Shown here one piece after another: positions 1-64,000 of a stretch of 64,000 bases of DNA. Location: NCBI GenBank assembly GCA_963678705.1, contig OY783213.1:186001-250000 (forward strand). The letters are read 5' to 3'. Within the stretch, counting starts at the first letter, position 1. Every line of letters begins with the position of its first letter. A program made the translations under genes and the position numbers. Source of the stretch: Panorpa germanica. Taxonomy: Eukaryota > Arthropoda > Insecta > Mecoptera > Panorpidae. Under the pieces are notes generated by a model that was not told the DNA's origin, did no database searches, and saw only the letters and a list, made by a program, of their open reading frames with translations.

Positions 1-21
1 GCTAAAACATCAACTGGTAAA

Positions 22-33
22 GAAATTCAAGAA
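22..33 (+). promoter_or_regulatory. TTCnnGAA dimer upstream of the unit TATA box (unit 1 example)
   Basis: TTCAAGAA lies at 26-33, twelve bases before the TATATAAG box, in nearly every unit. Two more TTCnnGAA dimers occur in unit 1 at 239-246 and 605-612. A functional heat-shock element normally needs three or more alternating pentamers, so this is weak evidence of regulation. Confidence 0.25.
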
Positions 34-44
34 ATCTGTAGACC

Positions 45-52
45 TATATAAG
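45..52 (+). promoter_or_regulatory. TATA-box-like motif of the satellite unit (unit 1 example)
   Basis: TATATAAG matches the TATA consensus TATAWAAR and is kept in essentially every unit, usually as CCTATATAAGGAAG (CCTATATAAGAAAG in units 1, 3, 7 and 9). An ATG follows 40-odd bases downstream. It may be a promoter driving transcription rightward through each unit, but TATA-like strings are easy to find in AT-rich DNA and no initiator is obvious. Confidence 0.4.
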
Positions 53-166
53 AAAGACCTCATATAAACACTACAAATATACGGAAAACAAAATGTTGCT
101 TATCACTATCAAGTAAGTCAAATAACATTAACTATAAATAATATTAATACATAACAATTAGTTTAT

Positions 167-184
167 ACTCGTAAAAAAGCGAGT
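167..184. other. Short stem-loop ACTCG...CGAGT (unit 1 example)
   Basis: A 5-bp perfect stem with a loop of eight A-rich bases. The loop is TAAAAAAG in many units and TAAAATTG or TAAAAATG in others while the stem is mostly preserved. The unit at 38504 has a stem extended by one pair, and the units at 1104 and 14629 have one stem base changed. Function unknown. Confidence 0.45.
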
Positions 185-255
185 TTCAAATAATAAAGAG
201 AGTGTATTAATTGTCATAAGTAACCAATATATATGGTTTTCTTGAAAATTGTGAC

Positions 256-275
256 TGATTGTTCATGAACAATCA
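256..275. other. 20-bp perfect palindrome in each unit (unit 1 example)
   Basis: TGATTGTTCATGAACAATCA reads identically on both strands. Most units keep it. Many carry an extra AATC immediately 3' (AATCAATCAC instead of AATCAC), a diagnostic two-state marker for tracing unit descent. A few have the centre changed (GTGTATG in units 3384, 5598 and 16909; GTTTATG in 30178, 32392 and 35881). It could bind a dimeric protein; no factor is assigned. Confidence 0.75.
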
Positions 276-366
276 CACTATACCAAGATAACGCAAAAAA
301 AAACATAACTTGTCGCATATTATAATACTATATAATATTTATAGAAATTCCAGGGTGCATTTAATA

Positions 367-438
367 ATGTCTGGTGGCCAAGTGCCCTTCGAAGAATTAG
401 GCCGGCAAAAATCTCTAGGAACGTCTACTGCACTATGA
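367..438 (+). CDS. 23-codon ORF repeated in most satellite units (unit 1 example)
   Basis: Starts MSGGQVPFEELG and ends TSTAL. It stays open in nearly all units: the start ATG is kept and the stop is TGA, or TAA in the units at 4491, 18014 and 39370. Variants seen include MPGGQ (units at 21334, 24650 and 49501), MSGGQVL (19122), MSGGQA with GQQ (20228) and MSGGK (32392 and 35881). The changes alter the protein as often as not, so there is no clear sign of protein-level constraint. The 1516-bp units have two copies and the 865-bp units have none. No family is recognised; it may be a chance ORF kept open by array homogenisation. Confidence 0.2.
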   Translation: MSGGQVPFEELGRQKSLGTSTAL

Positions 439-596
439 AGAACTATATTTATTGTTGAACATTAATTTTACAAACCGATTACCGTTCCATGAAAAGAGGC
501 AACTATCTAATGGTTGTCCTCAACTCTGGAACATGGTATTCGACGAGGACTGTGTTTCTCACTCGAAAGGTTGTGTAAACGTATGTTTTGATAAAA

Positions 597-620
597 TGTG
601 TAGTTTCTTGAAGCTACACA
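597..620. other. Hairpin TGTGTAG...CTACACA (unit 1 example)
   Basis: Perfect 7-bp stem; the loop contains TTC-TT-GAA, which can itself pair as a 3-bp inner stem. It is inside the LINE-derived fragment and present in nearly all units. Changes at the stem base (GAAGCAACAC in the units at 33908 and 37397) weaken it. Confidence 0.5.
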
Positions 621-658
621 AAATGGCTATATCTTCAAGTAAAACAAAGATGATGATC

Positions 659-673
659 CTTGCCTTTGGCAAG
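659..673. other. Hairpin CTTGCC-TTT-GGCAAG (unit 1 example)
   Basis: Perfect 6-bp stem with a 3-base loop, 38 bases after the previous hairpin. Several segment C units read CCTTACCTTAGGCAAG, which breaks one pair. It may be only a property of the LINE fragment. Confidence 0.45.
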
Positions 674-716
674 ACAGATGGGACTTAACAGAAAAAGGAA
701 GAACTACATATTTGTT

Positions 717-775
717 AATAAAGACGTTAATTTTGATGTGCAACGCAAGTGGTACCTATCTACTGTGTGTGTGTT
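717..775 (+). terminator. Possible poly(A) signal and GT-rich element (unit 1 example)
   Basis: AATAAA at 717-722 is followed about 42 bases later by a TGTGTGTGTGTT run at 764-775, the spacing of a eukaryotic cleavage/polyadenylation site. The GT run is in almost every unit. The hexamer is intact only in some units (those at 1, 3384, 4491, 5598, 13526, 16909 and 18014); others read AACAAA. If units are transcribed, only these would have a good signal. Confidence 0.3.
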
Positions 776-987
776 CGATCGGCATCTGCTACTTTAGGTG
801 AAAAAAGTGATTAAAAGTGAGAAATTATTTACGGAAAAAAATTAAATATATTATATAAATACTTCTTCTAACGAAATGTATTTAAGTTTATTTTAATATT
901 GTGCTAATTTGCTCTAAAATAAGTGTTTTTAAAAACGTTTGACAGTTAGAAACCAGTGTTGAAAAATATAACTAAATATATATATGA

Positions 988-999
988 CGCGTACACGCG
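988..999. other. CpG-rich hairpin CGCG-TACA-CGCG (unit 1 example)
   Basis: A 4-bp perfect stem of alternating CG around TACA, directly after an ATATATAT run. It stands out in an AT-rich unit and is very well conserved through the array. The unit at 40477 has ACACACGG at this place (near 41475). It may be a methylation or protein-binding site; function unknown. Confidence 0.5.
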
Positions 1000-1616
1000 G
1001 TCTTATGAATATAACCTCAAAACTGTAACTTTGTCGTTTTTGAGATAAAACATTATTAAGTGCGATAGATAAAGAAATTAATAATAATTAGATTAGTGTT
1101 AGTGCTAAAACATCAACTGGTAAAGAAATTCAAGAAATCTGTAGACCTATATAAGGAAGACCTCATATAAACACTACAAATATACGGAAAACAAAATGTT
1201 GCTTATCACTATCAAGTAAGTCAAATAACATTAACTATAAATAATATTAATACATAACAATCAGTTTATACTCTTAAAAAAGCGAGTTTCAAATAATAAA
1301 GAGAGTGTATTAATTGTTATAAGTAAACAATATATATGGTTTTCTTGAAAATTGTGACTGATTGTTCATGAACAATCACACTATACCAAGATAACGCAAA
1401 AAAAAACATAACTTGTCGCATATTATAATACTATATAGAATTTATAGAAATTCCAGGGTGCATTTAATAATGTCTGGTGGCCAAGTGCCCTTCGAAGAAT
1501 TAGGCCGGCAAAAATCTCTAGGAACGTCTACTGCACTATGAAGAACTATATTCATTGTTAAACATTAATTTTACAAACTGATTACCGTTCCATGAAAAGA
1601 GGCAACTATCTAATGG

Positions 1617-1865
1617 TTGTCCTCAACTCTGGAACATGGTATTCGACGAGGACTGTGTTTCTCACTCGAAAGGTTGTGTAAACGTATTTTTTTGCCAAAT
1701 GATAAAGTGATCCTTGTCGGTGCAAATAGTACAGAACAACTAAAAAGCCGATCTTTAGCTTCTATAGATAAAATGTGTAGTTTCTTGAAGCTACACAAAA
1801 TGGCTATATCTTCAAATAAAACAAAGAAGATGATCCTTGCCTTTGGCAAGACAGATGGTACTTAA
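1617..1865 (+). pseudogene. LINE reverse transcriptase fragment, long form (unit 2)
   Basis: This unit keeps about 74 bp missing from most others. The extra part reads DKVILVGANSTEQLKSRSLA and leads into the shared SIDKMCSFLKLHKM tail. That is the pattern downstream of the catalytic FADD box in R1/Jockey-like LINE RTs (ADD-hydrophobic stretch, then LxSRxxxAL, then KTK). The preceding bases read VNVCFA before the frame shifts by about one base, so the FADD box is broken. The long form is probably ancestral and shows what the shorter units derive from. An antisense ORF at 1610-1849 is a shadow. Confidence 0.65.
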
Positions 1866-4800
1866 CAGAAAAAGGAAGAACTACATATTTGTTAACAAAG
1901 ACGTTAATTTTGATTTGCAACACAAGTGGTACCTATCTACTGTGTGTGTGTTCGATCGTCATCTGCTACTTTAGGTGAAAAAAGTGATTAAAAGTGAGAA
2001 ATTAATTACGTAAAAAAATTAAATATATTATATAAATACTTCTTCTAACGAAATGTATTTAAGTTTATTTTAATATTGTGCTAATTTGCTCTAAAATAAG
2101 TGTTTTTAAAAACGTTTGACAGTTAGAAACCAGTGTTGAAAAATATAACTAAATATATATATGACGCGTACACGCGGTCTTATAAAAATAACCTCAAAAC
2201 TGTAACTTTGTCGTTTTTGAGATAAAACATTAATAAGTGCGATAGATAAAGAAATTGATAATAATTAGATTAGTGTTAGTGCTAAAACATCAACTGGTAA
2301 AGAAATTCAAGAAATCTGTAGACCTATATAAGAAAGACCTCATATAAACACTACAAATATACGGAAAACAAAATGTTGCTTATCACTATCAAGTAAGTCA
2401 AATAACATTAACTATAAATAATATTAATACATAACAATTAGTTTATACTCGTAAAAAAGCGAGTTTCAAATAATAAAGAGAGTGTATTAATTGTCATAAG
2501 TAACCAATATATATGGTTTTCTTGAAAATTGTGACTGATTGTTCATGAACAATCACACTATACCAAGATAACGCAAAAAAAAACATAACTTGTCGCATAT
2601 TATAATACTATATAATATTTATAGAAATTCCAGGGTGCATTTAATAATGTCTGGTGGCCAAGTGCCCTTCGAAGAATTAGGCCGGCAAAAATCTCTAGGA
2701 ACGTCTACTGCACTATGAAGAACTATATTCATTGTTGAACATTAATTTTACAAACCGATTACCGTTCCATGAAAAGAGGCAACTATCTAATGGTTGTCCT
2801 CAACTCTCGAACATGGTATTCGACGAGGACTGTGTTTCTCACTCGAAAGGTTGTGTAAACGTATGTTTTGATAAAATGTGTAGTTTTTTGAAGCTACACA
2901 AAATGGCTATATCTTCAAGTAAAACAAAGATGATGATCCTTGCCTTTGGCAAGACAGATGGGACTTAACAGAAAAAGGAAGAACTACATATTTGTTAACA
3001 AAGACGTTAAATTTGATTTGCAACACAAGTGGTACCTATCTACTGTGTGTGTGTTCGATCGGCATCTGCTACTTTAGGTGAAAAAAGTGATTAAAAGTGA
3101 GAAATTAATTACGGAAAAAAATTAAATATATTATATAAATACTTCTTCTAACGAAATGTATTTAAGTTTATTTTAATATTGTGCTAATTTGCTCTAAAAT
3201 AAGTGTTTTTAAAAACGTTTGACAGTTAGAAACCAGTGTTGAAAAATATAACTAAATATATATATGACGCGTACACGCGGTCTTATGAAAATAACCTCAA
3301 AACTGTAACTTTGTCGTTTTTGAGATAAAACAATAATAAGTGCGATAGATAAAGAAATTGATAATAATTAGATTAGTGTTAGTGCTAAAACATCAACTGG
3401 TAAAGAAATTCAAGAAATCTGTAGACCTATATAAGGAAGACCTCATATAAACACTACAAATATACGGAAAACAAAATGTTGCTTATCACTATCAAGTAAG
3501 TCAAATAACATTAACTCTAAATAATATTAATACATAACAATTAGTTTATACTCGTAAAAAAGCGAGTTTTAAATAATAAAGAGAGTGTATTAATTGTTAT
3601 AAGTAAACAATATATATGGTTTTCTTGAAAATTGTGACTGATTGTGTATGAACAATCAATCACACTATACCAAGATAACGCAAAAACAAACATAACTTGT
3701 CGCATATTATAATACTATATAGAATTTATAGAAATTCCAGGGTGCATTTAATAATGTCTGGTGGCCAAGTGCCCTTCGAAGAATTAGGCCGGCAAAAATC
3801 TCTAGGAACGTCTACTGCACTATGAAGAACTATATTTATTGTTGAACATTAATTTTACAAACCGATTACCGTTCCATGAAAAGAGGCAACTATCTAATGG
3901 TTGTCCTCAACTCTGGAACATGGTATTCGACGAGGACTGTGTTTCTCACTCGAAAGGTTGTGTAAACGTATGTTTTGATAAAATGTGTAGTTTCTTGAAG
4001 CTACACAAAATGGCTATATCTTCAAGTAAAACAAAGATGATGATCCTTGCCTTTGGCAAGACAGATGGGACTTAACAGAAAAAGGAAGAACTACATATTT
4101 GTTAATAAAGACGTTAATTTTGATGTGCAACGCAAGTGGTACCTATCTACTGTGTGTGTGTTCGATCGGCATCTGCTACTTTAGGTGAAAAAAGTGATTA
4201 AAAGTGAGAAATTATTTACGGAAAAAAATTAAATATATTATATAAATACTTCTTCTAACGAAATGTATTTAAGTTTATTTTAATATTGTGCTAATTTGCT
4301 CTAAAATAAGTGTTTTTAAAAACGTTTGACAGTTAGAAACCAGTGTTGAAAAATATAACTAAATATATATCTGACGCGTACACGCGGTCTTATGAAAATA
4401 ACCTCAAAACTGTAACTTTGTCGTTTTTGAGATAAAACAATAATAAGTGCGATAGATAAAGAAATTGATAATAATTAGATTAGTGTTAGTGCTAAAACAT
4501 CAACTGGTAAAGAAATTCAAGAAATCTGTAGACCTATATAAGGAAGACCTCATATAAACACTACAAATATACGGAAAACAAAATGTTGCTTATCACTATC
4601 AAGTAAGTCAAATAACATTAACTATAAATAATATTAATACATAACAATTAGTTTATACTCGTAAAAAAGCGAGTTTTAAATAATAAAGAGAGTGTATTAA
4701 TTGTTATAAGTAAACAATATATATGGTTTTCTTGAAAATTGTGACTGATTGTTCATGAACAATCAATCACACTATACCAAGATTACGCAAAAAAAAACAT

Positions 4801-6453
4801 AACTTGTCGCATATTATAATACTATATAGAATTTATAGAAATTCCAGGGTGCATTTAATAATGTCTGGTGGCCAAGTGCCCTTCGAAGAATTAGGCCGGC
4901 AAAAATCTCTAGGAACGTCTACTGCACTATAAAGAACTATATTCATTGTTAAACATTAATTTTACAAACTGATTACCGTTCCATGAAAAGAGGCAACTAT
5001 CTAATGGTTGTCCTCAACTCTGGAACATGGTATTCGACGAGGACTGTGTTTCTCACTCGAAAGGTTGTGTAAACGTATGTTTTGATAAAATGTGTAGTTT
5101 CTTGAAGCTACACAAAATGGCTATATTTTCAAGTAAAACAAAGATGATGATCCTTGCCTTTGGCAAGACAGATGGGACTTAACAGAAAAAGGAAGAACTA
5201 CATATTTGTTAATAAAAACGTTAATTTTGATGTGCAACGCAAGTGGTACCTATCTACTGTGTGTGTGTTCGATCGGCATCTGCTACTTTAGGTGAAAAAA
5301 GTGATTAAAAGTGAGAAATTATTTACGGAAAAAAATTAAATATATTATATAAATACTTCTTCTAACGAAATGTATTTAAGTTTATTTTAATATTGTGCTA
5401 ATTTGCTCTAAAATAAGTGTTTTTAAAAACGTTTGACAGTTAGAAACCAGTGTTGAAAAATATACCTAAATATATATATGACGCGTACACGCGGTCTTAT
5501 GAAAATAACCTCAAAACTGTAACTTTGTCGTTTTTGAGATAAAACAATAATAAGTGCGATAGATAAAGAAATTGATAATAATTAGATTAGTGTTAGTGCT
5601 AAAACATCAACTGGTAAAGAAATTCAAGAAATCTGTAGACCTATATAAGGAAGACCTCATATAAACACTACAAATATACGGAAAACAAAATGTTGCTTAT
5701 CACTATCAAGTCAGTCAAATAACATTAACTATAAATAATATAAATACATAACAATTAGTTTATACTCGTAAAAAAGCGAGTTTTAAATAATAAAGAGAGT
5801 GTATTAATTGTTATAAGTAAACAATATATATGGTTTTCTTGAAAATTGTGACTGATTGTGTATGAACAATCAATCACACTATACCAAGATAACGCAAAAA
5901 CAAACATAACTTGTCGCATATTATAATACTATATAGAATTTATAGAAATTCCAGGGTGCATTTAATAATGTCTGGTGGCCAAGTGCCCTTCGAAGAATTA
6001 GGCCGGCAAAAATCTCTAGGAACGTCTACTGCACTATGAAGAACTATATTTATTGTTGAACATTAATTTTACAAACCGATTACCGTTCCATGAAAAGAGG
6101 CAACTATCTAATGGTTGTCCTCAACTCTGGAACATGGTATTCGACGAGGACTGTGTTTCTCACTCGAAAGGTTGTGTAAACGTATGTTTTGATAAAATGT
6201 GTAGTTTCTTGAAGCTACACAAAATGGCTATATCTTCAAGTAAAACAAAGATGATGATCCTTGCCTTTGGCAAGACAGATGGGACTTAACAGAAAAAGGA
6301 AGAACTACATATTTGTTAATAAAGACGTTAATTTTGATGTGCAACGCAAGTGGTACCTATCTACTGTGTGTGTGTTCGATCGGCATCTGCTACTTTAGGT
6401 GAAAAAAGTGATTAAAAGTGAGAAATTAATTACGTAAAAAAATTAAATATATT

Positions 6454-6457
6454 ATAT
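6454..6457. other. Target-site duplication ATAT, left
   Basis: ATAT precedes the 5' LTR and recurs at 13275-13278. An uninterrupted unit has a single ATAT here (ATATTATATAAATAC). Confidence 0.85.
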
Positions 6458-6661
6458 TGTTACGAATTTGCGGGCGTCTGAGGATACAAAAATTATAGTT
6501 ATAAACTAATAGCTGGAATTAGCAGAAAAGGTTGCTTATCCCTGCACAAATATCTAGACGTTTCGATAACGAGGCTGTTTACTAGTCGGCGCATAACTTC
6601 TACGCGTGTGTGTTCCTGGAAATGAACGTAAACAACTGCACTTGTGTTATTGTTTACATGT

Positions 6662-6674
6662 GAACGTTCTAGAA
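6662..6674. promoter_or_regulatory. Heat-shock-element-like motif 1 in gypsy U3
   Basis: GAACGTTCTAGAA is three perfect alternating units (GAA-2-TTC-2-GAA), the consensus for heat-shock factor trimer binding. It lies about 150 bp upstream of the TATA box. The 3' LTR copy is at 12830-12842. Confidence 0.6.
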
Positions 6675-6749
6675 CCAAATACTACGCGTATGGAGTGGAA
6701 CGTCATAGAACTAGACGGAAGGTCAAACAGCGTATTTGGATAATTATAG

Positions 6750-6762
6750 GAATATTCTAGAA
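6750..6762. promoter_or_regulatory. Heat-shock-element-like motif 2 in gypsy U3
   Basis: GAATATTCTAGAA is a second perfect three-unit motif, about 50-60 bp upstream of the TATA box, where promoter-proximal HSEs of heat-shock genes usually sit. A degenerate third copy (GAACGTCATAGAA) lies at 6698-6710. The 3' LTR copy is at 12918-12930. Confidence 0.65.
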
Positions 6763-6809
6763 AGTCAGAAGAGTCGTGATCAGGGGTAATCTGCTGCGTA
6801 AACCGCTAA

Positions 6810-6846
6810 TATAAAAGGAGCAAAGCATTGCGTCGCGAGTTCAGTT
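6810..6846 (+). promoter_or_regulatory. Gypsy core promoter: TATA box and initiator
   Basis: TATAAAAG at 6810-6817 and TCAGTT at 6841-6846 are about 31-33 bases apart, matching the arthropod TATA/Inr arrangement. This would set the U3/R boundary near 6843. Confidence 0.7.
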
Positions 6847-6948
6847 TTAACAACAGCAGTCAGACCGCAAGAAACATCAGCCAGTAAAACTAATAAGTAA
6901 AATAATAAACCGTAATAATTGTAAAGTAGTTGTAATTGTTTTTGTGTT

Positions 6949-6958
6949 AATAAATAAA
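6949..6958 (+). terminator. Gypsy LTR poly(A) signal
   Basis: Overlapping AATAAATAAAG about 105 bases after the initiator, suited to end the RNA in the 3' LTR copy (near 13117). Confidence 0.55.
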
Positions 6959-7108
6959 GTTTATAAAAGTGTCAATCCTTCTTTTAATTTGAATTGTGGC
7001 TATTTCTAAATATAAGTTACAACGCGACTAAATAGTGTAAACAATTGCTTCCGCTCGGCAATCAACTATAAAAGAACCCCGTCGTCGCACAAGTAAAATT
7101 GTAACATT

Positions 7109-7125
7109 TGGTGTCAGGTGTGGGG
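7109..7125. other. Gypsy primer-binding site
   Basis: TGGTGTCAGGTGTGGGG begins two bases after the 5' LTR. The TGG start matches the CCA end of a tRNA, and TGGTGTCAG resembles tRNA-Leu primer sites in other Ty3/gypsy elements. The tRNA identity is from memory and not checked. Confidence 0.6.
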
Positions 7126-7204
7126 TAGCTACAGTTACGACCGCTGCAGAGAGAATTCCAGGAAGAAAAAACGAGAAAGTCTGAAACTACGTTTCCGAAG
7201 AGAC

Positions 7205-7332
7205 TTCCAGAAACTTCTAGTCGGGATTTGCAGCAAGAAGGATTTTCAGAAGAGGAAGGTTCGAGAAAAACAGAAATATTGACTTTGAAGAAACTTCTAG
7301 AGAATTCCAGAACCTTCCAGAAAATTCCAGAG
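7205..7332. promoter_or_regulatory. Heat-shock-element-like clusters in the gypsy leader
   Basis: The leader between the primer site and gag (7126-7369) holds three clusters of alternating TTC and GAA triplets spaced by two bases: TTCCAGAAACTTC at 7205-7217, GAAGGTTCGAGAA at 7255-7267, and a run from 7290 to 7332 of nine consecutive units, seven perfect and two GAG. Nine units in register is far more than chance would give, but a simple expansion of a 10-bp TTCCAGAANN repeat could also produce it. The rest of the leader is purine-rich and without an ORF. Confidence 0.55.
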
Positions 7333-7369
7333 ACTTTTAAAACAATTTACAACACATCACGCAACAAAA

Positions 7370-8554
7370 ATGGAGGAAATGTTAAAAGAACTTAGAGAAA
7401 TGATGCTAGTGCAGGCCGAAAACACTAAAGAACAAAATGCAGATTTAAAACGAGAAATGCGGGAACAGAATACTAAGTTAGAAAAATTACAAGAAACATC
7501 TAAAGAAGACATATGCGAGAAGTTTAATGCGTTCCAAATGCAGTTGCAAGCTGTAGAAGAAGCTTGCAGAGGATCCAAAAAAGAACTAGAAATGCGTATA
7601 GATGATGTGGCACAAGTTCTTCAATCGGTAACCATTCGACAGGAGCTGACGGAGACGAAAATTCAGGAAATCGAAGAACGCGTAGAACTTGTCCAGAAAA
7701 ATGGGAAGCAACTAGCAGGAGCGCAGTTAACACAACTTGCCGATAGAGTGCAAGTTTTAGAAAACTCTCAAGGCTGCGTCAACTCTACGATTGCGAAAAC
7801 CAGCACTATCAAGCCAGCCCCCTACGATGGAACAATCTCTTGGCAGGAATATGAGGTGCAATTCACAGCCATAGCGGAGTTCAATGGCTGGAGTGACAGG
7901 GATTGTGCAGGCCAGTTAGCGGCCATGCTACGGGGTTCGGCTCTAATCGCTTTCCAAAATATGAACCCGGACGAGCGGCGTAGCTATACGGCTCTTAAAG
8001 CAATGCTAAGCCAGCGGTATGGGGAAGAAAGTCTCGCACCTCTGTACTGGGCGCAGCTGGTGAACCGGAGACAAGCTGCAGGAGAAAGGCTAGCAGACCT
8101 GGCGACAGATATCGAACGATTAGTAAACCGTGCTGCAGGCAAAGCCCCCAGGGACACACTAGGAAATTGGGAGGTACAATACTTCGCTAACGCTGTACGG
8201 GAGCGCAGAATAAAGGAGGCCATTTTATTGGCTAAGCCGAAGAACATAAACGAGGCCCTGGCCGCTGCGCTTCAAATGGAAACTGTCAGCCATATTCCCG
8301 ATGTGAGCCGTATAAGGAGCGCCACTACATCTCCCTCTCATACCAGCCCTACTATGGACGATCTCCTTAGGCGATTGGTGGACCTCGAAGAACGAAACCG
8401 GCACCGCTATAATCCAGGAATTTCAAGAGGTCGGCAATGGACTTACAACAGGGGAAGAAACCCACCTGTGAATGGTACAAGCTCGGAAAGAAGACCCTTG
8501 ACATCGGCTGTCAATGTGGATCGGCAGTCGGGAAACGGGTCGCAGGCAGCCTAA
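7370..8554 (+). CDS. gag: Gypsy gag polyprotein
   Basis: Structural protein of 394 residues that would assemble the virus-like particle around the element RNA. Residues 1 to about 130 are rich in heptad-like E/K/L runs (KELREMMLVQAEN, then ERVELVQKNGKQ) and should form coiled coils. About residues 140-310 resemble the retrotransposon gag capsid region: PYDGTISWQEYEVQFTAIAE, then ALKAMLSQRYGEE, then REKIKEAILL-like RRIKEAILLAKPKNINEALA. The C-terminal end is basic (RGRQWTYNRGRNPP); I see no CCHC zinc knuckle. The ATG at 7370 is preceded by CAACAAAA, a good insect start context. It overlaps pol by about 118 nt. Confidence 0.9.
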   Translation: MEEMLKELREMMLVQAENTKEQNADLKREMREQNTKLEKLQETSKEDICEKFNAFQMQLQAVEEACRGSKKELEMRIDDVAQVLQSVTIRQELTETKIQEIEERVELVQKNGKQLAGAQLTQLADRVQVLENSQGCVNSTIAKTSTIKPAPYDGTISWQEYEVQFTAIAEFNGWSDRDCAGQLAAMLRGSALIAFQNMNPDERRSYTALKAMLSQRYGEESLAPLYWAQLVNRRQAAGERLADLATDIERLVNRAAGKAPRDTLGNWEVQYFANAVRERRIKEAILLAKPKNINEALAAALQMETVSHIPDVSRIRSATTSPSHTSPTMDDLLRRLVDLEERNRHRYNPGISRGRQWTYNRGRNPPVNGTSSERRPLTSAVNVDRQSGNGSQAA

Positions 8555-11500
8555 CGGGGACAACTCTGCCTGCTGTTCCGATCAAGAGTCCCCACATTAC
8601 AGCAGTCGGAACAATAGGAGGAGTAAATAGGGGACCAAATGTGTTGGGATATATGGAAGACCGGCCATGCAAATTTTTGATTGATACTGGTGCTACGCAA
8701 TCACTAGTCGGATTGGAATTCATTAGACAACAAGAATTTACGAGGCAGATCATTGCACCAGCAGCTCCCATTGTATTGCGAGCAATTACTGGAGATACGG
8801 CACCCGTTTCCGGAAAAATCAAATTAAAGATCAGGTTAGGCCACATGATCCGAGACTTTATATTCCTCGTAGCATTAATAGAGGAAGAATGTGTTCTGGG
8901 TTACGATTGGATGTCCTCAATAAACTGCACAATTTTTCCAAGAGCTAACATTATACAAATAGGAAGAGACCGGCTCAAGTTGTTAAAAGATGACACTGAA
9001 GAAACTCTAAATATCAGAACGAGTATTACAAAAGACATACAGCCCTCAGATGATAAAGAAGTGACCCTTCCGAACCACCTACAGGACGTCTATGAGAAGT
9101 CAAATAAAAATTTAACTCTTGAAGAATCTCATGACCTGAAGATGGTACTACAAGACAACCAGGACATTTTTTCATCGGGAATAGAAGACGTGGGACACAC
9201 GACATTAGTGCAACACCCAATAAAGGTAGGAGACGCTAGACCAATTAAACAACCTGCACGAAGACTGCCATGGGGACAAGAAGAGGAAGTTGACGCCATG
9301 GTGGATCAAATGCTGCGAGACGGAATAATAGAACCCTCAACAAGTCCTTGGGCATCACCGATAGTACTAGTAAAGAAAAAAGACGGAACGAAGCGATTCT
9401 GCGTAGACTATAGGAGATTAAACGATGTCACGCTAAAGGATGCATACCCGTTGCCTCGTATCGATAGCCTTTTTAGTGTATTAAACGGGTCTAAATACTT
9501 CTCCACTCTTGATCTCCGGAGCGGATATTGGCAAGTAGAAGTAAAACAAGAAGATAGGGAGAAAACAGCGTTCACGACCGGGAAAGGTCTCTGGCAGTTT
9601 CGAGTAATGCCTTTTGGTCTATGTAATGCCCCCGCAACATTTGAACGATTAATGGATAGCGTCTTAAAAGACTTACCTCCGGGAACATGCCTCGTGTATC
9701 TGGACGACATAGTGGTGCTTGGCAAAGATGCTAGAAGCCAAATAGATAATTTGAAAATTGTATTTCAACGATTACGAACAGCAAACCTTAAATTAAACCC
9801 AAAGAAATGCAACCTTTGTGCCGAGCAAATAAGATATCTGGGACATGTCGTCACTAGAAATGGAGTATCTACGGACCCGGAAAAAGTGAAAGCTATTCAG
9901 ACCTGGCCGACACCCACCAACCTGTCGGAAGTGCGGAGTTTCCTTGGGTTATGTGCTTATTACAGAAAATTTGTTTCAAACTTTGCGAAGATTGCAAAAC
10001 CGCTGTATGAACTTACGGAGAAACCAACTACGAAGAGGCGACCCATTGTGTGGACACCATCATGTGAAGACTCGTTCAACCAATTAAAGGGAAAGCTTAC
10101 AAATGCACCGATCCTTGCTTTTCCCCAACGTGTAGGCGAATTTATATTGGATACGGATGCATCGCATACCGGAATGGGAGCAGTACTCTCACAAATACAA
10201 CAAGGCGAAGAATGTGTAATAGAATACTTCAGTAGGGTATTCTCGAAGGCCGAACAGAATTACTGTGTTACTCGAAAGGAACTACTGGCAGTCGTTAAAG
10301 CTCTAAAACAGTTTAGACACTATTTGTGGGGCCAGCCATTTCGAATTCGTACCGACCACGCTTCGTTAACCTGGTTAACAAATTTTAAGGAGCCTGAGGG
10401 ACAACTAGCACGTTGGCTACAACAGATAAGCGAATACCAGTATAAAATCGAGTACCGGCCAGGACGTCAACACGCAAATGCAGATGCATTGTCTAGAAGA
10501 CCATGTGCAACCAATGGATGTGACCACTGTGAACGTAAGGAGGCTAAACAGGAGCCCGAATGCGTACCCGATGAGGCAATACTTATACGACATACTCAAG
10601 TCTATTTACAAAACGGTCGATTACCTCTTAACTATGATGATGCCGAAAAATGGGATCCCGATACATTAGTAAAAGCAGAAATCAAAATGAGCATGGAATA
10701 CATCAGGGATGACCTATTCTTAGCACCCTCCGAATACGCGTTAGCCCATTGTGTCGCCGAAGACCTGCATATGAGTAAAGGTATTGCAGTAACATTCAAG
10801 GAGAAATTCGGAGATCTGAGAAAGCTTCGAGAACAACAAAGGAAGGTAGGAGAAGTTGCAGTTCTAGAAAAGGATGGAAGATTTATTTATTACCTGATTA
10901 CAAAACGGAGGAGTTCCGGAAAACCAACGTACCATGATCTATGGCAATCATTGGTATCACTACGAGAACACATCCTGCAGAAACAAGTAAAAAAGTTAGC
11001 CATTCCGCAAATAGGTTGCGGACACGATCATTTGACGTGGGCCCATGTAGAGCGTCTGCTGAGATACGTGTTCTACGATTTGGAGCTCAACATTCAGGTT
11101 TATATACCAGAACCAGTAGCAACCGTTCCCATAAGATACTTGACGCGGGCGAAGGCTAAAACCGAAGAAACTCAAGTAACAGAGAATAATGATTCGCCTC
11201 CACCTGCAGATAGCTCGATGCAAAGGACTGATCAAGCAGAAGATGAACTGGGTGACATCGTAGGTGAAGCACAGAAAGAAGATGAAGATCTGGCACTCAT
11301 TGCGGCATGGAAAAAGACAGGAATTAGACCTCAATGGCCAGAGGTATCAGCCTATAGTCCTCGTGTAAAAGAATATTGGTCTATGTGGAACTGTTTAGAA
11401 CTTCACGATGGAAGGCTATATCGGTTGTGGCATTTAGTAGACGACAGGCCACCCATTCGACAACTGATAGTACCTAATAAACTAGTCCCGGATATATTGA

Positions 11501-12582
11501 AACAAGTACACGATAGTTTCTCAGGTGGACATTTCGGGGTGCATAAAACACTAGAGAAGATACGGCAAAGGTGGTACTGGCCCCGTTGCGGAGCCTCAGT
11601 AAATCGTTGGTGTCGAAATTGTGACACTTGTACGGCCAGTAAAGGACCCCGGCAGAGAAATCGAGGACCTATGCATACCTACACGGTGGGAGCACCGTTC
11701 GAAAGAGTAGGAATGGACATTTTAGGACCACTGCCACGGAGCCGAACCGGCAATAAATACGTGTTGATCGTGGTGGATTACTTTACCAAATGGCCTGAAA
11801 TACTTCCTATCCCGAATCAAGAAGCGATTACAGTTGCAAAAGTCTTTGTGCAAGAAGTAGTATCGCGTTATGGAGTTCCCCGAGAGCTACATTCGGATCA
11901 AGGAAGAAATTTTGAAGCCGCCGTATTCCAACAGATTTCGAAACTTCTAGGCATGCATAAAACCCGAACTACACCATTACATCCGCAGTCGAACGGCATG
12001 GTTGAAAGACTAAATCGGACGATAGAGGAATACCTGACGAAATTTATCCATACTAACCAAGACAATTGGGACGAGTTGATACCTCTGTTTCTACTGGCAT
12101 ATCGGTCAGCGGTGCACGAAGCAACACGGCAGACTCCAGCCGCTATGCTAATGGGACGTGAACTCAGGTTACCCTGTGACCTGATGTACGGACCTCCTCC
12201 CGAAAGAAAGTTTAGTGGCAACGAAGAATACTGCGAAACCCTAGCGCAAGAATTAGAAAAAATCCACAAACTTGCGAGAGAACGCCTTCAGTTAGCGACG
12301 GATCGCTCGAAAACGCGTTATGATTGTGGAAAACAAAGTCAGCGTTTTTCCAGAGGTGATGCGGTATGGCTCTACTATCCTAAGAAGAAGATAGGACGAA
12401 GCCCTAAACTACAAGCCAAATGGGAAGGACCGTATTTAATATCGGCTGTCATTTCGGACGTGATCTACAAAGTGCAGAGATCAGCCCGAGGAAAATGCAT
12501 GATTGTTCACCGAGACCGACTCGCGAAGTACGAGGGTGAAAATGCTCCGGACTGGGAGTTAACGGAATCAGCCGCCCGATGA
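8437..12582 (+). CDS. pol: Gypsy pol polyprotein (protease, RT, RNase H, macrodomain, integrase)
   Basis: Long frame of 1381 codons lying in the -1 frame relative to gag, as in family members that express pol by ribosomal frameshifting; its first ATG may not be a real start. Protease: LIDTGATQSLV near residue 83. Reverse transcriptase: about 265-490 with DYRRLN, LDLRSGYWQ, MPFGLCNAP and YLDDIVV near 421. RNase H: about 560-690 with LDTDASHTGMGAVLSQ near 571 and NADALSRR at its end. Macrodomain: about 753-893. Integrase: zinc HHCC motif from about 1025, catalytic core with MDILGP near 1091, HSDQGRNFE near 1153 and VERLNR near 1190. A GPYLI/VHRDRL-type C-terminal domain lies near 1330-1365. No chromodomain is evident. 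Confidence 0.95.
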   Translation: MDLQQGKKPTCEWYKLGKKTLDIGCQCGSAVGKRVAGSLTGTTLPAVPIKSPHITAVGTIGGVNRGPNVLGYMEDRPCKFLIDTGATQSLVGLEFIRQQEFTRQIIAPAAPIVLRAITGDTAPVSGKIKLKIRLGHMIRDFIFLVALIEEECVLGYDWMSSINCTIFPRANIIQIGRDRLKLLKDDTEETLNIRTSITKDIQPSDDKEVTLPNHLQDVYEKSNKNLTLEESHDLKMVLQDNQDIFSSGIEDVGHTTLVQHPIKVGDARPIKQPARRLPWGQEEEVDAMVDQMLRDGIIEPSTSPWASPIVLVKKKDGTKRFCVDYRRLNDVTLKDAYPLPRIDSLFSVLNGSKYFSTLDLRSGYWQVEVKQEDREKTAFTTGKGLWQFRVMPFGLCNAPATFERLMDSVLKDLPPGTCLVYLDDIVVLGKDARSQIDNLKIVFQRLRTANLKLNPKKCNLCAEQIRYLGHVVTRNGVSTDPEKVKAIQTWPTPTNLSEVRSFLGLCAYYRKFVSNFAKIAKPLYELTEKPTTKRRPIVWTPSCEDSFNQLKGKLTNAPILAFPQRVGEFILDTDASHTGMGAVLSQIQQGEECVIEYFSRVFSKAEQNYCVTRKELLAVVKALKQFRHYLWGQPFRIRTDHASLTWLTNFKEPEGQLARWLQQISEYQYKIEYRPGRQHANADALSRRPCATNGCDHCERKEAKQEPECVPDEAILIRHTQVYLQNGRLPLNYDDAEKWDPDTLVKAEIKMSMEYIRDDLFLAPSEYALAHCVAEDLHMSKGIAVTFKEKFGDLRKLREQQRKVGEVAVLEKDGRFIYYLITKRRSSGKPTYHDLWQSLVSLREHILQKQVKKLAIPQIGCGHDHLTWAHVERLLRYVFYDLELNIQVYIPEPVATVPIRYLTRAKAKTEETQVTENNDSPPPADSSMQRTDQAEDELGDIVGEAQKEDEDLALIAAWKKTGIRPQWPEVSAYSPRVKEYWSMWNCLELHDGRLYRLWHLVDDRPPIRQLIVPNKLVPDILKQVHDSFSGGHFGVHKTLEKIRQRWYWPRCGASVNRWCRNCDTCTASKGPRQRNRGPMHTYTVGAPFERVGMDILGPLPRSRTGNKYVLIVVDYFTKWPEILPIPNQEAITVAKVFVQEVVSRYGVPRELHSDQGRNFEAAVFQQISKLLGMHKTRTTPLHPQSNGMVERLNRTIEEYLTKFIHTNQDNWDELIPLFLLAYRSAVHEATRQTPAAMLMGRELRLPCDLMYGPPPERKFSGNEEYCETLAQELEKIHKLARERLQLATDRSKTRYDCGKQSQRFSRGDAVWLYYPKKKIGRSPKLQAKWEGPYLISAVISDVIYKVQRSARGKCMIVHRDRLAKYEGENAPDWELTESAAR
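10690..11118 (+). other. TARG1/OARD1-like macrodomain inside gypsy pol
   Basis: Residues 753-893 of pol match the TARG1 (C6orf130) macrodomain family almost end to end: DDLF, ALAHCVAEDLHMSKGIAV, KFGDL, VGEVAVLEKDGRFIYYLITK, KPTY, IPQIGCGHDHLTW and a final beta strand IQVYIPE. This family binds ADP-ribose and removes it from proteins or O-acetyl-ADP-ribose. The residues equivalent to the human TARG1 catalytic Lys84 and Asp125 are present at pol residues 823 and 864. Such a domain is not a normal part of Ty3/gypsy pol. It occupies the linker between RNase H and integrase and is followed by a charged spacer of about 75 residues. The likely origin is capture of a host gene. The match is from memory of the human protein. 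Confidence 0.85.
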
Positions 12583-12610
12583 AAATTATAAGCCCTCGGG
12601 ACGAGCGCTT

Positions 12611-12625
12611 TTAAGAGGGGGAAAG
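12611..12625 (+). other. Gypsy polypurine tract
   Basis: AAGAGGGGGAAAG ends directly at the 3' LTR, the usual plus-strand primer position. It follows the pol stop by about 30 bases. Confidence 0.8.
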
Positions 12626-13274
12626 TGTTACGAATTTGCGGGCGTCTGAGGATACAAAAATTATAGTTATAAACTAATAGCTGGAATTAGCAGAAAAGGT
12701 TGCCCATCCCTGCACAAATATCTAGACGTTTCGATAACGAGGCTGTTTACTAGTCGGCGCATAACTTCTACGCGTGTGTGTTCCTGGAAATGAACGTAAA
12801 CAACTGCACTTGTGTTATTGTTTACATGTGAACGTTCTAGAACCAAATACTACGCGTATGGAGTGGAACGTCATAGAACTAGACGGAAGGTCAAACAGCG
12901 TATTTGGATAATTATAGGAATATTCTAGAAAGTCAGAAGAGTCGTGATCAGGGGTAATCTGCTGCGTAAACCGCTAATATAAAAGGAGCAAAGCATTGCG
13001 TCGCGAGTTCAGTTTTAACAACAGCAGTCAGACCGCAAGAAACATCAGCCAGTAAAACTAATAAGTAAAATAATAAACCGTAATAATTGTAAAGTAGTTG
13101 TAATTGTTTTTGTGTTAATAAATAAAGTTTATAAAAGTGTCAATCCTTCTTTTAATTTGAATTGTGGCTATTTCTAAATATAAGTTACAACGCGACTAAA
13201 TAGTGTAAACAATTGCTTCCGCTCGGCAATCAACTATAAAAGAACCCCGTCGTCGCACAAGTAAAATTGTAACA
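12626..13274 (+). repeat. Gypsy 3' LTR (649 bp)
   Basis: Same length as the 5' LTR and different only at two adjacent-region bases (GGTTGCTTATCC versus GGTTGCCCATCC). Confidence 0.95.
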
Positions 13275-13278
13275 ATAT
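13275..13278. other. Target-site duplication ATAT, right
   Basis: Right copy of the 4-bp duplication; the satellite continues in phase after it. Confidence 0.85.
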
Positions 13279-13525
13279 AAATACTTCTTCTAACGAAATG
13301 TATTTAAGTTTATTTTAATATTGTGCTAATTTGCTCTAAAATAAGTGTTTTTAAAAACGTTTGACAGTTAGAAACCAGTGTTGAAAAATATAACTAAATA
13401 TATATATGACGCGTACACGCGGTCTTATAAAAATAACCTCAAAACTGTAACTTTGTCGTTTTTGAGATAAAACATTAATAAGTGCGATAGATAAAGAAAT
13501 TGATAATAATTAGATTAGTGTTAGT

Positions 13526-16500
13526 GCTAAAACATCAACTGGTAAAGAAATTCAAGAAATCTGTAGACCTATATAAGAAAGACCTCATATAAACACTACA
13601 AATATACGGAAAACAAAATGTTGCTTATCACTATCAAGTAAGTCAAATAACATTAACTATAAATAATATTAATACATAACAATTAGTTTATACTCGTAAA
13701 AAAGCGAGTTTCAAATAATAAAGAGAGTGTATTAATTGTCATAAGTAACCAATATATATGGTTTTCTTGAAAATTGTGACTGATTGTTCATGAACAATCA
13801 CACTATACCAAGATAACGCAAAAAAAAACATAACTTGTCGCATATTATAATACTATATAATATTTATAGAAATTCCAGGGTGCATTTAATAATGTCTGGT
13901 GGCCAAGTGCCCTTCGAAGAATTAGGCCGGCAAAAATCTCTAGGAACGTCTACTGCACTATGAAGAACTATATTTATTGTTGAACATTAATTTTACAAAC
14001 CGATTACCGTTCCATGAAAAGAGGCAACTATCTAATGGTTGTCCTCAACTCTGGAACATGGTATTCGACGAGGACTGTGTTTCTCACTCGAAAGGTTGTG
14101 TAAACGTATGTTTTGATAAAATGTGTAGTTTCTTGAAGCTACACAAAATGGCTATATCTTCAAGTAAAACAAAGATGATGATCCTTGCCTTTGGCAAGAC
14201 AGATGGGACTTAACAGAAAAAGGAAGAACTACATATTTGTTAATAAAGACGTTAATTTTGATGTGCAACGCAAGTGGTACCTATCTACTGTGTGTGTGTT
14301 CGATCGGCATCTGCTACTTTAGGTGAAAAAAGTGATTAAAAGTGAGAAATTATTTACGGAAAAAAATTAAATATATTATATAAATACTTCTTCTAACGAA
14401 ATGTATTTAAGTTTATTTTAATATTGTGCTAATTTGCTCTAAAATAAGTGTTTTTAAAAACGTTTGACAGTTAGAAACCAGTGTTGAAAAATATAACTAA
14501 ATATATATATGACGCGTACACGCGGTCTTATGAATATAACCTCAAAACTGTAACTTTGTCGTTTTTGAGATAAAACATTATTAAGTGCGATAGATAAAGA
14601 AATTAATAATAATTAGATTAGTGTTAGTGCTAAAACATCAACTGGTAAAGAAATTCAAGAAATCTGTAGACCTATATAAGGAAGACCTCATATAAACACT
14701 ACAAATATACGGAAAACAAAATGTTGCTTATCACTATCAAGTAAGTCAAATAACATTAACTATAAATAATATTAATACATAACAATCAGTTTATACTCTT
14801 AAAAAAGCGAGTTTCAAATAATAAAGAGAGTGTATTAATTGTTATAAGTAAATAATATATATGGTTTTCTTGAAAATTGTGACTGATTGTTCATGAACAA
14901 TCACACTATACCAAGATAACGCAAAAAAAAACATAACTTGTCGCATATTATAATACTATATAGAATTTATAGAAATTCCAGGGTGCATTTAATAATGTCT
15001 GGTGGCCAAGTGCCCTTCGAAGAATTAGGCCGGCAAAAATCTCTAGGAACGTCTACTGCACTATGAAGAACTATATTCATTGTTAAACATTAATTTTACA
15101 AACTGATTACCGTTCCATGAAAAGAGGCAACTATCTAATGGTTGTCCTCAACTCTGGAACATGGTATTCGACGAGGACTGTGTTTCTCACTCGAAAGGTT
15201 GTGTAAACGTATTTTTTTGCCAAATGATAAAGTGATCCTTGTCGGTGCAAATAGTACAGAACAACTAAAAAGCCGATCTTTAGCTTCTATAGATAAAATG
15301 TGTAGTTTCTTGAAGCTACACAAAATGGCTATATCTTCAAATAAAACAAAGAAGATGATCCTTGCCTTTGGCAAGACAGATGGTACTTAACAGAAAAAGG
15401 AAGAACTACATATTTGTTAACAAAGACGTTAATTTTGATTTGCAACACAAGTGGTACCTATCTACTGTGTGTGTGTTCGATCGTCATCTGCTACTTTAGG
15501 TGAAAAAAGTGATTAAAAGTGAGAAATTAATTACGTAAAAAAATTAAATATATTATATAAATACTTCTTCTAACGAAATGTATTTAAGTTTATTTTAATA
15601 TTGTGCTAATTTGCTCTAAAATAAGTGTTTTTAAAAACGTTTGACAGTTAGAAACCAGTGTTGAAAAATATAACTAAATATATATATGACGCGTACACGC
15701 GGTCTTATAAAAATAACCTCAAAACTGTAACTTTGTCGTTTTTGAGATAAAACATTAATAAGTGCGATAGATAAAGAAATTGATAATAATTAGATTAGTG
15801 TTAGTGCTAAAACATCAACTGGTAAAGAAATTCAAGAAATCTGTAGACCTATATAAGAAAGACCTCATATAAACACTACAAATATACGGAAAACAAAATG
15901 TTGCTTATCACTATCAAGTAAGTCAAATAACATTAACTATAAATAATATTAATACATAACAATTAGTTTATACTCGTAAAAAAGCGAGTTTCAAATAATA
16001 AAGAGAGTGTATTAATTGTCATAAGTAACCAATATATATGGTTTTCTTGAAAATTGTGACTGATTGTTCATGAACAATCACACTATACCAAGATAACGCA
16101 AAAAAAAACATAACTTGTCGCATATTATAATACTATATAATATTTATAGAAATTCCAGGGTGCATTTAATAATGTCTGGTGGCCAAGTGCCCTTCGAAGA
16201 ATTAGGCCGGCAAAAATCTCTAGGAACGTCTACTGCACTATGAAGAACTATATTCATTGTTGAACATTAATTTTACAAACCGATTACCGTTCCATGAAAA
16301 GAGGCAACTATCTAATGGTTGTCCTCAACTCTCGAACATGGTATTCGACGAGGACTGTGTTTCTCACTCGAAAGGTTGTGTAAACGTATGTTTTGATAAA
16401 ATGTGTAGTTTTTTGAAGCTACACAAAATGGCTATATCTTCAAGTAAAACAAAGATGATGATCCTTGCCTTTGGCAAGACAGATGGGACTTAACAGAAAA

Positions 16501-19275
16501 AGGAAGAACTACATATTTGTTAACAAAGACGTTAAATTTGATTTGCAACACAAGTGGTACCTATCTACTGTGTGTGTGTTCGATCGGCATCTGCTACTTT
16601 AGGTGAAAAAAGTGATTAAAAGTGAGAAATTAATTACGGAAAAAAATTAAATATATTATATAAATACTTCTTCTAACGAAATGTATTTAAGTTTATTTTA
16701 ATATTGTGCTAATTTGCTCTAAAATAAGTGTTTTTAAAAACGTTTGACAGTTAGAAACCAGTGTTGAAAAATATAACTAAATATATATATGACGCGTACA
16801 CGCGGTCTTATGAAAATAACCTCAAAACTGTAACTTTGTCGTTTTTGAGATAAAACAATAATAAGTGCGATAGATAAAGAAATTGATAATAATTAGATTA
16901 GTGTTAGTGCTAAAACATCAACTGGTAAAGAAATTCAAGAAATCTGTAGACCTATATAAGGAAGACCTCATATAAACACTACAAATATACGGAAAACAAA
17001 ATGTTGCTTATCACTATCAAGTAAGTCAAATAACATTAACTCTAAATAATATTAATACATAACAATTAGTTTATACTCGTAAAAAAGCGAGTTTTAAATA
17101 ATAAAGAGAGTGTATTAATTGTTATAAGTAAACAATATATATGGTTTTCTTGAAAATTGTGACTGATTGTGTATGAACAATCAATCACACTATACCAAGA
17201 TAACGCAAAAACAAACATAACTTGTCGCATATTATAATACTATATAGAATTTATAGAAATTCCAGGGTGCATTTAATAATGTCTGGTGGCCAAGTGCCCT
17301 TCGAAGAATTAGGCCGGCAAAAATCTCTAGGAACGTCTACTGCACTATGAAGAACTATATTTATTGTTGAACATTAATTTTACAAACCGATTACCGTTCC
17401 ATGAAAAGAGGCAACTATCTAATGGTTGTCCTCAACTCTGGAACATGGTATTCGACGAGGACTGTGTTTCTCACTCGAAAGGTTGTGTAAACGTATGTTT
17501 TGATAAAATGTGTAGTTTCTTGAAGCTACACAAAATGGCTATATCTTCAAGTAAAACAAAGATGATGATCCTTGCCTTTGGCAAGACAGATGGGACTTAA
17601 CAGAAAAAGGAAGAACTACATATTTGTTAATAAAGACGTTAATTTTGATGTGCAACGCAAGTGGTACCTATCTACTGTGTGTGTGTTCGATCGGCATCTG
17701 CTACTTTAGGTGAAAAAAGTGATTAAAAGTGAGAAATTATTTACGGAAAAAAATAAATATATTATATAAATACTTCTTCTAACGAAATGTATTTAAGTTT
17801 ATTTTAATATTGTGCTAATTTGCTCTAAAATAAGTGTTTTTAAAAACGTTTGACAGTTAGAAACCAGTGTTGAAAAATATAACTAAATATATATCTGACG
17901 CGTACACGCGGTCTTATGAAAATAACCTCAAAACTGTAACTTTGTCGTTTTTGAGATAAAACAATAATAAGTGCGATAGATAAAGAAATTGATAATAATT
18001 AGATTAGTGTTAGTGCTAAAACATCAACTGGTAAAGAAATTCAAGAAATCTGTAGACCTATATAAGGAAGACCTCATATAAACACTACAAATATACGGAA
18101 AACAAAATGTTGCTTATCACTATCAAGTAAGTCAAATAACATTAACTATAAATAATATTAATACATAACAATTAGTTTATACTCGTAAAAAAGCGAGTTT
18201 TAAATAATAAAGAGAGTGTATTAATTGTTATAAGTAAACAATATATATGGTTTTCTTGAAAATTGTGACTGATTGTTCATGAACAATCAATCACACTATA
18301 CCAAGATTACGCAAAAAAAAACATAACTTGTCGCATATTATAATACTATATAGAATTTATAGAAATTCCAGGGTGCATTTAATAATGTCTGGTGGCCAAG
18401 TGCCCTTCGAAGAATTAGGCCGGCAAAAATCTCTAGGAACGTCTACTGCACTATAAAGAACTATATTCATTGTTAAACATTAATTTTACAAACTGATTAC
18501 CGTTCCATGAAAAGAGGCAACTATCTAATGGTTGTCCTCAACTCTGGAACATGGTATTCGACGAGGACTGTGTTTCTCACTCGAAAGGTTGTGTAAACGT
18601 ATGTTTTGATAAAATGTGTAGTTTCTTGAAGCTACACAAAATGGCTATATTTTCAAGTAAAACAAAGATGATGATCCTTGCCTTTGGCAAGACAGATGGG
18701 ACTTAACAGAAAAAGGAAGAACTACATATTTGTTAATAAAAACGTTAATTTTGATGTGCAACGCAAGTGGTACCTATCTACTGTGTGTGTGTTCGATCGG
18801 CATCTGCTACTTTAGGTGAAAAAAGTGATTAAAAGTGAGAAATTATTTACGGAAAAAAATTAAATATATTATATAAATACTTCTTCTAACGAAATGTATT
18901 TAAGTTTATTTTAATATTGTGCTAATTTGCTCTAAAATAAGTGTTTTTAAAAACGTTTGACAGTTAGAAACCAGTGTTGAAAAATATACCTAAATATATA
19001 TATGACGCGTACACGCGGTCTTATGAAAATAACCTCAAAACTGTAACTTTGTCGTTTTTGAGATAAAACAATAATAAGTGCGATAGATAAAGAAATTGAT
19101 AATAATTAGATTAGTGTTAGTGCTAAAACATCAACTGGTAAAGAAATTCAAGAAATCTGTAGACCTATATAAGGAAGACCTCATATAAACACTACAAATA
19201 TACGGAAAACAAAATGTTGCTTATCACTATCAAGTCAGTCAAATAACATTAACTATAAATAATATAAATACATAA
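13526..19275 (+). repeat. Higher-order repeat A, copy 2 (units 7-11 and start of unit 12)
   Basis: Near-identical copy of 1 to about 5720. Subtracting the gypsy element, the offset is about 6.7 kb, i.e. six units. Differences seen include GTAAATAAT instead of GTAAACAAT near 14848 and a 2-bp shorter A/T run near 17750. Unit 12 shares with unit 6 the early variants CAAGTCAGTC and AATATAAATAC. Confidence 0.9.
15142..15390 (+). pseudogene. LINE RT fragment, long form (duplicate in the unit at 14629)
   Basis: Same long-form reading as in the unit at 1104. This unit is the duplicate of that one within the repeated five-unit block. Confidence 0.65.
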
Positions 19276-20739
19276 CAATTAGTTTATACTCGTAAAAAAG
19301 CGAGTTTCAAATAATAAAGAGAGTGTATTAATTGTTATAAGTAAACAATATATATGGTTTTCTTGAAAATTGTGACTGATTGTTCATGAACAATCAATCA
19401 CACTATACCAAGATAACGCAAAAAAAACATAACTTGTCGCATATTATAATACTATATAGAATTTATAGAAATTCCAGGGTGCATTTAATAATGTCTGGTG
19501 GCCAAGTGCTCTTCGAAGAATTAGGCCGGCAAAAATCTCTAGGAACGTCTACTGCACTATGAAGAACTATATTCATTGTTAAACATTAATTTTACAAACT
19601 GATTACCGTTCCATGAAAAGAGGCAACTATCTAATGGTTGTCCTCAACTCTGGAACATGGTATTCGACGAGGACTGTGTTTCTCACTCGAAAGGTTGTGT
19701 AAACGTATGTTTTGATAAAATGTGTAGTTTCTTGAAGCTACACAAAATGGCTATATCTTCAAGTAAAACAAAGATGATGATCCTTGCCTTTGGCAAGACA
19801 GATGGGACTTAACAGAAAAAGGAAGAACTACATATTTGTTAACAAAGACGTTAATTTTGATTTGCAACACAAGTGGTACCTGTCTACTGTGTGTGTGTTC
19901 GATCGGCATCTGCTCCTTTAGGTGAAAAAAGTGATTAAAAGTGTGAAATTAATTACGGAAAAAAATGAAATATATTATACAAATACTTCTTCTAACGAAA
20001 TGTATTTAAGTTTATTTTAATATTGTGCTAATTTGCTCTAAAATAAGTGTTTTTAAAAACGTTTGACAGTTAGAAACCAGTGTTGAAAAATATAACTAAA
20101 TATATATATGACGCGTACACGCGGTCTTATGAAAATAACCTTAAAACTGTAACTTTGTCGTTTTTGAGATAAAACAATAATAAGTGCGATAGATAAAGAA
20201 ATTGATAATAATTAGATTAGTGTTAGTGCTAAAACATCAACTGGTAAAGAAATTCAAGAAATCTGTAGACCTATATAAGGAAGACCTCATATAAACACTA
20301 CAAATATACGGAAAACAAAATGTTGCTTATCACTATCAAGTAAGTCAAATAACATTAACTATAAATAATATTAATACATAACAATTAGTTTATACTCGTA
20401 AAAAAGCGAGTTTCAAATAATAAAGAGAGTGTATTAATTGTTATAAGTAAACAATATATATGGTTTTCTTGAAAATTGTGACTGATTGTTCATGAACAAT
20501 CAATCACACTATACCAAGATAACGCAAAAAAAAACATAACTTGTCGCATTTTATAATACTATATAGAATTTATAGAAATTCCAGGGTGCATTTAATAATG
20601 TCTGGTGGCCAAGCGCCCTTCGAAGAATTAGGCCAGCAAAAATCTCTAGGAACGTCTACTGCACTATGAAGAACTATATTTATTGTTAAACATTAATTTT
20701 ACAAACCGATTACCGTTCCATAAAAAGAGGCAACTATCT

Positions 20740-23700
20740 AATGGTTGTCCTCAACTCTGGAACATGGTATTCGACGAGGACAGTGTTTCTCACTCGAAAG
20801 GTTGTGTAAACGTATGTTTTGATAAAATGTGTAGTTTCTTGAAGCTACACAAAATGGCTATATCTTCAAGTAAAACAAAGATGATGATCCTTACCTTTGG
20901 CAAGACAGATGGGACTTAACAGAAAAAGGAAGAACTACGTATTTGTTAACAAAGACGTTAATTTTGATTTGCAACACAAGTGGTACCTATCTAGTGTGTG
21001 TGTGTTCGATCGGCAACTGCTACTTTAGGTGAAAAAAGTGATTAAAAGTGAGAAATTAATTACGGAAAAAAATTAAATATATTATATAAATACTTCTTCT
21101 AACGAAATGTATTTAAGTTTATTTTAATATTGTGCTAATTTGCTCTAAAATAAGTGTTTTTAAAATCGTTTGACAGTTAGAAACCAGTCTTGAAAAATAT
21201 AACTAAATATATATATGACGCGTACACGCGGTCTTATGAAAATAACCTCAAAACTGTAACTTTTTCGTTTTTGAGATAAAACAATAATAAGTGCGATAGA
21301 TAAAGAAATTGATAATAATTAGATTAGTGTTAGTGCTAAAACATCAACTGGTAAAGAAATTCAAGAAATCTGTAGACCTATATAAGGAAGACCTCATATA
21401 AACACTACAAATATACGGAAAACAAAATGTTGCTTATCACTATCAAGTAAGTCAAATACCATTAACTATAAATAATATTAATACATAACAATTAGTTTAT
21501 ACTCGTAAAATTGCGAGTTTCAAATAATAAAGAGAGTGTATTAATTGTTAACAGTAACCAATATATATGGTTTTCTTGAAAATTGTGACTGATTGTTCAT
21601 GAACAATCACACTATGCCAAGATAACGCAAAAAAAACATAACTTGTAGCATATTAAAATACTATATAGAATTTATAGAAATTTCAGGGTGCATTTAATAA
21701 TGCCTGGTGGCCAAGTGCCCTTCGAAGAATTAGGCCGGCAAAAATCTCTAGAAACGTCTACTGCACTATGAAGAACTATATTCATTGTTGAACATTAATT
21801 TTACAAACCGATTACCGTTACATGAAAAGAGGCAACTATCTAATGGTTGTCCTCAACTCTGAAACATGGTATTCGACGAGGACTGTGTTTCTCACTCGAA
21901 AGGTTGTGTAAACGTATGTTTAGATAAAATGTGTAGTTTCTTAAAGCTACACAAAATGGCTATATCTTCAAGTAAAACAAAGATGATGATCCTTGCCTTT
22001 GGAAAGACAGATGGGACTTAACAGAAAAAGGAAGAACTACATATTTGTTAACAAAGACGTTAATTTTGATTTGCAACACAAGTGGTACCTATCTACTGTG
22101 TGTGTGTTCGATCGGCATCTGCTACTTTAGGTGAAAAAAGTGATTAAAAGTGAGAAATTAATTACGGCAAAAAATTAAATATATTATATAAATACTTCTT
22201 CTAACGAAATGTATTTAAGTTTATTTTAATATTGTGCTAATTTGCTTTAAAATAAGTGTTTTTAAAAACGTTTGACAGTTAGAAACCAGTGTTGAAAAAT
22301 ATAACTAAATATATATATGACGCGTACACGCGGTCTTATGAAAATAACCTTAAAACTGTAACTTTGTCGTTTTTGAGATAAAACAATAATAAGTGCGATA
22401 GATAAAGAAATTGATAATAATTAGATTAGTGTTAGTGCTAAAACATCAACTGGTAAAGAAATTCAAGAAATCTGTAGACCTATATAAGGAGGACCTCATA
22501 TAAACACTACAAATATAAGGAAAACAAAATGTTGCTTATCACTATCAAGTAAGTCAAATAACATTAACTATAAATAATATTAATACATAACAATTAGTTT
22601 ATACTCGTAAAAAAGCGAGTTTCAAATAATAAAGAGAGTGTATTAATTGTTATAAGTAAACAATATATATGGTTTTCTTGAAAATTGTGACTGATTGTTC
22701 ATGAACAATCAATCACACTATACCAAAATAACGCAAAAACAAACATAACTTGTCGCATATTATAATACTATATAGAATTTATAGAAATTCCAGGGTGCAT
22801 TTAATAATGTCTGGTGGCCAAGTGCCCTTCGAAGAATTAGGCCGGCAAAAATCTCTAGGAACGTCTACTGCACTATGAAGAACTATATTCATTGTTAAAC
22901 ATTAATTTTACAAACTTATTACCGTTAAATGAAAAGAGGCAACTATCTAATGGTTGTCCTCAACTCTGGAACATGGTATTCGACGAGGACTGTGTTTCTC
23001 ACTTGAATGGTTGTGTAAACGTATGTTTTGATAAAATGTGTAGTTTCTTGAAGCTACACAAAATGGCTATATCTTCAAGTAAAACAAAGATGATGATCCT
23101 TGCCTTTGGCAAGACAGATGGGACTTAACAGAAAAAGGAAGAACTACATATTTGTTAACAAAGACGTTAATTTTGATTTGCAACACAAGTGGTACCTATC
23201 TACTGTGTGTGTGTTCGATCGGCATCTGCTCCTCTAGGTGAAAAAAGTGATTAAAAGTGAGAAATTAATTACGGAAAAAAATTAAATATATTATATAAAT
23301 ACTTCTTCTAACGAAATGTATTTAAGTTTATTTTAATATTGTGCTAATTTGCTCTAAAATAAGTGTTTTTAAAAACGTTTGACAGTTAGAAACCAGTGTT
23401 GAAAAATATAACTAAATAAATATATGACGCGTACACGCGGTCTTATAAAAATAACCTCAAAACTGTAACTTTGTCGTTTTTGAGATAAAACATTAATAAG
23501 TGCGATAGATAAAGAAATTGATAATAATTAGATTAGTGTTAGTGCTAAAACATCAACTGGTAAAGAAATTCAAGAAATCTGTAGACCTATATAAGGAAGA
23601 CCTCATATAAACACTACAAATATACGGAAAACAAAATGTTGCTTATCACTATCAAGTAAGTCAAATAACATTAACTATAAATAATATTAATACATAACAA

Positions 23701-24055
23701 TTAGTTTATACTCGTAAAAATGCGAGTTTCAAATAATAAAGAGAGTGTATTAATTGTTATAAGTAAACAATATATATGGTTTTCTTGAAAATTGTGACTG
23801 ATTGTTCATGAACAATCAATCACACTATACCAAGATAACGCTAAAAAAACATAACTTGTCGCATATTATAATACTATATAGAATTTATAGAAATTCCAGG
23901 GTGCATTTATTAATGTCTGGTGGCCAAGTGCCCTTCGAAGAATTAGGCCGGCAAAAATCTCTAGGAACGTCTACTGCACTATGAAGAACTATATTTATTG
24001 TTAAACATTAATTTTACAAACTGATTACCGTTCCATGAAAAGAGGCAACTATCTA
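20740..24055 (+). repeat. Higher-order repeat B, copy 1 (three units, 3315 bp)
   Basis: Starts about mid-unit at 20228 (GAGGACAGTG) and runs through the units at 21334 and 22437 into the first half of the unit at 23544. It is repeated at an offset of 3315 bp. Markers: ATGCCTGGTGG, CTTAAAGCTAC, GTTAAATGAAAAG, CGTAAAAATGCG, ACGCTAAAAAAAC. Confidence 0.85.
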
Positions 24056-27000
24056 ATGGTTGTCCTCAACTCTGGAACATGGTATTCGACGAGGACAGTG
24101 TTTCTCACTCGAAAGGTTGTGTAAACGTATGTTTTGATAAAATGTGTAGTTTCTTGAAGCTACACAAAATGGCTATATCTTCAAGTAAAACAAAGATGAT
24201 GATCCTTACCTTTGGCAAGACAGATGGGACTTAACAGAAAAAGGAAGAACTACGTATTTGTTAACAAAGACGTTAATTTTGATTTGCAACACAAGTGGTA
24301 CCTATCTAGTGTGTGTGTGTTCGATCGGCAACTGCTACTTTAGGTGAAAAAAGTGATTAAAAGTGAGAAATTAATTACGGAAAAAAATTAAATATATTAT
24401 ATAAATACTTCTTCTAACGAAATGTATTTAAGTTTATTTTAATATTGTGCTAATTTGCTCTAAAATAAGTGTTTTTAAAATCGTTTGACAGTTAGAAACC
24501 AGTCTTGAAAAATATAACTAAATATATATATGACGCGTACACGCGGTCTTATGAAAATAACCTCAAAACTGTAACTTTTTCGTTTTTGAGATAAAACAAT
24601 AATAAGTGCGATAGATAAAGAAATTGATAATAATTAGATTAGTGTTAGTGCTAAAACATCAACTGGTAAAGAAATTCAAGAAATCTGTAGACCTATATAA
24701 GGAAGACCTCATATAAACACTACAAATATACGGAAAACAAAATGTTGCTTATCACTATCAAGTAAGTCAAATACCATTAACTATAAATAATATTAATACA
24801 TAACAATTAGTTTATACTCGTAAAATTGCGAGTTTCAAATAATAAAGAGAGTGTATTAATTGTTAACAGTAACCAATATATATGGTTTTCTTGAAAATTG
24901 TGACTGATTGTTCATGAACAATCACACTATGCCAAGATAACGCAAAAAAAACATAACTTGTAGCATATTAAAATACTATATAGAATTTATAGAAATTTCA
25001 GGGTGCATTTAATAATGCCTGGTGGCCAAGTGCCCTTCGAAGAATTAGGCCGGCAAAAATCTCTAGAAACGTCTACTGCACTATGAAGAACTATATTCAT
25101 TGTTGAACATTAATTTTACAAACCGATTACCGTTACATGAAAAGAGGCAACTATCTAATGGTTGTCCTCAACTCTGAAACATGGTATTCGACGAGGACTG
25201 TGTTTCTCACTCGAAAGGTTGTGTAAACGTATGTTTAGATAAAATGTGTAGTTTCTTAAAGCTACACAAAATGGCTATATCTTCAAGTAAAACAAAGATG
25301 ATGATCCTTGCCTTTGGAAAGACAGATGGGACTTAACAGAAAAAGGAAGAACTACATATTTGTTAACAAAGACGTTAATTTTGATTTGCAACACAAGTGG
25401 TACCTATCTACTGTGTGTGTGTTCGATCGGCATCTGCTACTTTAGGTGAAAAAAGTGATTAAAAGTGAGAAATTAATTACGGCAAAAAATTAAATATATT
25501 ATATAAATACTTCTTCTAACGAAATGTATTTAAGTTTATTTTAATATTGTGCTAATTTGCTTTAAAATAAGTGTTTTTAAAAACGTTTGACAGTTAGAAA
25601 CCAGTGTTGAAAAATATAACTAAATATATATATGACGCGTACACGCGGTCTTATGAAAATAACCTTAAAACTGTAACTTTGTCGTTTTTGAGATAAAACA
25701 ATAATAAGTGCGATAGATAAAGAAATTGATAATAATTAGATTAGTGTTAGTGCTAAAACATCAACTGGTAAAGAAATTCAAGAAATCTGTAGACCTATAT
25801 AAGGAGGACCTCATATAAACACTACAAATATAAGGAAAACAAAATGTTGCTTATCACTATCAAGTAAGTCAAATAACATTAACTATAAATAATATTAATA
25901 CATAACAATTAGTTTATACTCGTAAAAAAGCGAGTTTCAAATAATAAAGAGAGTGTATTAATTGTTATAAGTAAACAATATATATGGTTTTCTTGAAAAT
26001 TGTGACTGATTGTTCATGAACAATCAATCACACTATACCAAAATAACGCAAAAACAAACATAACTTGTCGCATATTATAATACTATATAGAATTTATAGA
26101 AATTCCAGGGTGCATTTAATAATGTCTGGTGGCCAAGTGCCCTTCGAAGAATTAGGCCGGCAAAAATCTCTAGGAACGTCTACTGCACTATGAAGAACTA
26201 TATTCATTGTTAAACATTAATTTTACAAACTTATTACCGTTAAATGAAAAGAGGCAACTATCTAATGGTTGTCCTCAACTCTGGAACATGGTATTCGACG
26301 AGGACTGTGTTTCTCACTTGAATGGTTGTGTAAACGTATGTTTTGATAAAATGTGTAGTTTCTTGAAGCTACACAAAATGGCTATATCTTCAAGTAAAAC
26401 AAAGATGATGATCCTTGCCTTTGGCAAGACAGATGGGACTTAACAGAAAAAGGAAGAACTACATATTTGTTAACAAAGACGTTAATTTTGATTTGCAACA
26501 CAAGTGGTACCTATCTACTGTGTGTGTGTTCGATCGGCATCTGCTCCTCTAGGTGAAAAAAGTGATTAAAAGTGAGAAATTAATTACGGAAAAAAATTAA
26601 ATATATTATATAAATACTTCTTCTAACGAAATGTATTTAAGTTTATTTTAATATTGTGCTAATTTGCTCTAAAATAAGTGTTTTTAAAAACGTTTGACAG
26701 TTAGAAACCAGTGTTGAAAAATATAACTAAATAAATATATGACGCGTACACGCGGTCTTATAAAAATAACCTCAAAACTGTAACTTTGTCGTTTTTGAGA
26801 TAAAACATTAATAAGTGCGATAGATAAAGAAATTGATAATAATTAGATTAGTGTTAGTGCTAAAACATCAACTGGTAAAGAAATTCAAGAAATCTGTAGA
26901 CCTATATAAGGAAGACCTCATATAAACACTACAAATATACGGAAAACAAAATGTTGCTTATCACTATCAAGTAAGTCAAATAACATTAACTATAAATAAT

Positions 27001-27370
27001 ATTAATACATAACAATTAGTTTATACTCGTAAAAATGCGAGTTTCAAATAATAAAGAGAGTGTATTAATTGTTATAAGTAAACAATATATATGGTTTTCT
27101 TGAAAATTGTGACTGATTGTTCATGAACAATCAATCACACTATACCAAGATAACGCTAAAAAAACATAACTTGTCGCATATTATAATACTATATAGAATT
27201 TATAGAAATTCCAGGGTGCATTTATTAATGTCTGGTGGCCAAGTGCCCTTCGAAGAATTAGGCCGGCAAAAATCTCTAGGAACGTCTACTGCACTATGAA
27301 GAACTATATTTATTGTTAAACATTAATTTTACAAACTGATTACCGTTCCATGAAAAGAGGCAACTATCTA
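24056..27370 (+). repeat. Higher-order repeat B, copy 2
   Basis: Tandem copy of the preceding block with the same ordered variants. Partial further copies at a two-unit spacing (2213 bp) follow to about 32 kb, with the ACGCTAAAAAAAC marker recurring near 29370 and 32690. Confidence 0.85.
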
Positions 27371-30300
27371 ATGGTTGTCCTCAACTCTGGAACATGGTAT
27401 TCGACGAGGACTGTGTTTCTCACTCGAAAGGTTGTGTAAACGTATGTTTTGATAAAATGTGTAGTTTCTTGAAGCTACACAAAATGGCTATATCTTCAAG
27501 TAAAACAAAGATGATGATCCTTGCCTTTGGCAAGACAGATGGGACTTAACAGAAAAAGGAAGAACTACATATTTGTTAACAAAGACGTTAATTTTGATTT
27601 GCAACACAAGTGGTACCTATCTACTGTGTGTGTGTTCGATCGGCATCTGCTCCTTTAGGTGAAAAAAGTGATTAAAAGTGAGAAATTAATTACGGAAAAA
27701 AATTAAATATATTATATAAATACTTCTTCTAACGAAATGTATTTAAGTTTATTTTAATATTGTGCTAATTTGCTCTAAAATAAGTGTTTTTAAAAACGTT
27801 TGACAGTTAGAAACCAGTGTTGAAAAATATAACTAAATATATATATGACGCGTACACGCGGTCTTATGAAAATAACCTCAAAACTGTAACTTTGTCGTTT
27901 TTGAGATAAAACAATAATAAGTGCGATAGATAAAGAAATTGATAATAATTAGATTACTGTTAGTGCTAAAACATCAACTGGTAAAGAAATTCAAGAAATC
28001 TGTAGACCTATATAAGGAAGACCTCATATAAACACTACAAATATACGGAAAACAAAATGTTGCTTATCACTATCAAGTAAGTCAAATAACATTAACTATA
28101 AATAATATTAATACATAACAATTAGTTTATACTCGTAAAAAAGCGAGTTTCAAATAATAAAGAGAGTGTATTAATTGTTATAAGTAAACAATATATATGG
28201 TTTTCTTGAAAATTGTGACTGATTGTTCATGAACAATTAATCACACTATACCAAGATAACGCAAAAAAAAACATAACTTGTCGCATATTATAATACTATA
28301 TAGAATTTATAGAAATTCCAGGGTGCATTTAATAATGTCTGGTGGCCAAGTGCCCTTCGAAGAATTAGGCCGGCAAAAATCTCTAGGAACGTCTACTGCA
28401 CTATGAAGAACAATATTCATTGTTAAACATTAATTTTACAAACTTATTACCGTTCCATGAAAAGAGGCAACTATCTAATGGTTGTCCTCAACTCTGGAAC
28501 ATGGTATTCGACGAGGACTGTGTTTCTCACTCGAATGGTTGTGTAAACGTATGTTTTGATAAAATGTGTAGTTTCTTGAAGCTACACAAAATGGCTATAT
28601 CTTCAAATAAAACAAAGATGATGATCCTTGCCTTTGGCAAGACAGATGGGACTTAACAGAAAAAGGAAGAACTACATATTTGTTAACAAAGACGTTAATT
28701 TTGATTTGCAACACAAGTGGTACCTATCTACTGTGTGTGTGTTCGATCGGCATCTGCTCCTCTAGGTGAAAAAAGTGATTAAAAGTGAGAAATTAATTAC
28801 GGAAAAAAATTAAATATATTATATAAATACTTCTTCTAACGAAATGTATTTAAGTTTATTTTAATATTGTGCTAATTTGCTCTAAAATAAGTGTTTTTAA
28901 AAACGTTTGACAGTTAGAAACCAGTGTTGAAAAATATAACTAAATAAATATATGACGCGTACACGCGGTCTTATAAAAATAACCTCAAAACTGTAACTTT
29001 GTCGTTTTTGAGATAAAACATTAATAAGTGCGATAGATAAAGAAATTGATAATAATTAGATTAGTGTTAGTGCTAAAACATCAACTGGTAAAGAAATTCA
29101 AGAAATCTGTAGACCTATATAAGGAAGACCTCATATAAACACTACAAATATACGGAAAACAAAATGTTGCTTATCACTATCAAGTAAGTCAAATAACATT
29201 AACTATAAATAATATTAATACATAACAATTAGTTTATACTCGTAAAAAAGCGAGTTTCAAATAATAAAGAGAGTGTATTAATTGTTATAAGTAAACAATA
29301 TATATGGTTTTCTTGAAAATTGTGACTGATTGTTCATGAACAATCAATCACACTATACCAAGATAACGCTAAAAAAACATAACTTGTCGCATATTATAAT
29401 ACTATATAGAATTTATAGAAATTCCAGGGTGCATTTATTAATGTCTGGTGGCCAAGTGCCCTTCGAAGAATTAGGCCGGCAAAAATCTCTAGGAACGTCT
29501 ACTGCACTATGAAGAACTATATTTATTGTTAAACATTAATTTTACAAACTGATTACCGTTCCATGAAAAGAGGCAACTATCTAATGGTTGTCCTCAACTC
29601 TGGAACATGGTATTCGACGAGGACTGTGTTTCTCACTCGAATGGTTGTGTAAACGTATGTTTTAATAAAATGTGTAGTTTCTTGAAGCTACACAAAATGG
29701 CTATATCTTCAAGTAAAACAAAGATGATGATCCTTGCCTTTGGCAAGACAGATGGGACTTAACAGAAAAAGGAAGAACTACATATTTGTTAACAAAGACG
29801 TTAATTTTGATTTGCAACACAAGTGGTACCTATCTACTGTGTGTGTGTTCGATCGGCATCTGCTACTTTAGGTGAAAAAAGTGATTAAAAGTGAGAAATT
29901 AATTACGGAAAAAAATTAAATATATTATATAAATACTTCTTCTAACGAAATGTATTTAAGTTTATTTTAATATTGTGCTAGTTTGCTCTAAAATAAGTGT
30001 TTTTAAAAACGTTTGACAGTTAGAAACCAGTGTTGAAAAATATAACTAAATATATATATGACGCGTACACGCGGTCTTATGAAAATAACCTCAAAACTGT
30101 AACTTTGTCGTTTTTGAGATAAAACAATAATAAGTGCGATAGATAAAGAAATTGATAATAATTAGATTAGTGTTAGTGCTAAAACATCAACTGGTAAAGA
30201 AATTTAAGAAATCTGTAGACCTATATAAGGAAGACCTCATATAAACACTACAAATATACGGAAAACAAAATGTTGCTTATCACTATCAAGTAAGTCAAAT

Positions 30301-32079
30301 AACATTAACTATAAATAATATTAATAAATAACAATTAGTTTATACTCGTAAAAAAGCGAGTTTCAGATAATAAAGAGAGTGTATTAATTGTTATAAGTAA
30401 ACAATATATACGGTTTTCTTGAAAATTGTGACTGATTGTTTATGAACAATCAATCACACTATACCAAGATAACGCAAAAACAAACATAACTTGTCGCATA
30501 TTATAATACTATATAGAATTTATAGAAATTCCAGGGTGCATTTAATAATGTCTGGTGGCCAAGTGCCCTTCGAAGAATTAGGCCGGCAAAAATCTCTAGG
30601 AACGTCTACTGCACTATGAAGAACTATATTTATTGTTGAACATTAATTTTACAAACCGATTACCGTTCCATGAAAAGAGGAAACTATCTAATGGTTGTCC
30701 TCAACTCTGGAACATGGTATTCGACGAGGACTGTGTTTCTCACTCGAAAGGTTGTGTAAACGTATGTTTTGATAAAATGTGTAGTTTCTTGAAGCTACAC
30801 AAAATGGCTATATCTTCAAGTAAAACAAAGATGATGATCCTTGCCTTTGGCAAGACAGATGGGACTTAACAGAAAAAGGAAGAACTACATATTTGTTAAC
30901 AAAGACGTTAATTTTGATTTGCAACACAAGTGGTACCTATCTACTGTGTGTGTGTTCGATCGGCATCTGCTCCTTTAGGTGAAAAAAGTGATTAAAAGTG
31001 AGAAATTAATTACGGAAAAAAATTAAATATATTATATAAATACTTCTTCTAACGAAATGTATTTAAGTTTATTTTAATATTGTGCTAATTTGCTCTAAAA
31101 TAAGTGTTTTTAAAAACGTTTGACAGTTAGAAACCAGTGTTGAAAAATATAACTAAATATATATATGACGCGTACACGCGGTCTTATGAAAATAACCTCA
31201 AAACTGTAACTTTGTCGTTTTTGAGATAAAACAATAATAAGTGCGATAGATAAAGAAATTGATAATAATTAGATTAGTGTTAGTGCTAAAACATCAACTG
31301 GTAAAGAAATTCAAGAAATCTGTAGACCTATATAAGGAAGACCTCATATAAACACTACAAATATACGGAAAACAAAATGTTGCTTATCACTATCAAGTAA
31401 GTCAAATAACATTAACTATAAATAATATTAATACATAACAATTAGTTTATACTCGTAAAAAAGCGAGTTTCAAATAATAAAGAGAGTGTATTAATTGTTA
31501 TAAGTAAACAATATATATGGTTTTCTTGAAAATTGTGACTGATTGTTCATGAACAATCAATCACACTATACCAAGATAACGCAAAAAAAAACATAACTTG
31601 TCGCATATTATAATACTATATAGAATTTATAGAAATTCCAGGGTGCATTTAATAATGTCTGGTGGCCAAGTGCCCTTCGAAGAATTAGGCCGGCAAAAAT
31701 CTCTAGGAACGTCTACTGCACTATGAAGAACTATATTCATTGTTAAACATTAATTTTACAAACTGATTACCGTTCCATGAAAAGAGGCAACTATCTAATG
31801 GTTGTCCTCAACTCTGGAACATGGTATTCGACAAGGACTGTGTTTCTCACTCGAATGGTTGTGTAAACGTATGTTTTGATAAAATGTGTAGTTTCTTGAA
31901 GCTACACAAAATGGCTATATCTTCAAGTAAAACAAAGATGATGATCCTTGCCTTTGGCAAGACAGATGGGACTTAACAGAAAAAGGAAGAACTACATATT
32001 TGTTAACAAAGACGTTAATTTTGATTTGCAACACAAGTGGTACCTATCTACTGTGTGTGTGTTCGATCGGCATCTGCTC

Positions 32080-35000
32080 CTCTAGGTGAAAAAAGTGATT
32101 AAAAGTGAGAAATTAATTACGAAAAAAAATTAAATATATTATATAAATACTTCTTCTAACGAAATGTATTTAAGTTTATTTTATTATTGTGCTAATTTGC
32201 TCTAAAATAAGTGTTTTTAAAAACGTTTGACAGTTAGAAACCAGTGTTGAAAAATATAACTAAATAAATATATGACGCGTACACGCGGTCTTATAAAAAT
32301 AACCTCAAAACTGTTACTTTGTCGTTTTTGAGATAAAACATTAATAAGTGCGATAGATAAAGAAATTGATAATAATTAGATTAGTGTTAGTGCTAAAACA
32401 TCAACTGGTAAAGAAATTCAAGAAATCTGTAGACCTATATAAGGAAGACCTCATATAAACACTACAAATATACGGAAAACAAAATGTTGCTTATCACTAT
32501 CAAGTAAATCAAATAACATTAACTATAAATAATATTAATACATAACAATTAGTTTATACTCGTAAAAAAGCGAGTTTCAAATAATAAAGAGAGTGTATTA
32601 ATTGTTATAAGTAAACAATATATATAGTTTTCTTGAAACTTGTGACTGATTGTTTATGAACAATCAATCACACTATACCAAGATAACGCTAAAAAAACAT
32701 AACTTGTCGCATATTATAATACTATATAGAATTTATAGAAATTCCAGGGTGCATTTAATAATGTCTGGTGGCAAAGTGCCCTTCGAAGAATTAGGCCGGC
32801 AAAAATCTCTAGGAACGTCTACTGCACTATGAAGAACTATATTTATTGTTAAACATTAATTTTACAAACTGATTACCGTTCCATGAAAAGAGGCAACTAT
32901 CTAATGGTTGTCCTCAACTCTGGAACATGGTATTCGACGAGGACTGTGTTTCTCACTCGAATGGTTGTGTAAACGTATGTTTTGATAAAATGTGTAGTTT
33001 CTTGAAGCTACACAAAAGATAACGCAAAAAAAAACATAACTTGTCGCATATTATAATACTATATAGAATTTATAGAAATTCCAGGGTGCATTTAATAATG
33101 TCTGGTGGCAAAGTGCCCTTTGAAGAATTAGGCCGGCAAAAATCTCTAGGAACGTCTACTGCACTATGAAGAACTATATTCATTGTTGAACATTAATTTT
33201 ACAAACCGATTACCGTTCCATGAAAAGAGGCAACTATCTAATGGTTGTCCTCAACTCTGGAACATGGTATTCGACGAGGACTGTGTTTCTCATTTGAAAG
33301 GTTGTGTAAACGTATGTTTTGCCAAATGATAAAGTGATCGTTGTCGGTGCAAATAGTACAAAACAACTAAAAAGCCGATCTTTAGCTTCTATAGATAAAA
33401 TGTGTAGTTTCTTGAAGCTACACAAAATGGCTATATCTTCAAATAAAACAAAGATGATGATCCTTGCCTTTGGCAAGACAGATGGGACTTACCAGAAAAA
33501 GGAAGAACTACATATTTGTTAACAAAGACGTTAATTTTGATTTGCAACACAAGTGGTACCTATCTACTGTGTGTGTGTTCGATCGGCATCTGCTACTTTA
33601 GGTGAAAAAAGTGATTAAAAGTGAGAAATTAATTACGGAAAAAAATTAAATATATTATATAAATACTTCTTCTAACGAAATGTATTTAAGTTTATTTTAA
33701 TATTGTGCTAATTTGCTCTAAAATAAGTGTTTTTAAAAACGTTTGACAGTTAGAAACCAGTGTTGAAAAATATAACTAAATATATATATGACGCGTACAC
33801 GCGGTCTTAAGAAAATCACCTCAAAACTGTAACTTTGTCGTTTTTGAGATAAAACATTAATAAGTGCGATAGATAAAGAAATTGATAATAATTAGATTAG
33901 TGTTAGTGCTAAAACATCAACTGGTAAAGAAATTCAAGAAATCTGTAGACCTATATAAGGAAGACCTCATATAAACACTACAAATATACGGAAAACAAAA
34001 TGTTGCTTATCACTATCAAGTAAGTCAAATAACATTAACTATAAATAATATTAATACATAACAATTAGTTTATACTCGTAAAAAAGCGAGTTTCAAATAA
34101 TAAAGAGAGTGTATTAATTGTTATAAGTAAACAATATATATGGTTTTCTTGAAAATTGTGACTGATTGTTCATGAACAATCAATCACACTATACCAAGAT
34201 AACGCAAAAAAAAAACATAACTTGTCGCATATTATAATACTTTATAGAATTTATAGAAATTCCAGGGTGCATTTAATAATGTCTGGTGGCCAAGTGCCCT
34301 TCGAAGAATTAGGCCGGCAAAAATCTCTAGGAACGTCTACTGCACTATGAAGAACTATATTCATTGTTAAACATTAATTTTACAAACTGATTACCGTTCC
34401 ATGAAAAGAGGCAACTATCTAATGGTTGTCCTCAACTCTGGAACATGGTATTCGACGAGGACTGTGTTTCTCACTCGAAAGGTTGTGTAAACGTATGTTT
34501 TGATAAAATGTGTAGTTTCTTGAAGCAACACAAAATGGCTATATCTTCAAGTAAAACAAAGATGATGATCCTTGCCTTTGGCAAGACAGATGGGACTTAA
34601 CAGAAAAAGGAAAAACTACATATTTGTTAACAAAGACGTTAATTTTGATTTGCAACACAAGTGGTACCTATCTACTGTGTGTGTGTTCGATCGGCATCTG
34701 CTCCTTTAGGTGAAAAAAGTGATTAAAAGTGAGAAATTAATTACGGAAAAAAATTAAATATATTATATAAATACTTCTTCTAACGAAATGTATTTAAGTT
34801 TATTTTAATATTGTGCTAATTTGCTCTAAAATAAGTGTTTTTAAAAACGTTTAACAGTTAGAAACCAGTGTTGAAAAATATAACTAAATATATATATGAC
34901 GCGTACACGCGGTCTTATGAAAATAACCTCAAAACTGTAACTTTGTCGTTTTTGAGATAAAACATTAATAAGTGCGATAGAGAAAGAAATTGATAATAAT

Positions 35001-35570
35001 TAGATTAGTGTTAGTGCTAAAACATCAACTGGTAAAGAAATTCAAGAAATCTGTAGACCTATATAAGGAAGACCTCATATAAACACTACAAATATACGGA
35101 AAACAAAATGTTGCTTATCACTATCAAGTAAGTCAAATAACATTAACTATAAATAATATTAATACATAACAATTAGTTTATACTCGTAAAAAAGCGAGTT
35201 TCAAATAATAAAGAGAGTGTATTAATTGTTATAAGTAAACAATATATATGGTTTTCTTGAAAATTGTGACTGATTGTTCATGAACAATCAATGTCTTCAA
35301 CTCTGGAACATGGTATTTGACGAGGACTGTGTTTCTCACTCGAAAGGTTGTGTAAACGTATGTTTTGATAAAATGTGTAGTTTCTTGAAGCTACACAAAA
35401 TGGCTATATCTTCAAGTAAAACAAAGATGATGATCCTTGCCTTTGGCAAGACAGATGGGACTTAACAGAAAAAGGAAGAACTACATATTTGTTAACAAAG
35501 ACGTTAATTTTGATTTGCAACACAAGTGGTACCTATCTACTGTGTGTGTGTTCGATCGGCATCTGCTCCT
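32080..35570 (+). repeat. Higher-order repeat C, copy 1 (3489 bp)
   Basis: Block containing a 1516-bp unit, an 1108-bp unit and an 865-bp unit. In the long unit, sequence after CTACACAAAA near 33015 jumps back to AGATAACGC, giving a partial tandem duplication of about 409 bp that includes a second 23-codon ORF and a long-form LINE fragment. In the short unit, about 243 bp is missing after the palindrome near 35291. Repeated in tandem at +3489. Confidence 0.9.
33319..33522 (+). pseudogene. LINE RT fragment, long form, in the first 1516-bp unit
   Basis: Long form with DKVIVVGANST followed by LKSRSLASIDKM. The reading continues past the usual stop because this unit has ACTTACCAG instead of ACTTAACAG, ending a few codons later. 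It lies in the second half of an internally duplicated unit whose first half carries a truncated short-form fragment. Confidence 0.6.
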
Positions 35571-38500
35571 CTAGGTGAAAAAAGTGATTAAAAGTGAGAA
35601 ATTAATTACGAAAAAAAATTAAATATATTATATAAATACTTCTTCTAACGAAATGTATTTAAGTTTATTTTATTATTGTGCTAATTTGCTCTAAAATAAG
35701 TGTTTTTAAAAACGTTTGACAGTTAGAAACCAGTGTTGAAAAATATAACTAAATAAATATATGACGCGTACACGCGGTCTTATAAAAATAACCTCAAAAC
35801 TGTTACTTTGTCGTTTTTGAGATAAAACATTAATAAGTGCGATAGATAAAGAAATTGATAATAATTAGATTAGTGTTAGTGCTAAAACATCAACTGGTAA
35901 AGAAATTCAAGAAATCTGTAGACCTATATAAGGAAGACCTCATATAAACACTACAAATATACGGAAAACAAAATGTTGCTTATCACTATCAAGTAAATCA
36001 AATAACATTAACTATAAATAATATTAATACATAACAATTAGTTTATACTCGTAAAAAAGCGAGTTTCAAATAATAAAGAGAGTGTATTAATTGTTATAAG
36101 TAAACAATATATATAGTTTTCTTGAAAATTGTGACTGATTGTTTATGAACAATCAATCACACTATACCAAGATAACGCTAAAAAAACATAACTTGTCGCA
36201 TATTATAATACTATATAGAATTTATAGAAATTCCAGGGTGCATTTAATAATGTCTGGTGGCAAAGTGCCCTTCGAAGAATTAGGCCGGCAAAAATCTCTA
36301 GGAACGTCTACTGCACTATGAAGAACTATATTTATTGTTAAACATTAATTTTACAAACTGATTACCGTTCCATGAAAAGAGGCAACTATCTAATGGTTGT
36401 CCTCAACTCTGGAACATGGTATTCGACGAGGACTGTGTTTCTCACTCGAATGGTTGTGTAAACGTATGTTTTGATAAAATGTGTAGTTTCTTGAAGCTAC
36501 ACAAAAGATAACGCAAAAAAAAACATAACTTGTCGCATATTATAATACTATATAGAATTTATAGAAATTCCAGGGTGCATTTAATAATGTCTGGTGGCAA
36601 AGTGCCCTTTGAAGAATTAGGCCGGCAAAAATCTCTAGGAACGTCTACTGCACTATGAAGAACTATATTCATTGTTGAACATTAATTTTACAAACCGATT
36701 ACCGTTCCATGAAAAGAGGCAACTATCTAATGGTTGTCCTCAACTCTGGAACATGGTATTCGACGAGGACTGTGTTTCTCATTTGAAAGGTTGTGTAAAC
36801 GTATGTTTTGCCAAATGATAAAGTGATCGTTGTCAGTGCAAATAGTACAGAACAACTAAAAAGCCGATCTTTAGCTTCTATAGATAAAATGTGTAGTTTC
36901 TTGAAGCTACACAAAATGGCTATATCTTCAAATAAAACAAAGATGATGATCCTTGCCTTTGGCAAGACAGATGGGACTTACCAGAAAAAGGAAGAACTAC
37001 ATATTTGTTAACAAAGACGTTAATTTTGATTTGCAACACAAGTGGTACCTATCTACTGTGTGTGTGTTCGATCGGCATCTGCTACTTTAGGTGAAAAAAG
37101 TGATTAAAAGTGAGAAATTAATTACGGAAAAAAATTAAATATATTATATAAATACTTCTTCTAACGAAATGTATTTAAGTTTATTTTAATATTGTGCTAA
37201 TTTGCTCTAAAATAAGTGTTTTTAAAAACGTTTGACAGTTAGAAACCAGTGTTGAAAAATATAACTAAATATATATATGACGCGTACACGCGGTCTTATG
37301 AAAATCACCTTAAAACTGTAACTTTGTCGTTTTTGAGATAAAACATTAATAAGTGCGATAGATAAAGAAATTGATAATAATTAGATTAGTGTTAGTGCTA
37401 AAACATCAACTGGTAAAGAAATTCAAGAAATCTGTAGACCTATATAAGGAAGACCTCATATAAACACTACAAATATACGGAAAACAAAATGTTGCTTATC
37501 ACTATCAAGTAAGTCAAATAACATTAACTATAAATAATATTAATACATAACAATTAGTTTATACTCGTAAAAAAGCGAGTTTCAAATAATAAAGAGAGTG
37601 TATTAATTGTTATAAGTAAACAATATATATGGTTTTCTTGAAAATTGTGACTGATTGTTCATGAACAATCAATCACACTATACCAAGATAACGCAAAAAA
37701 AAAACATAACTTGTCGCATATTATAATACTTTATAGAATTTATAGAAATTCCAGGGTGCATTTAATAATGTCTGGTGGCCAAGTGCCCTTCGAAGAATTA
37801 GGCCGGCAAAAATCTCTAGGAACGTCTACTGCACTATGAAGAACTATATTCATTGTTAAACATTAATTTTACAAACTGATTACCGTTCCATGAAAAGAGG
37901 CAACTATCTAATGGTTGTCCTCAACTCTGGAACATGGTATTCGACGAGGACTGTGTTTCTCACTCGAAAGGTTGTGTAAACGTATGTTTTGATAAAATGT
38001 GTAGTTTCTTGAAGCAACACAAAATGGCTATATCTTCAAGTAAAACAAAGATGATGATCCTTGCCTTTGGCAAGACAGATGGGACTTAACAGAAAAAGGA
38101 AAAACTACATATTTGTTAACAAAGACGTTAATTTTGATTTGCAACACAAGTGGTACCTATCTACTGTGTGTGTGTTCGATCGGCATCTGCTCCTTTAGGT
38201 GAAAAAAGTGATTAAAAGTGAGAAATTAATTACGGAAAAAAATTAAATATATTATATAAATACTTCTTCTAACGAAATGTATTTAAGTTTATTTTAATAT
38301 TGTGCTAATTTGCTCTAAAATAAGTGTTTTTAAAAACGTTTAACAGTTAGAAACCAGTGTTGAAAAATATAACTAAATATATATATGACGCGTACACGCG
38401 GTCTTATGAAAATAACCTCAAAACTGTAACTTTGTCGTTTTTGAGATAAAACATTAATAAGTGCGATAGAGAAAGAAATTGATAATAATTAGATTAGTGT

Positions 38501-39060
38501 TAGTGCTAAAACATCAACTGGTAAAGAAATTCAAGAAATCTGTAGACCTATATAAGGAAGACCTCATATAAACACTACAAATATACGGAAAACAAAATGT
38601 TGCTTATCACTATCAAGTAAGTCAAATAACATTAACTATAAATAATATTAATACATAACAATTAGTTTATACTCGTAAAAAAACGAGTTTCAAATAATAA
38701 AGAGAGTGTATTAATTGTTATAAGTAAACAATATATATGGTTTTCTTGAAAATTGTGACTGATTGTTCATGAACAATCAATGTCTTCAACTCTGGAACAT
38801 GGTATTTGACGAGGACTGTGTTTCTCACTCGAAAGGTTGTGTAAACGTATGTTTTGATAAAATGTGTAGTTTCTTGAAGCTACACAAAATGGCTATATCT
38901 TCAAGTAAAACAAAGATGATGATCCTTGCCTTTGGCAAGACAGATGGGACTTAACAGAAAAAGGAAGAACTACATATTTGTTAACAAAGACGTTAATTTT
39001 GATTTGCAACACAAGTGGTACCTATCTACTGTGTGTGTGTTCGATCGGCATCTGCTCCTT
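35571..39060 (+). repeat. Higher-order repeat C, copy 2
   Basis: Near-identical tandem copy with the same internal duplication (junction near 36506) and the same deletion (near 38780). A few substitutions separate the copies, e.g. CTTAAGAAAATC versus CTTATGAAAATC. Confidence 0.9.
36808..37011 (+). pseudogene. LINE RT fragment, long form, in the second 1516-bp unit
   Basis: Copy of the 33319 fragment 3489 bp further on, with small differences (VVSANSTEQ rather than VVGANSTKQ). Confidence 0.6.
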
Positions 39061-40476
39061 TAGGTGAAAAAAGTGATTAAAAGTGAGAAATTAATTACGG
39101 AAAAAAATTAAATATATTATATAAATACTTCTTCTAACGAAATGTATTTAAGTTTATTTTAATATTGTGCTAATTTGCTCTAAAATAAGTGTTTTTAAAA
39201 ACGTTTGACAGTTAGAAACCAGTGTTGAAAAATATAACTAAATATATATCTGACGCGTACACGCGGTCTTATGAAAATAACCTCAAAACTGTAACTTTGT
39301 CGTTTTTGAGATAAAACAATAATAAGTGCGATAGATAAAGAAATTGATAATAATTAGATTAGTGTTAGTGCTAAAACATCAACTGGTAAAGAAATTCAAG
39401 AAATCTGTAGACCTATATAAGGAAGACCTCATATAAACACTACAAATATACGGAAAACAAAATGTTGCTTATCACTATCAAGTAAGTCAAATAACATTAA
39501 CTATAAATAATATTAATACATAACAATTAGTTTATACTCGTAAAAAAGCGAGTTTTAAATAATAAAGAGAGTGTATTAATTGTTATAAGTAAACAATATA
39601 TATGGTTTTCTTGAAAATTGTGACTGATTGTTCATGAACAATCAATCACACTATACCAAGATTACGCAAAAAAAAACATAACTTGTCGCATATTATAATA
39701 CTATATAGAATTTATAGAAATTCCAGGGTGCATTTAATAATGTCTGGTGGCCAAGTGCCCTTCGAAGAATTAGGCCGGCAAAAATCTCTAGGAACGTCTA
39801 CTGCACTATAAAGAACTATATTCATTGTTAAACATTAATTTTACAAACTGATTACCGTTCCATGAAAAGAGGCAACTATCTAATGGTTGTCCTTAACTCT
39901 GGAACATGGTATTCGACGAGGACTGTGTTTCTCACTCGAAAGGTTGTGTAAACGTATGTTTTGATAAAATGTGTAGTTTCTTGAAGCTACACAAAATGGC
40001 TATATCTTCAAGTAAAACAAAGATGATGATCCTTGCCTTTGGCAAGACAGATGGGACTTAACAGAAAAAGGAAGAACTACATATTTGTTAACAAAGACGT
40101 TAATTTTGATTTGCAACACAAGTGGTACCTATCTACTGTGTGTGTGTTCGATCGGCATCTGCTCCTTTAGGTGAAAAAAGTGATTAAAAGTGAGAAATTA
40201 ATTACGGAAAAAAATTAAATATATTATATAAATACTTCTTCTAACGAAATGTATTTAAGTTTATTTTAATATTGTGCTAATTTGCTCTAAAATAAGTGTT
40301 TTTAAAAACGTTTGACAGTTAGAAACCAGTGTTGAAAAATATAACTAAATATATATATGACGCGTACACGCGGTCTTATGAAAATAACCTCAAAACTGTA
40401 ACTTTGTCGTTTTTGAGATAAAACAATAATAAGTGCGATAGATAAAGAAATTGATAATAATTAGATTAGTGTTAGT
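39060..40476 (+). repeat. Block recurring from about 17.7-19.1 kb
   Basis: The tail of unit 29 has ATATATATCTGACG and the next unit has CACTATAAAG and AAGATTACGC. The same markers occur in the same order in units 10-11 (and in 4-5), so this segment descends from the same block as higher-order repeat A. Confidence 0.65.
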
Positions 40477-42759
40477 GCTAAAACATCAACTGGTAAAGAA
40501 ATTCAAGAAATCTGTAGACCTATATAAGGAAGACCTTATATAAACACTACAAATATACGGAAAACAAAATGTTGCTTATCACTATCAAGTAAGTCAAATA
40601 ACATCAACTATAAATAATATTAATACATAACAATTAGTTTATACTCGTAAAATTGCGAGTTTCAAATAATAAAGAGAGTGTATTAATTGTTATAAGTAAA
40701 CAATATATATGGTTTTCTTGAAAATTGTGACTGATTGTTCATGAACAATCAATCACACTATACCAAAATAACGCAAAAACAAACATAACTTGTCGCATAT
40801 TATAATACTATATAGAATTTATAGAAATTCCAGGGTGCATTTAATAATGTCTGGTGGCCAAGTGCCCTTCGAAGAATTAGGCCGGCAAAAATCTCTAGGA
40901 ACGTCTACTGCACTATGAAGAACTATATTCATTGTTAAACATTAATTTTACAACCTGATTACCGTTCCATGAAAAGGGGCAACTATCTAATGGTTGTCCT
41001 CAACTCTAAAACATGGTATTTGACGTGGACTGTGTTTCTCACTCGAAAGGTTGTGTAAACGTATGTTTTGATAAAATGTGTAGTTTCTTGAAGCTACACA
41101 AAATGGCTATATCTTCAAGTAAAACAAGGATGATGATCCTTGCCTTTGGCAAGACAGATGGGACTTAACAGAAAAAGGAAAAACTACATATTTGTTAACA
41201 AAGACGTTAATTTTGATTTGCAACACAAGTGGTACCTATCTACTGTGTGTGTGTTTGATCGGCATCTGCTACTTTAGGTAAAAAAAGTGATTAAAAGTGA
41301 GAAATTAAGTACGGAAAAAAAATAAATATATTATATAAATACTTCTTCTAACGAAATGTATTTAAGTTTATTTTAATATTGTGCTAATTTGCTCTAAAAT
41401 AAGTGTTTTTAAAAACGTTTGACAGTTAGAAACCAGTGTTGAAAAATATAACTAAATATATATATGACGCGTACACACGGTCTTATAAAAATAACCTTAA
41501 AACAGTAACTTTGTCGTTTTTGAGATAAAACAATAATAAGTGCGATAGATAAAGAAATTGATAATAATTAGATTAGTGTTAGTGCTAAAACATCAACTGG
41601 TAAAGAAATTCAAGAAATCTGTAGACCTATATAAGGAAGACCTCATATAAACACTACAAATATACGGAAAACAAAATGTTGTTTATCACTATCAAGTAAG
41701 TCAAATAACATTAACTATAAATAATATTAATACATAACAATTAGTTTATACTCGTAAAAAAGCGAGTTTCAAATAATAAAGAGAGTGTATTAATTGTTAT
41801 AAGTAAACAATATATATGGTTTTCTTGAAAATTGTGACTGATTGTTCATGAACAATCAATCACACTATACCAAGATAACGCAAAAAAAAACATAACTTGT
41901 CGCATATTATAATACTATATAGAATTTATAGAAATTCCAGGGTGCATTTAATAATGTCTGGTGGCCAAGTGCCCTTCGAAGAATTAGGCCGGCAAAAATC
42001 TCTAGGAACGTCTACTGCACTATGAAGAACTATATTCATTGTTAAACATTAATTTTACAAACTGATTAACGTTCCATGAAAAGAGGCAACTATCTAATGG
42101 TTGTCCTCAACTCTGGAACATGGTATTCGACGAGGACTGTGTTTCTCACTCGAAAGGTTGTGTAAACGTATGTTTTGATAAAATGTGTAGTTTGTTGAAG
42201 CTACACAAAATGGCTATATCTTCAAGTAAAACAATGATGATGATCCTTGCCTTTGGCAGGACAGATGGGACTTAACAGAAAAAGTAAGAACTACATATTT
42301 GTTAACAAAGACGTTAATTTTGATTTGCAACACAAGTGGTACCTATCTACTGTGTGCGTGTTCGATCGGCATCTGCTACTTTAGGTGAAAAAAGTGATTA
42401 AAAGTGAGAAATTAATTACGGAAAAAAATTAAATATATTATATAAATACTTCTTCTAACGAAATGTATTTAAGTTTATTTTAATATTGTGCTAATTTGCT
42501 CTAAATTAAGTGTTTTTAAAATCGTTTGACAGTTAGAAACCAGTGTTGAAAAATATAACTAAATATATATATGACGCGTACACGCGGTCTTATGAAAATA
42601 ACCTCAAAACTGTAACTTTGTCGTTTTTGAGATAAAACAATAATAAGTGCGATAGATAAAGAAATTGATAATACTTAGATTAGTGTTAGTGCTAAAACAT
42701 CAACTGGTAAAGAAATTCAAGAAATCTGTAGACCTATATAAGGAAGACCTCATATAAAC

Positions 42760-42764
42760 ACTAC
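42760..42764. other. Copia target-site duplication ACTAC, left
   Basis: ACTAC before the 5' LTR; repeated at 47360-47364. Uninterrupted units read AACACTACAAATA with a single copy. Confidence 0.9.
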
Positions 42765-42969
42765 TGTTGGAATTACAATACATTCATTCTTAAATTAAAT
42801 TACTTAAACTTGTTTTGTTTTTGTTTATATAAAAAAAATATATTAAATTCAATTGTTTTATGTCTATAAGAAATATTGTCTGAGGACTTTCTGTATAATT
42901 TCAGTCTGAGGACTTATTAATTAATAAAATATTTAATATATAACTGTGCATATAATATCTGCTTCAATA
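42765..42969 (+). repeat. Copia 5' LTR (205 bp)
   Basis: Begins TGTTGGAATTAC and ends GCTTCAATA; the 3' end is TA rather than the usual CA, as fixed by the 5-bp target duplication. It contains TATATAAA near 42826, AATAAA near 42923 and an internal direct repeat of GTCTGAGGACTT near 42880 and 42904. Confidence 0.9.
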
Positions 42970-42981
42970 GGTTATGGGACC
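42970..42981. other. Copia primer-binding site
   Basis: GGTTATGGGACC directly follows the 5' LTR. It resembles the internal initiator-Met tRNA site (GGTTATGGGCCC) used by Drosophila copia, which primes from a tRNA half rather than from a tRNA 3' end. Confidence 0.7.
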
Positions 42982-43003
42982 AAGCTTTAATTAAAAAATT
43001 AAT

Positions 43004-45200
43004 ATGACGACATCAGTGAGTGCTACAAGATTTGAGCTGTTGAGTAAGGACAATTATGAAGCCTGGAAAATTCATGTTGAGGCGCTATTGATCAAAAATG
43101 ATTTGTGGGAATATGTCAGTGGTGAAAAACCGATTCCTGTTGCTGCGGAAAATAATCAAGAAGAAAGAAATGGATGGATAAAAATTGATCGTAAAGCTAA
43201 GTCAGAAGTAATATTAGCAATTAGTTCAACGGAATTGCAGCATGTCCGAGGTTGTAATACTTCTCATGAAGTTTGGCAAAAACTTGCCTCAGTTTATGCT
43301 TCCAAAGGACCTGCAAGAAAAGCTTTATTACTTAAGCAACTTATGCTTCACAAGATGTCTGAAGGTGGTGATGTCAGGGATCATGTAAACAAGTTTTCGG
43401 ATATAGTTGATCGACTTGGAGCTATGGATATTGAAGTGAATAAAGATTTATTGTCTGTAATGTTATTATATAGTCTACCAGATAGCTATGAAGGTTTTAA
43501 ATGTGCTATGGAATCACGTGATGAACTCTTGGAGGTTGAAGCTCTTAAGGTTAAGATACTTGAGAAGAGTGAAATTGGTTCAAATTCAGTTGTTGAGTTA
43601 GCTGGAAATGTATGGGCTGAAAATCAACCGAGTTACAAAAATATTTTTAAAGGATATTGTTTTAAATGTGGAAAACAAGGACATAAGTCTCCTGAATGTC
43701 CAACTCAATTGAAACCAAATTTCAGAAGAAATAGACCAGATAGACAGAATAGATACACACAAGAAAATAAATGTTCTCAAGCGGATGATGATACTTTTGC
43801 AGTATTTAATGTTGAATTTGCTGGTAGTGTTCCAAGTTGTCGACCTTGGATTCTTGATAGTGGCTGTACAACACATTTATGTGGTGATAAACAATTATTT
43901 AAGTCTTTAAATGAAGAAATTAGTGGGAAAATAAATTTGGCTAATCAAGCAAATAGTGAAATCAAAGGAAAAGGTACTGTTAATTTGTCGATTAGTAATG
44001 GTAAACAGCTGAGGTCAGTAGATTTTTCAAACACATTATTTGTACCAGATTTAAGGTCAAATCTAGTATCAGTTGCTAAAATTACTAATAAGGATCATGA
44101 AATTCTATTTAAAAAAGATTCAGCTGTAATTATGGATATGACTGGAAATGTTAAATTTGTTGCTGAAAGGCGTGGTGATCTCTATTATTTACAAGAAGGT
44201 AATGAAGAAGCTTGTATTGGAGAAGATAAAGCTAATTCTGAGTTATTGATGTGGCATTGTCGTATGGGTCATTTAAATGCTAAGGATTTATTTCGGGTGA
44301 TTAATCAGAATACTACAAGTAAAGTAACCTCTGAACAATTGAAATGTTTGTCAAGATGTGAAGTGTGTCTACGAGGCAAGATGACAGGGTTACCGTTTTC
44401 AGGAAGTGAACGACAGAGTGAAGAACTTCTTGAAATAGTTCATACAGATATTGTTGGACCGTTTAGGACACAATCAGTGAATGGAGCAAAATATTTTATT
44501 ACATTTATTGATGATTATTCTCGATGGTGTGAAGTATACTTTCTTAAACAGAAGAGTGGTGCACTAGAAGCTTTCAAAATGTATCAAAATCAAGCTGAAC
44601 GTATGACAGGGAAGAAGATTAAGTATCTTCAAAGTGATAATGGTAAAGAGTATTGTAATACTGAGATGGATTCTTTCCTGCGTAATCAAGGTATTCAACG
44701 TCGATTAAGTGTTGTAAGAACACCTCAGCAAAATGGTGTTGCTGAACGTTTAAATCGAACATTAGTTGAAATGGGACGATGTTTATTACTTCAATCAAAT
44801 TTATCGGATATGTTTTGGACTGATGCTGTAGCTACAGCATGTCATTTGAGAAACAGATGTCCTTCAAGAAGTATTAATGGAGATACTCCTTATCAGAGAT
44901 GGTTCAACAGGGATAAAGTTCATTTAAATTATTTACGAGCATTTGGATCAACTGTATATGTCTTAGATAAAGATCCAACAAAAGGCAAATTATCTGATAG
45001 ATCAATGAAAGGGATTTTTGTAGGTTATCCACGTGAATCAAAAGGATACAGAATTTGGTTACCAGAAAAGAGAAAATTTATTGTTGCTCGTGATGTGAAA
45101 TTTATTGAAGATAATGTTACTACAGTTTTAAAGAACCAAGAGATTAAACAGCTGATTATTAATGATTTTGAAAACAAGGATAAACCATGGATTGAATTGA
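43004..45200 (+). CDS. Copia gag, protease and integrase part (approximate span)
   Basis: First ATG at 43004 (AATATGACGACA). The gag region opens FELLSKDNYEAWKIHVEALL, the usual copia capsid start, and ends in a CCHC zinc knuckle (CFKCGKQGHKSPEC) near 43658-43699. The protease has WILDSGCTTHLC near 43850. The integrase zinc region has MWHCRMGHLNAKDL near 44250 and CEVCLRGK. The DDE core has VHTDIVGPF near 44440, QSDNGKEY near 44632 and GVAERLNR near 44740, followed by the FVGYPRESKGYRIW motif typical of copia integrase C-termini. Together these make the particle, mature it and insert the cDNA. Confidence 0.92.
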
Positions 45201-45399
45201 TAACAGGATTTAAAAATAGTAATGAGACAGAAACTTAAGATGGAATTCCAGAAGAAAATTTAGAAGATAATGAAGAAAATGAAAATTCATCTGGTATTCA
45301 ATCATCTATTCAAGAAACTCCTAGAAGAAACTCAAGAGAATATACTAGAGAAGAAAGAAGAGGACCAGGAAGACCAAAATTAATTAAAACAGGTTTGAA

Positions 45400-47125
45400 A
45401 GGACGTCCAAGAAAATTATTTTCAAAAGTTAATAATTGTGAAGTTAAAGAAAGGATTGAATCTGATTCTAATGAAGATGATAATGATAATGATAATATAT
45501 TTGTTGGAGTAGCTGAAGTTAAATTGGAAGATGCTATTAATTCTCAAGAGTGTGCTGAGTGGAAGAGAGCAATTAAATCAGAAGTCATAAGTTTATTAAA
45601 AAATGATACTTGGAATATTGTAAAATTACCTGAAGGTCAAAGTGTTGTGGGAAGTCGAATGATTTTAACAAATAAATTTGGATCAGATGGGCTTATTGAA
45701 AAAAGAAAAGCTCGTATTGTTGCAAAAGGTTATAGTCAGAAATATGGTATTGATTATGATCAAACTTTTGCTCCAGTTGCAAGAATGGAATCAATGAGAC
45801 TTTTAATTGCATTGTCTGTGGAATTAAAACTTGTAATAAGACAATTTGATGTTGTAACTGCCTATTTAAATGGAATATTAGAAGAAAATGTTTATATGGA
45901 AATACCGGATATGCTACATGAAATTTTGATGTGGATAATTGATGATAGTCAGGTGTCTGAAGAATTAAAAAATAAAGCTACAAAAATGTTAAAATGTATT
46001 GAAGAAGGAGGTGATGTTTGTAAATTAAATAAAGCTCTCTATGGTCTTAAACAAGCTGCTCGACAATGGAATGAAAAATTATCAAATAAGTTGGAAAGTA
46101 TTGGACTAAAGTCAACAAAAAAGGAGAGTTGTTTGTATTATACAAAACGTGGTAAAGATATTTTATTATTTCTAGTTTATGTTGATGATTTCTTAATTGC
46201 ATCATCAGATGTTGATTGGATTGATGAAATTAAAATTAAACTACAAGAAGAATTTGAAATTAAGGATCTAGGTCTTGCAAAACAATGTTTGGGAATAGAA
46301 ATTAATCAATCAGATCAATATATTTTTATTAATCAATCAAGATATATTATCAATTTACTTAAAAAATATGAAATGAATAATTGCAATCCAGTTAAAACGC
46401 CAGCAGAATTACAAAAGAAGAAAATATTTTATTCAACTGAAAAAGAAGAAATTAATAGTAAATTTTATAGAGAAGTTATTGGAGCACTAATGTATTTAGT
46501 GGTTGGAACTCGACCAGATATTGCAAATACTGTTTCAAGATTAGCTCAATTTGTAAACAAACCAAGTAAACAAGATTGGTTGGGAGTTAAGAGAATATTG
46601 AGATATTTAGCTGGTACAATAGAATTAGGAATACTTTATACTAAAGAAACAAAATCTATGATTGGATACTGTGATGCTGATTGGGGATGTTGTCTTGAAG
46701 ATCGAAGATCATATTCTGGATATGTATTTATGTTGGCAGGGGGTGCTGTGAGCTGGAAATCTCAAAAACAAAGAACTGTGGCACTTTCATCTACTGAATC
46801 AGAATATGTTAGTTTATCAGAAGCTGTAAAAGAAGCAATATATTTAAATGATTTATTGACTGAACTAGAGCAAGAAAAATTTTTGCAAATTAAAATATTA
46901 ATTGACAATCGTGGAGCTGAACAACTGGCAATGAACTCGATTTATCATGCACGTACAAAACATATAGATATTCGTCATTATTTTGTTCGTGATGTAGTTG
47001 ATGAAGGAATTATTAAATTACGTCATGTATCAACTAATGAAATGGTTGCGGATATTTTAACAAAAGCACTGCCAAGAGAGTTACATGAAAAATTCACTGA
47101 AGGATTGGGACTTCAAATTATTTAA
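45400..47125 (+). CDS. Copia reverse transcriptase and RNase H part (approximate span)
   Basis: Reverse transcriptase of the RVT_2 type: EWKRAIKSEVISLLKNDTW near 45558, ARIVAKGYSQKYGIDYDQTF, FDVVTAYLNG, LYGLKQAARQWN and the catalytic YVDDFLIA near 46180. A ligand-like GTRPDI motif and LRYLAGT follow. RNase H has YCDADWG near 46668, LSSTESEYVSLSEA and the final HIDIRHYFVRD and VADILTKALP motifs. It is AT-rich in codon use. The coding sequence ends 29 bases before the 3' LTR. Confidence 0.92.
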
Positions 47126-47145
47126 ATTGTTGAAATGAATGTCTT

Positions 47146-47152
47146 GAGGGGG
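47146..47152 (+). other. Copia polypurine tract
   Basis: GAGGGGG lies just before the 3' LTR, separated from it by TG. Confidence 0.7.
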
Positions 47153-47154
47153 TG

Positions 47155-47359
47155 TGTTGGAATTACAATACATTCATTCTTAAATTAAATTACTTAAACT
47201 TGTTTTGTTTTTGTTTATATAAAAAAAATATATTAAATTCAATTGTTTTATGTCTATAAGAAATATTGTCTGAGGACTTTCTGTATAATTTCAGTCTGAG
47301 GACTTATTAATTAATAAAATATTTAATATATAACTGTGCATATAATATCTGCTTCAATA
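47155..47359 (+). repeat. Copia 3' LTR (205 bp)
   Basis: Identical by eye to the 5' LTR over all 205 bases. Confidence 0.9.
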
Positions 47360-47364
47360 ACTAC
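47360..47364. other. Copia target-site duplication ACTAC, right
   Basis: Right copy; the satellite resumes with ACTACAAATATACGG. Confidence 0.9.
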
Positions 47365-50300
47365 AAATATACGGAAAACAAAATGTTGCTTATCACTATC
47401 AAGTAAGTCAAATAACATTAACTATAAATAATATTAATACATAACAATTAGTTTATACTCTTAAAAAAGTTTCAAATAATATAGAGAGTGTAATAATTGT
47501 TATAAGTAAACAATATATATGGTTTTCTTGAAAATTGTGACTGATTGTTCATGAACAATCAATCACACTATACCAAGATAACGCAAAAAAAAACATAACT
47601 TGTCGCATATTATAATACTATATAGAATTTATAGAAATTCCAGGGTGCATTTAATAATGTCTGGTGGCCAAGTGCCCTTCGAAGAATTAGGCCGGCAAAA
47701 ATCTCTAGGAACGTCTACTGCACTATGAAGAACTATATTCATTGTTAAACATTAATTTTACAAACTGATTAACGTTCCATAAATAAAGGCAACTATCTTA
47801 TGGTTGTCCTCAACTCTGGAACATGGTATTCGACGAGGACTGTGTTTCTCACTCGAAAGGTTGTGTAAACGTATGTTTTGATAAAATGTGTAGTTTCTTG
47901 AAGCTACACAAAATGGCTATATCTTCAAGTAAAACAAAGATGATGATCCTTGCCTTTGGCAAGACAGATGGGACTTAACAGAAAAAGTAAAAACTACATA
48001 TTTGTTAACAAAGACGTTAATTTTGATTTGCAACACAAGTGGTACCTATCTACTGTGTGCGTGTTCGATCGGCATCTGCTACTTTAGGTAAAAAAAGTGA
48101 TTAAAAGTAAGAAATTAATTACGGAAAAAAATTAAATATATTATATAAATTCTTCTTCTAACGAAATGTATTTAAGTTTATTTTAATATTGTGCTAATTT
48201 GCTCTAAAATAAGTGTTTTTAAAAACGTTTGACAGTTAGAAACCAGTGTTGAAAAATATAACTAAATAAATATATGACGCGTACACGCGGTCTTATGAAA
48301 ATAACCTCAAAACTGTAACTTTGTCGTTTTTGAGATAAAACAATAATAAGTGCGATAGATAAAGAAATTGATAATAATTAGATTAGTGTTAGTGCTAAAA
48401 CATCAACTGGTAAAGAAATTCAAGAAATCTGTAGACCTATATAAGGAAGACCTCATATAAACACTACAAATATACGGAAAACAAAATGTTGCTTATCACT
48501 ATCAAGTAAGTCAAATAACATTAACTATAAATAATATTAATACATAACAATTAGTTTATACTCGTAAAATTGCGAGTTTCAAATAATAAAGAGAGTGTAT
48601 TAATTGTTATAAGTAAACAATATATATGGTTTTCTTGAAAATTGTGACTGATTGTTCATGAACAATCAATCACACTATACCAAAATAACGCAAAAACAAA
48701 CATAACTTGTCGCATATTATAATACTATATAGAATTTATAGAAATTCCAGGGTGCATTTAATAATGTCTGGTGGCCAAGTGCCCTTCGAAGAATTAGGCC
48801 GGCAAAAATCTCTAGGAACGTCTACTGCACTATGAAGAACTATATTCATTGTTAAACATTAATTTTACAACCTGATTACCGTTCCATGAAAAGAGGCAAC
48901 TATCTAATGGTTGTCCTCAACTCTGGAACATGGTATTCGACGAGGACTGTGTTTCTCACTCGAAAGGTTGTGTAAACGTATGTTTTGATAAAATGTGTAG
49001 TTTTTTGAAGCTACACAAAATAGCTATATCTTCAAGTAAAACAAAGATGATGATCCTTGCCTTTGGCAAGACAGATGGGACTTAACAGAAAAAGGAAGAA
49101 CTACATATTTGTTAACAAAGACGTTAATTTTGATTTGCAACACAAGTGGTATCTATCTACTGTGTGTGTGTTCAATCGGCATCTGCTACTTTAGGTGAAA
49201 AAAGTGATTAAAAGTGAGAAATTAATTACGGAAAAAAATTAAATATATTATATAAATACTTCTTCTAACGAAATGTATTTAAGTTTATTTTAATATTGTG
49301 CTAATTTGCTCTAAAATAAGTGTTTTTAAAAACGTTTTTCAGTTAGAAACCAGTGTTGAAAAATATAACTAATTGTAAATATGACGCGTACACGCGGTCT
49401 TATGAAAATAACCTCAAAACAGTAACTTTGTCGTTTTTGAGATAAAACAATAATAAGTGCGATAGATAAAGAAATTGATAATAATTAGATTAGTGTTAGT
49501 GCTAAAACATCAACTGGTAAAGAAATTCAAGAAATTTGTAGACCTATATAAGGACGACTTCATAAACACTACAAATATACGGAAAACAAAATGTTGCTTA
49601 TCACTATCAAGTAAGTCAAATACCATTAACTATAAATAATATTAATACATAACAATTAGTTTATACTCGTAAAATTGCGAGTTTCAAATAATAAAGAGAG
49701 TGTATTAATTGTTAACAGTAACCAATATATATGGTTTTCTTGAAAATTGTGACTGATTGTTCATGAACAATCACACTATGCCAAGATAACGCAAAAAAAA
49801 CATAACTTGTTGCATATTAAAATACTATATAGAATTTATAGAAATTTCAGGGTGCATTTAATAATGCCTGGTGGCCAAGTGCCCTTCGAAGAATTAGGCC
49901 TGCAAAAATCTCTAGAAACGTCTACTGCACTATGAAGAACTATATTCATTGTTGAACATTAATTTTACAAACCAATTACCGTTCCATGAAAAGAGGCAAC
50001 TATCTAATGGTTGTCCTCAACTCTGGAACATGGTATTCGACGAGGACTGTGTTTCTCACTCGAAAGGTTGTGTAAACGTATGTTTTGATAAAATGTGTAG
50101 TTTCTTAAAGCTACACAAAATGGCTATATCTTTAAGTAAAACAAAGATGATGATCCTTACCTTAGGCAAGACAGATGGGACTTAACAGAAAAAGGAAGAA
50201 CTACATATTTGTTAACAAAGACGTTAATTTTGATTTGCAACACAAGTGGTACCTATCTACTGTGTGTGTGTTCGATCGGCATCTGCTCCTTTAGGTGAAA

Positions 50301-51703
50301 AAAGTGATTAAAAGTGAGAAATTAATTACGGCAAAAAATTAAATATATTATATAAATACTTCTTCTAACGAAATGTATTTAAGTTTATTTTAATATTATG
50401 CTAATTTGCTCTAAAATAAGTGTTTTTAAAAACGTTTGACAGTTAGAAACCAGTGTTGAAAAATATAACTAAATATATATATGACGCGTACACGCGGTCT
50501 TATGAAAATAACCTCAAAACTGTAACTTTGTCGTTTTTGAGATAAAACAATAATAAGTGCGATAGATAAAGAAATTGATAATAATTAGATTAGTGTTAGT
50601 GCTAAAACATCAACTGGTAAAGAAATTCAAGAAATCTGTAGACCTATATAAGGAAGACCTCATATAAACACTACAAATATACGGAAAACAAAATGTTGCT
50701 TATCACTATCAAGTAAGTCAAATAACATTAACTATAAATAATATTAATACATAACAATTAGTTTATACTCGTAAAATTGCGAGTTTTAAATAATAAACAG
50801 AGTGTATTAATTGTTATAAGTAAACAATATATATGGTTTTCTTGAAAATTGTGACTGATTGTTCATGAACAATCACACTATACCAAGATAACGCAAAAAA
50901 AAACATAACTTGTCGCATATTATAATACTATATAGAATTTATAGAAATTCCAGGGTGCATTTAATAATGTCTGGTGGCCAAGTGCCCTTCGAAGAATTAG
51001 GCCGGCAAAAATCTTTAGGAACGTCTACTGCACTATGAAAAACTATATTTATTGTTAAACATTAATTTTACAAACCGATTACCGTTCCATAAAAAGAGGC
51101 AACTATCTAATGGTTGTCCTCAACTCTGGAACATGGTATTCGACGAGGACAGTGTTTCCTACTCGAAAGGTTGTGTAAACGTATGTTTTGATAAAATGTG
51201 TAGTTTCTTGAAGCTACACAAAATGGCTATATCTTCAAGAAAAACAAAGATGATAATCCTTACCTTTGGCAAGACAGATGGGACTTAACAGAAAAAGGAA
51301 GAACTACGTATTTGTTAACAAAGACGTTAATTTTGATTTGCAACACAAGTGGTACCTATCTAGTGTGTGTGTGTTCGATCGGCATCTGCTACTTTAGGTG
51401 AAAAAAGTGATTAAAAGTGAGAAATTAATTACGGAAAAAAATTAAATATATTATATAAATACTTCTTCTAACGAAATGTATTTAAGTTTATTTTAATATT
51501 GTGCTAATTTGCTCTAAAATAAGTGTTTTTAAAATCGTTTGACAGTTAGAAACCAGTCTTGAAAAATATATCTAAATATATATATGACGCGTACACGCGG
51601 TCTTATGAAAATAACCTCAAAACTGTAACTTTTTCGTTTTTGAGATAAAACAATAATAAGTGCGATAGATAAAGAAATTGATAATAATTAGATTAGTGTT
51701 AGT

Positions 51704-54700
51704 GCTAAAACATCAACTGGTAAAGAAATTCAAGAAATCTGTAGACCTATATAAGGAAGACCTCATATAAACACTACAAATATACGGAAAACAAAATGTT
51801 GCTTATCACTATCAAGTCAGTCAAATAACATTAACTATAAATAATATAAATACATAACAATAAGTTTATACTCGTAAAAAAGCGAGTTTCAAATAATAAA
51901 GAGAGTGTATTAATTGTTATAAGTAAACAATATATATGGTTTTCTTGAAAATTGTGACTGATTGTTCATGAACAATCAATCACACTATACCAAGATAACG
52001 CAAAAAAAAACATAACTTGTCGCATATTATAATACTATATAGAATTTATAGAAATTCCAGGGTGCATTTAATAATGTCTGGTGGCCAAGTGCCCTTCGAA
52101 GAATTAGGCCGGCAAAAATCTCTAGGAACGTCTACTGCACTATGAAGAACTATATTCATTGTTAAACATTAATTTTACAAACTGATTACCGTTCCATGAA
52201 AAGAGGCAACTATCTAATGGTTGTCCTCAACTCTGGAACATGGTATTCGACGAGGACTGTGTTTCTCACTCAAAAGGTTGTGTAAACGTATGTTTTGATA
52301 AAATGTGTAGTTTCTTGAAGCTACACAAAATGGCTATATCTTCAAGTAAAACAAAGATGATGATCCTTGCCTTTGGCAAGACAGATGGGACTTAACAGAA
52401 AAAGGAAGAACTACATATTTGTTAACAAAGACGTTAATTTTGATTTGCAACACAAGTGGTACCTGTCTACTGTGTGTGTGTTCGATCGGCATCTGCTCCT
52501 TTAGGTGAAAAAAGTGATTAAAAGTGTGAAATTAATTACGGAAAAAAATGAAATATATTATACAAATACTTCTTCTAACGAAATGTATTTAAGTTTATTT
52601 TAATATTGTGCTAATTTGCTCTAAAATAAGTGTTTTTAAAAACGTTTGACAGTTAGAAACCAGTGTTGAAAAATATAACTAAATATATATATGACGCGTA
52701 CACGCGGTCTTATGAAAAAAACCTCAAAACTGTAACTTTGTCGTTTTTGAGATAAAACAATAATAAGTGCGATAGATAAAGAAATTGATAATAATTAGAT
52801 TAGTGTTAGTGCTAAAACATCAACTGGTAAAGAAATTCAAGAAATCTGTAGACCTATATAAGGAAGACCTCATATAAACACTACAAATATACGGAAAACA
52901 AAATGTTGCTTATCACTATCAAGTAAGTCAAATAACATTAACTATAAATAATATTAATACATAACAATTAGTTTATACTCGTAAAAAAGCGAGTTTCAAA
53001 TAATAAAGAGAGTGTATTAATTGTTATAAGTAAACAATATATATGGTTTTCTTGAAAATTGTGACTGATTGTTCATGAACAATCAATCACACTATACCAA
53101 GATAACGCAAAAAAAAAACATAACTTGTCGCATATTATAATACTATATAGAATTTATAGAAATTCCAGGGTGCATTTAATAATGTCTGGTGGCCAAGTGC
53201 CCTTCGAAGAATTAGGCCAGCAAAAATCTCTAGGAACGTCTACTGCACTATGAAGAACTATATTTATTGTTAAACATTAATTTTACAAACCGATTACCGT
53301 TCCATAAAAAGAGGCAACTATCTAATGGTTGTCCTCAACTCTGGAACATGGTATTCGACGAGGACAGTGTTTCTCACTCGAAAGGTTGTGTAAACGTATG
53401 TTTTGATAAAATGTGTAGTTTCTTGAAGCTACACAAAATGGCTATATCTTCAAGTAAAACAAAGATGATGATCCTTACCTTTGGCAAGACAGATGGGACT
53501 TAACAGAAAAAGGAAGAACTACGTATTTGTTAACAAAGACGTTAATTTTGATTTGCAACACAAGTGGTACCTATCTAGTGTGTGTGTGTTCGATCGGCAA
53601 CTGCTACTTTAGGTGAAAAAAGTGATTAAAAGTGAGAAATTAATTACGGAAAAAAATTAAATATATTATATAAATACTTCTTCTAACGAAATGTATTTAA
53701 GTTTATTTTAATATTGTGCTAATTTGCTCTAAAATAAGTGTTTTTAAAATCGTTTGACAGTTAGAAACCAGTCTTGAAAAATATAACTAAATATATATAT
53801 GACGCGTACACGCGGTCTTATGAAAATAACCTCAAAACTGTAACTTTTTCGTTTTTGAGATAAAACAATAATAAGTGCGATAGATAAAGAAATTGATAAT
53901 AATTAGATTAGTGTTAGTGCTAAAACATCAACTGGTAAAGAAATTCAAGAAATCTGTAGACCTATATAAGGAAGACCTCATATAAACACTACAAATATAC
54001 GGAAAACAAAATGTTGCTTATCACTATCAAGTAAGTCAAATACCATTAACTATAAATAATATTAATACATAACAATTAGTTTATACTCGTAAAATTGCGA
54101 GTTTCAAATAATAAAGAGAGTGTATTAATTGTTAACAGTAACCAATATATATTGTTTTCTTGAAAATTGTGACTGATTGTTCATGAACAATCACACTATG
54201 CCAAGATAACGCAAAAAAAACATAACTTGTAGCATATTAAAATACTTTATAGAATTTATAGAAATTTCAGGGTGCATTTAATAATGCCTGGTGGCCAAGT
54301 GCCCTTCGAAGAATTAGGCCGGCAAAAATCTCTAGAAACGTCTACTGCACTATGAAGAACTATATTCATTGTTGAACATTAATTATACAAACCGATTACC
54401 GTTACATGAAAAGAGGCAACTATCTAATGGTTGTCCTCAACTCTGAAACATGGTATTCGACGAGGACTGTGTTTCTCACTCGAAAGGTTGTGTAAACGTA
54501 TGTTTAGATAAAATGTGTAGTTTCTTAAAGCTACACAAAATGGCTATATCTTCAAGTAAAACAAAGATGATGATCCTTACCTTAGGCAAGACAGATAAGA
54601 CTTAACAGAAAAAGGAAGAACTACATATTTGTTAACAAAGACGTTAATTTTGATTTGCAACACAAGTGGTACCTATCTACTGTGTGTGTGTTCGATCGGC

Positions 54701-55020
54701 ATCTGCTACTTTAGGTGAAAAAAGTGATTAAAAGTGAGAAATTAATTACGGCAAAAAATTAAATATATTATATAAATACTTCTTCTAACGAAATGTATTT
54801 AAGTTTATTTTAATATTGTGCTAATTTGCTTTAAAATAAGTGTTTTTAAAAACGTTTGACAGTTAGAAACCAGTGTTGAAAAATATAACTAAATATATAT
54901 ATGACGCGTACACGCGGTCTTATGAAAATAACCTTAAAACTGTAACTTTGTCGTTTTTGAGATAAAACAATAATAAGTGCGATAGATAAAGAAATTGATA
55001 ATAATTAGATTAGTGTTAGT
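51704..55020 (+). repeat. Three-unit block recurring from 19122-22436
   Basis: The units at 51704, 52811 and 53919 share ordered private variants with those at 19122, 20228 and 21334. The first has ACCTGTCTACTG and ATTATACAAATAC; the second has GGCCAGCAAA and ACTACGTATTTG; the third has ATGCCTGGTGG and CTGAAACATGG. The separation is about 32.6 kb. Confidence 0.75.
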
Positions 55021-55489
55021 GCTAAAACATCAACTGGTAAAGAAATTCAAGAAATCTGTAGACCTATATAAGGAGGACCTCATATAAACACTACAAATAT
55101 ACGGAAAACAAAATGTTGCTTATCACTATCAAGTAAGTCAAATAACATTACCTATAAATAATATTAATACATAACAATTAGTTTATACTCGTAAAAAAGC
55201 GAGTTTCAAATAATAAAGAGAGTGTATTAATTGTTATAAGTAAACAATATATATGGTTTTCTTGAAAATTGTGACTGATTGTTCATGAACAATCAATCAC
55301 ACTATACCAAAATAACGCAAAAACAAACATAACTTGTCGCATATTATAATACTATATAGAATTTATAGAAATTCCAGGGTGCATTTAATAATGTCTGGTG
55401 GCCAAGTGCCCTTCGAAGAATTAGGCCGGCAAAAATCTCTAGGAACGTCTACTGCACTATGAAGAACTATATTTATTGTTAAACATAAA

Positions 55490-58400
55490 TTTTACAACCT
55501 GATTACGTTCCATGAAAAGAAGCAACTATCTAATGGTTGTCCTCAACTCTGAAACATGGTATTTGACGAGGACTGTGTTTCTCACTCGAAAGGTTGTGTA
55601 AACGTATGTTTTGATAAAATGTGTAGTTTCTTGAAGCTACACAAAATGGCTATATCTTCAAGTAAAACAAGGATGATGATCCTTGCCTTGGCAAGACAGA
55701 TGAGACTTAACAGAAAAAGGAAGAACTACATATTTGTTAACAAAAGACGTTAATTTTGATTTGCAACACAAGTGGTACCTATCTACTGTGTGTGTGTTCG
55801 ATCGGCATCTGCTACTTTAGGTGAAAAAAGTGATTAAAGTGAGAAATTAATTACGGAAAAAAAATTAAATATATTATATAAATACTTCTTCTAACGAAAT
55901 GTATTTAAGTTTATTTTAATATTGTGCTAATTTGCTCTAAAATAAGTGTTTTAAAAACGTTTTTCAGTTAGAAACCAGTGTTGAAAAATATAACTAAATG
56001 TAAATATGACGCGTACACGCGGTCTTATGAAAATAACCTCAAAACAGTAACTTTGTCGTTTTTGAGAATAAAACAATAATAAGTGCGATAGATAAAGAAA
56101 TTGATAATAATTAGATTAGTGTTAGTGCTAAAACATCAACTGGTAAAGAAATTTAAGAAATCTGTAGACCTATATAAGGACGACCTCATAAACACTACAA
56201 ATTATACGGAAAACAAAATGTTGCTTATCACTATCAAGTAAGTCAAATACCATTAACTATAAATAATATTAATACATAACAATTAGTTTATACTCGTAAA
56301 ATTGCGAGTTTCAAATAATAAAGAGAGTGTATTAATTGTTAACAGTAACCAATATATATGGTTTTCTTGAAAATTGTGACTGATGTTCATGAACAATCAC
56401 ACTATGCCAAGATAACGCAAAAAAAAACATAACTTGTAGCATATTAAAATACTATATAGAATTTATTAGAAATTTCAGGGTGCATTTAATAATGCCTGGT
56501 GGCCAAGTGCCCTTCGAAGAATTAGGCCGGCAAAAATCTCTAGAAACGTCTACTTCACTATGAAGAACTATATTCATTGTTGAACATTAATTTTACAAAC
56601 CGATTACCGTTACATGAAAAGAGGCAACTATCTAATGGTTGTCCTCACTCTGGAACATGGTATTCGACGAGGACTGTGTTTCTCACTCGAAAGGTTGTGT
56701 AACGTATGTTTTGATAAAATGTGTAGTTTTCTTAAAGCTACACAAAATGCTATATCTTCAAGTAAAACAAAGATGATGATCCTTACCTTAGGCAACACAG
56801 ATGGGACTTAACAGAAAAAGGAAGAACTACATATTTGTTAACAAGGACGTTAATTTTGATTTGCAACACAAGTGGTACCTATCTACTGTGTGTGTGTTCG
56901 ATCGGCATCTGCTCCTTTAGGTGAAAAAAAGTGATTAAAAGTGAGAAATTAAATTACGGCAAAAAATAAATATATTATATAAATACTTCTTTCTAACGAA
57001 ATGTATTTAAGTTTATTTAATATTGTGCTAATTTGCTCTAAAATAAGTGTTTTTAAAAACGTTTGACAGTTAGAAACCAGTGTTGAAAAATATAACTAAA
57101 TATATATATGACGCGTACACGCGGTCTTATGAAAATAACCTCAAAACTGTAACTTTGTCGTTTTTGAGATAAAACAATAATAAGTGCGATAGATAAAGAA
57201 ATTGATAATAATTAGATTAGTGTTAGTGCTAAGACATCAACTGGTAAAGAAATTCAAGAAATCTGTAGACCTATATAAGGAAGACCTCATATAAACACTA
57301 CAAATATACGGAAAACAAAATGTTGCTTATCACTATCAAGTAAGTCAAATAACATTAACTATAAATAATATTAATACATAACAATTAGTTTATACTCGTA
57401 AATTGCGAGTTTCAAATAATAAAGAGAGTGTATTAATTGTTATAAGTAAACAATATATATGTTTTCTTGAAAATTGTGACTGGTTGTTCATGAACAATCA
57501 ATCACACCTATACAAAATAACGCAAAAACAAACATAACTTGTCGCATATTATAATACTATATAGAATTTATAGAAATTCCAGGGTGCATTTAATAATGTC
57601 TGGTGGCCAAGTGCCCTTCGAAGAATTAGGCCGGCAAAAATCTCTAGGAACGTCTACCTGCACTATGAAGAACTATATTCATTGTTTAAACATTAATTTT
57701 ACAACCTGATTACCGTTCCATGAAAAGGGGCAACTATCTAATGGTTGTCCTTAACTCTAAAACATGGTATTTCACGAGGACTGTGTTTCTCACTCGAAAG
57801 GTTGTGTAAACGTATGTTTTGATAAAATGTGTAGTTTCTTGAAGCTACACAAAATGGCTATATCTTCAAGTAAAACAAGGATGATGATTCTTGCCTTTGG
57901 CAAGACAGATGGGACTTAACAGAAAAGGAAGAACTACATATTTGTTAACAAAGACGTTAATTTTGATTTGCAACACAAGTGGTACCTATCTACTGTGTGT
58001 GTGTTCGATCGGCATCTGCTACTTTAGGTGAAAAAAGTGATTAAAAGTGAGAAATTAATTACGGAAAAAATTAATATATTATATAAATACTTCTTCTAAC
58101 GAAATGTATTTAAGTTTATTTTAATATTGTGCTAATTTGCTCTAAAATAAGTGTTTTTAAAAACGTTTTTTCAGTTAGAAACCAGTGTTGAAAAATATAA
58201 CTAAATGTAAATATGACGCGTACACGCGGTCTTTTGAAAATAACCCTCAAAACAGTAACTTTGTCGTTTTTGAGATAAAACAATAATAAGTGCGATAGAT
58301 AAAGAAATTGATAATAATTAGATTAGTGTTAGTGCTAAAACATCAACTGGTAAAGAAATTCAAGAAATCTGTAGACCTATATAAGGGACGACCTCATAAA

Positions 58401-61400
58401 ACACTACAAATATATGGAAAACAAAATGTTGCTTATCACTATCAAGTAAGTCAAATACCATTAACTATAAATAATATTAATACATAACAATTAGTTTATA
58501 CTCGTAAAATTGCGAGTTTCAAATAATAAAGAGAGTGTATTAATTGTTAACAGTAAACCAATATATATGGTTTTCTTGAAAATTGTGACTGATTGTTCAT
58601 GAACAATCACACTATGTTAAGATAACGCAAAAAAAACATAACTTGTTGCATATTAAAATACTATATAGAATTATAGAAATTTCAGGGTGCATTTAATAAT
58701 GCCTGGTGGCCAAGTGCCCTTCGAAGAATTAGGCCGGCAAAAATCTCTAGAAACGTCTACTGCACTATGAAGAACTATATTCATTGTTGAACATTAATTT
58801 TACAAACCGATTACCGTTCCATGAAAAGAGGCAACTATCTAATGGTTGTCCTCAACTCTGGAACATGGTATTCGACGAGGACTGTGTTTCTCACTCGAAA
58901 GGTTGTGTAAACGTATGTTTTGATAAAATGTGTAGTTTCTTAAAGCTACACAAAATGGCTATATCTTCAAGTAAAACAAAGATGATGATCCTTACCTTAG
59001 GCAAGACAGATGGGACTTAACAGAAAAAGGAAGAACTACATATTGTTAACAAGACGTTAATTTTGATTTGCAACACAAGTGGTACCTATCTACTGTGTGT
59101 GTGTTCGATCGGCATCTGCTCCTTTAGGTGAAAAAAGTGATTAAAAGTGAGAAATTAATTACGGCAAAAAATTAAATATATTATATAAATACTTCTTCTA
59201 ACGAAATGTATTTAAGTTTATTTTAATATTGTGCTAATTTGCTCTAAAATAAGTGTTTTTAAAAACGTTTGACAGTTAGAAACCAGTGTTGAAAAATATA
59301 ACTAAATATATATATGACGCGTACACGCGGTCTTATGAAAATAACCTCAAAACTGTAACTTTGTCGTTTTTGAGATAAAACAATAATAAGTGCGATAGAT
59401 AAAGAAATTGATAATAATTAGATTAGTGTTAGTGCTAAAACATTAACTGGTAACGAAATTCAAGAAATCTGTAGACCTATATAAGGAAGACCTCATATAA
59501 ACACTACAAATATACGGAAAACAAAATGTTGCTTATCACTATCAAGTAAGTCAAATAACATTAACTATAAACAATATTAATACATAACAATTAGTTTATA
59601 CTCGTAAAAAAGCGAGTTTCAAATAATAAAGAGAGTGTATTAATTGTTATAAGTAAACAATATATATGGTTTCTCTTGAAAATTGTGACTGATTGTTCAT
59701 GATCAATCACACTATACCAAGATAACGCAAAAAAAAAACATAACTTGTCGCATATTATAATACTATATAGAATTTATAGAAATTCCAGGGTGCATTTAAT
59801 AATGTCTGGTGGCCAAGTGCCCTTCGAAGAATTAGGCCGGCAAAAATCTCTAGGAACGTCTACTGCACTATGAAGAACTATATTTATTGTTAAACATTAA
59901 TTTTACAAAACCGATTACCGTTACATGAAAAGAGGCAACTATCTAATGGTTGTCCTCAACTCTGGAACATGGTATTCGACGAGGACTGTGTTTCTCACTC
60001 GAAAGGTTGTGTAAACGTATGTTTTGATAAAATGTGTAGTTTCTTAAAGCTACACAAAATGGCTATATCTTCAAGTAAAACAAAGATGATGATCCTTGCC
60101 TTTGGCAAGACAGATGGGACTTAACAGAAAAGGAAGAACTACATATTTGTTAACAAAGACGTGAATTTTGATTTGCAACACAAGTGGTACCTATCTACTG
60201 TGTGTGTGTTCGATCGGCATCTGCTACTTTAGGTGAAAAAAGTGATTAAAAGTGAGAAATTAATTACGGAAAAAAATTAAATATATTATATAAATACTTC
60301 TTCTAACGAAATGTATTTAAGTTTATTTTAATATTGTGCTAATTTGCTCTAAAATAAGTGTTTTAAAAACGTTTTTCAGTTAGAAACCAGTGTTGAAAAA
60401 TATAACTAAATGTAAATATGACGCGTACACGCGGTCTTATGAAAATAACCTCAAAACAGTAACTTTGTCGTTTTTGAGATAAAACAATAATAAGTGCGAT
60501 AGATAAAGAAATTGATAATAATTAGATTAGTGTTAGTGCTAAAACATCAACTGGTAAAGAAATTCAAGAAATCTGTAGACCTATATAAGGACGACCTCAT
60601 AAACACTACAAATATATGGAAAACAAAATGTTGCTTATCACTATCAAGTAAGTCAAATACCATTAACTATAAATAATATTAATACATAACAATTAGTTTA
60701 TACTCGTAAAATTGCGAGTTTCAAATAATAAAGAGAGTGTATTAATTGTTAACAGTAACCAATATATATGGTTTTCTTGAAAATGTGACTGATTGTTCAT
60801 GAACAATCACACTATACCAAGATAACGCAAAAAAAAAACATAACTTGTCGCATATTATAATACTATATAGAATTTATAGAAATTCCAGGGTGCATTTAAT
60901 AATGTCTGGTGGCCAAGTGCCCTTCGAAGAATTAGGCCGGCAAAAATCTCTAGGAACGTCTACTGCACTATGAAGAACTATATTTATTGTTAAACATTAA
61001 TTTTACAAACCGATTACCGTTCCATAAAAAGAGGCAACTATCTAATGGTTGTCCTCAACTCTGGAACATGGTATTCGACGAGGACAGTGTTTCTCACTCG
61101 AAAGGTTGTGTAAACGTATGTTTTGATAAAATGTGTAGTTTCTTGAAGCTACACAAAATGGCTATATCTTCAAGAAAAACAAAGATGATGATCCTTACCT
61201 TTGGCAAGACAGATGGGACTTAACAGAAAAAGGAAGAACTACGTATTTGTTAACAAAGACGTTAATTTTGATTTGCAACACAAGTGGTACCTATCTAGTG
61301 TGTGTGTGTTCGATCGGCATCTGCTACTTTAGGTGAAAAAAGTGATTAAAAGTGAGAAATTAATTACGAAAAAAAATTAAATATATTATATAAATACTTC

Positions 61401-61640
61401 TTCTAACGAAATGTATTTAAGTTTATTTTAATATTGTGCTAATTTGCTCTAAAATAAGTGTTTTTAAAAACGTTTTCAGTTAGAAACCAGTGTTGAAAAA
61501 TATAACTAAATATATACATGACGCGTACACGCGGTCTCATGAAAATAACCTAAAAACTGTAACTTTGTCGTTTTTGAGATAAAACAATAATAAGTGCGAT
61601 AGATAAAGAAATTTAAATAATTAGATTAGTGTTAGTGCTA
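55490..61640 (+). repeat. Indel-rich stretch of the satellite
   Basis: Units here carry many private single-base insertions and deletions not seen elsewhere, for example GATTACGTTCC, GATTAAAGTGAG, GAGAATAAAAC, GACTGATGTTC, CCTCACTCTGG, GTGTAACG, TAATTTTTGA-type run changes, and AAAATGCTATATC. Substitution divergence is not obviously higher to match. This looks more like local sequencing or assembly error than natural decay, but I cannot tell from sequence alone. Confidence 0.6.
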
Positions 61641-64000
61641 AAACATCAACTGGTAAAGAAATTCAAGAAATCTGTAGACCTATATAAGGAAGACCTCATA
61701 TAAACACTACAAATATACGTAAAACAAAATGTTGCTTATCACTATCAAGTAAGTCAAATAACATTAACTATAAATAATATTAATACATAACAATTAGTTT
61801 ATACTCGTAAAATTGCGAGTTTTAAATAATAAAGAGAGTGTATTAATTGTTATAAGTAAACAATATATATTGTTTTCTTGAAAATTGTGACTGATTGTTC
61901 ATGAACAATCAATCACACTATACCAAAATAACGCAAAAACAAACATAACTTGTCGCATATTATAATACTATATAGAATTTATAGAAATTCCAGGGTGCAT
62001 TTAATAATGTCTGGTGGCCAAGTGCCCTTTGAAGAATTAGGCCGGCAAAAATCTCTAGGAACGTCTACTGCACTATGAAGAACTATATTCATTGTTAAAC
62101 ATTAATTTTACAACCTGATTACCGTTCCATGAAAAGAAGCAACTATCTAATGGTTGTCCTCAACTCTGAAACATGGTATTTGACGAGAACTGTGTTTCTC
62201 ACTCGAAAGGTTGTGTAAACGTATGTTTTGATAAAATGTGTAGTTTCTTGAAGCTACACAAAATGGCTATATCTTCAAGTAAAACAAGGATGATGATCCT
62301 TGCCTTTGGCAAGACAGATGGGACTTAACAGAAAAAGGAAGAACTACATATTTGTTAACAAAGACGTTAATTTTGATTTGCAACACAAGTGGTACCTATC
62401 TACTGTGTGTGTGTTCGATCGGCATCTGCTACTTTAGGTGAAAAAAGTGATTAAAAGTGAGAAATTAATTACGGAAAAAAATTAAATATATTATATAAAT
62501 ACTTCATCTAACGAAATGTATTTAAGTTTATTTTAATATTGTGCTAATTTGCTCTAAAATAAGTGTTTTTAAAAACGTTTTTCAGTTAGAAACCAGTGTT
62601 GAAAAATATAACTAAATGTAAATATGACGCGTACACGCGGTCTTATGAAAATAACCTCAAAACAGTAACTTTGTCGTTTTTGAGATAAAACAATAATAAG
62701 TGCGATAGATAAAGAAATTGATAATAATTAGATTAGTGTTAGTGCTAAAACATCAACTGGTAAAGAAATTTAAGAAATCTGTAGACCTATATAAGGACGA
62801 CCTCATAAACACTACAAATATACGGAAAACAAAATGTTGCTTATCACTATCAAGTAAGTCAAATACTATTAACTATAAATAATATTAATACATAACAATT
62901 AGTTTATACTCGTAAAATTGCGAGTTTCAAATAATAAAGAGAGTGTATTAATTGTTAACAGTAACCAATATATATGGTTTTCTTGAAAATTGTGACTGAT
63001 TGTTCATGAACAATCACACTATGCCAAGATAACGCAAAAAAAACATAACTTGTAGCATATTAAAATACTATATAGAATTTATAGAAATTTTAGGGTGCAT
63101 TTAATAATGCCTGGTGGCCAAGTGCCCTTCGAAGAATTAGGCCGGCAAAAATCTCTAGAAACGTCTACTGCACTATGAAGAACTATATTCATTGTTAAAC
63201 ATTAATTTTACAAACCGATTACCGTTACATGAAAAGAGGCAACTATCTAATGGTTGTCCTCAACTCTGGAACATGGTATTCGACGGGGACTGTGTTTCTC
63301 ACTCGAAAGGTTGTGTAAACGTATGTTTTGATAAAATGTGTAGTTTCTTAAAGCTACACAAAATGGCTATATCTTCAAGTAAAACAAAGATGATGATCCT
63401 TACCTTAAGCAAGACAGATGGGACTTAACAGAAAAAGGAAGAACTACATATTTGTTAACAAAGACGTTAATTTTGATTTGCAACACAAGTGGTACCTATC
63501 TACTGTGTGTGTGTTCGATCGGCATCTGCTCCTTTAGGTGAAAAAAGTGATTAAAAGTGAGAAATTAATTACGGCAAAAAATTAAATATATTATATAAAT
63601 ACTTCTTCTAACGAAATGTATTTAAGTTTATTTTAATATTGTGCTAATTTGCTCTAAAATAAGTGTTTTTAAAAACGTTTGACAGTTAGAAACCAGTGTT
63701 GAAAAATATAACTAAATATATATATGACGCGTACACGCGGTCTTATGAAAATAACTTCTAAACTGTAACTTTGTCGTTTTTGAGATAAAACAATAATAAG
63801 TGCGATAGATAAAGAAATTGATAATAATTAGATTAGTGTTAGTGCTAAGACATCAGCTGGTAAAGAAATTCAAGAAATCTGTAGACCTATATAAGGAAGA
63901 CCTCATATAAACACTACAAATATACGGAAAACAAAATGTTGCTTATCACTATCAAGTAAGTCAAATAACATTAACTATAAATAATATTAATACATAACAA

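What the first reader, a model, noticed from the sequence alone, without database searches (positions are those of the whole stretch)
10690..11118. A TARG1-like macrodomain embedded in a Ty3/gypsy pol between RNase H and integrase
The segment matches the TARG1/OARD1 ADP-ribose hydrolase fold through its full length and keeps both residues known to be catalytic in the human enzyme. Pol runs open through it and the element is young, so the domain is being carried by a recently active lineage. Viral macrodomains (coronaviruses, alphaviruses) reverse host PARP-mediated ADP-ribosylation. By analogy this domain could shield particles or the integration complex from a PARP-type host defence. I do not know of a described retrotransposon system of this kind.
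Basis: partly seen in the sequence, partly recalled or inferred. Interest (0 to 1): 0.93.

Follow-up and report, generated by a model that had tools for sequence, protein, structure and literature searches.

The report
TARG1 macrodomain inside gypsy retrotransposon pol
An insect-type jumping gene carries, inside its replication polyprotein, an intact-looking copy of a cell enzyme (TARG1) that removes ADP-ribose tags, and several related elements carry it at different places, which hints that such elements repeatedly took it up, perhaps to undo a host tag used against them.

Summary
Confirmed. Window 10690-11118 encodes a TARG1/OARD1-type macrodomain (human TARG1, E=1.2e-42, residues 3-138) inside an open Ty3/gypsy pol between RNase H and integrase, with both catalytic residues. 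It is no chimera: 65 of 65 related RT hits have the domain downstream, and 30 of 30 copies read keep both residues. The element is young (LTRs differ at 2 of 649 sites). The domain is constrained (omega 0.13; IN 0.18; next linker 0.73). Other Ty3 families of this genome carry it between protease and RT (F2, F7) or RNase H and IN (F3-F6), and a public pol record has it after IN; relatives without it exist. Positions and flanks suggest about four captures, not proven. F6 and F7 carry degenerate versions; F6's is constrained. Most likely function: a pol-borne ADP-ribosyl hydrolase against host ADP-ribosylation; activity and target are untested. RNA-virus macrodomains and macro-domain ORFs of fish endogenous retroviruses are precedents; ten searches of open papers listed no Ty3/gypsy case.

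The parts
6454..6457 (.). target-site duplication ATAT (left)
6458..7106 (+). 5' LTR (TGTTAC...GTAACA)
   Evidence: 649 nt, 2 mismatches to 12626-13274
7370..8554 (+). gag-like ORF, 394 aa
   Evidence: weak Retrotrans_gag match, E 0.071
8437..12582 (+). pol ORF, 1381 aa from the first ATG (frame open from 8413; overlaps gag in another frame, so a frameshift is inferred)
9370..9849 (+). reverse transcriptase (RVT_1)
   Evidence: E 3.1e-36; RT-RNase H region matches yeast Ty3 RT 4ol8, E 2.5e-92
10138..10437 (+). RNase H (RT_RNaseH)
   Evidence: E 3.8e-36
10549..11211 (+). 221 residues between the two BLASTP pieces that align with the P0006 pol; they hold the macrodomain and have no counterpart at that junction of P0006
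   Evidence: pieces F1 71-704 = P0006 106-789 and F1 926-1370 = P0006 791-1236
10690..11118 (+). TARG1/OARD1-type macrodomain (core 10696-11103)
10903..10905 (+). codon of K72, equivalent of human TARG1 K84
   Evidence: kept in 30 of 30 loci read
11026..11028 (+). codon of D113, equivalent of human TARG1 D125
   Evidence: kept in 30 of 30 loci read
11470..11643 (+). integrase zinc-binding domain (H2C2)
   Evidence: E 2.5e-21
11695..11985 (+). integrase core (rve)
   Evidence: E 3.4e-12
12626..13274 (+). 3' LTR
13275..13278 (.). target-site duplication ATAT (right)

Best explanation
A Ty3/gypsy lineage took up the coding sequence of a cellular TARG1 (OARD1) gene, without introns, into the RNase H-integrase spacer of pol. 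The domain is made as part of Gag-Pol, so it would reach particles and the reverse-transcription/integration complex at the dose of RT and IN (inferred). There it most likely works as TARG1 does: the lysine attacks ADP-ribose linked to acidic residues or terminal phosphates and the aspartate resolves the intermediate (known for the human enzyme; here inferred from the residues). It would thereby clear host-added mono-ADP-ribose from the element's proteins, its RNA or its cDNA ends, or from nearby host factors (inferred). Shown: identity, position, intact catalytic pair, spread, constraint, different placements in related elements. Inferred: activity, target, benefit. In families F6 and F7 the catalytic Asp is gone; there a binding or structural role is the likelier one.
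For: Match to human TARG1 and the K/D pair. Roles of K84 and D125: passages of PMC9967889. TARG1 removes ADP-ribose from acidic residues and from terminal phosphates of dsDNA and ssRNA: passages of PMC8053099. All 65 F1-type RT hits (74% identity or more, out of 150 listed of 1748 candidates) have a macro hit within 2.5 kb downstream. Constraint in 25 of 30 F1 loci: omega macro 0.128 (0.035-0.302), RT-RNase H 0.070, IN 0.181, post-macro linker 0.725 (0.366-1.578); in 2000 codon bootstraps the linker was never at or below the macro. F2, 5 copies with long open frames: macro 0.300, flanking linkers 0.492 and 1.214, RT-RNase H 0.085. Macro domain at three positions in related pols. The host has an intron-bearing TARG1 gene and PARP-like matches.
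Against: No activity, expression or host phenotype can be tested here. F6 and F7 keep degenerate domains without the catalytic Asp; in F6 omega is 0.143, as low as in the F1 macro, so catalysis is not the only thing selected. In F5 (L041a) the GCG loop before the Asp has changed although K and D remain; one F4 copy (L040) has K to N. The F2 macro is less constrained than its RT or IN. Pfam's Macro profile, E up to 0.01, does not report the domain in the F2, F4 and F5 pols; there it rests on BLASTP and on a profile made here. The macro tree does not resolve the sources, and one common origin of all element macros is not rejected (AU p 0.08, 0.115). The structure prediction never came back.
Confidence: 0.55

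Rival explanations
1. Reader, tether or architectural part: the macrodomain binds ADP-ribose, PAR or nucleic acid, or simply spaces RNase H from IN, and so steers the complex to chromatin or damage sites; hydrolysis is incidental.
For: F6 has lost the catalytic Asp and the GCG loop yet keeps a profile match of 71-81 bits and constraint (omega 0.143, 0.072-0.257, 4 copies). F7 is degenerate between PR and RT (L057 32.4 bits; best of 2000 shuffled sequences 13.7). Viral and cellular macrodomains without activity that bind MARylated targets are known (ARTD8 macro 2 and 3; passage of PMC4695847).
Against: In F1 and F2 the K/D pair is kept in 30 of 30 and 5 of 5 copies read, more than a spacer needs. 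The position varies (PR-RT, RH-IN, after IN), which a spacer or tether fixed to IN would not predict. Three of six rows in the F3-F5 group do without it.
Confidence: 0.25
2. Anti-silencing at chromatin: the domain removes mono-ADP-ribose from host silencing factors rather than from element components.
For: SIRT6 MARylates KAP1 to silence L1 in mammals: passages of PMC4695847. TARG1 is mainly nuclear: passage of PMC8053099.
Against: No evidence for such a pathway in this host was sought or found; a pol-borne enzyme is made in small amounts and after transcription (inference).
Confidence: 0.12
3. Neutral passenger: a chance capture that rides with a successful family.
For: Relatives without a detectable domain have long open frames (L049, L050, L051, L055).
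Against: Low omega in F1 and F6, and an F2 value below its linkers; several placements; present at 65 of 65 F1-type RT hits.
Confidence: 0.05
4. Assembly chimera or misread host gene.
For: None found, except that two C10 copies belong to one 13.5-kb duplication.
Against: Copies on many contigs, most at the same offset to RT (841 or, on the other strand, 1269 nt by the measure); LTRs and target duplication; the host TARG1 gene is elsewhere, has introns and its macrodomain is 44% identical to that of F1.
Confidence: 0.01

Closest known systems
Cellular TARG1/OARD1 (C6orf130), ALC1-like macrodomain class
   Same: Nearly full-length alignment, 50% identity to the human and Tribolium proteins, K and D catalytic pair, GCG-x-D loop
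   Different: Embedded in a retrotransposon pol; no introns; 44% identity to the TARG1 macrodomain of its own host
Macrodomains of positive-strand RNA viruses (coronavirus, alphavirus, hepatitis E virus)
   Same: Macrodomain inside a replication polyprotein; would reverse host mono-ADP-ribosylation
   Different: Here of TARG1 type: the five best PDB matches are human TARG1 and none of the 9 listed is viral; carried by a retroelement. What I say of the viral ones is from abstracts in a search listing, a passage and recall
Fish endogenous retroviruses with macro-domain ORFs (Basta et al. 2009, cited in PMC4977317)
   Same: Reverse-transcribing element with a macro domain
   Different: Epsilon-like retroviruses of ray-finned fish, described as additional open reading frames, not a pol insert; the original paper was not readable, so macro type and position are unknown to me
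P0005, unnamed 2280-aa RNA-virus-like polyprotein
   Same: C-terminal TARG1-type macrodomain with K and D, 51% identical to F1
   Different: RNA helicase and RdRP; no reverse transcriptase reported

Membership tests
TARG1/OARD1 macrodomain | end-to-end sequence match to TARG1 | tested here: met
   E 1.2e-42, residues 3-138 of 143 against 9-144 of the 146-residue chain
TARG1/OARD1 macrodomain | nucleophilic Lys (K84) and resolving Asp (D125) | tested here: met
   K72 and D113, spacing 41; roles from PMC9967889 passages
TARG1/OARD1 macrodomain | predicted or solved macro fold with ADP-ribose pocket | not tested
   prediction job accepted, not finished
TARG1/OARD1 macrodomain | ADP-ribosyl hydrolase activity | not testable with these tools
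   needs protein
Ty3/gypsy (Metaviridae) | domain order PR-RT-RNase H-IN | tested here: met
   RT, RNase H, IN strong; protease weak, below its Pfam cut-offs
Ty3/gypsy (Metaviridae) | LTRs with TG...CA ends and target-site duplication | tested here: met
   649-nt LTRs, 4-bp ATAT
Ty3/gypsy (Metaviridae) | tRNA primer-binding site | not tested
   sequence after the 5' LTR was read but not matched to a tRNA
MacroD-type viral macrodomain (Mac1) | closest to MacroD or viral macrodomains rather than TARG1 | tested here: not met
   five best of nine PDB matches are human TARG1; no viral macrodomain listed
errantivirus-like env-bearing element | env downstream of pol | tested here: not met
   only 43 nt lie between the pol stop (12582) and the 3' LTR (12626); the F4 element L039 does have a Baculo_F ORF, E 6.8e-61

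The most novel reading that the evidence does not exclude
ADP-ribosylation is a standing defence of insects against Ty3/gypsy elements, and these elements answered it by taking up the host's own TARG1 about four times, at three places in pol; some lineages later turned the enzyme into a conserved non-catalytic binding module. The natural substrate could be ADP-ribosylated ends of the element's RNA or cDNA.
Probability: 0.35. Interest if true: 0.93.

Novelty: new variant of a known kind. Interest (0 to 1): 0.82.

Why it matters
Macrodomains are known as antagonists of ADP-ribosylation in RNA viruses, in vertebrates against interferon-linked PARPs. Finding the TARG1 type as a constrained, differently placed part of insect-type retrotransposon pol would say that ADP-ribosylation also bears on retroelements, in animals without interferon (recalled), and gives a direct handle: the hydrolase's substrate preference would point to the mark the host puts on. 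It also gives a natural series (intact, altered, degenerate but conserved, absent) in one genome.

Tried and rejected
Single-copy chimera: rejected. Recent capture from this host: not supported for F1, since its macro is 44% identical to the host's TARG1 but 50% to human and Tribolium and 57% to P0007; holding F1 and host together is not rejected either (AU p 0.16). One clade of all element macros: not rejected (p 0.08; p 0.115), nor of F1-F5 macros (p 0.122), so the number of captures is inferred from positions and flanks, not from the macro tree. Viral contigs with P0001: 5 pattern matches, none confirmed. Protein searches: pol region, 5 hits of 305 candidates; F4 macro, none of 148; P0001, 6 of 21. 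Two scripts gave wrong trees because rows of alignment A1 overwrote protein records; dropped and redone. Rows dropped: 5 of 30 F1 loci with indels in the omega count (L010, L016, L017, L018, L030); the row F5_L041b was replaced by F6_L052. The 30 F1 loci are the best-scoring of 151 matches, so K/D conservation is for the best copies. All omega values are sums over pairs of related copies and are descriptive. The F2 omega with 9 copies, decayed ones included, was 0.393 (0.179-0.933) for the macro and 0.300 with 5. Rfam: nothing in the window. Literature: ten searches; two searches returned no paper; the lists show only 20 of 29, 20 of 96, 20 of 129 and 12 of 938 papers. No listed title or abstract start describes a Ty3/gypsy macrodomain.

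Full report
1. The observation. The segment 10690-11118 translates without a stop. phmmer against the PDB gives human TARG1 at E=1.2e-42 over residues 3-138; the next match, an Appr-1-p processing domain protein, is at E=7.7e-07. Pfam's Macro profile is only just reached by the segment (22.2 bits, cut-off 22) and not by whole pol (16.7), so a routine Pfam scan would tend to miss it. In the alignment the catalytic lysine and aspartate of TARG1 (K84 nucleophile, D125 resolves; passages of PMC9967889) are K72 and D113, at the same spacing of 41.

2. The element. Pol (8437-12582) has a weak aspartic protease, RT, RNase H, the macrodomain, and IN zinc finger, core and C-terminal parts; the RT-RNase H part matches yeast Ty3 RT at E=2.5e-92. 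LTRs of 649 nt with 2 differences, TG...CA ends and a 4-bp ATAT duplication bound an element of 6817 bp. It lies in a satellite array of 1.1-kb units that fills nearly all of the rest of the window apart from a second insertion at about 42.8-47.4 kb. A copy 13.5 kb upstream, with one difference in the 3429 nt compared, belongs to a duplication of the array, so it is not an independent insertion.

3. Not a single copy. The macro query gave 151 matches in the 464-Mb genome (596 candidates, 150 scored; a lower bound): 6 rows identical in amino acids and 18 rows with a 1389-aa open frame (my count; the two C10 rows are one duplication). With the RT as query, the 65 hits at 74% identity or more, of 150 listed, all have a macro hit within 2.5 kb downstream. 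K and D are present in 30 of 30 loci read, the best-scoring ones.

4. Constraint. In 25 of 30 F1 loci without indels, omega is 0.070 for RT-RNase H, 0.128 (0.035-0.302) for the macrodomain, 0.181 for IN, 0.191 for the linker before and 0.725 (0.366-1.578) for the linker after it. Mutations after insertion push omega up, so the low value is meaningful, though pairs of copies are not independent.

5. Other families in the same genome (names F2-F7 are mine). F2 (L033-L036 with frames of 1571-1638 aa, L045 with 1288): macro between protease and RT; K and D in 5 of 5 of these copies, omega 0.300 against 0.492 and 1.214 in its linkers. F3 (L037, pol in more than one open frame), F4 (L039, with a Baculo_F env ORF) and F5 (L041): macro between RNase H and IN, 30-31% identical to F1, K and D kept. 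F6 (second element of L041, L047, L048, L052): a degenerate macro at the same place, 71-81 bits to a profile of the others, catalytic Asp and GCG loop lost, omega 0.143 (0.072-0.257) over 4 copies, against 0.081 for RNase H and 0.173 for IN. F7 (L057, and part of it in L056): degenerate macro between protease and RT, 32.4 bits for L057 where the best of 2000 shuffled sequences scored 13.7; its Asp position reads Glu by eye. The profile found no significant macro in the stretches read of L049, L050, L051 and in the L055 pol; for the first three only the RNase H-to-IN part was read.

6. Other hosts. P0006, filed under the fungus Erysiphe pulchra but, by its macro, sister to two 'OARD1-like' proteins of the leafhopper Macrosteles quadrilineatus (65-66% identity, support 100/100), has the macro after IN and no counterpart of F1's 221-residue segment at the RNase H-IN junction. 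That the P0006 record is insect contamination is my inference.

7. How many captures. On the RNase H+IN tree (14 rows, midpoint root) F1 and P0006 are sisters (100/100) with the domain at different places; F2, F7, F1, P0006 and macro-less L055 form one group (100/99), and F3-F5 with macro-less L049-L051 another (93/91). The least number of changes of position state is 5 on this tree, of presence 3; macro bearers as one clade are rejected (p 2e-48, 10 rows against 4). This does not by itself separate gain from loss. The sequence just upstream of the domain core is alike (0 of 500 shuffles reach the score) in the host TARG1 gene and F2, host and F7, F2 and F7, F3 and F5, F3 and F6, and P0006 and Macrosteles; five further pairs had 1-5 of 500, where about one is expected by chance among the 105 pairs; F1's flank resembles none. 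I read this as about four captures: F2+F7, F3-F6, F1, and P0006 with its kin, the first from a TARG1 gene of the host's own kind. Against this simple count: the RNase H+IN tree does not put F6 with F3-F5, so their shared flank needs an older insertion with losses, or exchange between elements; and the macro tree does not reject one origin (p 0.08 and 0.115).

8. The host. Its TARG1 gene lies on contig C19; the macro part is split over three exons with GT-AG borders (read by eye), followed by a second domain as in the beetle proteins P0003 (Tribolium) and P0004 (Brassicogethes). The element domains have no introns, as expected of capture through RNA. The PARP profile matches at 10 places.

9. 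Mechanism. TARG1 removes mono-ADP-ribose from acidic residues and from terminal phosphates of dsDNA and ssRNA (passages of PMC8053099, which also suggest that viral macrodomains could act on ADP-ribosylated viral RNA). A pol-borne copy would sit where RNA, cDNA ends and IN meet. That is the reading I hold most likely (0.55). The chief rival is a binding or structural role, which the constrained F6 domain argues for at least there. Neither activity nor a host ADP-ribosylation defence against these elements is shown.

10. Novelty. RNA-virus macrodomains and macro-domain ORFs of fish endogenous retroviruses (Basta et al. 2009; seen only as cited in PMC4977317, and in a reference list) are precedents. 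Ten searches of the open-paper library listed no Ty3/gypsy case; four of the lists were cut, and subscription papers and bioRxiv were not covered.

Noticed in passing
window 1-64000: Nearly the whole window is a satellite array of about 1,103-1,107-nt units (95-100% identical to one unit), interrupted by the gypsy element and one other insertion.
   Followed up: partly
window 42765-47359: A second insertion with ORFs 43004-45238 (744 aa) and 45395-47125 (576 aa) and strong GC skew; the DNA read at 44600-45200 looks like a Ty1/copia integrase (my reading of the letters, no profile search).
   Followed up: no
P0005 (protein record): RNA-virus-like polyprotein with RNA helicase and RdRP carries a C-terminal TARG1-type macrodomain with K and D.
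   Followed up: partly
G000:C21 34.9-39.8 Mb: Five PARP catalytic-domain matches on one contig, four of them in open frames of 361-521 aa: possible PARP-like gene expansion in the host.
   Followed up: no
L039:1945-3822: The F4 element has a Baculo_F-type env ORF of 626 aa after a macro-bearing pol, i.e. an errantivirus-like element with a macrodomain.
   Followed up: partly
P0009, P0010 (Macrosteles quadrilineatus): Proteins named 'ADP-ribose glycohydrolase OARD1-like' look like the end of retroelement pol frames rather than host TARG1: macro and upstream flank are nearest to P0006.
   Followed up: partly
P0002, P0003, P0004 and L054:6743-8350: Insect TARG1 genes are fused to a further domain that scores weakly against the macro profile in the host; function not looked at.
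   Followed up: no
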